NCBI GenBank assembly: GCA_030248065.1
Contig: JASAMV010001038.1
Span: forward strand, 80,027-144,026
Reading direction: 5' to 3'
DNA: 64,000 bases
Origin: Rhynchonema sp. JSB1_4
Taxonomy: Eukaryota > Nematoda > Chromadorea > Monhysterida > Xyalidae
The notes below the pieces were generated by a model that saw nothing but the letters and a program-made list of their open reading frames with translations, was not told where the DNA came from and ran no database searches. Position numbers and translations under genes: made by a program. Shown here one piece after another: positions 1 to 64,000 of this stretch. The stretch's first letter is position 1; each line of letters opens with the position of its first letter.

Positions 1-2
1 CG

Positions 3-86
3 AACTCAGACTGGTTGGTGCAGAACCAGGACTGTATTGGGGAACCGCAATCTTTGAACTATGTCAATCCGCCCGAGAGTTTGTGA
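3..86 (+). CDS. Possible C-terminal end of a gene entering from the left edge
   Basis: Reading from base 3, 27 codons are open and end at TGA (84-86). The peptide ends YVNPPESL and has a mixed, protein-like composition (DWLVQNQDC, GEPQSL). Base composition changes abruptly after the stop to a very T-rich stretch typical of a 3' UTR, and an AATAAA lies at about 311. I do not recognise the protein, and the fragment is too short to exclude chance. Confidence 0.3.
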   Translation, partial: NSDWLVQNQDCIGEPQSLNYVNPPESL

Positions 87-3000
87 TGGAGTTTAGGGTT
101 ATTTTTTATATTTTTTGTTTGTTATTTATTTTGTGTTTGATGTTGATTTGGTTTTGTTTTGTATTCCATTTTAGATTGATTTTATTGTATTGTAAATTTG
201 TTATTGTTCACGTCGTGCTCTTGATACTGATAGTCGGTTCTGGTCGCTCTGCTCTCTTATCGTTGTGCTTCAGAAATGGTTGTTAGTTATTTATGTATTT
301 ATTTATTTGTGAATAAAGCACAGTAGCCGAAATAAATATGCGATGCTTTATTTATTTGATGAAGGAAAGAAAACCATTTATTGACACATGCCAATGAGTT
401 TATCCACCGTGAAGTTCTTCCACCGTTGTGTTTCTGTGAAGTACAGCTTGCAGCTGTGCCGCAGTGATAGGCATCTTTCTCCGATGACGTCAACAAAGGA
501 AATTATCGAAATATTGTTAAAAAATGCTTTTTGACTCAAACACTGAGCGCTCAGCACGTCGTTTTGAAGCATGCTGGGTTTAATCTCTCTGCTGTCTTTG
601 ACTGACCGTGCCCGCGAAACTGTTCGTGACGATTGGGGCATCCCAGAGCAAAACAATTGCCCATGGCAATTTGTTTCATGCGACTTTTTTGCATTGTGCG
701 TTTCTTTCTGCGACTTGCCTACCAGTTTGGACTTGGCGGTTTAGTTTTGTCGCAGGTCAGTCTCTGTCTGTGCTGTGTCAGTTCAAACAAGTAAAATTAC
801 CAACACACATTACATACAGTATGTAATACTTGTTGGTTTTTTTCTGCAAGTGAGTTGAGCGTATAATTACACCGTAGTAATGCAACATGCTGTTTGGGGG
901 ATTAACCGATCGGTGACTGGGTTTGATTCTCTTTCGCTGTCCCCCTTTTCATTTGTGTGTTTTGGTTTGCGCGTCAATTCACTTGCGTGATTTGCTTTCC
1001 TCACCCCGTTTTCAAGTTTCGTGGTTTTGTAACTTTATACTGTCCGAGTTTTTACGAGATCGCAGTTTTCGAGTCTTTCATAAGGCTTGCATGCACTATT
1101 TCAATACTAATTCATAATTTAAAAGGTGCACAAACGTATTGACCAAAACTCATACATTCCTTCCTTTTTCAAGCCGCTCAAGCCATCGAAAATGCGTCCG
1201 GGCCGTCATTTCATGAAATTCATCACCAAATTCTCGCGCCAAACACGCGCCCACTGAGCAGGTCTGTGTGGTCAAGTGCGTGTCATTTTACCATCAAATG
1301 CTGCTAAGTAAGCCATGCCGTAAACCCACTGTTTGCTCATGCAAATGTGCAGTGAAACATCAGGTGACCGAGGTACCTGTTTACTGTATCTCTTGTAACC
1401 ACCTGCTCTGATAAGATCCTGCCTGATCAAACCACATCAGGAATTCGAGATGTAGTAGAACGCCAGCTTGCATTTATTTTCAGCTGCCGCCTCACTTCGT
1501 CACCACGTTCAGTGCGACCACCAGTCACGTGTGCAGACGGGGTGCAGCACATGAAACATTAGCTGATGCAGTACGCCAGGTCGGTGAAACAAAAGTTATT
1601 TATCAAGGTTTGCTTGCGAGTTACAGTACCCCATGCGCATTGGCTCATTTCTTCTGCGCGTTTGCTTGTAGTTGCAGTTTTGGCGCCAATAATTCTCATT
1701 TGAAAGTGCTTGGTCAGTCCAGCACTACAGCGACTATTCATACCGTAATCCAACAGCAGTGATCCTTGACTGGGGGCGAACCTTTCGGTCACCATGGGTG
1801 AGCCCAGAACAGCAGCGCTGATATGAATAGACAAAGCACTGACCCGCTTATGCGACTATGTTCGTTGTGCATCTCTGTCAAGCGGTTTCATTCTTGTCAC
1901 AGATCAGTATGGTGTGCCGTTGTTGCTTGAGACTTCAAGGTTGTTTCCCACTGTTTGTCTTACGCAACGGACGAGAGTCGGGCGGGGGTGTTCTCTTCTG
2001 TGATCCTCACATGTACGCTGGGCCATAGGTACATACTCCATTTGCGTGCATTGTGCAAATCTCAGGGTGTTCAAGGTAATTCACATTGGTTGACCTCCCT
2101 GTCTGCGTCTGTACAAGATTGAATCATGGTGCTTGGCGCGAAAAGACACATTTGAAAAGACCAGTGCTCATAAATGCCCACCGTAACCAGAGTGTGCGCT
2201 GGGTGTTTTTGACAATCATCGATTTTAAGCGGTTTTGTTTGCATCCTGTACCGGTAACTAACAACTGTGTGGCTGCAGTTGCACTATCATTTGTCATGCC
2301 CTTTATATTGGACATAAAACCATTACATAACTGAAATTAAGTGAGTCTCAGTTTTCGACAGGGAACCACGCAAGTAAATTTGCCCATGGGCATGATAACA
2401 TTGTCTGACACTGACGATGTCCAAGTGCACTGCCTGAATTTTCGAAATCGCTTAATCCGCTGTGATTTTTGAATTTGCAATCTAAGAGAATCCGACAGGT
2501 ACTGAACGAGTGAATCATTAGGTTGCCGTTAAGGTTGTCGATTGTCCACATCTCCGTCCAATGCTCTCGAAACTTGTATCTCCGTCCACCATTCTCAAGG
2601 CATTGATGAGCACTGGTCTTTTAAAATGTGTTTTTCGCGCCAAACACCCAGATTCAAACTTGTACTGACTCAGACAAGGAGGTCAACAAATGTGAATATC
2701 CTGAGGGACGATATGTTAACGACCGACACAAGAATACATGACCGACACAGGATTTCCCGGAAATTTCAAGGGCGGTAATTTAAAAAAATTTGAAAATAAA
2801 CGTGTGGAGGGAGTGGGTCAAACTTGGAAATTCAAGTTTTAACGCCCATTATCGTGGTCGATAGAGATGGTGGACATTCGACAACTTTTGCGAATGGTCG
2901 CCGGAGATGGCGCCGCAAAGCTTTTACCCAGTCCACACCGTCGCCATGTAGGCTAACTGTCTCCAAGAGCTTTTCACCAAAACAAGTTTTGAGAATGCTG

Positions 3001-4367
3001 GACGGAGATACAAGTTTCGTGAATGTTGGACGGAGATGGTGGACAATCGACAACTTTAACGGCAACCTGATGATTCACTCGTTCAATGCCTGTCGGATTT
3101 TCTCAGATTGCACATTCAAAAATCAGAGCGGAGGAAGCGATTACGAAACTTTCGAAAATGTGTCCGGTCGCGCAGGTGTCGGTCGCTAACATCACGCCAA
3201 GGATCACTGCTGTTGGGTTACAGTACGAATAGCCAATGTTGCTGGACTGAGCGCAAGCACTTTCAAATAAGAATTATTGGCGCCAAAACTGCAAATTCAA
3301 TCAAACACGCAGAAGCAATGAGCCAATACGCAGCATGGGATACCGTTTCTCGCAAGCAAACCTTGATAAATAATTTTTGTTTCACCGACCTGGCGCACTG
3401 CATTAGCTGATGTTTCATGTGTTGCACCTTGTCTGTGCACTGCTGCACACGCGTGCGTGAACGTCGAACGTGGTAACCAAAAGGGATGCGGCAGCAGACT
3501 GTAGAAGTGCTGAAAAGACATACAAGCTGTTGTTCTACATCTCAAATTACTAATGTGGTTTGATCAGGCCGGATCTTATCAGAGCAGTTGGTCACAAGAG
3601 ATAAACAGGTCAGTGCGTCGGTCACCTGATGTTTCACTGCACATTTGCATGAGCAAACAGTGGGTTACGACATGACTTACTTATATCAGCATCTGATAGT
3701 AAAATAACACACAGTTTGACCGCACAGACCTACTCAGTGACGTGCGTCTGGCGCGAGAATTTGGTGAATTTCATGAAATGACCGTCCGGATACAATTTCG
3801 ATGGCTTGGGCAGCTTGAAAATGAAAGGAATGTATGAGCTTTGATCATTATGTTTGTGCACCTTTTAAATTATGAATTAGTATTGAAATAGTGTATGTAA
3901 ACCTTTATGCAAGAGTCGAAAACTTCAATTTCGCAAAAACTCGGACAGCATAAAGTTTCAAAACCAAGAAACTTGAAAAGGGGGTGAGCAAATCAAATCA
4001 CGCATGTGAATTGGCGCGCAAGCCAAAACACAGAAATGAAAAGGGGCGGGGACAGCGAAAGAGAATCAAACCCAAGCACCGATCGGTTAATCCCCCAAAC
4101 AGCATGTTGCATTACTACACGGTGTAATTATATGCTCAACTCACTTGCAGAAAAAGCCAACAAGTATTACATACTGTATGTAATGTGTGTTGGTAATTTT
4201 GCTTGTTTGAACTGACATAGCACAAACAGACTGAGCTGCGACAAAACTAAACCGCTCAATCCAACACAAAAACTGGCAGGATATTCGCAGAACGAAACCA
4301 CAATTCAAAAAAAGTCGCATGAAACAAATTGCTTGGACGATTGTTTTGCTCCGGGATGGGCATAACC

Positions 4368-5560
4368 ACCTGGGGGCCCAGCGGGCCCATAGGGCCCAGC
4401 CACAGGGTGGGTACAGCAAGCGTTGGGCCCCCTGGGCCCCCAGGAAGATATGTCTGTGAAAAAGGCTGGGCCCCCTGGGCCCCCAGGTAGAAATGTGCAC
4501 GCGCTAACATCTGCATGCATGCGCTATGCGCATGTTTCTTGAGATAAAGATAGTGTAATAATGGTGCAAGCTCATCATGTCGTGCACTTTGACCACCAGT
4601 TCGTGTTCAAGCGGTACCCGTACGTGCACATCACGGACTGCAAGGAACCCGAAGTCGACCCCTATGGTGAAGGCGACAAATGGGTGGTCTTGCATGTCCT
4701 GTCACTCGCAATGCTACAAGGTACGAAGCCGGCACACAAAAAAACAGTTTGCATTGCTGCAACTGTACAAATGTACAAATTCTTCGGGTGTGAAATCGAC
4801 AAATTGCCCTGGTTCCAACCACCTAAAAGTGAACCGGCCACGGTTCCCACTGCTGAGCACACAGCGATGACTCACTGAGTGATTGAGTGACTGCCTTTTG
4901 ATTTGACTTAATTCCGTGGTTGGCCAAGTGACTGATGTTTTTTTGTTACTTTGAAATGTGAATGTTATTGTGCCGTTAACAGTTACAACCTTACATTTGC
5001 TTACATTTTATTGCTCATAATTGAAATTGCAGCCTTGTTCTCCCCATCCATATCCATATACGTACATATCTGATCAATTCACAGACCTACTTGTGCGCAA
5101 TACATCACGAGAATGATATTCGCCCTACTGACATTTTTCAATTGTAATTTTCTTCATTGTCATTTCAAACGACACTGCTGCACGCGCGTGCACGCGGCAT
5201 GCACGATCGTATGCACCTGCAAACGCAGTGACACAGATTTGCATGAAAAACAAAATATTGCTCGAATTGGGGGCCCAGGGGGCCCCAAAAATGGATATTT
5301 CGCGCGCCCGCGAAAGTTAATACATTACAATGGCAGAAATGGCCAAACTGCATCAATGGGGCCCACAATTTCTACCTGGGGGCCCGAACGCGCCACAAAA
5401 CGCAAAAAATCTGCATGTGTCACGTTTTTAATGCACGTGGGCATATATAGTTGACACCCTGTAATTCCAATTCTTATTTCTGCCTTTTTGGACAAATCTG
5501 CATTATATTCTTCAACACTATGGGCCCTATGGGCCCTCTGGGCCCGCTGGGCCCCCAGGT
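4368..5560. mobile_element. GGGCCC-ended transposon inserted in the foldback arm
   Basis: The left end ACCTGGGGGCCCAGCGGGCC and the right end (5541-5560) are inverted repeats, and the word GGGCCC recurs many times inside both ends (4371-4490, 5270-5290, 5370-5390, 5521-5556). Aligning the two arms of the host foldback shows that this 1.2 kb is absent from the left arm, where the sequence runs uninterrupted near 600-645. The flanks GGGATGGGCAT (left) and GGGATGCAT (right) look like an imperfect target duplication. The design (terminal repeats plus a reiterated subterminal word, with an internal GC-rich CGCGCGCCCGCG stretch) resembles the elements at 34.6-41.4 kb. Confidence 0.65.
4561..4878 (+). 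CDS. 105-codon ORF carried inside the GGGCCC transposon
   Basis: The uninterrupted ATG-to-TGA reading frame has many C/G third positions, unlike the AT-rich flanks and like the real exons elsewhere in this window. The protein is soluble and mixed: a His-rich start (QAHHVVHF), then YPYVHITDCKEPEVDPYGEG, then WVVLHVLSLAM and a Pro-rich C-terminus. I recognise no family and see no DDE or RNase H-like motif, so it does not look like a transposase. It could be a captured host-gene fragment. A GT inside CTACAAGGTACG (about 4720) could be an old splice donor, in which case the tail is read-through. Expression is unproven. Confidence 0.4.
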   Translation: MVQAHHVVHFDHQFVFKRYPYVHITDCKEPEVDPYGEGDKWVVLHVLSLAMLQGTKPAHKKTVCIAATVQMYKFFGCEIDKLPWFQPPKSEPATVPTAEHTAMTH

Positions 5561-6145
5561 AGCTACGGCCCTGGGATGCATGCCCCCAACCCTCACCAAC
5601 AGTTTCACGGCCACGGTCAGTCAAACACAGCAGAGTAGAGATTATAACTCAACGTGCTTCAAAACGACCACAACATGTGTGTGTTGAGCGCTCAATGTTT
5701 GAGAGAGAAGGGGTGAGACCACCCACCCTTCAATCAATTTCTTGACCAACTGCTGCCCACATTGCTTGTGGTCAAATGCACGGTGCTTAAATGTGATGTT
5801 TCACGACTGCTCGTACAGTGTTAAAGTCGCACATTTGAAAGAGCTGAACTTGTCAAACAACAACGACTGCTGTGAAAGAATTTCAATTAGCATTTTCTAA
5901 CAACATTTCGATTATTTCGTTTTTTGACGTCATCGGAGAAAGGTGCCCATCACTGCGGCACAGCTGCAAGCTCTGCCATCCGCAGCCATGAGCCTTGCAC
6001 TTCACACAGCAAACACAACGGTGGACGAACTTCACGGTGGATTAACTCATTGGCGCGTGTTAAAAAATGGTTATATTTCAAAGCATCGCATATTTATTTC
6101 GGCTGCTGGTGCTGTGCTTCATTCACAAACAAATAAATAAATAAC

Positions 6146-9100
6146 AACAATTTTTGAAGCATAACGGTAACAAGAAAGAAAAATGCCCCAAGAATGATGA
6201 TAAGGGTCATAATTAAATGATTAGTCAAGGATTGGGTTTTGATTCTCGATGAATCCTTGATTTCGGTGGAAAAGTCGATCTGATGAATGAACTCACGGTA
6301 TTACCAACTCACGGTTTTCTTTCCAGTTTTGTCTTTCGCTTGTGGCGATGGCGATATATTTCAGCAAAATAAGCATATGTGTGTTAGCATTCCCAGACAA
6401 AAAGTTTTTTACTGTTTTTTCAGTCCAACTCTGATAACCGGACCGAGGCTTAACTGATTTACGTAGCTGGTTCAACGATTTCAATGTCAAGGTGTGGTTT
6501 TTGGACACACGTTTCTCAACCGTTTTGGGTTTTGGAAGAATGCGATGGTGCACCAAGTCATCGTCAGTGCAGCACAGTATTGATCATTCTGTTTACAGCG
6601 CTCAGGCCTGCTGCTATTTTACGTACCTCACAAAAACCCATCAGACCAAAATAACGTTCATCCCCACACAACACATAGCATAATTATGACACAGTCCCTA
6701 AAAGGCCAGCTTTAGGGGTCAGCTATTGGGCACCCAGTAGTCTGTGTTTGTTTGGCCCCACGCCAAAAGCTGCGTGTGCGTGCTGTGTGGGATGCGTGTG
6801 TTGACTTGACAGACATGGCATAATATTATTGTGGTACCCGTCCAAGCACCATGCACGTCACGACCGGCTCCAGTTCCGGTACCATGATAATACAAGGATC
6901 CCTTTGGTGCTGAACTGGAACCTCTGGGAACAGCAGTGACCGTTTGCAGCTGGGGCCAATTACGCACAAATACACAATAGAAAACGACGCGCTACCATTT
7001 CGTGGCTCACGCATTTGAAATGGGGGATTAAAGGAGAAGCTGGGACGTAAATTGTGAAATTTGATCCCATTGGATTTTTATGCTCAAACTGGTGCACGAG
7101 AAGGGAGAAATTTTTGTCGCGTATCCATTTTTTGTTCCATAACCCGAAATAACTCCTCCCTCAACAAACTGACTCTTTCCGGGGGACGTCCACAATAGAA
7201 TGCAACACGTTTGAGTGTTAATCACGCATGTAAACATGTCTATAATTAGTGCAATGTTATCATTCTTGTGACTTTTGATGATTCGTGGGAAAATGTTCAG
7301 GTCAGCAATTGAGAAAAGAAGCTGGTAATAATCGTGGGAGCTGAATACGACTGTGGTTTGTATGCTTGTGCACACGTTGTCTGGAACCTGTTGCTTTCGT
7401 TCCCACGTCACACTGCAACTCATCAAGCTGGTTTTGTTCCCAGTCTTCTTTATCACTTGATACGCAAAATTCATTAAACACGCAGATAATTTTGGTCCCT
7501 CAAGTCAGTTTAAGTGCTGGTCTGACATACATAGGTTACGGTAGTTTATGTACAACAAAAATGGTAGTTAATCATTATTCCTGACATCAATATTATATGA
7601 ATTCAAAGCGAACACGTAAATATGAGTGTCGAATTCATAATCGGAACCAAAAACCTGACAGCTTTTTTGTTATTCCGGTCCGGAACTACAAATATGCACA
7701 ATTAATAGATCACATTACGCTCAACGCTACCACACCGCGTGCGCCCTGCGGTCATCAGGTGCCTGCTTGTCTGTGAGGGCAAAAAATCTTTAAAGGGCGT
7801 GTGCAATGTAAAAGATGCCAGTTATGAATTGATGACCATTAACATGATGTGGTTTATGGTTTTTGGCTTTGCTGATTACGAAACGTCAAGCAGTGCACCT
7901 GCCCGGAGTGTCACAAAAACATCAAATTTAGCACCATGTAGCTATCCCTCCTTTCGGGTAATAGTCTTCCGATTTCGGCTTTTTCTGATCTTTTCCGGCT
8001 CCACAAATCTGACCAACAATGGAGAACATGGATTTATGGGCTTGCTGACAGTCTGGTGTTCAGAAAAAATGCCGTTTCTTGCGGACACCTGGTGGGGTTC
8101 ATGATGAAGAAAGTGCTTTCTTCCTGACGAAATTGGTGATTCATGAGCCATGATGACCTTGCGCACACTAGCTGACACACAAATTTGCACCGAAAGCAGT
8201 AATATCGCGGCAATAAAAGCCGCAAGTTCATGTTTTATTCAGCAAATTGCACTTAAAAAGACGTGACTTTTGTTTTTTGGGATGGATTTGTGATTCGATC
8301 TTTATTTTATGGCCGGACGCCTTTTACGACCCACACCGGGTGGTCGCCGGGTCCATGTTCTTTTTTACAAGTCTCCGATGGGCAGTTTAGCAGCTTCCCA
8401 CAAAGCTTAACAACCGAAACGGAAAAGAAAATCAAAAAATTTATGTGAATTTTGCTTTTGTTCAGCGTTTTGGATCATGAAACATGCAGAGGTTGCTGGG
8501 GGCTTCTTTTCGTATTTCTTATTGCAGAAATGCCAGACGTACATACTGTATGTACATAATTCACAGAAACAGCAGGTGATATGCAAAGTCAATACAGCCT
8601 AGTAGGAATGTAAGTAGGAGAACACATACTGCTAGTTGCGGGTTACGGTAGCTGTCGCTTCAAAACAGCAAGGGAAGCAGTCAACCCCCCCCCAATATTC
8701 GACCTCAATTCGCGTTGACATGAGTCAGGTTGTGCAACGCGCTACAACCAGGAACTTAAAATTGGCCCATACTCAATCGGTAATAAAAGGACGAACATTT
8801 TTTGGTATTACGTGAATGTAGCGCGTCGCTTTTGACCGCTTTTTCACAAAGACAACGACAAAAACACACTCTAACCTTTATTTGAACGTATTGTATGTAT
8901 GTATTGTGTGCTGCCCTTTGTCATTACGTGTATTGTGCAACAAACTCTACTTGAATGCCTGTATTTGCGAAATCTTCAATTTGTGTCGATAAAGGTTGTT
9001 CATCTTTTAAAGGCGAGAAAAAGTTGATAATGCGAAATTTATGTGTGGTTTCTCTTTCATGTCACGGTCATTTTCGATCAGAATCCCAACTGAATTACTG

Positions 9101-10740
9101 GCAATGAAAGAGTCGGCATAAATTTTATGTTTTTTCATCAAATTTGAAACACAATAGCGGATGCAAAAACTATTTGTCTCACAGCGCGTTGTTTACATCA
9201 TTATTATAATACAATCTCGTATGAAAAGGCATTCGTCCATTATAACATTCATGTATCCGTATTATAATAGGCAGACGCGCCCTTTAAAAAAGTCCGAACG
9301 CGCACGCATGCACTGCTTTAAAGGGGGAGACCGACGTTATAGACTTTTTTTTCTCCAAATTTTGATAAAAAAGCTTACTTTTGCCGCAATATTTGATATG
9401 GAAGAGAATTATATCACATTAGATGTGCACACGTATACGCAACACAATAGATAACGCACTATGCGTTACTTTTTTGAATAACTGCCGAAATTATAAGAAC
9501 GATTATTGGTTGCGCCAGTTGAAAAAAAAGAAAATTTGTGGCCTTGATATTGCATGTTGTGAATAACTCCGTTTTTAGGGGCACCACATGTGAACTGGGT
9601 TCTCGTTCTGATTCAGATTTATACTTTCAGTTGCGGAACTGTGATATTCAGTGCACATGTGGGCTGAAGTTCAGTGAAATGCATTCGTTAACGTTGAGAG
9701 ATTCACATAAATTGATCCTTGGCATTGAAAGGCGGCAAGGTAAAAGTGTTGAACATCACCACATTCAATAATTGGCAAACTCACACTCAAATTACCAGAA
9801 AAAGCGTTTCGTTGCGCAGACGAATGCAATTAGGCTTCAAATACACTGGGACAATCACAAATCAAGAATGGCTTGTTTTTGTTCAGAAACACACATTTTA
9901 TTGCGCGAAATACACCATAAGATGAATAATATGCAAAACTGACAATGTTATTGAGATTTGAGGAAACAAAATAAAGCGGGAAGTAGCGAAGATTAAAGTT
10001 GAAAAGTTGCAGAAAGTATGTTATACCGTATTAGCTAACAAATGTCATGAGAATATACTTGCACAACAACGGGACTAGCGGTAGAATATTCCAATGGAAT
10101 TGAAAGTCGTAATAATACTTGCATAATGTATAATGAGAATATCCAGCTAATCATGAAATTTGGAATCTGTAGAGTGCCACTTTGAAAAAATAGCAACCGT
10201 AATGTTTTACGTTTGATCGAATATCGTCTTGTCAGGTAAGAATGGGAGTACGCACCTGTTAAGCTAAAATAAAGCACACGATAGAGAAACGAAATAATGA
10301 AAAGAAAGAGCTTACATTTTTATGATATACTACACAGTGTGAAAGAACATTGGTAGCAAACCCAAGTTATATTATGTACAATCTGAGAATTTCTTTTCTT
10401 CGCTCAACAATGCACAACTGTAAAACAGAGACAACATAAGTAGTATCAATTTTTTCACCATAATTGTGTACATAAACATAAGACGGTGGGCGCGTGTGTG
10501 TGCAGTTATTGTGACGGACCATATTGGCGCGTTTTGCCGCTGAGCATTTTGTTCAGACGAAGCGGCCGATGAAGTCCAGCGTGTGCTGAAAGGCAAACAG
10601 AAAAATATGGATCCGGATCTGAGCTTGTCATACTGTAAGTAGCAATCGCCCCCTTTAAAGAATATATATCCACCCCACTCGCTTATTTTTCAGCGACCAT
10701 AAATTCGTTCGGGCTATAAATTTGACGCGTCATAAATCGA
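6146..10740. other. No recognisable gene
   Basis: This is AT-rich sequence with only scattered short ORFs lacking codon bias or domains. It contains a palindromic ACATACTGTATGT motif near 8540 and GGTTACGGTA motifs near 7544 and 8641, which recur across the window. I see no RNA gene or clear transposon ends. Confidence 0.5.
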
Positions 10741-10743
10741 TTT

Positions 10744-11150
10744 TTGTTACCTCCCCGTTTGGAGTGGTGCACCTGGACACACAAGCCTAAAGCTGTCAGA
10801 AGTGCGGTAGGGCTCGTTTAGCTGATCAAGGGCTACTACCGCCTCTTGGGTGTTCAAAAGAAGGCTGGCGGGATATATAGCGGAAATGAGCCCGCTCGCA
10901 GCTATGTATACTGGGAGGTTAATGAACATTCTTAGGCCCGCCAGCAAGGCGCCGACATTTAGTTTGCCTCACCGAATGTGTTCTAATCTGTTTATGTTCC
11001 TATTTGTCAATGTCATCTTATGAGCCCATGCTCTGCGGTAGGTAGAAAGGATCGCTTTATCAGTCAGAGGCGAGCCGCTTCCATGGACCCAGCTACAGTA
11101 ACCCAGGTGCACCTTGAAATTTACGCTCGCAGCTTTTTGTTGCTATATCC
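10744..11150 (-). pseudogene. Degraded ORF, possibly a retroelement relic
   Basis: One frame on the minus strand is open for about 120 codons with a single internal TGA (near 10971). It reads STYRRAWAHKMTLTNRN before the stop, and LLAGLRMFINLPVYIAASGL after it, ending at TAA. The composition is protein-like, but I cannot assign a family; a worn reverse-transcriptase tail is one guess. It lies immediately downstream of the BH3 gene, so part of it could instead be a terminal exon of that gene. Confidence 0.2.
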
Positions 11151-11185
11151 TTTGACATAAACGGAAATGTTTCCAACCACCGCCC

Positions 11186-12413
11186 TCAATCCATGGCACT
11201 CACCCAAATCCACTGTGGCACGCGCACCGCACCGACGACGCCGATGAAAGCACCGGGTTGTGGCAGTTCCATAGCCAATAGAGCAGCAATGCGTTCCGGT
11301 TCTCGTTCCGGTTCCGGATCGGGACCCCGATTGTTCGTTCTCAAGTCCCGTTCGAACAGGTCTCCAATGTGTCGGAGTCTGGCGCCGACAAAATGCACTC
11401 GACGTTGTTCATCAGTGGACAGATGCGATAAGTGGAAAGAGCGCACGCGGGAACGCGCAAAGTCAGTTTGGTCGCCGACGCTGTTGCTTGTCGGTGGTGA
11501 AATGGGTGGATGGGAATGGTGAAAGACTGAAAAGAAGGAATGAATGCAGGATTTTTTGTTGTACCCAACGTTGTTTCGATGCGCAGTTCTTGTCACACCT
11601 ATACTGTATGTATCAGCACCCGACGGGTATACCTAATAAAAGGCATAAAAGTCGAGAAAAACTAAACCAAATAAAACCTCACCCACCAGTCTGTGTGCCG
11701 GCATCAGCACTGTTGTTGCCGGTGGTGCACTGGTCATCCTCAGCAATAGTGTCCGTTTGTGTGGCTGCACTGACCTTGGCTGGCTGATGTTTCACGTGAT
11801 GACCGACACTGCACGAACGACCGATGCGGGCCAGACCTGAAATGAAAGGATTGGGTTAATGTTTCAGGATTACGTAAGTTTTTGATGGATTCGTGATATG
11901 AATTGACGAAAAAAACAGAGACAAAACAAGAACAGGCCAAAATTAGTCAGTCGTACCAATCGGGTCGCTTTTCGTTCTGCGTTTCTGCATGAGTTCGGAG
12001 TCGGCCAGATCCCAGCAGCAAATCATTCCGCCACAATCGCTTTTGCTCGACGACCAGCCGAACGCATCATTTTTGTCGTCCATGATGTCGGCTGATGTTT
12101 CACAATTGTTGTCCGAGCTTGTCGGCATGTCGAGCTCACGAAATGTGAAAATCGCCGGCGACGTCTGTCGGCGATTCGATCGCGATCGGGAATTTTGTCG
12201 ATTTTTGTGATTGTTTTCATCGACCGCTTTGATCGGCGAGCCGAAATAGCCCGAATCCGGCCCGACCTCTTCCGGCGAACCACAAGGTTCTGGCTGCTGG
12301 TGGCTGCTGATGTGTCGCTTGCTTCGTACGGGTGTGGATGTCGTTGGCTCGGCCCCCCGTAGACTTGGGGGTTGATTGGTTGACTCGGACGGGATTGGAG
12401 AACAGGAAAGCAT
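11186..12413 (-). CDS. BH3-only protein candidate (BIM/BMF-like)
   Basis: Exons on the minus strand are 12413-11957, 11836-11687 and 11526-11204, all joined in phase 1. The ATG follows an acceptor (CACATTTCAG), so a 5' UTR exon lies upstream. The product is about 310 residues. Residues 249-261 read VGARLRHIGDLFE, matching the BH3 pattern (hydrophobic, small, x2, Leu, x2, Ile, Gly-Asp, x, Phe). Residues 177-181 (ATQTD) and 199-202 (GTQT) resemble the dynein-light-chain (DYNLL) docking motif of BIM and BMF, and sit N-terminal to BH3 as in those proteins. In that family BH3 binds BCL2-type proteins to trigger apoptosis. The rest is Ser/Pro/Asp-rich and disordered-looking; after BH3 comes a PEPEREPER stretch. 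The C-terminus is uncertain: without splicing, the frame stops at 11186 after WIWVSAMD; with the good donor at 11203, another exon follows. No clear membrane anchor is visible. The function is inferred from motifs only. Confidence 0.6.
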
Positions 12414-12422
12414 TATGGTCTG

Positions 12423-15400
12423 AAATGTGTGGGAAAGATTTGAGTGTGATTGCGAAATTTGGGAATTACTGTTAAGTTATGACCTTGGGCTTGGCTAAAC
12501 TGAAAAAAGATTCTCATTCGCTCGACAATTAATGGGCACCCCACTGTGACGAGTGCCAAAAACATTGTTGCATGCGCCGATTAGAGAAGCGTCACTTATA
12601 AATTCATAATGAGCTAAAATGGGTGATCCAACCCCTCCAAAAAGAGCAACAGATGGTTGATGTATAGGGTGGTACGCAATCAGTTACGATCAAGATAAGA
12701 ACATAAACAGCGCGCGCAAGACAAAGTTGCCCGAAATGACCTTGGACCCACAGCACACAGGCTGGAGAGTTAGCCGTAAAATGGCCTTAATATTTGGTAG
12801 CATAATAGGACAAACAATACAGAACTACAAATGTTATACCGAAACATAAATAGAGACGAGACGACTAATATTAGATTTCAAGTGGTTTTGGCTGCCCGCC
12901 AAAGCTGAGAGATTATAAGTGCAAGAGGGCAACGGATCAAAGCTGGAAATATATAGTGTAGCAGACAGACAGACAGACAAACACGAAGATGCCCGTGGAT
13001 TCCACACACAGGCCCAGAGGACTATTGAGGTTACGCATGAATTTTTTTAAAGCAGAAGAATCTCCAGCAATTTGTGAGCTCCGCCAGATATCAAATTAAG
13101 GTTGGGCGGGGGCAATAACTGGAAGTCTAAGGCATTACATTGTACAGTATATAGTATGTATGTATAGCCATTTGTGCACATTTGACAGGCGCCATATGCA
13201 TAGATACATAGCTACCGTATCCCAGTCAGTCATGCTGCTACACACGGTTGCATCAGCTGTGGCCTGGAGACTAATCCGATTAGACTTTTATGGCACTCAC
13301 ACTGCCACAGCGTCAGCTGACGATAGTGTGGTAAGATACCAGCGGAACATCTATTTTGTGCAATAGCTGTTGTGATCGAAGTGTTCAGAATTTTTGGCCA
13401 ATTTTTGGCGCAAGTAGCTGCTCGACATCATACGGTCTGATTTAAGGTGTATTTGAAAGAGACGTTATTTCGTCACACTTAACCTGAAGAATGAATTGGC
13501 ATTATCTTCCAAAATCACAGGATCGCACCAAAGCAGTACAAAAGAGCAACAGCGCGCCACAAAACCTCATCTCACGCTAATTTGACGTCTATGTACACCT
13601 ATTCAAAAAAGAAGACTGGTGATTCACGTTTGTGTGGAGCCAAACCCAGGAAAAACGTGTATGAACACGTAAACTGACATCAGAGGTGCTATTGAAATGA
13701 ATATGGAAGTTAAACTAAGCGAAAAAGATAATTTGCGCGCAACACGCACGAAGTATAAAACAGGGGCGGACAGAGAGAGACACAGTTTTGTTTAGCAATA
13801 AGTTTTCCGTTTGAATAGAAAGAATGACCTTGACTGGGTGGGTAGCAGCATAAACGTGTCAAGCAACACACAATGGCACTAAAATATGGGCGCAACGTAC
13901 ACGTGACTGTGAAAAAAGTGGCCAAGCTAAATTGAGACAAAAACGGACTGTTTTCAGAACATGCACTTTAATCATCTTCCCGACGAAACTACACAACAAA
14001 ATTTTCCCTCGGATTTTTTTGCCCCAGAGCGAGCCAGGTAATTTTGTAATAATGCGCAATCAGATAAGAATACAGTTGGTGTCCAACAAACTGGCAATCC
14101 AAAAAACGGCGCCCACGCGATTTCCAGACAGAAAAGCACTTGTAAAGCGCGAAAAATAACGATATCATCGCAGGGCAAAAAGGTACAATTTTGCAAATTT
14201 TAGGTGCACAAATTGTGGCGAATCACCCATAAATTGAGCCACGATGCACTACTAATCACCGGAAAGGTACCCAAATAATTGCTTAATTGCAATTTGAAAA
14301 AGCTGATGAGTCACAAACAAGTAAACGTCGGATTTTTGTGGTCACCGCCGTTTTTCGGGCATATGCGCTTTGGGACCATGAATAATTAATGAGGGCACGC
14401 ACAGGGCACAGGTAATATTTGTTTGTGAATGGGGACCAGTGAGGGCAGGTTCCAACAAGTGTGGTTTTATATCATGCACGATGACAGTTTTAGAATTTGG
14501 TTCATGTTCACATTTACAGACAGAAACTTGAAAGTATAAGAGCCCGAAAATCAACATGGAACTCATTTGAGAACCGAAGCCTCTCATTCAGATTTCAGCT
14601 TTTGAGAACAAGTGGTGAGAAAATCATAAGCTACCGTAATCCCGTGCCTTGCATCAGGTAAAATTTGGGACAGACAATTCTGGCATTGGTATTTCGAAAT
14701 AATAAGTGGTAAGATGCTCTACCAGAAACGTGCGTGAGTGCCAAAATGAGTAATACGTGACCATAAAAGTGAAAGCTTCTCAATGGGCCATGAGCTGCAA
14801 TGCTTGAAAGAAGAAGAGCTACAAGGAATTCAGCCTTGTATTTCAAGATTTGGAACGACGACTATATTAAATTCCCGCTAGTGGCTTTAATGCGTCTAGT
14901 GTTTTAGTTTTATTGACCCTAATTGTGCGGGATCCAACACAGATTAGGAGGATTTATGTGTTCTTACAATAAAGCGCTGAAGTACATGAGCAAAATTTTC
15001 AACAGAGCAGACAGATGACAAACAAGCACTTTAAATTCAGTGAGCATAGACAAAACCGGAACTAATACTCCAACTGAACAACTTAACTTGACGACGGTGA
15101 GCGAACAAAAATTAGCATAATTTCCAGACATGATAAGAGTTCCGGTGTCATATCAAAGCACTTAAGCAACATGGAGAGACGTCACTTAAACCACAGATGC
15201 CCGAAATGGCTGACCATGAGCAAACATTGACAGAATGAAGACTGGTGTGAAAATCTATCTTTATAAAGACCCAGCCCACAAATCAGCTTGCATAAGCAAT
15301 CAGGAGGGATAATTATAGCCACCTACCAAGCAAGCACACGCAACAAACACAGACAGCACCAAATGAATATGGTTTAAAGGGGGTGGAACAGAACTAAATG

Positions 15401-18400
15401 TACTTGTGTGTCTTGTCCATGACCTGACAATATGCGATGTCAAAAGTGGGCGGAGTCTCAGGCAGACCAAGATAAACAGAAAAGCAGGTGCAAAGCGGGA
15501 TAGCGGAGGTGGGGGCTGGGATTTTCGCGCATTTTAGGATTTGGATTGGGGCGCGAGCGAAAGAACTGAGACAAAAAAATATATGTGCCGACTAACAAGC
15601 ATTCGTTAAACATTTTTGAACAGCATAATAAAACAAATTGTTAAAAAAAACAGACTAACTCTAACAAAACTCTGCCAATTTTTTGTGTCTCAATTCCACG
15701 CAAATCCGTTTTCAAGCAGGTTTTTGCACATCCCAATAAACATGAATTAACAAATGGAAGCCAATTAGTCCGGGGTGGAATAAATTAACACCACCGTTAC
15801 ACAACACGTACACAAGCAAAATAATGAGCTAACATCACACAATACACAATACAACAATACAAGAGAAGCTGTAAGCTGAGTACACAATAACAATGGATAT
15901 GGCTTGCATTGCGCGTGGGGTCAGCATGTAAGTGACAGGTTCAGGGCTCTAGAGGGGGTACAGCCAGTATACAAATTTCCACAGGTGCTTGACAGATTTA
16001 CAGGCTATTGATGACACGTAGTGAAGCGTTATGTCTGGATGGACGGATATAATTACACAATCGCTTTAATGGCTTGACATTCACATTTTTGGTGAAGATC
16101 AGGGCAATGGCTCAAGTCAAGTCATATAGGATGCGAACGTGATTAGACAGAAACCAAAAGATTATCGCTTTCGCATAGGATTTACGTAATCGATGCTGAT
16201 TCTTAAAATCTTTAAACGTTTTGGGTCACTAAGAATCGGAGGATTGATCGAGCTGTATCTATTACAAAACACACACACCTGCGCTTATGTGGACACTTTT
16301 ATAGTTCGCATTTGAACATTGGTCACAGTAAGCCGTGAAAGACCAACTTAGTGCGCGAGCCCCAAACTGCAAAAATCGTCTAAATGGCGTTCCAGTAGCT
16401 TAACGCCAATTTATATAACTAAATCTGGGTCATGATTTGTGACCTGGAGTCAAGCGAGGGATCATGTTACAAAATTCACAACAGTGCAGTCCACCTTTAA
16501 AGCGTTTTACCGCAAAGCTAGCCAGCCTAATTGACCAATTGACTCCACTAATTAGTCAACAAGCACACACGGAAATCTTTAAAGGACTACCGCCACATCT
16601 ATAACGCTGTGATGGCATGCAATATGAAGCCGGTTGCTGGTGCGCTGCAATGCATATTGAATTACAATGTCACCTAGATTTAGAGCCGACAGAAGCGACT
16701 ATTTATTGTTTTTGATATCCGAGAGGGCCCTTGAGAATTTCAAGCGACCCGCACTTGAGTCTAACACGTGCGGGGGAGGGAATGAGCGGCCTTGGGCCTT
16801 TGTTTTCCCTTTTGATGTACCCTGATTTACGCAACCAAAAAAGGACAAGCAAAGGATTCATAATTGGTCAGGTCTCATTACATGATGTTACAATGAGCTT
16901 TGTTGTCATTCCGCCAGCAAAATGATGTGTAATTTCAGTGTAACAGTCTGTAAATGATCTATGAAAATGTCACCATTTAGTGGATTTCTCTTGTCTAAAA
17001 TCAAGGAAATTGCACTATAATTTGATCGTATACGCTACAAAAGTTACTGAAAATTACTATTCGTTATTTGACATGCAAAAGTTACAGTCCAACTATAAAA
17101 CGATGACAAATGCCATCATTTAAGCCAATTATGCAGTAAAATTTTCAGCCACGGGGAGATACATGCGTAGTGTTTCACCGCGTGTATAATGACAATCATT
17201 TCATTTTTAACTGGACCAGAGAGCTGTGCTTTGATTTCACCATTCATTTTCCGTGAAACAATTTCGGTTTGCATCCATGTTTGTTGACTTTTGAAATTGC
17301 AGATTGTCCTAGAAAAGTCGGTGTCCAAAATTGAAATTTAATCCTCCTGAATTCAAATTTCACACCAAAATGCCCAGCAGACTAAACTGAAAATTCCTAA
17401 ACAAATAAAATAGTAAAAATGCACCATAAACATTGCCTGGTGTTCTGTTTGTCTGGTTACTATACAATTGAGCAGTTCTTATTTGTTTATAATCTCGTCT
17501 GAGAAGGGCCACACGTATACTATGTATAAGTACAAAAGTTTGAGCATCAGATCAGACAAAGTATTTGGGACACACCCCAATTGCAGCTTTGTTTACACAC
17601 TGGTCAAACCAGGAGGCTGGGTGCCAAAAGTTAGCCACACAACATCCAACATAACCTGCCATGTACACACAGTGGGCATCAGTGGGATGTGTGCATCTGT
17701 CCACACGGATCACCAAAGTGACAGCTGGTGCCAGGAACTTTGGGCTACTTCGGTTGCACAGTGGGTCACTGACGTTCTGACACCTATGGGACACGAACAT
17801 ATGTACATATGCTTGTTTCGGCACTATGCTACACTTTAAGTGGACACACAGGTACTGTATGTGTCTCACAGATCAGACAAGCATCCACACTATTACTACA
17901 AACATTAACGGGTTGGTTGGTACGTATGCTGTTATGCATATATGCGTAGCTGGACAAAATCTGACTCACTGACCCTGAAGGCTGAAGGGTGTACACCTAA
18001 CCCAAAACTGCCAGATATTGATAGAAGCGCGCCATATGTCACGGAAAGCCAAAAGTAATCTGATATTATGTTCTTTGAACGCAATAATAAATGATTTAGT
18101 GACTTTAAGTGTGACACTTATGGTGGCACTTCCCCTTTAACGCAGACGCAAGTCAACCACCCGCTGAGCGTTTTGTGGTGCACAGATGCGCCATCATGAT
18201 AAGGAAAGTCACAGCGCTTTGACTAAATAATAATTTGTATAAAAATATTGTTGCACAAGGTTATGTGAGTTTTGTTTGTATATTTGTTGTTCGTTGTGTA
18301 TAGTTTTGGAGATCAGATTATAACTGAACGAACACACAAACACGGTGTACATAACCTTGCGAAATAATATTCGGCTGACTATTCATCACTCACAGGGATG

Positions 18401-20590
18401 CGCGCTGCGGGCTTACCGTAATCCAAATGTAACGTGCTTCGAACAAAACGTTTGAAATTGTACCCTATAAGGACAGCGTAAAGTGCAACAAAATATTGAG
18501 CGGTTTACAAGATTAGTAAAATGACTTGTATAGGTACGTTTTCACCACTATAATAAAAACAAAATCTAGCAGAACTCAGCTTAACCGATTTGCAAAAAAG
18601 TAAGAACGAAACAAAGCAAAGCGATCACAAAACAAAGGTCGAAAACGTAAATAGTCCGCGCGGAACACCACAAAAGCCGGGAACATCAGAGAGAACAGAG
18701 AGATTAGGATCAGTTGCAAGATAAGAACACCAGCAAGGTTAAACAGTCACGGTGACAAAATGGCTTTTGTCCATTTGTCACGTTGTAATATCTAAGCATT
18801 GCACAAACGCACCATGGGTTACAGTTGAACGTGACTTTCGGCACGGTTATAAAGAAATTCTATTATAATGCTAGAAAATAAATTGGCACCAACAAGATCA
18901 TCTCATGTTTTGCTAGAATCGAACTATTCTATCACCAATGAAGAGAGTCCACTGCAATAAAGCAGCAAAACGTTCCGATGATCAAAGGGAGACATTTATA
19001 AATATACCTGTCGTTGTAGAGGTGTAATTTGTCGGTAGATAGGATATCTTAAAGAAAAGCAGTCAACACTTTAGATAAAATAAAGTTAAGGCTCTATCCC
19101 TACAGAGCTTGGGTTACGGTATCAGGAGAATAGTGACTCATTACTTTAACGACCCGCAGATAATCCGAATCGGTCAGTCAAACAATGAGTAAGGTGTTAG
19201 GAATGTTGCATGTGATATTGCTGGATGATGTTGGGTACCTCAAGTTGAAGGGCTCCCATTTAAAAGACAAGTCGTAACCCCAAGAAAGCCAAAATGCGGA
19301 AAATGTAACAAGCGCAAAACAATTCCGCGTTGATGAAATTTGAGTCCATTGCTGGTGAAAAAGCACAAAAATTATCTAAAAACGGAATTGTCGACCTTTT
19401 TGCAAACTAGACTTCAATATAAAGTCAAATTTCATCGTTTTGAAACTTAAGGCGGTTTCTTTACGCACATTTTTGGAGCGGCGTGAACCCCTTTGTGGTT
19501 CGGGTTACAAAACTAAAGTTATGCCCGTACAAGGTCCGGTTATAATCAGAGGTGACGGGAGGGCGACAGCTGTTTCCATGAAATTCTGGTCAGATAAATG
19601 GGTCTATTTTCATATTGTCACGAATACCTACCGTAATCCGGTCACAGAACACTGGTTTCAAAAAAATGAATAATAGTGACATAAAATGACACCAAACGCA
19701 CTAACGGCGAAGGTATATCCACTTTCACTAATATAATACGATTTGCACCTCTCCAAGCACTGAAACGGAGCAAATCTCAAAGAGTAAATATAACACATCA
19801 GTAGTGACCCAGAAAGATATGACTCATCCGCGCACATAAAAACATACTATTGTCGACCCTACTATACTAATAATTTTGGACACCCAGTCAGAATGCGCCC
19901 AGAAAATTGGCATGTATGAATTTCAAACGCGCAAAGTGGACTATTTGCAACAAGTTGGATGACAACAAATTGGTGCAAGAGTGACCATTGAAATCATATA
20001 ATAATTTATGATGAGAGGAAGGAACAAAGGTTTGAAGGCAGGTGGATATAACCTTTTCAAAAATGTGTCAATATTCAATCTATTGTTTAAAAGATTTGCA
20101 CCCATATTTTCTCTTTCATTTAGTTCAGTATCAGCAGCTGGTGTTATCACTTTTCAACAGCTTTCGCTTGTTATAGAAAACCGTGCATCTCTCTTTTCTG
20201 ACAACCACTGATAAACCATGCAATTGTGTTTTTATGACAATAAAAAGTGACACGAAAATGGACAAGCGTGCGAAAAAAATGACATAAAAATGGACAAAAG
20301 GAGCGAGAAATTCAGCACGTCAGTCAGATATGGCCATTTATCTCTATTATGAAAGAATCAAAATGTCATAAAAATGATCCCGTTTGACAAAACATATTTA
20401 AATGAAAAACGCTTTTTTGAGTGACGTTTATGCCCAATGTGCTTTTTGGCTCAAGCCGAGATGAAATTGTGAGCGGTAAGAATTAGAACAGAAAATATGG
20501 TTAAAAACAATTGGTTAATTGGTCAAAAATGCAAATGATGAGCAAGAAAGGGAAGCGTTAAATTGAAACAATAAAGTGATAACGCAATTC
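12423..20590. other. Long stretch without recognisable genes
   Basis: AT-rich, with no ORF that I trust. It contains a short CAGA microsatellite at 12963-12981, the foldback at 18243-18371, and scattered TACCGTAATCC/GGTTACGGTA and TACAGTATGTA-like motifs (for example 13143, 14632, 18415, 19115, 19628). It may hold upstream non-coding exons or introns of the minus-strand BH3 gene, whose first coding exon is preceded by a splice acceptor. Confidence 0.5.
18243..18371. repeat. Short foldback repeat
   Basis: The left arm around GCACAAGGTTATGTGAG and the right arm around TGTACATAACCTTGCG are imperfect reverse complements; both arms continue into AATATT. Total length is about 130 bp. It looks like a small MITE remnant, with no clear target duplication. 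Confidence 0.5.
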
Positions 20591-20597
20591 TACTCAC

Positions 20598-20833
20598 CGT
20601 TTCTTCATACAGGTCCATCGCAAGTTTGTCGATAATTTTCTGGCCACTCGACAAAAAAAGATAATGTTTTCTCGTAAATCGTGGGCAGAGCAGGCACAGA
20701 TTTTTGCTTCGGGAAGGAGTGAACCTGAAAGAACTGGCTTTGGTATACGCATGTAATTTACTGAGCTGCTTCCGACAGCCAGAAGCAAATCGGTTAATGC
20801 GAGCCAAACGAATGATTTGAAGAAGCCATACAT
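20598..20833 (-). CDS. Candidate first exon of a small secreted peptide
   Basis: An ATG at 20833 opens 78 codons that run into a consensus donor (ACG|GTGAGT) at 20598, phase 2. The N-terminus MYGFFKSFVWLALTDLLLAV is a good signal peptide, followed by about 58 residues with four cysteines in a C-x-C, x12, C, x12-13, C arrangement. A TATA-like CTTTATATG lies about 45 bp upstream. I could not find a following exon in the right phase, and a second frame is also open over this stretch, so the call is tentative. No family was recognised. Confidence 0.3.
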
Positions 20834-20915
20834 TTTCAGGCTGCGAAAGATTTTCAAAAGTGAAAAAACCTGGCTTCATATAAAGATATGTACCGCAAAA
20901 TGAGAGGACGAGCAA

Positions 20916-23900
20916 ATGTGGGCGGAGTCCAACGCCAGGGCAACCAATGGCGGTTCACTTTCGACTTTGGATGCAAAGTCTGCCAACACATTGTGTTCCG
21001 TGAAACATCACTGGCTTGTTCAAGGTGTAAAAATTCACGTGAGCTCGAAAAAGATAGCTTTCACAAGAATAAAGCAGAAGCTCATGAAGCACTCATCTCC
21101 GTTTTGCAGGGTGACCTCCTGTGAAACTTTGAACGAAAATTGCCTTCTTTTATATCGGAACAACACCACTCAAGATAAACAATCATTATTGCAAATATTG
21201 AAATAGAAAATACAACTTGAACTTTAATTCATGCATGTATAATGGCGCACGCCGTATTATTTTACATTTGGTCAGATACAAAACATCATAATAACAGAAT
21301 TATGCGCGCGAAAGGTTATTTATTCGGCGATTATCCTTGTAGTGAACAGGCGAAAAGTTGATTTTATATGATTTCGGTTTGATTGTAGGTGTAGACGCAA
21401 TTCATGTTCTTTTGAAAGCAGGGGAAAAATTAGAACATGAATTCATAACTGAACCAGAGAACTCTTTTGTGACCGAATGAAACACGATAAAAACTGTCAC
21501 TAATAGGACCGAGATGTCTTCAAGGTCATAAACGTTCTTTTCTTCTCAAAATCGACCCTTAATTCGGGTGCCTGATATGGGGTGACATGTAAACAATTGC
21601 GCACGTGCAGCAACCGTTTTTAAACAACTGCGGCAATCACTGTTTCTCGGTACACCTGATGCAACTGCAACAAATACCTACAGTACATCGTGAACAAATC
21701 TAAATGATGCCCAATAACCACAAGCACGGTATTAAACGAGATTTGTCTCGCTCATTAGGATAAGGATAACACACGTCTTGTTCAGAAATGAATTTTCTGT
21801 TCAAGAAGGTCAAACACGATCTGAAATCTTTTCAAGTGGTGGTGCGCATTTACACGGAGATGCTATAATCTCATTTGTCTTGCCTATTTGGCTCAGAGAG
21901 TCGCAAATTAACGATATTTTTATTTTCTATTATGTAAAGTCAGTGAAGCATGACAATGTGCACTGAAAAGGTTACACTTTTTCGGAACCAATGAAACCTT
22001 TTGTGGTGTTTTTTTTTCGAAAAGGTACTATGTACGGTTTTTCATGAGAAAGGCAATTGACCTTGACGGGTTGAACGGTTATCTAAGCAATCGAATGATC
22101 TTGAAATGGCTCATCAATGCAAAATAAGGAGGCTTCTTTAAAAACACACATGCAATGCAACACATTAAAACGATGGCTTTAATGGTCAGAGCGCTATAGG
22201 TGACAAGCTTAACAAAGATCAAAGAAGCGCTTTAATCCTGAATCAAGGTCACACATCATGCTTCACTCCCTTTCAACCAGCTAAACAAGCCGCTAAACGA
22301 CTTAAGAAATAATCAGTAGTTAAAATGATGTGATTTATGCATGCAACCTTTCAATCGAGTTAGAGCTTGCAGCTTGAACTGTAAAAATGTCACGAGTACT
22401 AAACCCCCTTTAGCGAGACCCTCTTGCAACTCATATAGTGAACGATAGTTTGGTCATGCCGTTAGGTGCTGGTCTGATACGGCACTCGATACATAAAAGC
22501 GAACAGTCTTCGCAGTGAGCAGAAATGACACAGGCCCGTCACCACCATAAAGGGGGTAGACTGTATTAGGACGACTCCAGGTTCTTGCGAGTATTGGCGC
22601 TCTTCAAATAGCATTTAGGAGCAGTGCTTCGCACACTTTTCAGTATCGTCAAGCTAAGCGGTTCTGTAGATTATTTTATTTTGCGTGACAAACGAAAAAT
22701 AATCAAACATACGTTACATTGAAATGAATGTGCGATACATTTCAATTTCGATATTGCTCCCTTGTGGCGCACGCGCCCTTTTGATATGCAAATTAGAAAT
22801 TTGTTGCAAACCAAGAGAGCAGTAAAGCAACAGTGTGTTAAACGAACCAAGGCTAAATACGACTTAATGGTCAAACTCGTAAAAATAGAACGGTTTTCAA
22901 AATAGTTTCTTGGCCTTATTTTTCTTTGTGTTCGATAGAAGAAATTAGCATATTTGTTGCAAAATTGTTGCAAAAATACTGCGAATCCGTACAAATAAAT
23001 CAAGGTCGACTAACAATCACAAAAACTGAGCCATCCCAAGGGAATGAGGGAAAATAAATTGAGTATTGGGAGGATATTTCAGAAAAGATCATTTTTAATT
23101 ATCGAGCCAAAAAGCGCAACAGGGCAGCGCGTTAGAAGGCAACACGGTCAATTAACCGGTTGACTTCATTTACAACCGTAATTTTATTCATGCAAAGCTC
23201 TTGTTTGCAGGCGGTCACCTTTGAAGCCTGAGCCTTCATAAGTCAAGAGGTTTGAGAGGTACGAGACGCGTGTCACACGCGGTCTTTTGTTTTTGTGGGG
23301 ATTAGCAAAACTGTATAGGTACATGAAACAAGGGGATACGGCTGTCATATTTGGTTATTGTGTACACAGACACTTGTTGATGATGTGCGTATTTGTGCAG
23401 TTAATCTTTGCCATGCTTTGGTGCGCCATCTCTTGTTTGAAATTCGACCGCACCATTCACAACGCGTGCTTAGTACCAACAGAAGATGCGGGGATTACGG
23501 TGGCACACTTTTGCGACTGTGGTGCTCTTCCAACACTGCACTTCAGTACATACAGTATGTGTCATCAACGCCTTACCAATATATTTCTTGGAGTAATTTG
23601 GTGCAGCCTACATGTTGTTTTTCACGTACAGTATATATGGATGTGTACGAACGAGTGTAGGAGCGTCTTTACACGGCAAATATTGACACTTTCTGGTAAT
23701 TCACAGTAACCGAGTACAGTTCCGGTTGCAGACAGGCAGCTTGGTTTGAACACCTGTGAAAATAAAGCAATTGTTGATTGAACTTATGTAAATAATGCCA
23801 GGTACTCATTGATAGAAAGTTAGGCTCATGGCCTTAAATTTCATCCATTGGCCCGTGGTTCGATAATCAATGAGTGCTAGGGGCGTACATATCAAAAGCA

Positions 23901-23921
23901 AGGATAAGGCTGTGGTAATAA
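20916..23921. other. No recognisable gene
   Basis: Nothing supports a coding exon here. It is AT-rich with short unrelated ORFs on both strands and no clear transposon termini. Confidence 0.45.
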
Positions 23922-23925
23922 TTAA

Positions 23926-24061
23926 GGCCTAACTATACTTCGTTCTCTCAGAGAACAAAGAACAAATTCTCGCGCGCTGATTGGTCCACGTATGTTCAAC
24001 AGCCAATCAGCGCGCGAGAATTTGTTCTTTGTTCTCTGAGAGAACGAAGTATAGTTAGGCC
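23926..24061. mobile_element. 136-bp TTAA-flanked foldback MITE, copy 1
   Basis: This is a near-perfect palindrome. GGCCTAACTATACTTCGTTC at the left is mirrored by the right end, and the arms of about 60 nt are separated by a short loop (near 23985-24000). It is flanked on both sides by TTAA (23922-23925 and 24062-24065), the target duplication typical of piggyBac-type elements. It has no coding capacity. A second copy lies at 25090-25230. Confidence 0.85.
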
Positions 24062-24604
24062 TTAATAACGCAGGTCCAGATGATTGCCTCTGTTGCATCA
24101 GATCAGATCAGATCACATCACGTGATGCATGTGACCACCAAGTCACATCCGATCTCATTGCTGTGACCGCCGAGTCCGACCGTCCCATCCGATCACCAAC
24201 TTTGATATCGACCGTGTGGTCTTTCAACAGTCAGCCAGATTGTTTTGCAAATCCATGCGTTGTTATGGGTAACGCCAGATCATTATCTGACATCTGCCCT
24301 TCTTGTTCAGGTGTTGGCATTTCCAAATTGGGCCTGTCCGTGTTCCATAAGGTTTTGAGAAATTCACGTCACGTATGCATGGAGTAACACTGCGCACCAT
24401 GAAGTACACCTTCGTGCTGCCCTGGAGATTCACACGTTTTGTGTGTTAGACAACAAACCAACAAACGTAAAACGAGGCCGAACGAGCAGGGTGGAAGTTG
24501 GTTCATTGCGCACAGAAAAGCTTGAGGCACACGGCATGGTTTCGTTTAGAAAAGATGCGATGTCCAACTGTGATCAGAAAACGGCCAACAATCACATGAC
24601 AGTA

Positions 24605-24964
24605 TAGTCCAGCCACGTGCTCATGAGACGACTCTTTTTAAAGCTTGCTTGGCCAGATTCAAAAATGCGCCGGTTGCACGGGTTTTCGCAAATAAAAGAA
24701 AGAGATTGGGCTGAGAGACATGATGACAAGTTCCAGTTGGCTGACCTCAACTTGTTGCGTGCTTACGCGAACAGCAACGTCGTTCAACACACAGTTTTGG
24801 GAGTCAAAAGGGAATTTACGCACAGAGGTGGAGAGCGTGTTTTCAAAAATACATGCATTTCTCTTTCTTTCATTTCCGAAATACTGTACGTAGAACCGGA
24901 ACATTATTGGATCCGTTCAAGTCAACTTTAAAATAAGTCGTCTCATGAGCTCGTGGCTGGACTA
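24605..24964. mobile_element. 360-bp TA-flanked MITE, copy 1
   Basis: The terminal inverted repeats begin TAGTCCAGCCACG and continue through CTCATGAGACGAC on both ends. TA flanks both sides (24603-24604, 24965-24966), as expected for a Tc1/mariner-type element. The internal sequence is shared with copies at 30935-31292 and 52270-52626, including a stretch (CAGTTGGCTGACC) conserved in all three. The internal ORFs are not conserved as proteins. Confidence 0.85.
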
Positions 24965-25089
24965 TACTTGCACTGCACCACACCAACTGCGGTCAGCAAT
25001 AAGGTCTTTACAAGTCGGGTCGGACTATGTCCATTACATTCTCATTCATTCAGCCATTCTGCGACCGGCTCGCGCCCAGACAGTTTTAA

Positions 25090-25230
25090 GGCCTAACTAT
25101 ACTTCGTTCTCTCAGAGAACAAAGAACAAATTCTCTTGCACTGATTGGCTGTTGAACATATTCTACGCGGACCAATCAGCGCGCGAGAATTTGTTCTTTG
25201 TTCTCTGGGAGAACGAAGTATAGTTAGGCC
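25090..25230. mobile_element. TTAA-type foldback MITE, copy 2
   Basis: Same ends and arms as the copy at 23926-24061. The left flank is TTAA (25086-25089) and the right flank is TTTA, so one side has mutated. Copies 1 and 2 differ mainly in the loop and part of one arm. A shorter related piece (CGCTGATTGGCTG) lies near 27755. Confidence 0.8.
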
Positions 25231-25840
25231 TTTACAGTGCGAGAGCAGCGTGTCATAGCAACTGCAAGTGTATACGTCGATGGCTGTGATTGAATTGTCA
25301 TCAGAGTAGCTGATAGTCACCAAGCGTTGTTTTCACGAGTTGGGAGTGTAATTGTAGGGCTTTGTGCGCTCCTTGTTTTTTATGTGCGCTAACAACATCC
25401 ATTCTAATACCAAAAACACCTCGAAAAATGAGGCAACACCAAAAACAACATTTGATATTACAATATTTCACGAGAATATCACGTATGCAGTGCGTACCGA
25501 AGAAGTTCGATTCAGCCCCTGAGACAAAAGTTTAGACATTTCAAATCACGAAACCATACAAAGTGGAGGCTTTCATCAGAATCTTGTAGCGGAATGAAAG
25601 AATAGTGCTTTTCGGACCTGCAAATGCGCGTTTTTATGCTTCTTCTCAGCACAAAAACCATTGTTATGATGTTCACATTCGGCTATTTGCACCACTGCTT
25701 ACACACAAATCCTTTCATCACAAAATCATCTGTCTGTATTTGACAAAAACGTGTGGCAAAGCGATGAGTCGATCTGCTGAAAAATTTTAATCAGAAGTAA
25801 GCCTCGGGAAAAAACCTCACAAAACAGCCTTCATTCGTAG

Positions 25841-25846
25841 TTTATT
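25841..25846 (-). terminator. Possible polyadenylation signal of the HtrL/YibB-like gene
   Basis: AATAAA on the minus strand, about 585 bp beyond the stop codon of the gene at 26430-29301. The spacing is long but possible; no cleavage site can be shown. Confidence 0.3.
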
Positions 25847-26429
25847 CGATGGAGGGGAGGTTGGGGCTAAATCAAAACTTCTCCAGCACATTGGGTCGCA
25901 CATTTCACAAACTACCGCAGGCTAGATCAACAACTTGCAGCAAGCAAAAAGAGATAAGGTCCGCCTTCAATGGCCCGAAATGTTGATATGGTCCACATGA
26001 TTACCGACGGGTATCAAACGTGATGATCGGATCAGTTACGCTGGTCGAAATTCTGGCATTGGTCTCTTTGTCGTTGATGAACACACTCACGTCTGTATAC
26101 ATACGGTAACAAAGGCAAATCTGAGATCCGTTCACCGAATTTGACGCCGACTAACATATGAACCTGAGTTTTCCACATGAACCCCCCCGTGGGGTATGTT
26201 CGGAAACATAGGGGAAACATTTTGGTGTTGTTGAACTCATCGCCAATATTGTCGAATGTTATCGCAATCCCTTCAAGTGATTTTTAAATAGCGTGTTTGA
26301 AAATCAATGCTTTTTTGTCAAATTTAGGAACACCCTAAGTTGAGGCGGAGACGTTTCCGAATAGAATCCTCGGGCGGCTGTTCGTGGGGCTCTACGTGAG
26401 AAACTCAGGGAATAAAAATGCACTGTTGA

Positions 26430-29301
26430 TCACGGACTTGGCCAGAGCCTGAACGCATCGAAGAAGTCGCCAATCTTCGGCGCAAACATGTCCGGCCGTT
26501 TTGCCATCAACAAACTGAGCAGCGTTTGATCATCGTCAATTTTGTTCGCGTCCAACAGCGACATGAACAACGAATGGAATTGACCGTGAAACGTCAGGAT
26601 TGCGGACTTGTCACCCGCGAGGAAACCGCCTGGAAATATTTTTGTTGGGTCACACAACTTTTGTCCGTGATCGTTTTGCGCTCCGCTGCTTAATGGTATC
26701 GGAATATTTTTTCCTTTAGTCAGGTGGCATTTGGCGCACAATATTTGACCAGTGTAAAGGCTGCTGATTGTGCACAATTTTTACCCAAGCATAAAGCGCA
26801 GTTAAAATGATAACTTGATAACACCGACTTGGCGTCTCGACCATCGTGCATCCGGCATGCGACAAGGCGGGAGGTGGCTCATGTCACGGTTTCCCCACAA
26901 CAGACTTAGGCTTAGACTCAATTATAACGTCAGACGCTTGCGTACAGCTACGATCTACTATCTGGTGCTTGTTCATTACTATAGTAATAATTTCTGCATC
27001 ATTTACAGTAAAGATCTCCACCGTATGCCCACCTGATACAGGCGCCGTGTCCCTTCTGTACAATTTATCGATTGTCATTGTCGCGTCGAACACGTATCCC
27101 TGCCGTTGGATGAACGCAAGTTTGTTGGCGAGAAACTGTGGTCGCCAGGCCCAGTCGGATGGGAAGTAGCCCGGATGTCCGTGGCCGTAGCTGAGCGTGT
27201 GAAACATCGGAATGGTTGATTTTAGTGAGTGAGAGATGCATCGAATAGCGTTAATTCGAAACAATTGGAGTAATTAATTCGACAACGACGACTGCTCATG
27301 GGACACTGTGCATCGCCTGTTGTGCGCCACCTGTCCTTCAGTGGCACTAAGCAATATACCGCAAACCATATCAGCCAATCCCTACCCGGCATCAATCCAA
27401 GCAAAGTACTGCGTGCCAAACGGATTTGCGTTGGCGGCCAACGCGAGCAGATATGGTTTGGAACACATCAGAAGGTCGTAATCAGCTCTTGAAGCCTCCG
27501 GATGCGTGCGCATGGCTGAAAAGGTTCATTAGGACTGTAAATGGAGGGTTGACGACAAGAACAATGGGATCAAGTCTACCCAAAATCTGATTGAGCGAAT
27601 TTTGACACGCACTTCCCACATGTACTGTCGTGGCCAGGGCCACCCTTACATGTCCTGGTGTATACATATGTGGACGCCATGTCTAAGAATGGGCGCAAGC
27701 AGCCTAACTACTCAACACCCAGAAAAGCCACAAAAGTGCGCACTAAAATTCACGCACGCTGATTGGCTGCTAACCGTGTAAGTATTCTTGAAGCGGAGTC
27801 CACAAAAGTGCATTAGTGCACTCCAGGACAGGCAAGGGTGGCTCACAACGGTACCCACTCACTGGGACACATCAACTGATAATCCTACTTGTAGTGCGCA
27901 TGTATTGAAACGTTTAGATAAATCGAGATAAGCCATAGGCGTCTTATCGTCAAGTGCTCTTGCTATTCCATGCTCAATGGTTGTGCCAGAGCTCAAGACC
28001 GACCGTGTGGGGCATATTTTAACTGCGGGCACTTGGATTCGGACCCTTGGCCGAAATTTGGACTCGTCTACACCTTGAACAGAATCCAAAGGAGAAATCT
28101 TGTGCTTAAAGTTGTCCGAGCCCGAATGCAGGAGCTTCGGTCATGAAAAGAAGTCGCTGAGCAAACCTGGATCCCAAAGTGCGTCCCAGTTTTTCTGCTC
28201 GGTCTCAATTATTCTCATCACCCGCTCTCGTTCTCGAACATACGGTAGCTGAACGAAGCTCATGTTTTGAATCTTGGTCAAATGTCGCATACCACTGCGC
28301 GCCTTCAGTACGTGCGCTGCATTGTCGGGATCAACGTAGATCAGCATGGGAACCTGCATTGACGAACGAACGAACAACAAGCTTGAAGGCAAGTATAGTC
28401 CGTCCATCAGCTCATGGCACTTTCGGTTGGGAGGTTCAGGTTCCGGAAAAAAGTTCCCCCCGAAGGAAAGAAAAAACGGCGAAAAAAAAAAAAACTCTCT
28501 CTTTTCTTTCCACCACCGACAGCACCCACAAAAAAAAGTACACCGACTACGATTCTTAACTAAGACAATTTTGTTTCGAATAGTTTTTTTGTGACAAAGT
28601 TGTGGCGCCAGTTTTGACAGTGGTAAAAATTGGTTGGTTAATCATGCGAAAAGGAAGCACTTTTATGGTGGATGTAATTAAGAAAACAATACAACGATGG
28701 AAGATAATTTTGAGAAAATCGACACAAACGGACCTGGCCCAATTTTTTCCCCTTATGTATCCAGGCTTACCTTTAGCTTCATCACATTGTCCATAAACTG
28801 CAAATACATGCTCAACGGTCTGCCGTACTGGTCCCATTGACCGCGGCCGATATCAAGCAGCGCTGTGACGAGGGTGATTGTTTGATTATCGATTGGTGTT
28901 GGCTGATCGGTCGTGGAAATCGATAATTGATCAGTATTGATTGGTGGGGATTTTGGAATTGTATGTATTGACGGAGTGGGTGTGTGACGATCGACTACGG
29001 TATTATCGTCAGCAGGGTTACTGTATTGCGACTCGAAAAAGTTTGACAGCGCCCTGAGCTTGTTCGAGCGTCGCTTTTTATAAAATCGATATTTATTTTT
29101 ATTGATTGATCGCGTGTTTCCATCATCATAACTATCGTCATACAAGCCTGAGGTGTGCACTGGCACAGTCTCCATGTGCTGCATGGGTGCCACAGGACCA
29201 ACTACTAGCGTATAGTACTGTAGCACACATGTCGCGCAGAGGAGACCGACGATTAGGAACGTTGCCGCCGAAAGTGGACCGCGACGGCGTACGAAACGCA
29301 T
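26430..29301 (-). CDS. HtrL/YibB-family type II membrane protein
   Basis: Five exons: 29301-28771, 28353-28167, 27515-27386, 27190-27033 and 26629-26430, all phases consistent, giving 401 residues. The N-terminus MRFVRRRG is basic and is followed by one membrane segment (about residues 11-30), as in Golgi type II enzymes. A polar stem of about 120 residues follows. The catalytic-type region starts at TLVTALLDIGRGQWDQYGR, then VPMLIYVDPD (a DxD-like site), NPFGTQYFAWIDAGYGHGHP, SGGFLAGD and KIDDDQTLL, and ends at FFDAFRLWPSP. This order matches the HtrL/YibB family (a glycosyltransferase-like fold known from bacteria, nematodes and other invertebrates); substrate unknown. I chose the ATG nearest the membrane segment; the frame is open upstream to about 29433, with another ATG near 29415. 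Exon 4 is preceded by GATGTTTCACACGCTCAG. Intron 1 carries a MITE fragment. Confidence 0.85.
28395..28490. mobile_element. Fragment of a TAGTCCATCCATCAG-type MITE
   Basis: The sequence TAGTCCGTCCATCAGCTCAT and the following GTTGGGAGGTTCAGGTTCCG match the complete copy at 56517-56741. The right end is missing. It lies in intron 1 of the HtrL/YibB-like gene, just upstream of exon 2. Confidence 0.65.
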
Positions 29302-30173
29302 GAACACTTGCGAGGGGTACCGTGGCGATGTACACCCTTGGAGTGAATATACGACTGTCTGTGGTGTATGTGGTCGGGTCTGAAATATTTGGTCGGCTGA
29401 CGATAGATTAATCATCCGCGAAAGAGAGGGCACTAACCACTCAAAATAGACAACATTGCATGAAATGTGAGTGTGAGTACTTGGGTTTAACCTATTTCAG
29501 CCAGATGTTATGGTCAAGTGGCCCATCAAAAAAACGGGGATCGGGGAAAATAATTTTTGAGATGTTAAAAATAACGGATGAAGCACCACAGTTGAGTTTA
29601 TGGCAATTGACCTTGGTGTCAATCACTGAGGATTACACTTTGCGACCTCTGTGCATACACGCTGATGCAAAAAAGGAGTTAGGTGAAAGTATATGATATT
29701 CTGTGGGGAAATGGCGAAAGCGTATCATCTGACTTCTAATGTGATTGAAATTTGGAACACAAACCGTTCTTTTCGAGCCCCAAAATTTCTGAAATACCAT
29801 CGTCGTTGTAAGATTCACCATCAGTGACTTATCGCACAAACAAATCGTACGAATCAGTAATCACATGTGTAGCACACTGCTCGTTACGTTACGGAATGAA
29901 ATAACATAAAAAAGTGGTTCCTTTTTACAATCGTGCTTACGCGGCAGTTTTTTTTGCTTTAAGAGGCACAAATACGAGGAAGAAAAAACTGACAAAGAGA
30001 AAATCGACATATGGTTCACATCACCACATCAACAAGATGAGAAAGCAGCAACAGATTTGTGTACCCTATGCTGTGCATATTGAGCACAAAGGGAATTAAA
30101 TTGAAAACGCCCTTTTCTCTAAAACAAACGTAGTCATTCGATGTGTTGTTTCATATTAATTTGAACATTTTGT

Positions 30174-30231
30174 ATTTTTAATTTGAATCGCAACTTTTAA
30201 TTTGAATCGCAATTTTAATTTGAATCGCAAC
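30174..30231. repeat. Short tandem repeat, three units of about 19 bp
   Basis: TTTTAATTTGAATCGCAAC is repeated three times with small length differences. No other feature overlaps it. Confidence 0.8.
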
Positions 30232-30700
30232 AGTGATTGAAATCCCACAATGACGCAGGCATGTATGAAATGGACAAAAAGAAACTTACATTACAACCAA
30301 TGTCAGCCAGTCCACTAACAAAAATCTGGGTGCAAGCAAAGTGCTTCCTTCAAGTAATTTGTTGGGCAAAATTTACAGCTGGGTTCCATATTAGTTTGGT
30401 TAAGCTTTGCTTAGATCAGTGGTGCCCCACGCCGGACCTATTTTAACTATCGTACTTTTTCTGACCAACTGCGGGTCGCAAACGTCGCAGACAAAAAATG
30501 TCGTTCGAAAGAACGCTAATCCTTTGTGAAGTCTGACGTATGCGTAAATGGGCTTTGCGACAACGAGTGCTTGACTTCATTGTAGTAGTCTGGGACGCGC
30601 GCTCGGCAGATTTAGCGGTGTGGTTGCATAATGCGATGGGCGCATTTGGCTGTGATGTTGTGCACCCCGAAGATCGCCGGACACAAACATTAACAGATTG

Positions 30701-30755
30701 GCTAAAATGGGCCGCACTGACCCCAGACCGAGGTGGATCTGCGGCCCATTTTAGC
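30701..30755. repeat. Hairpin with 15-16 nt perfect arms
   Basis: GCTAAAATGGGCCGCA is mirrored by TGCGGCCCATTTTAGC around a 23-nt loop. It could be the remains of a small foldback element; no target duplication was seen. Confidence 0.6.
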
Positions 30756-30934
30756 AAAAGAATGTAACACCATAGCACGAACGTGTTGCTTGAACGCGCA
30801 GGGAGCAGAATACACAAGCAGAAGTGTTTTAAAAAAATTATAAAACGGCGCCGATTGATCTGCAGACTGAAATTTCCATCAAATTGTCGTTTCTTGGACG
30901 ATAGTACATGGGCAATAGTACAGTACTTTAGGTA

Positions 30935-31292
30935 TAGTCCAGCCACGAACTCATGAGACGACTTTTTTTTGAAATTGGCTTGTGCGGATCCAACAATGTT
31001 CCGGTTCCACGTATTTCGGAAATGAAAGAAAGAGAAACGCACGTATTTTTTAAAAACACGCTCTCCACTCGGTGCGTAAATTCCCTTTTGACTCCCAAAA
31101 CATTTGTGTGCTGAACAAAGCTGCTGTTCGCGTAAGCACGCAACAAATTGAGGTCAGCCAGCTGGAACTTGTCATCATCTCCCTCAGCCAATCTCTTTCT
31201 TTTGTTTGCGAAAACACGTGTATCTGGAGCATTTTTGAATGCGGCCAAGCAAGCTTTAAAAAAAGTCGTCTCATGAGCTGGTGGCTGGACTA
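30935..31292. mobile_element. TA-flanked MITE, copy 2
   Basis: Same termini as 24605-24964 and about 358 bp, flanked by TA at 30933-30934 and 31293-31294. Inserted in the opposite orientation to copy 1. The long minus-strand ORFs here are chance. Confidence 0.85.
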
Positions 31293-31299
31293 TATGCAT

Positions 31300-33170
31300 T
31301 TGTGCAAACTGATTTTAATACCCGCGGGCCGAAACGAAACACTTTAGTTTTGTTTCACCAATTGATGAACCCTGGCAGAGCCATTCAAAAAAGTAGCTTA
31401 GCTTTCAAAAATAATCAAAAAGTATGCAATGAGTAATATATAGGCATATAAAAAAACCTGGTGGCTTTAAGCGGCATAAAAACTGCCGCGATATGTAGGT
31501 ATGTGCAGTGCAACAATTTTGTTACATTTTCGCTTCAACAAGAACGATGGTTACACAAGCCGCACGATGATAGACAAGCAAGATTGAGCTGCATTTTAGT
31601 AACAACATTGTACCAACCTGACAGTTGGCTTGTTGTGAGGTGTTCACTGGATGCCGTGTTGTTTGTGCAATAATTGGGTGCCACACAAACAATATGTGCA
31701 ATATTCACTAGATCGGACAAAGCTGGAGCCCACAGTTCCATTCATCTTTTCACTGAGAGCGGGTGATGCTGTTTTGTTGCAAAGTGACTAATGATATCAA
31801 AGAACCAAGCGACGTGTTTCAGTTGGTTTTTGAATTCGCAGTGCTGGTTCTCTTGCTAAAACGGATTCGAACTGAGAAAGGGCAGAACTTCCAAGTGCCA
31901 GACGTTCACAAATTATTCAGCTTACAAGAGCAGCTAATATCTTTCAACTGACTTTCCCCAAAGGCTATAAAGCAACAGGTCGTCAACCTTTGTTTTAAAA
32001 AGCTGTAATTCGAAGCCACTGCTCTCTCTTTCATCGCCGCAACAAGTTTTTGCCTCCGGTCCATTTAAGTGACTGATTTAAGGAGTATATAAAACGCCTC
32101 GTTTATGCGTTGCGACGTATGCGGGACACGTAAAATTCAAACTGCGAAATTTCGAGAAAATTTCAAGTTTGAAGTCCTACGCCTGTCCACAAACAAGTTG
32201 GATTTCAGGATGAAAAAAATGGTTAAAAACAGGCGCCCTCATTTAACAACTTTACAGTTTGTGCGACTTCATGGGATTTGACACTCGCGACTTTTTCGGA
32301 CATTTTAGCGTGGTTGGTGGTTAAAAGGGTTTACGTGCTGTTGCTCTTGGTGGGCTAGAGCCGGTACGCTATTTTATTGCGAAATCTGCTTTGAAACGAA
32401 GGTCTGGACACTGTCTTATTCAGTCTGGGGCTTACAACGTAAACATACTTGATTTGCGCCAAGAAAAACCGGAGTGCACCCAGATTAATGGATGGTGCTC
32501 AGATTTCTGGTCAATTTTTTGTTTTGCTTACAAAGAACCTTTGGAATGTTTGGACAGGGCAATATCAGGGCTAAAATGGGAAAGTTTTCAATAACACGAA
32601 ATTGCCGGGGCGATGAAACAGCAGGCTTTCATCATATGCTAATCTTCAGAATTTCGTGGCTGGGAATTTCTGTCCTGCCAAATTTTCTGGGTGAACTGAC
32701 GAAAGTAAACTCACGTTAAAGCCACATTTGTATTACCGTATTTTCAGATCGTGCCTGAGAATTAAAAAAAAGATTATTCTCGCAGTTGTACATCTTGATG
32801 ACGGTGCATTAAAAAAGGCAACAATTAACACGGTTAATTACATAATGTTGAGTAGGTGCCTTCACAGCTATTCCAAAGGAAGCTGTGCCTGGCTAGAAGG
32901 ACCAGAATCCCAAATCTACATCATGTCCAAACGGTTCCTTTTTACACAACATCTCACGTGCGGCGTTCAGTGCGGAACACGGGTAATATTTCATGCACCC
33001 AGATCGTTCGCTTGCTAGGTGTGCCATTACTATACTTTCTGGGGACGCTAAAACCATTGTACTCTTTGTCTGTGAGAACAAAAGATATATGCTTAACGAC
33101 AAAGAGAGGAAGTCCATAAAGTTCGACTATTGGGGACTTGACAAACTGACAGAGGAAGTTACCCATAAAG
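31300..33170. other. No recognisable gene
   Basis: AT-rich with short ORFs only. I see no domain, splice-consistent exon pair or transposon ends. Confidence 0.4.
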
Positions 33171-33229
33171 CTCGAAACCCGAAACATAAATTTTTTCGGG
33201 GTCCATGTTCCGGGTTTTGAAAAAAAAAC

Positions 33230-33360
33230 CGAAACCCGAAACACGAAGCATGATAATCGCAAATGTTTCGACTGACTGTATAAATTGTTCACGTCAGCTA
33301 CAAGTGGCAAAAACAAAACATTTTAGATTATCATGCTTTGTGTTTCGGGTTTCGGGTTTT
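33230..33360. repeat. Foldback with GAAACCCGAAACAC arms
   Basis: AAACCCGAAACACGAAGCAT (left, about 33232) is mirrored by ATGCTTTGTGTTTCGGGTTT (right, about 33334). The word GAAACCCGAAAC is also repeated just outside (33174-33186), and long A and T runs flank the structure. This again is a repeated terminal word in a small foldback element. Confidence 0.6.
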
Positions 33361-33614
33361 TTTTAAAAAAACCAAACCCCAAAAAAAGAAAAAAAAAAAA
33401 AATTTTTTTCGGGGCTTGGGGCAACGTGGACCCTTAGCAAAGGAGAAACCAAAAGTTGGAAGCATGGCAAAAACGGGTCATAGCGTAGCGCGACGACAAA
33501 TTGATTCATATTTTTGCTGTTTCTGTTCCAAGAGTGCCCGATGTGAAGCTGGTAAGCTTGGAGGCTGATGTTCAAGCTGTGTTGAGATGGGTGTTTTTCC
33601 CCATAATTGCGTTT

Positions 33615-34159
33615 ATTGGCTGGAATTCACAAAACAAAGTCAAGCTCACCGTCAAGCTCAACGTCAAAGTTCAACGTCAGATGTTTCGGCGTCACGCTGG
33701 CTCGTGCAGTAGACGCAATTTTCTAAACGAAGGGTCAACTTTGACACGTTATTGTGCATGATTGGATGCGTTTCTCGGGATACTGTTATTTTAAGGAGGT
33801 AGCACAAGCGTTTCAGAAGATTATTTCTGAATTATAATAATTTCTGACTAATGGTATTGAAATAATGTGGCGATCAATGACCGCAGTCAAAATTTTTTGT
33901 TCCTCCGTTGGTGATCGTCTATTCATTTCTTTGCCTCTCTTCAGAAATTCATGAAACTCAGAAATACTCTCACAAAACGCTTCTGTTACAACCCTATAAT
34001 AATATTTTGGCTAGATAAGCATCCAGTCTTGCACAATAATGCGTCAAAGTTTACCCTTCGTTTAGAAAATTGCGTCTGCTGCACGAGCCAGCGTGACGCC
34101 GAAACTTTGACGTTGAGCTTGACGGTGAGCTTGACTTTGTTTTGTGAATTCCACCCAAT
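33615..34159. mobile_element. 545-bp foldback element with AAGCTCAACGTC words
   Basis: Arms of about 145-155 nt (33615-33770 and 34015-34159) are reverse complements with few differences. They begin TTGGCTGGAATTCACAAAAC at the left and end CCACCCAA at the right. Inside each arm the words GTCAAGCTCACC and GTCAAGCTCAAC are reiterated. There is no ORF of note. Confidence 0.75.
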
Positions 34160-35407
34160 GGTGTTGAATCATCAATGACTGATCAATCACATCAATATTC
34201 CCTTCGGAGTTTCACCAAGCAGAAAAATGGCTGATGCGATCGGACTGACCTGCCAATCAAAAGAGAAATTCTGATCGGCAATTCGATTTCGTTCGATATC
34301 GGAGCAGAGGCAGAGTTCGGTAGGAAACAAAAGGAAAAATTTTTTCGTTTTTTCCTTTTTTTCCTACGAAAAAATGGTACCAAAAGAAAAGGAAAAAATA
34401 GAGGAAAAAATGAAGCAAATTCATTTGTCAATTCAAATTCAAATTTTATTTGCAAGCTCACGCAAAGACCTACAACGAGATCCGGAAAACACCTGAAAAA
34501 TAAACGAGTGTACGCAACACAATGATAATCATGAATGAACAAACGACAAAACGTACCAGAGAAATTTTAAACCAATTGTTGATTGTTGACAATTGTCATC
34601 TGCAGTGTAGTGGCAGGCCCATGTGTGGGAGGTAAGTATGATGCGGGGTTGGGACCGGAAGCGTGAGAGGCACTGTAGTGGCTGGGGGGGATGGGGGGGG
34701 GATTCCCCCAGGGTAGTACTTGGGGGGGGGGGTGGGGGGGGTCCCCCCCAAATTCATCTATCTATCGTCAACACTTTTTGATTTCATCTATCTATCGTCA
34801 ACACTTATGGGCAAATCTATCTATCGTCAACAAATTCTGGGAGCAATCTATCTATCGTCAACACATTTCGACCCCAAAATGGGTATTTTTGCCTCAAAAT
34901 GGCTCAAAATCGGTATTTTTTGTCCCAAATAGGCAAAAAATCGCGCGCTACGCGCGGATTTAGTACATCTGAGTACATTTTCATTAATATTTACACATTA
35001 TTACATGCTTAGTACACTATACTATACCTTGATTTTTGGCGACCCCCCCACCATCTGTCTATCGTCAACAAGTTTGGGTCGACCCCCCCCCAGATTTCGG
35101 ACTTGGGTCATCTATCTATCGTCAACACATTTCGGGTCCCAATCAGAGGTCGCAATCGGGCCGGGTTTGGCCGGCCCGGCCCGGCCCGAGCCCCCAAATC
35201 TCCGGCCCGGCCCGGCCCGACCCGGCCCGGCCCGACCCGTACCCCCAAATCTCCGGCCCGGCCCGGCCCGAACCCCCAAATCTCCGGCCCGGCCCGGCCC
35301 GAATTTTTGGCTCAGATTTTAACCCAATTTTTGTCATAATTTTTGCGATTTTTTTAATCATTTTTTTTGTTGAAATTTCAATGTTTTCCATGAAAAAGTC
35401 GCCAGAT

Positions 35408-35805
35408 CAGTGTAGTTCCTGGTCCGGAGGGGGAACAGACGTACCCTCCACTATTTTCGGAGGGGGAACAGACGTACCACCCTGGGGGGGGAAGTCCCAA
35501 TTTGGGGGGGGGGACGGAAAAAAGTCATTTTTTGAGGTCGAAAAATTGGACTATTTTTGCCTTCTTTTGCGAAAAATCCCCTATAAAAAGGGTATTTTGG
35601 CGTTTTTTTGGAGGTTTCACCTAAAGTTTACCTATTTTTGGCCTAAAAATGCCTATTTTAGGCCTAAATTTGCCCATTTTAGGAAAAAATTGGGGGGAGC
35701 AGACGTACCCGGAGGGGGAACAGTGGGGCAGGCGTACCTCGGCGGGGGAACAGACGTCCCCGAGGGGGGGTCCCCCCCCCCCTCCCCCCCCCAGGAACTA
35801 CACTG
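35408..35805. mobile_element. Element E: 398-bp hAT-type MITE nested in D
   Basis: The ends are CAGTGTAGTTCCTGGTCCGG and CCAGGAACTACACTG, and the duplication CGCCAGAT lies at 35400-35407 and 35806-35813. The word GGGGGAACAGACGTACC is repeated about five times. The interior is T-rich with paired GGCCTAAAATG motifs. The long ORF through it is a by-product of simple sequence. Confidence 0.93.
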
Positions 35806-35822
35806 CGCCAGATAGACAATAC

Positions 35823-36134
35823 CAATGGTGTGGCTGGGGGGTCCCCCCTAGGCACAGTAGGTAGATGACGCGCCATCCTGGTACAGTAGGTAGGTCGCCG
35901 CCCCCCGGCTGGTACAGTAGGTTGCTATTTTTGGCTCAAAATGGTATAAAATCCATATTTTTCATTCCAAATAATCGAAAAATTTTGAGGGTTTTAGAGT
36001 ACATTTTCATCTGAACTTGGACATAAAAATTTTGTTCCCCCCTAGCTCGGCCGGTCGGTACAGTAGGTAGGTTGATTTCAGGCCTTTCTGGTGGTACAGT
36101 AGGTTGATTGCACGCCTGGGTAGCCACACGACTG
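35823..36134. mobile_element. Element F: 312-bp hAT-type MITE nested in D
   Basis: The ends CAATGGTGTGGCTGG and AGCCACACGACTG are mirror images with some decay. The duplication GACAATAC lies at 35815-35822 and 36135-36142. Repeated word GGTACAGTAGGTAGG. Confidence 0.9.
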
Positions 36135-37159
36135 GACAATACTGATCACTTACTTGCTGAATCCGTCAGAAATTTTAGTATTTTGGACAAAAAAACCCCT
36201 ACTTTTTCAGTAAAATAAGTCACTTCAGAAGCTTCGGGCCGGGCAGCCCGGCCCGGCCCGGCCCGACCCTCCAAATCTCCGGCCCGGCCCGGCCCGGCCC
36301 GAGCCAAAAGCCCAAAATCGCGGCCCGGCCCGGCCCGGCCCGGCCCGGCCCGAGGTCGGGCCGGCCCGATTGCGACCTCTGGTCCCAATCTATCTATCGT
36401 CAACACCCTGACCAAGTACTACAGTGGATTCCCCCCCCTAAGGGGTATCTATCTCGAGTCAACCCTTAGGGGGGGGATGGGGGGGGAAGGGTACCATCTC
36501 GAGCCGACCCCAAAGGGTATCTCGAGTAAGTAGATTTATGGTTTTCAAAGGCAAAAATAGGTGTTTTTCGACCTCGGGACCCCCAAAAATCGCACCCAAA
36601 AATGGTCATTTTAGGCCAATTTTCGGCAAAAATGTCAAAAAGTACCCATTTTTAGGCCAATTTTGCAGTAAAATTGCATGCAAAAAACGGCCTTTTTTCG
36701 CCTTTTGACGGACCATAGGGGTATCTTGGGTAGCCTCTGGGGGGTATCTCGAGTAAGTCCGAAACCTTCCCCCCCTAGGGTATCTTGGGTCGATTGGCCT
36801 GCCACCACACTGGTGAGAGGTATGATTTTGGTCACCCAAAAAGGCGAAAAAACACCGTTTTTGTGATACAATTTTGGCCAAAAATTGAGGTAAAAATAGT
36901 ACTTTTTCAAAATTTTCGCCGAAAATCGCCTAAAAACAGGTATTATGGGTGGGTTTGCGCGCGGAGCGCGCGATTTTTGGGAAAATAAGGTCGAAAAACA
37001 CCGATTTTTGCCTTAAAAAGGTATAAAATTGCTTGTGAGAGGTATGATTTGGAGTTGTGAGAGGTAAGTACTCAACCCCCCCCAACCCCCCCTCGGGTTT
37101 TGTGGTAGGTAAGTACTGAGAGGGGGGTAACCCCCCCCCCAACCCCCCCCCAGCCACTA

Positions 37160-37593
37160 CCGTATTGTCGGAAATAGAACCCCCCATTAATTGACCTGAC
37201 CCCCCCCCCCATTGATAGAACCCCCCTACACCGCTCGACAACAAACATCGAACCCCCCCTCTAATTGACCCCCCCCCCATTAATAGAACCCCACCCCCAA
37301 CCTTCACCGTACCACAGATTAGTGGTACGGTAAGGCTGTGTTGTTGTGTCAAACGTTGTTTAAGCTCGCGTGCACAACAGAATACAGCTTTTTAAGCATA
37401 ATTGCCTCTGTTAAAGTTAGAAAATACCGAAAACAAGTCATTTTTATGGGCATCAGTAACAACGATTTTTTTCGTCGGGGCGCCAAATGAAAAATATAAC
37501 CCCCCCAATAATTGACCCCCCCATAAATTGAACCCCCCCAAAATGACCCCAGTGAAAAAATAGAACCCACGTGTTCTATTTCCGACAATACGG
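37160..37593. mobile_element. 434-bp TA-flanked MITE inserted in the right end of element A
   Basis: The terminal repeats CCGTATTGTCGGAAATAGAA and their mirror are flanked by TA (37158-37159, 37594-37595). Both ends carry reiterated AATAGAACCCCCC and AATTGACCCCCC words. The central part (about 37310-37490) is shared with the copy at 37982-38409. TA flanks suggest a mariner-type element. Confidence 0.88.
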
Positions 37594-37609
37594 TACTATG
37601 GTCATCTGC

Positions 37610-37941
37610 AGTGATAGTAAGGAAAAAAATGAAAAAAAAATATTTAATTTTTTTCCGAGGAAAAAAATGACAATCAAAAAAAGGAAACAAAAAGAAAAAA
37701 AATGGTGATCGAGGAAAAAAAGAAAAAAAAGAGCATTTTTCCCCCAAAAATTGACCCCACCCCCCGCCCCAAAAATTGACCCCCCCAATAATCGAACCCC
37801 CTAAAATCAGAAGAACCCAAAAATCAAGAAGAAAAAATAACACCGGATTTGGAACCCTCTCGGCAAATGGTGAAAACAATTTTTTGAAAATGATCGAGTG
37901 AAAAAAAGTAGAACCCCCGTATTCTATTTCCGACAATACGG
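37610..37941. mobile_element. Partial copy of the CCGTATTGTCGG MITE
   Basis: The right end (GTTCTATTTCCGACAATACGG-like, ending at 37941 and followed by TA) and the inner AATTGACCCC words are present. The left terminus is not recognisable, and the left part is A-rich simple sequence. Confidence 0.5.
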
Positions 37942-37981
37942 TATATAAAAGTCTTTTACTGCAGATTTATACCGGAATATA

Positions 37982-38409
37982 CCGTATTGTCGGAAATAGA
38001 ACCCCCCCCATTAATTGACCCCCCATTAATTGAACCCCCCCCTAAATGGCTCGAAATCAAAAATAGAACCCCCCATTAAATGACCCCCCCATTAATAGAA
38101 GAACCCCACCCCCAACCTTCACCGTACCACAGATTAGTGGTATGGTAGGGCTGTGTTGTTGTGTCAAACGTTGTTTAAGCTTGCGTACACAACAGAATAC
38201 AGCTTTTTAAGCATAATCGACGCTGTTAAATGTAGAAAATACCGAAAACAAGCCATTTTATGGGCATTATTAACAATGATTTTTTTCGTCGGGGGGCCAA
38301 ATGAAAAATATAACCCCCCCCAATAATTGACCCCCCCCCATATATTGAACCCCCCAAAATGACCCCAGTGAAAAAATAGACCCCCCGGGTTCTATTTCCG
38401 ACAATACGG
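37982..38409. mobile_element. Second complete CCGTATTGTCGG MITE
   Basis: 428 bp with the same ends and central region as 37160-37593, flanked by TA (37980-37981, 38410-38411). Confidence 0.85.
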
Positions 38410-38821
38410 TATATCGGATTTATATCGAAAAAAATGGTCGGAAAAAAAGGAAAAAGAAGGAAATATTTCCTTTTTTTCCTTTTTCCTGTTCGGAAAGAAA
38501 ATGAGGGAAAAAATTTTTTTCCCAACTGTTCCGGCCGCCCGGCCCGAAGCTTCTGAACTTCTGAAATCTGAAGCAGTGCTGTGGCTGGGCGGGGGGGGGG
38601 GGGTGGGGGGTCCCCCCAATGGTACCCTACCCGCCCCGGCCTGGTACGCTACCCCCCTACCCGCCCCGCTCTGGTACCCTACCCGCCCCGATTTTTACCC
38701 TAAAAAGTGCAAAAAATTTCGCGCTGCGCGCGATATATGTACTTTTTAGTACATAAAAACAGGCACGCGAAAAAACTTGTGTTGTACCCTACCCGCCCCG
38801 AAAAATCTTCCCCCTCCCCCC

Positions 38822-39688
38822 CAGTGTAGTACTTGGTCAGGGTCAGTGTAGTGGCAGGCAGATGGTTGCAAGGTACCCTTGGGGGGGGGGATGGATCCAG
38901 ATGGTTGCAAGGTACCCCCCTACCCAGCCTCCAGAAGGTTGCAAGGTACCCCTGGGGTCCGAAAAAAGGGTGTTTTTTGCATGCATTATACAGCAAATTT
39001 GGCCGAAAAATTGGTACTTTTTTGCATTTTGGCCGAAAATTTGCCTAAAATACCTATTATATGGAGCTTTGCGCGCGGAGCGCGCGATTTTTGGGGTTTT
39101 GAGGTCGAAAAACACCCATTTTTGCCTATAAAAACCATAAATTGATGGTTGCAAGGTACCCTCCGGGGTGGTTGCAAGGTACCTACCCTTCCCCCCCCCC
39201 CCATCCCCCCCAAGGGGTGGTTGCAAGGTACCTACTCCTTAGGGGGGAATCCCCCCCCATCCCCCCCCCCAACCACTACACTGGTCAGGGTGTTGACGAT
39301 AGATAGATTGAGACCCGAAATGTGTTGACGATAGATAGATGACCCAAGTCCGAAATCTGGGGGGGGGTCGCCAAAAATCAAGGTATAGTATAGTGTACTA
39401 AGTTGGTAATAATGTGTAAATATTAATGAAAATGTACTTAGATGTACTAAATCCGCGCGTAGCGCGCGATTTTTTGCCTATTTGGGACAAAAAATACCGA
39501 TTTTGAGCCATTTTGAGGCAAAAATACCCATTTTGGGGTCGAAATGTGTTGACGATAGATAGATTGTTCCCAGAATTTGTTGACGATAGATAGATTTGCC
39601 CACAAGTGTTGACGATAGATAGATGAAATCAAAAAGTGTTGACGATAGATAGATGAATTTGGGGGGGACCCCCCCAAGTACTACCCTG
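38822..39688. mobile_element. Element H: second copy of family C, nested in G
   Basis: The ends CAGTGTAGTACTTGG and AAGTACTACCCTG are flanked by CTCCCCCC (38814-38821, 39689-39696). It carries the same TCTATCTATCGTCAACAC words as C, in reverse orientation, and a GCGCGTAGCGCGC palindrome near 39457. Confidence 0.87.
38844..39283. mobile_element. Element I: 440-bp hAT-type MITE nested in H
   Basis: The ends are CAGTGTAGTGGCAGG and CCACTACACTG, and the duplication GTCAGGGT lies at 38836-38843 and 39284-39291. The word GGTTGCAAGGTACC is repeated about six times, with an internal GCGCGCGGAGCGCGC palindrome near 39071. Confidence 0.92.
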
Positions 39689-40332
39689 CTCCCCCCCAAA
39701 CCGGATTTCCCCCCCCCCCCAAGATCCCAGGTACACTACCCCCTACCCGCCCCGGATTTTTCCACCTATGTACCCTACCCGCCCCGCAAAAGTAGCCACA
39801 GCACTGATCTGAAGTGACTTATTTTACTGAAAAAGTAGGGATTGTTTGTCAAAAATACTAAAATTTCTGACGAATTCGGCAAGTAAGAGATCAGTGTTGT
39901 CTATCTGACGACTTTTTCGTGGAAAACAATGAACTTTCAACCAAAAAAATTGGGTCAAAAAAATCGCAAAATTATGACAAAAATTGGGTTGAAATCTGAG
40001 CCGAAAATTCGGTCCGGGCCGGGCCGGCCAAACCCGGCCCGATTGCGACCTCTGATTTGGGTCCTCCCCTCCCCCCTTCCCCCCAGGTGGGTACGTCTGT
40101 TCCCCCTCCGAAAAAGGGGTTACCGCCCAGTGTAGTGGCAGGCCCATGTGTGGGAGGGAGGTAAGTATGATGCGGAGTTGGGACCGGAAGCGGGAGAGGT
40201 ATGATTTTGGTCACCCAAAAAGGCGACAAAACACCGTTTTTGTGATACAATTTTGGCCAAAAAATGAGGTAAAAATAGTACTTTTTCCAAATTTTCGCCG
40301 AAAATCGCCTAAAAATAGGTATTATGGGTGGG

Positions 40333-41236
40333 CAGTGTTGGAGGTACTCTGGAGGGGGATACCTACTGTACCGCGCTCGGAGAGGGGGGATACCTACCAG
40401 TGTTGGAGGTACTCTGGAGGGGGGATACCTACTGTACCGCGCTCGGAGAGGGGGGGATACCTACTGTACCAGAGCCGATGGCCTGGGGGGGTTATGTACC
40501 TAGGGGGGGTTGGGGGGGTTAGGTTTTGGGGTGAAAATTTTTTATGTGTTTATTATGTGTGGAATCGTGTGAAAACGTAGTATTTGCGCGCGTAGCGCGC
40601 GAATTTCGGGTAATTTGAGGTAAAAAACACTGATTTTGCACTAATTTCGGCCATTTTGGTCAAAAATTGGCACTTTTGGGGCAAAATCGGGGGGGGGGAT
40701 ACCTACTGTACCGGGGTGAAAATCGGGGGGGATACCTACTGTACCATGCCAAACATCGGGGGGGATACCTACAGTACCCGGCGAGGGGGATCCCTACGGA
40801 ACTGGGGGGGGCTACCCCCCCCCCCCCCCAAACCCCCCCCCCCACCTCCAACACTGATACCTACTGTACCAGAGCCGATGGCCGGGGGGGGTTTTGTAAC
40901 CGGGGGGGGGGTTCGGTTTTGGGGTGAAAATTTTTTATGTGTTTATTATGTGTGGAATCGTGTGAAAACGTAGTATTTGCGCGCGTAGCGCGCGAATTTG
41001 GGGTAATTTGAGGTAAAAACCACTGATTTTACACTAATTTTGGCCATTTTGGTCAAAAATTGGCACTTTTGAGGCAAAATCGGGGGGATACCTACTGTAC
41101 CGGGGTGAAAATCGGGGGGGATACCTACTGTACCATGCCAAACATCGGGGGGGATACCTACTGTACCAGGCGAGGGGGGCTACCTACTGTACTGGGGGGG
41201 GGCTACCCCCCAAACCCCCCCCCACCTCCACCACTG
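40333..41236. mobile_element. Element K: hAT-type MITE nested in A2
   Basis: The ends are CAGTGTTGGAGGTACTC and CCACCTCCACCACTG, and the duplication TGGGTGGG lies at 40325-40332 and 41237-41244. The word GGGGATACCTACTGTACC is repeated, with a GCGCGCGTAGCGCGCG palindrome near 40979. A sister copy (K') sits inside it. Confidence 0.92.
40398..40856. mobile_element. Element K': 459-bp copy of K inserted into K
   Basis: The ends CAGTGTTGGAGG and CCTCCAACACTG are flanked by ATACCTAC (40390-40397, 40857-40864), which is part of K's own repeated word. K and K' share interior and palindrome and are very similar, so the self-insertion is young. Confidence 0.93.
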
Positions 41237-41543
41237 TGGGTGGGCTTGCAATTTTTGGGAAAATAAGGTCGAAAAACACCGATTTTCGCCTTAAAACGGT
41301 ATAAAATTGCTTGTGAGAGGTATGATTTGGAGTTGTGAGAGGTAAGTACTCAACCCCCCTCGGGTAACCCCCCTGCCACTGCCATGGACTTCCTGTTCCC
41401 CCTTCGGACCAGGAACTACACTGCTTTTCCTTCAACTTCGGTATTTCATTTTTGTTCCAGACAGATTGAGTTTGGCATTGCTAAATATATCGCACACAAG
41501 CTACAAGCAGGGGACAAACGCACAGTAGGCAGCATCGGCAGAT

Positions 41544-44500
41544 ATGGCCAGCGGCAGCAGCGAGCGAATCAAGTCTCCGTTCGGCCAAATGCTGGATTCG
41601 GTTCGGTCGGCGTGCGAAGAGATCGATATTTGGAGCAGCGAAATGCAACAGGATCTGCCGAAGAAATGGGAGAAGCACGGCGATCTGATCATTCTGCCTG
41701 AGACCTGCTTTCTGCTGCCCGCTTGGCGTAAACTCGGTGGGTATTGGGTTTTGTGTTTTTTGATGATTGATTTATCTTATTAGTTTTATTGGTGTTCAAC
41801 AACGATCGGCTATTGCACATGCACGGGCCAGTAAAAAATATGCTGAAAATGTCGGAGAATGTAAATTACCATAATTTTAGTCACTATGTTTCGCTTATCG
41901 GAACCGCCGTTTTTCCCCCAATAGAAAGGGGCCCAGGGTAGTATCTGGGCGGCCGGGGAAGCGGGTCGGGAGGCTGTAACTATTGTAACGTTTGAAACGT
42001 TGTGTGTAACTTGAAATACGCATGCCCTGGTTCTGTTGAGGGATTGGGGCACTACCCTGCGTTGGATCATGCCGTTTTTTTTCGGTGCAACGCAGTAGCC
42101 ACCTAAAATAATTGTTGAATACATTTATGGCCGTCAGGCAGTCAAATCCATTTCAGATGTCATACGATCTCAAAAAGTATTCTCACCATATATGATTCGT
42201 CGACATTTACAAAAACGCGATGGAACTGAAAAAATGAATTGTGAATTGTGTTTCACAGGTCCGAGACTGTGGCAGTTGGTGTGTGCTTCGTTGCAAGTCA
42301 GTCGTATCGCTCGCAAACGGCGTGTGGCTGCTGATGAATACCGAACGCCGCGCATTGATTTGTTGTTCGGCAAAGATGGATGGGTGGAACATGTGGACAA
42401 CAAAGTCAGGTGTGTTGGCCTGGCTTGTTCCAAGCCGTCTGTGTCACTTGTTGAGCCGTATCAATCTTGAGAGCAAAAACTGCGATCACTCAGGCCAAGC
42501 ACGGTTTGGAACCCATCTTCATAGAGAATCGGAGATACTAATTCCCTCGGCGCAGCGTGAACGTAATTACCAAGCGTATAATTCCGTGGTTATGGGGCTT
42601 TTTCAGTTTTCATGTTCAGATAAATCCTCGCTTATACGGATGCTTCGTGACTCCTTTTCTGACTAATTTTGTTTTTTTTGCATGTGATGCACACCCTATT
42701 TGATGTCCCACAAATCTGGGCAGGCAAGCGAACACAAATTGTAGCCGTGTAATGCTATTTGCTTTGTTCCGATCCCTGAGATTCAGTGACCAGCCAGAGC
42801 CAACAATTATTCAGTTATATCGCAGTATACACAAATTTTGCGCACAATTTTGCCACTGCACACACTCGCGCCCAATTATAAATGACTAGAGCTGAAGCCA
42901 GCTGCACACCTCTGGACTACGGGGTCAGTTGTCAGGTGACTGACCCGAGCGGCTTTATTTTGGCAGCATCACGTTACACGACAAAGCAAACAAGCCCGTT
43001 GCGCCCCCCATCTTTCTGGCGCGTGCAAATAACGCTGAATTCTGAATTGCACTTTTATTTACATTGTTATATTCGCCACCGCCGCAGTGTGTAATGCAAT
43101 TCAATGCGCGTTGCTTATGTTCCAGCTGCAAGCAAAGTTGTTGAGAAATGGCTGTTGCGTTTGCGCGTTTCGTTTTTAGTTGTGAAATGAGGGACCGTGT
43201 TGTAAAAACGTACCCAGTGAAAATTTGGGATCGCAACAGAGATAATGGTGCCGGCCGTCGGCCCTGTTCGTCATGGCATATACAGCATTTTTGGTCACGC
43301 ATTTGAATACTCATAACGTGGTGAACTGAGCTGAGCTAATCTGAAGGATAACGCCAGATTGGAGATTGAAAGATACCGCTTTGATTTTCGTTAGGGAGTT
43401 TCACCACATCCCGACTCTCTATCAATCAATGAAGCATAATTTTTTCTGGACATCTTTCCAGATACCAGTACGATGTGACCAAATGCATGTTCAGTGTCGG
43501 CAATATCAGCGAAAAGCTGCGCGTCGCCTCATTTGACTGCCGACAAGAAGTCGTCGTTGACTTATTCGCCGGTTCGTTGGGATTTGTTATTTTTGGCGTT
43601 TGTTTTTTTCCTATCGTGCTTTTATTCAATTTTTCGAAGGTCGTGACGATGGGTATTGCAATACAAATACTATCGGTCGTTCATACGCCGCAATCGAAAC
43701 AGTTTCTCGTGCAGTCCGTACCGTATAGGGAATCCGCCAGCTCATGGCACTCAACACACAGGCTTGCAGGCTACATTACTGGCATCAATGAATGCATGTA
43801 TTCTCAGCAGTTATGAGTTGAAACATCCCCAAATTTTGCAACAGTGCAGAGAAGTGTTATGTCAAGCAGCATATCAAAACCGAGTAAATTAAAAAGCAGT
43901 CATCAAAGTATGACACTAACCCAAAGTGTACATTTTGTATAGAAAATGGCGTGTGCTGCTGCATGCGCTGTGTCTATAAAAGATGCCACGTGCCGATGCC
44001 GATGGATTGCCTATACTTATTATGTCCATTCTCATATGTTGTTGTGTGTGTCTTTGAGAGAGAAAGGCAAGGCATTTCTGCTCGTCTCTCAAAGGCACGC
44101 GCAACAACAGATGTGCACGCACTGCCCAGGGACCTTTTTTGGGGGGGAGGTGCCCGGCCCGGGACCCCCAACCCCCCTTGGGCCACGGCCCTCACGACCT
44201 CCCGCCTGCGGCGGGGCCCATCGCGGGCGGAGGGGGGAGACCCGGGCTTTTTGGGGGCGGTAGTTCCTGGGGGGGAGGGGGGCCCCTAAGGTACACTAAC
44301 CGCCGCGACAAAGGTACACTAGTACACTAACCGCCGCGCCAGGTACACTAACCGCCTCAATTTTGCCTAAAATCGGCATTTTAGGCCTAAAATGGGCATT
44401 TTTAGGCCTAAAATGGGTGATTTTCAGGTCAATGATGTCAAAAGTCGCCAAAATACCCTTTTTATAGAGAATTTTTTCCAAAAAGGGGAAAAAATCGGTC

Positions 44501-47488
44501 AAATTTTCTACCTCAAAAAGTGACTTTTTCCTGGATTTGGGTCTTCCCCCCCCCCTTCCCCCCAGGGAGGTACACTAACCGCCGCACGGAAAAAAGGGGT
44601 AGGTACACTAACCGCCGCGCCGGACCAGGAACTACACTGTTGTGAAGTATTGAGAAGGTCACGTTGTGGCGTATCCCATGCCAAAAACCATCCGTTATTT
44701 GTACCCAGCGATGGAAACATTTTTCTCTCATTTGTTGATGTTGCAGGCATTGGCTATTTCACACTACCGTACCTGATGCACGCACACGCACAGCATGTCT
44801 ACGCGATTGATTGGAACCCGGATGCGATTGAAGCGTTGGTTCGAAACATTCAGGTGAACAGCGTGCGAGAGACAAAGTGCACCGTGCTGCAGGGCGACTG
44901 TCGAAAAGTGTGTGATGGGTGTTTGGGGTTAATTTAGATGAGAAAAGAAGTGTATTTTACTGTGACTGGAGTTGATCGGTGGAGTTGGCTACACTGAAAT
45001 ATTGGAGCAGTATCCTGGTAATGTCAGAACAGCAGGCTAATAGCCTGAGGCTATGCTAAACAAATTTGTGTGAGGACAAAAAAGTGTATCGAAATTGGTG
45101 GGTGCGGAGTTGGTATCTGCGTCATGGTCGCGTGACTAGAACAGATTCGATCCGTTCCTCCGCTCACCAGCTAGCTGAGAACCGTCATGCCAGTTTCCCG
45201 TCAAATGTCCCCATAGTTGGCCAATATATACGTTCACTTGGTAACGGCAGGGTCTCGATGGAGAAGGTTGACTGTGTGACCTTACACATGTGCATCATTC
45301 TGAGTGCAGGTGGTGCCGTACGGTGTGGCCGATCGCGTCAACGCCGGCCTGATTCCAACGGCGCGCAACTATCTGATGACGGCGTGTCGTGCCCTGAAAC
45401 ATCAGGGTGGCGTCGTGCACGTGCATGAATGCGTGACGCACGCCAAGATGCTGGTGGAGGGCGCGAGTGGTGAGAAAGGTGGGATCGGTTGGCAAGGATT
45501 GTTGGATGTGTTTTGGGTCCTTTCGCCAACACAGTTCGTTGACTTTTGTGAATACGCCACCGATGAAAAACCGATGGATTCTGTCTTCGACCACAACTTG
45601 TCTACTCTCGATGACCTTTACAGATTATTTTATTCATTGACTTCGACACATTTAGATGATCAGCCGCTGGACTATTGATTTGTTCTTTCCAGAAAGTGCG
45701 TCTGTTCCTGATCCGAGTGTGGGAGATGAGTCCAGCGCTGATTCTGGCATTTCCACAACCGAAGAAGGTTTGTGTTCATTCCGTGGTGATTGCGTGATGT
45801 TTGGTTTTGATTTTTGTTAGTTATGTTTTCATTTTTTGAGACCTGACGCTGCCAACCACTAATCAATCAATGACTGTAGGTAATGCATGTTTAGTTGTCC
45901 TTTGGGCGAAACATTCTTCTTTTTCATTTTTATCGGTTGGACGTTTTTGCCATTTTAGGATCGTCTCACGGTTCCAACAGTCCTCCGCCCCCGGACACAA
46001 GCGTAAATGGTGATTCAGACGACGATATAGTGTTGCAGCCAATGAGGAAAGGGTCGAGACGCGAAGTAGGTGCATATGTTGTGTTTTGTGGTGTTTGGTT
46101 GTGCATTTGTTTGGATTTCGTATCCCTGTAAGTTTTACCTGGCTAATCCGGTATTGGACATAGAGTATGTCGTGTTGTGCTTTGTACCGCAGGCTTTTCA
46201 GTTGATTTTTGTGAATTTAGCAAATCGGTTAATAGTGATAACCGTATTTAATTCACAGGATTGCAAACAACAGGACGCTTTTGTCTGCACAAATGAGCGC
46301 TTTTTAGGCAGGCAGCTTGAGCTTGCCGCATAGTCAAATTCTGCTCAGAAAATGTTTTTCTGGTGGCATGGTCATGATATTAGCTTGCCCAACTTGAGAA
46401 ACACGCAAATTATCAAACACACCCCCAACTTCTGGCCGTTTGCATTGTGGTAGCAGCTAATTGGGTGATCCGAGCATGAAATGCCTCGTTCTGCCATCAC
46501 CGGCCCAGTGCAGTCACACAATTTGTGTACTTGAAAGCGCCTGTCATCTGTTTGCAGAAGATCATGCTCGAACTGGCTGCCGAACGTACGCCATCGCCGA
46601 AAGTCGAGCCCGAATTTCTCCGATCGAAATGGTCCAAACTCGACCCGGCCTATCGCTGTTTCGCCGTTGAGTGCGCGGCGCAGCTGATCAAGTTCATGAA
46701 TAATTTGCACGAGGTCAGGCTGTTTGTGAATACAGTCTTTCCTGTTTATTATGGTGACATCAGCCGGACGGGACCCGGGTTCTTGTGTCATTTTGTGAGG
46801 AATACTTTCGAACGGTGATGTGGCTTCCAGGCCAGGCTGTTCGTCTGAGGGTTTCACGTTTGACAGCGCAGACTGTGCTGCCAACACGCTCGGGCCTTCC
46901 GCAGCCGGCCACCCTGTACGAATCGGTGGCACACTGCTTTGGAAAACCAATCTTGACAAAAAGTCGAAAAAGCAAAATGTTTTGAGAATTCTGTCAGTTG
47001 TGTAACCTCGATCCAAAGGTTTTCTAAAGTGTTGATTTCCGTCAGAACCCACTCCGGACTTATCAGAAATGTTTCAGCGTCTGCATACAAGCCATACAAG
47101 GGTTTTGCTGTGCAATATTGTTCGCGTTGAAATTGAAAATCCCGAAGCGAAAAATTGTTCGCGTTGAAAACTCCTTGCACAATAAATTTTGTATTTTATT
47201 TTTATTTCATTTTTTCGGGATTTTTATTTCGGGATTTTCGACCTCACCCATTGTTTCAGTGTTCAGTTGAACAAAACTGAAAGGCACAAATTTATAAAAC
47301 TGACTGTATGAGCGTGATCAATTACGCACATGCGTTTCCAGAAGCCGTCACACACCTACACGTGCACGATCGAGCGAGTCGGCAAGATCAAATCCTACGC
47401 GCCACATATGGATCATCTGGTGTTGGACGCACGCGTACAGTTGGAACCGAATCATGCCATCGATTTTGATGCCGTCTTGACTGTTTGA
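41544..47488 (+). CDS. TYW2: tRNA wybutosine-synthesizing protein 2 (TYW2)
   Basis: Nine exons: 41544-41736, 42259-42409, 43462-43571, 44747-44907, 45310-45469, 45693-45767, 45959-46065, 46558-46713 and 47342-47488. All junctions are GT-AG with compatible phases; the product is 419 residues (human TYW2 about 450). TYW2 transfers the aminocarboxypropyl group of S-adenosylmethionine to the tricyclic base in wybutosine formation at position 37 of tRNA-Phe. Diagnostic segments: GWVEHVDNKVRYQYDVTKCM, then VVDLFAGIGYFTLPY (SAM motif I, about residues 146-158), YAIDWNPDAIEAL, GDCRK, VADRVNAGLIPT and the C-terminal SYAPHMDHLVLD. Unusual: exons 6-7 encode a Ser/Pro/Asp-rich insert (about residues 259-319) not typical of the family. 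A transposon lies in intron 3, 107 bp before exon 4, and the start codon is 120 bp from the transposon nest. Confidence 0.93.
44262..44639. mobile_element. Element L: E-type MITE in TYW2 intron 3
   Basis: The right end CGGACCAGGAACTACACTG stops at 44639; the left end is eroded (GGTAGTTCCTGG at about 44260). The word AGGTACACTAACCGCCGCG is repeated five times, and the inner T-rich GGCCTAAAATGG motifs match element E. The adjoining 44118-44260 is GC-rich simple sequence, perhaps part of another element. No target duplication was found. Confidence 0.75.
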
Positions 47489-47853
47489 TATATCGATTTT
47501 TGTGCAATGTTGTAATTTTGGGGCTTTTTTCAGACATCATTTATTGACAAATATGTTTTTGGACAATTGCGCTTTGTTATGAACATTCTGTCTCAAGCTA
47601 CTGAATATGGATTTTGTGATTGCTGTTCCAGCTTTGATCCTAAATAGAACCCGGCATCAAATTTGAGCTTGTCGCATGGGCCATGTCACATACTGGGCCT
47701 GACCCGATCTAATCACGAATTATTTTTCATTCCCATAACTTTCAACCCTGTTTTGTATTTATTTTCATGTCCGTAAACTCCACACCCGGTTTTGTAATTA
47801 TGCTTCTTCCACTTAATGTTCTTATCTATGTATTATTGAGTTGGTGCCGACGC

Positions 47854-47859
47854 AATAAA
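47854..47859 (+). terminator. Polyadenylation signal candidate for TYW2
   Basis: AATAAA lies 366 bp after the TYW2 stop codon in AT-rich sequence, a plausible 3' UTR length. Confidence 0.45.
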
Positions 47860-47889
47860 CTAACTAAATCCAATCACGACATCTGATGC

Positions 47890-50405
47890 CGGCATGTATA
47901 ATTTTTTCAGATGTTGCTTCTGATATATGTGCATTTTATAGTTTGTGTAGCCGTCTCGTCCATCCTCAATGTGCCTTTCACACATATCCTGAATGCGTTT
48001 CTAGTCAATCTGGATCCCTGACATTTTGTTGTTGTGCAATTAAGATTCGTTATTCCCATTTTGTCTGACCTGGAGAGTGGAGTATTCAAGTTCTTGATAT
48101 TATCATTATTATGATACATTATTCATGTGTAAATGGTGCCTCGCGTGTTTTGCTTGCACACAAATTTGCATTCATACATGTTTGGGGTGTTTTCACTGAC
48201 CAAATTTGGGTGCCATGGCACTGAAATCTATGGGTTTTCTGTGGTTGTGGGCCTAATCTAGGCACCAGAACGTCTTCTTGTCTCCTAAACTTGTAGATTC
48301 AGGTGCCCGTAGAACCTTCCTTCGTTTCATTTGAAGTAAATATCCTGTATTTAATAAAATTAAATGGTTCCGAGATTCATCGTGTCATATGAATAATAGG
48401 TATGTTTATTTATTTATGTATTTCACGGTCACACCCAATCAGGAGAAAATTCACTTAGGTGTAGTCTAGTACTAAGCCTTCTGTATCCACTATTTTCTGT
48501 GACCAAATTTAGCAAAACTGGTGAAAATTTCCACCTTCAAAAATCTTGACTTGGAGCACAAGATATCCCGTATCTCAAATCACTATTATCACTGTCTGTA
48601 TATTAAAAAGTTAACAAAGCAAAATTTCCTGTTTTAGTTTGTTTTTGTTCGTCCTGTTTTGGTTGAAGACGGAAGAGTACACCGGAGAATGCCCTGGGGG
48701 CTTTTGCCGAGCCTTCAGAAAAAAAAGAATTTCCCCAATAAGCCCCCGCTGTGTTAAGTATAACCTTCCGGCCCGGAACTTATTTCGCATTTTCCAGTAA
48801 ATGAATTGCGGCGTCAGAAGAATGTTGGCGAACCGCAATTCTGATTGGAAACTCGCTCGCTGCTGCCTGCCTGACTCATCAGATCCTGGCGATAAGAGAC
48901 TAGGTCCCCTGTGCTGGTGAATGACAGAGCCGTTCCCGGCGAGCCGCTGGATTCCCATGAATCATCGGACCTGAAACAAGACCTCAGGACTCCACTTATT
49001 TCACGGGAATTTCCAATTTTTTGCCCAAAGGCCTGTTTCCACGCGCGTCACGTGACGTCGGAACTGCTGAGCATGATTTTTTTGTTTCGGCACTGAAACA
49101 TCATGTGTCGCCCGACCGCACGCAGATGAGTTGAACAACAGCGTCACACGCAGCCGCGCGTCACGCAGTCAATTGGGATGTTTTTCGGGCAATTCTGATT
49201 GCTAAGCAGCCATGCCATCAAACACAATGAGAAATAAACAAAAATTTTGGGTCGAAAATACTCAAAAGAAAATGCTTGATCTGCTGTGTCGCCACGATGA
49301 CACAGACGCGCGCGGCGCCGCATTTGGGGACAAACATCAGCGGTGGCGCCGCGGCGGTCGTGGACGCACTGCTGCCGCTCTCAATCATCAAAATGTAGCC
49401 ACGTCACGTGACGTTGATGTGGCGCCCCACTGGAAACAGGCCATAAAATAGACATATTTCTGCCTGGAAGTCGGCGCATCAAAACCCTTTCAAATCGCGA
49501 ACATGCCGAATTTCTCACACATTTTAAGGTAAATACACAGGTTGAAAAAAAATTTTATTGCAACACTTTAAAAAAAACAAAAAAAATATTTTGTTTTTTT
49601 GAAAAAAATTTTTAATTAGAAAGAGTAGTTTCAGGTGAAATGGAGGCGATACACAAAGATTTTTGAAAACTCAAAATTTTTCGCCACGTGACCCCGCACG
49701 TGGGGATCATCAACGCATGTACGAAGGCGATTCGGTTGTTCTAGCAGGATCTGAACGTGACGTGGACGCGACACGACTATTTTATTTATCAGTGTTTGTC
49801 GGTAGTATAAATATCACGCGGAAGTGGTGGCGACTAACTGCGTAGATTGTCGCAGAATACTAAATTTCACGTGCCAAACATAGATGGAAATTATTTTAAA
49901 TGACGATAGGAAACGATCACCGTTTATGCATTGTAGCTGGTAAAATTCTAATCAAAGGAGTGATGTATCTGAGAATGCCAAATATGCTCCTCCAAAAAGC
50001 CGCCACTGGAAACAAATTTGTTGTTCTGAATAAGAGCGCCGCATCTGCAGACATTTTCATTCATGTGTCACATGCTTATACAAAGTGCGGGCTTATTTGG
50101 GTAATTAACTTTAACCTCAAATTCGAAGTGAATTCCAAAACAATCCCCCAGGAAACATACTTCGCGTTGTCCGGTACTTGAGTTCTCCAAATAGAGCCTC
50201 TCTGAATGATGCTGTCAAGAGACTCAATGAAATGAAAAGTTTCCGTTCATGATCCTGCGCCCCACGTACACTTGTATGTACACGTGGTGCCATGCCTTTA
50301 GTTTCCATGCGTTCTCTATAATCGTTTCGCATATTGGTGGGGCTACAATATAGAAAACTGTGGTGCCGAAGAGGCATGCACTGACTTATCATTTTAAAAA
50401 CTGCG
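47890..50405. other. No gene that can be supported
   Basis: Short ORFs at 49212-49451 and 49900-50181 start with ATG but have no domain, signal peptide or splice partner. The first is Arg/Ala-rich because of repeated GGCGCCGC. CACGTGACGT-like sites recur (49047, 49402, 49684). Confidence 0.35.
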
Positions 50406-50415
50406 GTCCATCAAC

Positions 50416-50953
50416 CAGGGTTGGGTTAAAAAAAATAAAACTTTTTTCTAAAAAAAATTTTTTTTTTAAAAAGTTCGCCACTTTTTCGGTTTTTAATAAT
50501 TAGAAAAGTAAGTTCACTTTTTTTTATTATTTCACAACTTTTTTTTATTATTTTCCCTCTTTTTTGTTGTGAAATGCATGTTCTTATGCATGTTTCTGCT
50601 TGTTTTTCTCAAAAAAATCGCCTGCGGCGCTTGTATTTCGCATCGGTACAAAGTCATTACAACGTTAGACAGTCCGTGGCTCTGCTAAACTACCTAAGCA
50701 GCCGTCATTATGTGCGCATTCAGTTCTTCCAGCAAGTCAAATCTGCTTGAAATCTGAAATTATCGTTCCAAAACCGCGGGTTATGTAGCTGTTTTCATGT
50801 AACTTTGCTGAAAATAATGCGCCAATTATTCACACTGAGAACCGAAATTTTTGTGGTCCGGAATAAAAAAAAGTAAACCTTAAAAAAAAATTTTAAAAAT
50901 TCAAAAAAGTTAAAAAAAAGTTTGATAATAAAAAAATTTTTAATCCAACCCTG
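50416..50953. mobile_element. 538-bp hAT-type MITE
   Basis: The ends CAGGGTTGGGTTAAAAAA and TTAATCCAACCCTG are inverted repeats flanked by the exact 8-bp duplication CCATCAAC (50408-50415, 50954-50961). The interior is A/T runs plus CGCCTGCGGCGC near 50618. No coding capacity. Confidence 0.93.
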
Positions 50954-51214
50954 CCATCAACTTCTTTAATTATGAGTCATTTTGGCGGTCAGACCAAGCG
51001 CCGCAGGCGCGATTTTGGGAAATTTGGCCCAACTCAAAAAAAATTTCAAAAATTTATGCTTCAAGAAGGCCATTTTTTAATTAATTAACCGCTGTTTTTT
51101 AAACAACCTGTAAATACATACAGTGCAAAAGGTTTGGCAGGGTAAGACTTCAAGAATCCCAAAGATGGACCGAAGTACAGTAGTTCCTCCAAAATCTCCG
51201 CCGAACCATGTTAA

Positions 51215-52209
51215 AGCGAGGGTGCAATAACCGTTTTTCAAAAATCAGCACCTTCATTTTATGATGAAAATATAAAATAGACATCCCAACAGTAATTTCT
51301 TCAAGAGCAGCCCCCATTCAAAAATGCAGTTTTATATCTGAAATGGTCGCCGAAAGGTTCCTCTTTGTTCGCAAAATGGACACTGGTGTAGTTACATTTT
51401 TTCTTGATAATCAGGCAGCTGTGGTTTGGAATGGTTTTCAATAGATGGATACGGGCAGTGCGCTTGAATATTTCGTGGCAGAAAGGTCATTTCTCGCGTG
51501 AACTTCAAAAGGCCCCAATTGCGATTCTAAGACCAGTTCTGGAACGACCTTGTTTGTACAATATTCGTATTGTCCAACTCAACGTATACAGAATTGACAT
51601 CGGTGTCCAAAAGGGTGGACGGTGGACGCCGACGACCAGGCGCACAAGGTGACCATCTGCCCGTATATATACAAATAGTGAAACATTTCTTGTCGTCCCA
51701 CCATTATGCGCTCTTATTCATTCCGACCACCGAAAATGTTTCGCTATTTGTATGTATACGCAGATGGTCACCTTGTGCGCCTGGTCGTCGGCCGTCACCG
51801 TCCGATCGGTACTCCTTCTGGACACCGATGTCAATTCGGCATACACGATGAGTTGAACAATACGAATAGCGTACAAACAAGTTCATTCCAGAACTGGTCT
51901 TAGAATCGCAATTGGGGCCTTTTGAAGTTCACACGAGAAATGACTTTTCTGTTCCGAAATATTCAAGCGCGCTACCGTATCCACCTATCAAACCATTCCA
52001 AACTACAGCTGCCTGATTATGAGGGAAAATGTAACTACACCAACGTCGATTTTGCGAACAAAGAGGAACATTTCGGCGACCATTTCAGATATAAAACCGT
52101 TTTTGAATGTGGGTTTCTCTTGAAGAAATTATCATTGAGTTGTCTAATTTATATTTCCATCATAAAAAGAAGGTGCTGATTTCTAAAAAAACGGTTATTG
52201 CACCCCGCT
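51215..52209. mobile_element. 995-bp TTAA-flanked foldback element
   Basis: Arms of about 480 nt are reverse complements around a centre near 51710; for example, GGTGCAATAACCG at the left mirrors CGGTTATTGCACC at the right. It is flanked by TTAA (51211-51214, 52210-52213). The arms include a conserved GACATCGGTGTCCA segment. Reading frames in the two arms are mirror images, so no protein is inferred. Confidence 0.85.
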
Positions 52210-52269
52210 TTAAGTGCATCCAGTTGAAACTCGAAAATCAGCGACGTTTCGAAGGTCACGGCCGACGTA

Positions 52270-52626
52270 TAGTCCAACCACTAGTTCATGAGACGACTTT
52301 TGGAAGTTGGCTTGTGCGGATCCAATAATGTTACGGTTCCACGTATTTCGGAAACGAAATAAAGGGAAACGCACGTCTTTAGTAAAAACACGCTCTCCAC
52401 CTCGGTGCGTAAATTCCCTTTTGACTCCCAAAACATTTATGTGTTGAATAACGTTGCTGTTCGCGTAAGCACGCAACAAATTGAGGTCAGCCAGCTGGAA
52501 CTTGTCATCATCTCTCTCAGCCTAATCTCTTTCTTTTGCTTTTCGAAACACGTGTAACCGGTGCATTTTTTAATCTGGCCAAGCATGCTTTAAAAAAAGT
52601 CGTCTCATGAGCTCGTGGTTGGACTA
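52270..52626. mobile_element. TA-flanked MITE, copy 3
   Basis: 357 bp with the termini TAGTCCAACCACTAG and CGTGGTTGGACTA, flanked by TA (52268-52269, 52627-52628). Internal sequence matches copies at 24605 and 30935. It begins 60 bp beyond the TTAA foldback. Confidence 0.85.
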
Positions 52627-53272
52627 TACGTTCATAGCGCAGCTGAGAAGACCACGCAAACATAAATGATTCACTACCCTTACGTCAACAATTTTCTAAG
52701 GCGCTGTTTTTTAGGACGCACTAATTTCCGTGTCGTGCTTGACCGCCTCCAGGCGTACGTTGCTTAAAATTAAGAGCATGATACTCTAGCTGCCACATAT
52801 CTTCATTTGTATATTTTCAAAAGTCACTGTCACTTTTTAGCCAGATCACAAGGAACTGTTAAACGATGTTCAAGCTACACTTTTGATAATACTGTTTTGG
52901 AAACTTTCTTAAAAAACACCAGCTCAAAACTCAAGAGGTGCATAATGATAATATATGGGTTAGAATGGAAAGGAAACCATCAACAATATGTAGAACAACG
53001 TAGCAATTAGGCCTTTTGGAGATCAACGCAATCAACAGCAACATACAATAACAGCATATGCGCAGTTGTTTCACGATTAAACCTGAGCTTGAACCGTTAC
53101 GGTGTTGCGGCTTACGAACAGGTCTTTCTGTTGTAAATTGCAGCCATCACTCTAGCGATGACATCTAACCAGTTGCCTTTGACAGGTGCATCCCGCCCGT
53201 CAGCTTAGTCAAGATCCAATCCTTTTGTTGCGAAAAGCATATTCAGCTCATCCCATTCATCGCATTCACAAT

Positions 53273-56200
53273 ATGAAGTCAATCGTGATCGGCGCTCTTT
53301 TGGTGACGTTTGGCGTGGCGTTTGCCGCCTGTCGACCCAATCAAATCGACATGACGAAACTGGCTGATTTCTTCGCGCGCATACATTCCTATTGTAAGTC
53401 GGTCAGAACTGATTGTTGATGGCACAATACCATGATGGTACATGGGTAACCGGTACACCCATCAACGTTGGCAATAACTCATGTGCATCTTTTATTTAGT
53501 AGGTCCGATTATTGCAAAGCACCGGACGCTTATTGCCATAAGGACAGACTACCACATTCAGACTATATTTTCTTATTGTCGACGCGTATAAATCTAGGCA
53601 GACAGTCAAACTTGCTCAATATTTTTACGCCGTTAGTGGATCAGAACTCAATATGCACAGAATATCGATTGAAGCAGTATCGACCGAAACCAATAGCGTC
53701 AAATTACCAAAACCAGTATCAAAAAAATTTGGACCAGCTGCGTAAACGTTGATGTTTATAACGTGTGAAAATAGTTACACGGGCCGCAAATTTCTCTTTC
53801 TGTTATTTATGTTGCGGTTTTTCCAACCCTGGCACAGGGCAACTGAATGTTCCAAAGAAGCCACTTCGTGTGCGCTTTGTGAACGCACCAACACTTGGGG
53901 GACACAAGATGCGTGTTGACTGCGGGACTTCAGACTGTGCTACCGTAACCCAACGAATATAAAGACAAGCGCTATCTTCACACATTATAACGTACCTAGG
54001 TATTAGGTATGTGTCGTTACTGGGCAGCTGGTCCGAAATATGTTTCGTACACAGTGTACGTGATGAAACTGGAATCAGACGAATATGGACAAACGCATAT
54101 GGGCGGTTTTCAACAATTTAGGTAACTGTCCCCTACTGCCTGGATCACCTTTTAAAGGGCTCGGGACATAACCGAAGGGAGGGTAGCAGGACATATTGTT
54201 ACATACCGTTGGAAAGCATTCCGACGGCCTATGTCACGCACAAACTTTAAGCTCCTTGGAGATTCGCTATCTCTTGGTAGAGCGACTTTTCGTTCCAGAA
54301 AAAAGTGAATTTTTGCACAAATTGGAACGACCGGTGCAGAAACCCCAAATGAGTTGAAGGTCAAGTAACACGTGGATGGGATTACAACAGCTTCTGAATA
54401 GCTTACCATCACAACTTCAATCGCTCAAAGCATTGCTTCACACGGTGAGGGTGCGAAACGTTCCAAAAATCGGCCATATTTTTCGGGAACACAAGTTTGT
54501 CCCTAAATTTTGAGGCCACGCTTAGAGCTGCGGAAATAACAATGCAGTGGTGAAATAGAGCATCGTCGAAAGTACCAGAAAATAAGGTTTTTAAATTTTT
54601 TAACTCATGGCTAGCTCCGTGACAGGCCTAAAAATCCATTAAATTGCCGCTAAATTAGGTGGTTACATTCATCGCCAGAATGTGACACATAAAGGCCACA
54701 GATTGTATCGGATTCGAAACAAAAAACTGAGAGAAACGTCTGGTTTAACAACCTATCAAGGTCCAAAGACCCCAAGGTCTACAGATCTCTCGGGGCAGCC
54801 ATACTAACCTGAATATGATATTCAGCTATAAATGCTTATTGTTAACAGCTATTGTAAATGTGATAGCACCAAACAATGTATCTCGGGATTAGCTTTCGAA
54901 TGATATATAACAAGCCCCAATAAATTCTTACGCTTAAGGGCAGAGGTTAAAAAATTGCTTTTTTGACGATTCTGGAATGAACCGTCACGTCACCGTGTGC
55001 GATTTCGGAATTTCGACCGTTTCTTGTCCATAGTAAGAGATAGTATGGACATGTTATACATCATTCGATAGCTACGTTGAAGCTACATCGTTTGATGCTA
55101 TCAAATGTGCAATAATCTTTAACAGTAACGACTTATAGCCAAATATCTTATTCTGGCTGGCGTTGCTGCAGCAGCCGGACCATGGGGGTTGAAGTCTTGA
55201 AACTGGTCTAGATTGTTGGATTGTGCGTTTATCTGACTTTCTCGTTTCCAATGCAATGCAATACGTGGCTTATTTACATCACATTTCCGTCAATGAATGC
55301 CACTATGCAGTTTAGTGGCAATTTTTAGGTCTTTTTCGGCCTGTCACGCCGCTATCTAAGTGTTTCCAAATTTAAAAACCTTATTTTCTGGTACTTTCGA
55401 AAATGCTCTATTTTGCTATTGCATTTTCATTTCTGCAACACAAAGCGCAGCCTCAAAATTTAGAGACAAACTTGTGTTTTCGAAAAATGTGGCCGATTTT
55501 TGGAACATTTCGCACCCTCACCGAGTGAAGCAATGCCTTGAGCGACTGAAGTTCTCATGATAAGTTATCCAGAAGCTGTTGTAATCCTATCCACGTGTTA
55601 CTTGACTTTCAACTTATTTGGGGTTTCTGCACCGGTCGTTTCAAGTAGCGAAAAAATTCACTTTTTTCTGGAACGAAAAGTCGCTCTACCAAGAGATAGC
55701 GAACATCTGAGGAGCCTAATATTTGTGCGTGACATATGCTGCCACAGTGCTTTCCAACGATGTATAACACTGCGCTCTGCTGCCCTTCCTTCGGTTGTGT
55801 CCCGAGCCCTTTAAAGGGCGAAAATACACTACGTAAAAAAACGAAACGCAGCTTGTGCAGCTACATGTGACCAACCAAGAATTTCATCAGATCATGAGCC
55901 CGGCCAACTGCTCCCGTCTCACGACGAACAGATGCGAATCATCGGCCGACAACTTGCGGACGACGTGTTCCTCGACCGAATTTGGCGCGAAACGTTCGGA
56001 CACGGCAAGGACGAGGGGTTGTCCGGAACGAAGCATTGGCGATCGCGCAGATCGGAACCAGATGACGCTCAGATCGATATGAGGAAATTGGCCGACTTTG
56101 TGCATCGCATGTACTCGTACCGTGCGTCTTTTGTTGAATCCAAAGACAACAGTCTTTAGGGATAGAACAACATTGTATTTTCCAGACCCGACGCCGGGAG

Positions 56201-56322
56201 AGCCGATTGCATCACCGGCAGAGCAAGAGGCGATCGTCGACGCTCAACTCAACAGTGAAGACTTTGGCAACCGGATCTGGGAGGAAATTTTTGACAACAA
56301 AAACAACAGCAAACTCTATTAG
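53273..56322 (+). CDS. Secreted precursor of two tandem 77-residue units
   Basis: Three exons, 53273-53393, 55891-56121 and 56186-56322, both introns in phase 1; product 162 residues. MKSIVIGALLVTFGVAFAA is a signal peptide. The mature part consists of two homologous units offset by exactly 77 residues: QIDMTKLADFFARIHSYY (from residue 24) and QIDMRKLADFVHRMYSYH (from 101), each followed by a P-G stretch, then RIW at 70-72 and 147-149 (RIWRETF, RIWEEIF). Both introns cut at the equivalent residue (41 and 118), so one exon was duplicated. RSRR at 91-94, just before unit 2, is a furin-type cleavage site. One Cys follows the signal peptide. The amphipathic helix-like core faintly recalls NPY-type peptides, but no RxRF-amide end exists; I assign no family. 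It is probably a peptide hormone or secreted factor. Intron 1 hosts a 1.7 kb foldback element. Confidence 0.7.
54156..55810. mobile_element. 1.65-kb TTAA-flanked foldback element in intron 1 of the secreted-precursor gene
   Basis: The ends AGGGCTCGGGACA and TGTCCCGAGCCCT are flanked by TTAA (54152-54155, 55811-55814). Arms of at least 450 nt (54156-54610 and 55380-55810) are diverged reverse complements; for example, GTAGAGCGACTTTTCGTTCC is mirrored near 55670. The central 0.75 kb (about 54620-55360) shows weaker mirror similarity. It has no ORF with a domain. Confidence 0.85.
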
Positions 56323-56516
56323 ATCGATATCAAATCCAAGCTTGAATTAGGTGATTCATTTAACATGCGGAGTATGAGTATGGCTCATTCTAATAATAGG
56401 TATTGACATAATTATAGCGATTTGGTCGATCACTGTAATTTTAACGTTGTAGTAACTTTAGACGCGTGCAAAATACACAAGACATCGTTGATGATGATTG
56501 GATAGAATGCTATGTA

Positions 56517-56741
56517 TAGTCCATCCATCAGCTCATATGGCACTTGTGGTTGGGAGGTTCAGGTTCCGTTGTGAAAAATTATTCCTCCGCAAGGCATGTC
56601 AGAGAAAACGGCGCACAAGAATTATATAAAAACCGATTTCTCTTTCTTTTCTCTCTCGTAAGCCAACCGGAACCGGAACAGCACTGGATCCTGTCAAGCT
56701 TTTCAGCTGAGAAAAAGTGTCATCAGTTGATGGATGGACTA
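56517..56741. mobile_element. 225-bp MITE with TAGTCCATCCATCAG ends
   Basis: TAGTCCATCCATCAGCTCAT at the left is mirrored by GATGGATGGACTA at the right; TA flanks the left side, and the right side reads TGTA. Its termini resemble the TAGTCCAGCCACG family in the first six bases, so the two are probably mobilised by related transposases. A fragment lies at 28395. Confidence 0.75.
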
Positions 56742-57242
56742 TGTATACTGTGAAGACGAATTGAGCCCCCATGTAACGATAGGTTTTAAATGGAAAACGT
56801 GATTTCGTCGGCCTGTCAGTAAGACAAGCGTAATCTTGGTAATATTCGTGTGTTTATTCTTTCGTGACACTTTAAGTGACAAAACTACATCGCTGATCAC
56901 AACAAACGAGACAGTAAAACATGGAAATAATAACGGAATAGCATGATGATCACAGATCGAAACACACGCGTCGGAAACATCAATATGAGTAAGCGTGCAC
57001 ACAAATTACAACAGAAACCGATAATGTACAATTTCGTGTTCAGAAAACAAAACTGACAAAGTGAAAGCAAAAGATGAGCACCATTTTGATGTGATTTGCG
57101 CGCAGTTGGCTGTTGGGAATAGAACATCATGCCAAAGAAGAAAATATGAAACATACGTAATACACACAGCTTTGAATAATGCCTTGATAGAATATCGACG
57201 GCTACCATGCTATAGAACTTGACAAAAAGCGATAATAAAACA

Positions 57243-57704
57243 TCACATGGCAGTTTCTTGTGGAGGGGTGTTGTCTATTTGTTGTTGTTGTCTGTACTGT
57301 TGTTGTTGTTGTCTGTACTGTTGTTGTTGTTGTTGTTGTTGCTGTTGTTGTTGTGTTCTGTTGTACCGGTATTCGCCACTGAATGACGCGAGACCCCCTG
57401 GTTTGGCTCTGAGCCAAGTGGCTGACTGTTGATCGGCACTGGCATAGTGCACCACTGTTGTGCCTTGACTGGTCACAAGGTCACCGAAGGATCGGCTCGG
57501 ATTCGGCGGAGGCCTTGTCTCGGCAGGGATTTGATGCTGTGGCCTTGGCAGTGACCCGTTATAGGCATAGTTTTGGTGTTGTTGTTGAAACATTAGGTTC
57601 TCCTGAGATCTCGATGCTTCGTAGGCTTGATTCGGGTAGCTGGTGGTTGCCTGAGGCTGGAAGGTGAGATGGGGTGCTGGAGGTGGGGGTACACCCGGAC
57701 GCAG

Positions 57705-57736
<32 letters not shown>

Positions 57737-60700
57737 GCCCCCTTTGTGCTGCGGCGTCACGCGCGGCGTTGGCGGCGTTTTGGGCGGCGTACCTGTACAA
57801 GTACAATGAAACATTATGATTATACTTTGTCCCAATCATCACAGCTACCGTAACCCTAAGGTGACTCACCTGCTCAACGATTGGTCGGTTTGAATAGGAG
57901 CCAAACCATGATTCAGAGCGTTCTGGAACGAGTCCGGTCGACGCATCGGGTTTAATTGCGATTGCGAACCGCTGCAATGAAACATCAGATTGCTTTGATT
58001 GCACTATTTAGCGCATTCCAAACATTTTGAACTTGCCTCTTTCTGGGCATGAAATCAAGGGTCCAGCACAAAAACAGATGTAATGCACGATTCCCCCTTC
58101 AGCCGTTGTCTCAGCAATTTTTCGAGTAACAGACTTTCGTCAAAGATGAAAGTTGTTCACAAACCGAAATTAGTTGCTGCACAAATACGCTGATCAAATG
58201 CATGGAACTTGCCATACCTAGATTGATGTTGACCATTATCAAGTATATACCTACCCTGCTCTGCCATTAGCGTGTGGCACTTCATAAATGTCATCCACTG
58301 TGGGCGAGGTTACGGTAGAATCGGTCGTACGACCAGAACTGCTCATCGAGTCATCGCCCTCCTCGGTAATGGTTGAGAACGTGCCACCTGAAAATGCAAT
58401 GCAAGGGAAAATCATCATCAATTTGATGCTGCTGTGAAGCCCCAGAATAACGGAAGAGAAAATCATGACGACGGTAATAAAACGTGGTGATCGGAACGCG
58501 CGTTGCGGATTTGCCTTGGATACGCGAGTTTTTGCGCTGTTGCGGGATATTGATTGATGCCACATACAGTAGTTTGACAGCGTAAAAGTTGTTGTTCGAA
58601 CCAAGGGCGGATCCAGAGGTGCCACAGAGGCCATGCCCCCCATTGGTCCATTTGGCCCCTGAAGGGGGCCACCGTTTCGGAAGGAAGAAGGAAAAGGACT
58701 CATAAATCGAATGATTTTCACTCTGATATACCTCAAAAGTCCAAAAAACGCGCGCTTCGCGCGTCAGACACCCCCATTTTCAATGAAATTTTGCTCCTGT
58801 GAGGGTAAAAAAGGTCAAAATTTCGTGTGCTTCGCGCGCATTGTTACATTTTGTATCACATACAGTATGTATTGTATGGTGCAAAAAACGCGAAATTCTA
58901 AACAAGCACACTAGATAAAAATGACTGCTCAAAAATGGAACAAGCACTAGATAAAACTGACTTTTTGGCCCCTTCCTTGGCCAAAAGCTGGATCCGCCAC
59001 TCGAAATGCGTGGCCGATCACGAATCATCGTCAATACAAAAGGTCACGCAAGTTTGATACACCGGTCCATGTGGTTGTGAAACATCAGTCAGCTTACCAG
59101 ATGCAGCACTGCGTCTGCCACAAGCCGGACAACACTCACTGCATGCCGAAGGGTCATATGACACGCTGGTTGCGTTGCTCGCGCGACAAGTACTGGAATA
59201 CGGGTGTACTCGTGTAGAACGTAACTTTGAAGAAAGACACTGCGATTACGGCTGTTGCTGACTGATATGGCAAGTGGTCTGAATGTATTCTATGAGAGCG
59301 TCTTTGACACTGACTTTGACCAGCGTAGATGTTGCTGTCCTTTTGAAATCATGAACAATTTTTACGCTGGTCGAAGTTATTAACAGCCAACTGCATGGCA
59401 AAATGCAGTTCATGGAAGCATCAGCCCAGTGCATACATACTGTACCTGCAGTATGTGGTAGTGGACACTTCGGAGGCAGCGGTGTTCCGTCTGGCAGGCA
59501 GCGGTGGTTGCATGTTGGCTGGCTTGCCGTTGACTCGAAAGTTCACCGGTGGCAAGGCTGGTGGCCCGGCGCCCTTCTTGGGCGACGAGAAGCTCGACAG
59601 ACTCGGTGTGCTGGTGCTTGGCGCTGCTGGGCTGAAACATTAGGACGCATTGCGTTGGCCTAGTATCTCAGCAAATTAATGCCATGATTCTTGACAATGT
59701 GCCACATGCGGAAAGCCAGCTTCACAAACTTTTGTTAATCGCAACAACGGCTGGGGTTGAAGAGATTGGTGATGTTTCAACAACAGCGGGCATGAGCATT
59801 TCTTACATCTTCATGGCGTGATACTAGTAGCCAACCGTGGCCCAAGTCTTCCTTCCACTCATACAGTATATCAATGCAGGCCATGCACGGATTCGGCCTA
59901 AGCGACGGTCTACACCTTCCCTTACCGATGTAGACTTCCATTGGTGTGTACGTCAGTTGCACCAAAGTACGAGTCAGTCGCAGGGGAGTAATCGGATCGA
60001 TAGGTAGACGAGTCCAGCCGTGTTGACGTTGTGTTTGATTCTGTATATTTCTTGTCCGTTGTGTTCGTGTAGGACGTCGTGTCGCTGAAACATCAGCCAG
60101 ACAAGTAGGCATGAAAAATGATGGTTGAGTGAAGGATAAGCGCGTTTAGCAGCTGGTTGGCGTCTATGCGTGTATTTTATTAAAAATATGAACCTGGGTG
60201 TCAAACTTGATAAGCGGGGTCTGGTCAGGCCAGGCCTTGGTCATGTGAGATGGGGTTAATCATACTACACACTTGTTTCGCCGACGTCGTATGACACCGG
60301 TTTCGACTAGCGTAGATCACGGTCAGCTGAAGGCTCTTACGCTGGCCCAAATTACTGCCGTCAGTAACATGGTAGACCAACAGAATTCCATGGCAATATC
60401 GGACTTGATAGATAACCAAGTTTGATACATCATCAGAAAAGAAAAAGCAGAATAATTATCCATCACAAGCCATATGCGCACCTGTACTGGCTAGAGTCCA
60501 TACTGTTTATGGAGCCGGTGCGTGCCATGCTGGAGTCGGGTGTGTGCCTCGACTTTCGACGTGTTGGTTTGTGTCGTTTGGGGGTGCCCGCAGTCGTCAT
60601 CGACACCTGCAAACACTGACACTGACAGGGTGGACCGAAAGAAAATTGCATGGTGAATTTAGTTTCAGGAACACAAAAGTTTCTCAAGTATTCAAGTTCA

Positions 60701-62752
60701 AGTGGCACTCTTGCGATGGACATGATAACAAGCATGAAGGACACTGTCACAGTATTCAACACCCCATACTGCGATAGGTTTCCAGTTACCCTGTTCAGTG
60801 CAATAGGGCACAACTTTTCGGCCACCCTCTATTACTAACCGACAAGTCCTGTGTCCTGCCCAGACCATGTTTCGATGCGCTTCGGCCGCGCGATCTGGAC
60901 TTTCCGATCGGTTTCGGTCCAACGACGATGATTTGTCGTGCAGTTTGCGTGCTTGATACGCCTGAATCGTAAAGGGGAGGGGAAGGATATCGAGAATAAT
61001 GCGATCGGTGGCGTCGCGCGTGACTGCTTCGCCTTGGTCGAGAGTTCACCGATGTCAGTACTTTTGACCATCGTAAAGGTTCATAACGTACTTAACGTAA
61101 CGTACTATCCGTCAAAATTTGTGGCTTTAATAAACATTTCGAACACGAAATAAGGGGGACAGGCCCGTTACCAAATCAGACCCGATTTGACCATCAAGCT
61201 TGATTTTAGGACATGCCCGGGCCAAGCATCCAGCAACCCTGTTTGATTTAACGGACCCGTTTCCAAAAACCCGCTACCGTATGTACACTCACTATACAGT
61301 AACCAACTACAGTATACGGTCAACTTTTCATCCGCATATCTTGCACGTTCGACGGCCATTTTGTTCGATCGGACCAACATTCGCAGACTGGTCTTACGTT
61401 CAAAAAAGTTTCCTTTCTTCCGCTGCCTGAGACTGAAGTACCAACGGCGAATAGTGCCCAGACGCAGAACAGCAGCACAATTGCAATACACGCGATCACT
61501 ATACCGGCTGTGGTCCAAATAAACGGCTCGCTGTACGGTTTGGTGCCTACAAAAGTGAGGGAGGTGCTACTGTTTATCAGGTCTAGTCCAACACAAACGA
61601 CTTGCCCTAACCTAGAGGCGCCAAACAGGACACGAGATGAGTAACGTTCTGTGTAGGCATTCCGGAACGCATCTCTGTGAATCATCCGGCTGGCCGATTG
61701 GCTGTTTCACAAAGGCGCGCAAAATCAGGCACTCGCCTTTTTTGATACAGGAACGGTCAGTTTACGCTCGTATTTTCTCGACGACGATATCAGCAGTACG
61801 GGACAACATGAGCCGCACGCACCGCTGGTATGAGAACCCACTCACCCACATCAGGATATCATTGGGCATCTGTTAAACATCAGCTTGCTTGATGATGGAT
61901 ACATGCACGCAGATGTATGTGATATATTGTTACATATTATATAAATGCGTGATGAGCGGAGCACTGTCCCGAAGATATTCAACCTGAAGGTTTGGCGCGA
62001 ATGGTTAGACGGAATATCAGGCTGAGCCCACTTCCAAGTCTTACTATACGTTGGCGTACCTGATATTTACTGAAGCGCAAAATATCTAGCGCCATACCTA
62101 TTGTCTATTTTGTTAGCTATTTTGTCAGCCGCTTCGCCATTAACAGAGTCTGCTGATGCGAATACCTGGCGCGATCGTGTCTTGGTCTGTTGGTTACAGG
62201 TGCATGGGAATAAACTTGGGTTCATCGTGAACTAGTTGTCGTGGCCAAAGTCAACAACGTGGTGGGTACTTTTTCCAGTTTGAAAACGCAGTGAGATATG
62301 TGCATTAGTCCGCATTCACACCTATAACAACCAAGTTGCACTGTTGGCGGGAATGGATTAGGCTTACGGTATCCACATTACAGTATGCCCCAACCAACCT
62401 TGGAGAATTGAACGGCGTTCACGTAGCCGCGCCACACCGGGCCGACCGAACAGAAAACAGGATTTGAACTGCTCAAAACCGGCACTGCAACCGCACCAGG
62501 GCAGTCGCCTGCAAAATAGAGACGCGATTATTAGGGGCGGGCCACAAATACCGTATTTTTCGCAATACCATTTCAACCATACCTTGTAGAATGGAAGTGT
62601 TCGACTCCTAAACCGGGTCTGACGTCTCACCCTGGCATCAAATATGGGTAGTCACTTGCGTCGCGGCTTTGTGCCCGCCGCTGCACCCTCCGTGCCCGGA
62701 TAGCCGCAATAGTTGTATTGTGCCTCGATCTGCGTGCTGTCCGTCGTGCAGA
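57243..62752 (-). CDS. Single-pass membrane protein with polyQ cytoplasmic tail (5' end missing)
   Basis: Exons, all phase-compatible: 62752-62687, 62508-62399, 61869-61766, 61674-61442, 60961-60840, 60606-60482, 60084-59926, 59631-59446, 59138-59098, 58387-58255, 57971-57870, 57792-57243. The first four give an extracellular part with spaced cysteines and NSS, then a membrane segment (TTAGIVIACIAIVLLFCVW). The cytoplasmic part is Ser/Thr/Pro-rich: SRSRGRS, TPKRHKPTRRKSRH, repeated SYT/TDSY motifs, a Pro-rich SH3-type stretch (PPLPARR), DIYEVP (SH2-type), ECCPACGRR, and two polyGln runs in the last exon. It ends ETAM, a class I PDZ ligand pattern. It is probably a cell-surface receptor or adhesion protein; family not recognised. 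The extracellular exon chain is less certain than the tail, and the exon at 63739-63910 may belong upstream. Intron acceptors commonly carry TGATGTTTCA. Confidence 0.75.
58602..59003. mobile_element. hAT-type MITE in an intron of the membrane-protein gene
   Basis: AAGGGCGGATCCAG at the left and CTGGATCCGCCACT at the right are inverted repeats of the GGCGGATCC type seen at many hAT ends. The flanks share TCGAA. The interior repeats CGCGCGCTTCGCGCG and TGTGCTTCGCGCGC (58750, 58827), like the GC palindromes of the 34.6-41.4 kb elements. About 400 bp; the exact duplication is unclear. Confidence 0.7.
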
Positions 62753-63738
62753 CTAAGCTCAAAGCTTCAGTGAATTAAAGGGCGTCGGATAAAATAGAGG
62801 CACAGACTGCGATTCGGAGGCCGCGCCCAGCTCAAAGTTGTTCTCCGGATTTGGAGAAAAAGTTGAACACAAAGCGCGCCCATCAGAATGGGCGCCGAAG
62901 GAAGGTGTGGGGGATACGGAAGGGATATAAACATTTTCAGTTACTCCGTCTCCCACGTTCTCAGACACCTTGATTTATTCTGGAATTGCATCAAATGTGG
63001 CCAAAAATGTTTCGCTCACGGCTAATAAAGTCGTGATTAACATACAACCCCAATCGGATGTAGTCATCATACAGTATGGTAATCACAACAAATATCACAA
63101 CACAGCATCATTCATTGCACAACAAGCACTGTCACATTGTGCCGGAACACTTTACGCACCCATCGTCTTAACATTATGCCCAATTCGAGCAAAATGTTAC
63201 CACCATCCAATTCTCCAAATACAACCCATAACATTGACTGTCATGTAATCCCCTATTTATGTACCTGCACTTTCGGTCTCTGCTGCGACGTGCTGCCCAC
63301 CAATCAAAGCTGGCGCCTGTTTCCAGCAAGGTCCGGTTCGAACTGCGGTTTTTGCGTCGTCGTTTTGTCGGCAGATAACCGTAATGTTGACCGTACTGGC
63401 TCACCGCGCTCACTGTTTTTAGCCTGACAGAATAAATGCTGATTTGAACTTTATATTTCTGTAATATGAGAAATCCTAGCACAGACTATCATGATGAAAT
63501 TAGTGCAAATATGAATGTTAGTATTCGGCCAACTTAACCTATGCGACATCCTTGTTATCCACAGTAACTTTTAATGTCGATGGAATGTCAAAATATTGCA
63601 ACCCGGACTATCTATTCGGGTAAAACGGGGCAAAACATGATACAAAAATAATCCAAAGCTGGTATTGAAAAGAGAAATCACAGAAAGTGGCCTAAAATCA
63701 TAAAGGTGACGCCCAACACACCAATTGCTCCTAAACAC

Positions 63739-63910
63739 CATCCGTTTCGGATCTAATTGCCGGGTATCCAGTCAGATGCGCAGTGTGCAGGCCGGTGTTG
63801 TTGTAAAACACATTTCCCGTAAAGTTGGTAGTCATCTGCTGCACCAACACTGTGTGTTGTGAGACCTCAGCTCGGTTCTTGCCGAAATAGTTTGAGATCA
63901 GGTACATTTT
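63739..63910 (-). CDS. Candidate extracellular exon
   Basis: Bounded by a good acceptor (TTTTTTCAG) and a GT donor (ATG|GTGTTT), 172 nt, phase 0 in and phase 1 out. It encodes 57 residues beginning KMYLISNYFGKNRAEVSQHT and including NFT and NNT sequons, consistent with an extracellular domain. It probably belongs to the same transcript as the minus-strand membrane protein at 57.2-62.8 kb or to its 5' part. A further exon may lie at about 63280-63430, but two frames are open there and I cannot choose. Confidence 0.4.
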
Positions 63911-64000
63911 CTGAAAAAATTGCAACAAAAATAGTTAAAGTCGATGGTTGTTTTGTCCAGGGCGACACAATTCTATTCCAGATCAGTTTTGGACCAAGGA

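Follow-up and report, generated by a model that had tools for sequence, protein, structure and literature searches.

hAT transposons are typified by CAGNG ends and a preference for nTnnnnAn target sites. Ac/Ds is a hAT transposon with subterminal repeats, and Hermes and Herves have hAT-type ends and target site duplications (TSDs). The BED domain of Hermes binds subterminal repeats, AAGT/C, whose exact phasing matters; the left-end repeats STR2-7 are antisense and the right-end repeats STR1-5 sense, according to the available part of that report (PMC10368747). Herves binds a subterminal motif of its own, CG/AATTCAT, and the accessible text describes hAT binding regions as differing between elements (PMC3143072). 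Four hAT-encoded CGGBPs bind motifs that match the subterminal regions of their own elements (PMC8097297). In the Arabidopsis VANDAL/VANC system, non-coding target motifs diverge between related elements along with a TE-encoded DNA-binding protein (available portions of PMC5735166 and PMC10398659). CACTA elements of the En/Spm and Tgm kind, with TNPA-like proteins, combine a conserved TIR with a two-part subterminal repeat that has diversified between two families in one species, and coevolution of the repeat with its binding protein has been proposed (PMC2613891, in the part available). Diversifying subterminal words are thus already known from CACTA/TNPA and VANDAL/VANC, and the initial annotation's statement that no described superfamily has this feature was too strong, given the accessible accounts of plant CACTA elements (PMC2613891) and VANDALs (PMC5735166).

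Nested elements and their words

The window, a 64,000-nucleotide stretch of a contig of the nematode Rhynchonema sp. JSB1_4, contains at 34595-41423 a set of nested short elements with exact 8-bp TSDs. We confirmed this layout at that place; the observation holds, and the evidence now exceeds the original claim. The elements are as follows.

34603..37600, plus strand: F9 element, outermost in the left nest; TSD GTCATCTG at 34595-34602 and 37601-37608; GTGAGAGGTA(A/T)G as the repeated word; split by F8 and a TA-flanked element; in alignment, the F9 interior is homologous to F3
34671..36812, minus strand: F8 element; TSD GTGAGAGG; words CTCGAGATACC and CCCAAGATACC; backbone common to F3
34709..36426, minus strand: F7 element; TSD GATTCCCC; seven words TGTTGACGATAGATAGAT (at most two mismatches)
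35144..36381, strand unassigned: F12 element; TSD GTCCCAAT; ends CAGAGGTCGCAATCGGG; GGCCCG repeats
35408..35805, plus strand: F5a element, 398 bp; TSD CGCCAGAT; word GGGGGAACAGACGTACC and variants in five registers
35823..36134, minus strand: F1 element, 312 bp; TSD GACAATAC; word ACCTACTGTACC (on the plus strand, GGTACAGTAGGT); central palindrome lost in this copy
38574..39806, minus strand: F2 element; TSD ATCTGAAG; word GGGGCGGGTAGGGTACC (on the plus strand, GTACCCTACCCGCCCCG)
38822..39688, plus strand: F7 element inside F2; TSD CTCCCCCC; six words
38844..39283, plus strand: F3 element, 440 bp, inside F7; TSD GTCAGGGT; six words GGTTGCAAGGTACC
40061..40127, minus strand: F5a remnant, left limit approximate; cut in two by the second F9, with its other end near 41387-41423; assigned from an F5a word at 40090 (minus strand) and sequence reading
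40128..41386, plus strand: second F9 copy; right end at about 41386; no matching 8-bp TSD
40333..41236, plus strand: F4 element; TSD TGGGTGGG; word GGGGATACCTACTGTACC
40398..40856, plus strand: F4 element of 459 bp inside the preceding F4; TSD ATACCTAC, falling within one word copy
44290..44618, minus strand: F5c words of a further element beyond the interval; GCGGCGGTTAGTGTACC at 44290, 44569 and 44602

Where at least nine MITE families had been proposed for 34595-41423, we found eight word families (F1, F2, F3, F4, F5a, F7, F8 and F9) plus F12 with its GGCCCG repeats. One word placed in this interval, AGGTACACTAACCGCCGCG, instead lies outside it, in the element at about 44290-44618. In copies without evident inserts, own length is about 312-474 bp, which is short, as in a MITE.

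The 8-bp target duplications were confirmed by a scan of the window and 50 loci, which returned 53 pairs at the true offset, whereas none of seven shifted offsets gave a pair. These pairs represent 48 distinct sequences, 31 from hAT family F15 and 17 others. In the MITE group alone, scanned with one mismatch tolerated, all 38 elements had a TSD (31 exact, 7 with one mismatch). The T2 and A7 of the nTnnnnAn pattern were found together in 57% of 49 TSDs (symmetrised, with F12 and a few others included), and in 76% of the 31 TSDs of F15, the family with the PF05699 domain. The CAGTG-type ends also held up, with TIRs beginning CAGTGTAGT, CAGTGCTGT or CAGTGGTGT and some ends degenerate (CACTG, CAATG or CAGGG). 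We found 8-bp TSDs and CAGTG-type ends instead of the CACTA ends and 3-bp TSD of a CACTA element, and we take this pairing of 8-bp TSDs with hAT-type ends not to suggest a MULE. The F5 sites are dispersed, with site-specific flanks, and lack the tandem-repeat target arrangement of VANDAL/VANC.

The subterminal word of each lineage is 14-20 bp long and present in roughly 2 to 12 copies; in most families the spacing between the left tip and the first copy is nearly constant. In the 204-Mb genome, exact copies number 5,717 for the 15-mer GGTACAGTAGGTAGG and 2,833, 2,067 and 4,837 for the 17-mers GGGGGAACAGACGTACC, GGGGGAGATAGTGTACC and GCGGCGGTTAGTGTACC, with 0 for each reversed-pattern control; these copy numbers far exceed chance. 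With the G-run end placed on the right, all 174 own-family words in 38 elements, a count that includes two mirror copies, point in the same direction. This one-way orientation was missing from the initial annotation. We read the group as related, putatively non-coding hAT-type MITEs, with words in thousands of copies.

Several features ascribed to the whole group apply to part of it. The GGTAC/GTACC core is seen as a GTACC end in F1-F5, but F8 and F10 have only ATACC, and the words of F7, F9 and F11 end in neither. Representatives of F1, F2, F3, F4, F7 and F9 carry the central palindrome, CGCGC-NNN-GCGCG, and those of F5, F8, F10 and F11 lack it. The rule of one word per family is accurate per subfamily, but the F5 TIR family, CAGTGTAGTTCCTGG, has three words and F8 has two variants. 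The division of the word into a constant and a variable half was seen again, one half being more constant than the other, as was element-wide replacement: families with a common backbone carry different words, exchanged in place at each site.

Word switching on one TIR

Free variation of words within one family had been named as an outcome that would count against the one-word model, and we ran this test on F5. Among same-strand neighbouring words at most 360 bp apart, 136 pairs had the same word and 5 crossed words; F5 words thus seldom mix, an outcome in favour of the model. A backbone-only tree of 13 elements gave 5a1, 5a2 and (5b,5c), with supports of 100 and 98; 5a had been divided into 5a1 and 5a2 because backbone identity within 5a fell from 0.893 to 0.863 once extra copies were included. 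Between 5a1 and 5a2, identity is 0.802 in the backbone and 0.940 in the word, whereas it is 0.866 and 0.688, respectively, between 5a2 and 5b, and 0.882 and 0.673 between 5b and 5c. The deeper-split lineages 5a1 and 5a2 keep a common word, and nearer relatives carry other words. Columns fixed between subfamilies number 47 in the words versus 16 in the backbone, and columns polymorphic within subfamilies 16 versus 109. This contrast was reached by 0 of 5,000 random block masks and by 10 circular shifts, all of them at most 7 columns from the true place; in a run on copies including mirror copies, 12 out of 440 circular shifts gave a contrast at least as large as that observed.

Two sources of artefact were rejected. 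Classes were defined by word, but the result is not circular, as 5b and 5c come out as clades, with 5a paraphyletic, on the tree built from the backbone alone. Nor is double counting of mirror copies (L051 is a palindromic contig) the cause, these having been dropped from the F5 tree, the identities and the fixed and polymorphic columns. They were also dropped from the flank counts and the MITE-group TSD counts and remain in element delimitation, the three-words-per-TIR result and the TSD target-preference count; L006 duplicates the element of L005 in the delimitation lists.

At orthologous sites between subfamilies the F5 words have 0.56 identity, compared to 0.89 within one element. This is the formal signature of concerted evolution, and short-tract gene conversion or slippage could even out words neutrally, with the binding protein unchanged; the accessible part of PMC5735166 proposes tandem-repeat turnover for VANDAL21 targets. 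The F5 sites, however, are non-tandem, and their flanks are unhomogenised, with an identity of 0.72/0.69 to the same site elsewhere and 0.26/0.40 to other sites in the same element. Since the flanks remain site-specific, replacement ends at the word edge, and conversion tracts would have to stop there at every site. In addition, compound site 4 and the site-1 oddity survive the switch, as do the particular ending of site 1 and start of site 3, and the word is constant across a deep backbone split. We therefore regard neutral homogenisation as improbable.

A very improbable alternative is that silencing, by small RNAs or by another sequence-specific route, is aimed at the words, whose changes would be an escape from it. 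This would predict fast change between close relatives, and piRNAs had been proposed by the initial annotation. Yet the backbone, which is most of the element, would be an equal target, and compared with the word it varies less between subfamilies but more within each; escape also leaves the renewed likeness of the sites unexplained.

The halves of the F5 word behave separately. GGAGGGGGA is common to 5a and 5b, and TAGTGTACC to 5b and 5c; left and right halves were altered separately. We conclude that the F5 word stayed constant during backbone drift and that some branches later exchanged it in situ at each of its sites, leaving TIR and interior as they were.

The pairs F3/F8 and F10/F10x repeat the F5 pattern, with 1-3 elements a side. 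Interior similarity over shuffles had a z of 51 for F3/F8, 26-35 for F1/F7 and 12 for F10/F10x, the last being a moderate match, with two of the three F10x copies damaged. The two bases before ATACC are GG (24) or AG (2) in three F10 copies and CC (15) or AC (2) in three F10x copies. F10 contains short tandem word doublets, and among the first 100 doublets listed genome-wide there were 67 GG/GG, 30 CC/CC and 0 GG/CC. The TIRs of F1 and F7 are partly different; thus, TIR constancy is not absolute.

Transposases and what the words may bind

The initial annotation had proposed looking for a hAT transposase gene with each word in its termini; no transposase with these TIRs was found among the 48 loci (47 places, as L030 and L047 overlap) from our search for the hAT dimerisation domain PF05699, in which 150 of 330 candidates were scored. 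Thirty-seven of these loci are in other families, 32 in F15 (TIR CAGTGTTCGAACGGG, word GGGATCGGGAT) and 5 in F14 (TIR TAGGGATCGGCG, word GGTGTCGG); the other 11 lack delimited ends, some being F15-like. The F15 copy at L041 is a nested insertion, within an F3 that itself lies in an F2. Profile searches with PF14372 and PF14291 gave 0 matches, with controls equally silent, and a PF04937 search gave one place (L059), where no element ends of this MITE type were seen. Of 32 BED matches, we examined the surroundings of five: L015 is in F15, L057 and L058 are in F14, and two are in one host-gene-like cluster (L066). F14 and F15, which have transposase remnants, carry family-specific words at both ends in one main orientation in 35 of 36 elements, with 45 of 418 word matches in F15 in the minority direction. 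The suggested comparison of DNA-binding domains was made for F14 against F15 only, two distant hAT families; there the domains differ, the encoded BED fingers having no BLASTP similarity.

As to the host, the genome lacks an exact copy of the nematode SL1 leader, and a search with an HtrL fragment gave no match. COX1, with TGA read as Trp, is about 64% identical to COX1 of arthropods and of the nematode Heterakis, and the highest identity among the best 120 matches listed is 76%, which fits an invertebrate animal.

We think it probable that, in these related hAT-type MITEs, a hAT transposase binds at the word, and that the elements track its shifting specificity as the TIR stays. The word would be bound by the transposase's DNA-binding domain, a BED-type zinc finger, or by an accessory DNA-binding protein. 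After a change in specificity only elements with matching sites would be mobilised, and because of this selective mobilisation every site of an element would be driven to the new word; the TIR would be unchanged since it is contacted by the catalytic part. The switch may have taken place in autonomous elements, of which the MITEs would be cut-down derivatives, or directly in the MITEs. At 14-20 bp, the words exceed the Hermes BED site, AAGT/C, in length, a point against the transposase reading. Mutation of the inner repeats at the left end of Hermes caused no dramatic drop in transposition (PMC10368747, available part), so not every word copy need matter.

The words might instead bind a host protein, such as an activator, a repressor or a factor acting in chromatin or replication, with element lineages following its changes. 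Many zinc-finger targets are G-rich, triplet-like blocks, and our words are G-rich with triplet-like blocks. A host-gene-like locus with BED domains is present in the genome (L066), and the Hermes authors, in the accessible text, call on an unknown host factor (PMC10368747). We nonetheless consider this explanation unlikely. Several words, in thousands of copies each, coexist in one genome, so many host proteins would be needed, and F14 and F15, with their transposase remnants, show the same one-orientation words. A repressor would presumably fit less well, because an escaping element gains by shedding sites, not by keeping all of them in matching form, and escape would favour site loss rather than concerted change.

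An extension of the transposase reading, possible but tentative, is a two-module combinatorial address code. The cleavage ends would be kept and the words switched, element-wide and half by half, in step with a set of hAT transposases, or of accessory DNA-binding proteins encoded by hAT elements, in which the recognition modules diversify and recombine, with many mutually exclusive mobilisation channels per genome.

Joint change of a transposase and its scattered binding sites is an open problem, in that a single altered site is useless and an altered enzyme loses its substrates. This one genome holds several cases of related backbones with different words at each site, and thousands of copies per F5 word, making the order, rate and modularity of change readable from sequence. 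The transposase reading predicts that non-coding elements follow enzyme specificity, and that the word, not the TIR, sets which transposase moves which MITE.

Comparison with known systems

We found no description of in-place, element-wide word switching in animal MITEs in the literature searched, which lay mostly outside subscription journals. Hermes and Herves, as far as the accessible reports go, resemble our MITEs in their hAT-type ends and TSDs, in a subterminal motif repeated near both ends and in the element-specific nature of that motif. If each Hermes end is read from its tip, the senses of its repeats would amount to one direction along the element, as in the MITEs here. The same reports describe one motif for one element and mention no close relatives with switched words, whereas our words are longer, and the hAT-domain loci yielded no transposase for them.

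Coral CMITEs are alike in that families share an internal region and differ in the parts recognised by the transposase, but they are of piggyBac type, about 100 bp long, with a TTAA TSD, and it is their TIRs rather than subterminal words that differ (PMC2872659, available part). CACTA/TNPA elements share with our MITEs a conserved TIR and a two-part word diversified within one species, but the accessible text presents a large coding element with repeats in both orientations, and its motif divergence came from alignment of consensus motifs, whereas here it is seen site by site on a shared backbone (PMC2613891). In VANDAL/VANC, as here, several units change together, but VANC targets are often tandem and are thought to change via repeat turnover (PMC5735166, in the portion available). 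The MITEs described here, in contrast, are short hAT-type animal elements with dispersed sites and unlike flanks, in which words are replaced in place.

Nested insertions and their target-site duplications

The interval at window positions 34595..41423 consists of short transposons inserted one into another and stacked. They belong to families F1–F5, F7–F9 and F12; F1–F5 and F7–F11 each carry their own repeated subterminal word. All target-site duplications (TSDs) named for them are exact 8-bp repeats:

Left nest, innermost: F5a (TSD CGCCAGAT) and F1 (TSD GACAATAC), both within F12
Left nest: F12, a GGCCCG-repeat element (TSD GTCCCAAT), within F7
Left nest: F7 (TSD GATTCCCC), within F8
Left nest: F8 (TSD GTGAGAGG), within F9
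Left nest, outermost: F9 (TSD GTCATCTG)
Right part: F3 (TSD GTCAGGGT), within F7
Right part: F7 (TSD CTCCCCCC), within F2
Right part: F2 (TSD ATCTGAAG), host of the F7 that carries F3
Right part: F4, inner copy (TSD ATACCTAC), within another F4
Right part: F4, outer copy (TSD TGGGTGGG), within a second F9
Right part: second F9, without a matching TSD, within a broken F5a

We scanned the window and 50 loci from its assembly (204 Mb in 5,747 contigs; its mitochondrial COX1, with TGA read as Trp, shares about 64% identity with those of arthropods and Heterakis, which marks the host as an invertebrate) for 8-bp repeats, with at most one mismatch, adjoining inverted ends. There were 53 such pairs, made up of 48 distinct sequences of which 31 belong to F15, a separate hAT family with transposase remnants; none arose in the same sequences when one flank was shifted by 1, 2, 3, 5, 8, 11 or 14 bases. 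In the MITE group (short non-coding hAT-type elements with CAGTG-type terminal inverted repeats, TIRs), TSDs were exact in 31 of 38 elements and had one mismatch in the other 7. At loci L018, L014, L041 and L061, families are nested mutually: F2 in F14 (the other hAT family), F14 in F5b and F4, F15 in F3 in F2, and F5a probably within an F15 tip. Because families sit inserted in one another, the active periods of several may have overlapped.

A TA-flanked element of another type, with ends CCGTATTGTCGGAAATAGAACCCC and its own repeated motif ATTGACCCCCCC, occupies window 37160-37593 and 37982-38409; one copy lies within the right end of the outer F9 element, and a third right end is at 37930-37941. 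More repeat-word sequences, made of GGTATTGGTATTGG/CCAATACCCAATACC, occur at L027 (about 360-860) and L057 (about 6115-6575). Locus L051 (G000:C9:3500-13499) is an inverted duplication with MITEs mirrored around its middle in slightly different copies, and is an assembly artefact, a haplotype fold-back or a real palindrome.

Common layout of the families

With elements oriented so that the TIR end adjoining the G run is on the right, all 174 own-family words in 38 elements of F1, F2, F3, F4, F5, F7, F8 and F10 (two of them mirror copies) have one orientation. In copies whose first site matched the search word, that site begins 21-25 bp in from the left tip for F2, F3, F4, F5 and F7; the distance is 31 bp in the fuller F10 copy and 32 bp in F1, whose search word covered just the last part of the full one. 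A first site that did not match was found in four copies of F5a, in the F8 copy, and in one copy each of F1 and F10. A second word follows 30-39 bp after the first in F3, F4, F5, F7 and F10, and at 36 bp in most F1 copies; in F2, five of six copies have a compound site next and then the second full word, about 96-115 bp after the first, and one copy carries an insert.

Interiors were compared by alignment z over dinucleotide shuffles. Values are 26 to 61 for F5a/b/c, F3/F8 and F1a/F1b/F7, 10.7 to 17.4 where F4, F2 and F3 join, and 12 for F10 and F10x (a pair differing before ATACC); the F9 interior aligns with F3 when correctly oriented. Given these related interiors, most of the families descend from one architecture, with F5, F10 and F11 placed less clearly by interiors alone.

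Words and backbones in F5 and other pairs

The F5 family, with TIR CAGTGTAGTTCCTGG, carries the words GGGGGAACAGACGTACC in 5a, GGGGGAGATAGTGTACC in 5b and GCGGCGGTTAGTGTACC in 5c, in five common registers (site 3 is lost in one 5b copy). Across 13 elements, with mirror copies from a palindromic contig dropped, word-site identity was 0.956-0.994 within subfamilies and 0.467-0.683 between them, and that of the backbone (the element minus its word sites) 0.863-0.962 and 0.826-0.882. Columns fixed within but differing between subfamilies numbered 47 in words versus 16 in backbone, and those polymorphic within subfamilies 16 versus 109 (Fisher 3e-17, a descriptive figure since columns share ancestry). 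None of 5,000 random block masks, each sharing at most 30% with the true sites, matched this contrast, and 10 circular shifts did, all at most 7 columns from the true place. Words do not mix in F5. Among matches listed for the 5a, 5b and 5c words on contigs C1-C135 (88, 63 and 99 places), neighbours on the same strand within 360 bp formed 136 same-word versus 5 cross-word pairs; 18 opposite-strand pairs are probably neighbouring insertions.

We built an unrooted F5 tree from backbone columns only, excluding word sites and 2 bp around them. It separates 5a1, 5a2 (the two 5a lineages) and (5b,5c), with support of 100 for the 5a1 split, 98 for (5b,5c), and 96, 82 and 78 for 5b, 5c and 5a2; subfamily assignment is thus independent of the words. 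Backbones of 5a1 and 5a2 differ at 20% under a common word (identity 0.940), those of 5a2 and 5b at 13% with word identity 0.688, and those of 5b and 5c at 12% with word identity 0.673. Parsimony on this tree makes 5a the starting state for both 5b and 5c. The 5a and 5b words have their left half in common and the 5b and 5c words their right half: the halves changed separately.

In F5 only the word is replaced. Across the 13 elements, the eight bases on each side of a word site agreed with the same site in other subfamilies at 0.72 upstream and 0.69 downstream, and with other sites of the same element at 0.26 and 0.40; words were the reverse, at 0.56 and 0.89. A smaller set including one mirror copy gave the same result. 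Site 4 is compound in 5a, 5b and 5c alike, the start peculiar to site 3 is retained, and 5b (GCGGACC) has an echo of the odd ending that site 1 shows in 5a2 (GCGGTACC). This pattern fits individual sites being substituted toward a new optimum better than it fits copying from one site to another.

Further pairs serve as replicates. The two bases before every ATACC are GG (24) or AG (2) in three F10 copies and CC (15) or AC (2) in three F10x copies; this count took one of two L051 mirror copies, whose 844-bp stretch is without a matching TSD. Of the F10x copies, one is truncated and another has an internal deletion and lacks a matching TSD. The doublet SSATACCSSATACC occurs at 3,735 places genome-wide, and the first 100 matches listed comprise 67 GG/GG, 30 CC/CC, 2 CG/CG, 1 CG/GG and 0 GG/CC. 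Its reversed control gave 1,229 matches; CC/CC is identical backwards, which alone would produce matches of this kind. Doublets of CGATACCCGATACC, at G000:C109:21052 and G000:C126:21765, are possibly a third F10-type word beside GG and CC. F3 and F8 are alike in TIR and interior, with words TTGCAAGGTACC versus CTCGAGATACC or CCCAAGATACC, the latter two being variants inside F8, and F1 and F7 combine a common interior with unrelated words and partly different TIRs.

A candidate partner and known systems

Since MITEs encode nothing, a MITE lineage should be selected mainly for its mobilisation. We propose that a trans-acting DNA-binding partner with changing specificity probably drives word replacement, because words are conserved more than backbone within lineages, yet replaced between them. 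hAT biology supplies a candidate in the DNA-binding domain of the transposase that putatively moves the MITE group. In published reports, subterminal repeats are bound by the BED finger of Hermes, and their exact phasing matters (PMC10368747); a subterminal motif of its own is the target of the Herves transposase (PMC3143072); and for four hAT-encoded CGGBPs the motif bound matches the element's subterminal region (PMC8097297).

At both ends of 35 of 36 elements, F14 and F15, the two hAT families with transposase remnants, carry words of their own that mostly point one way (word matches 373 versus 45 for F15, three entries of which overlap in L039, and 59 versus 0 for F14). BLASTP found no similarity between their BED fingers. 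With 150 of 330 candidates scored, 37 of 48 loci with the hAT dimerisation domain (PF05699) were F15 or F14, and the other 11 were without a delimited element. F14 (TAGGGATCGGCG, word GGTGTCGG) occurs as two deletion forms: the dimerisation domain was found in copies of 1.0-1.3 kb (L012, L013, L014, L018, L036), the BED finger in copies of 900 bp (L057, L058). An apparent host gene cluster with BED-finger ORFs (L066, G000:C3010:4000-11500) contained no exact match to any of 11 words tested.

Our literature search found no description of words being switched in place on one backbone, across the whole element and half by half, with replication in several families of animal MITEs. The principle has precedent: CACTA elements keep conserved TIRs while their subterminal repeats diversified within one species, with coevolution proposed (PMC2613891); VANDAL targets diverge alongside VANC proteins, via tandem repeats (PMC5735166, PMC10398659); and coral CMITEs have interiors in common beneath different TIRs (PMC2872659).
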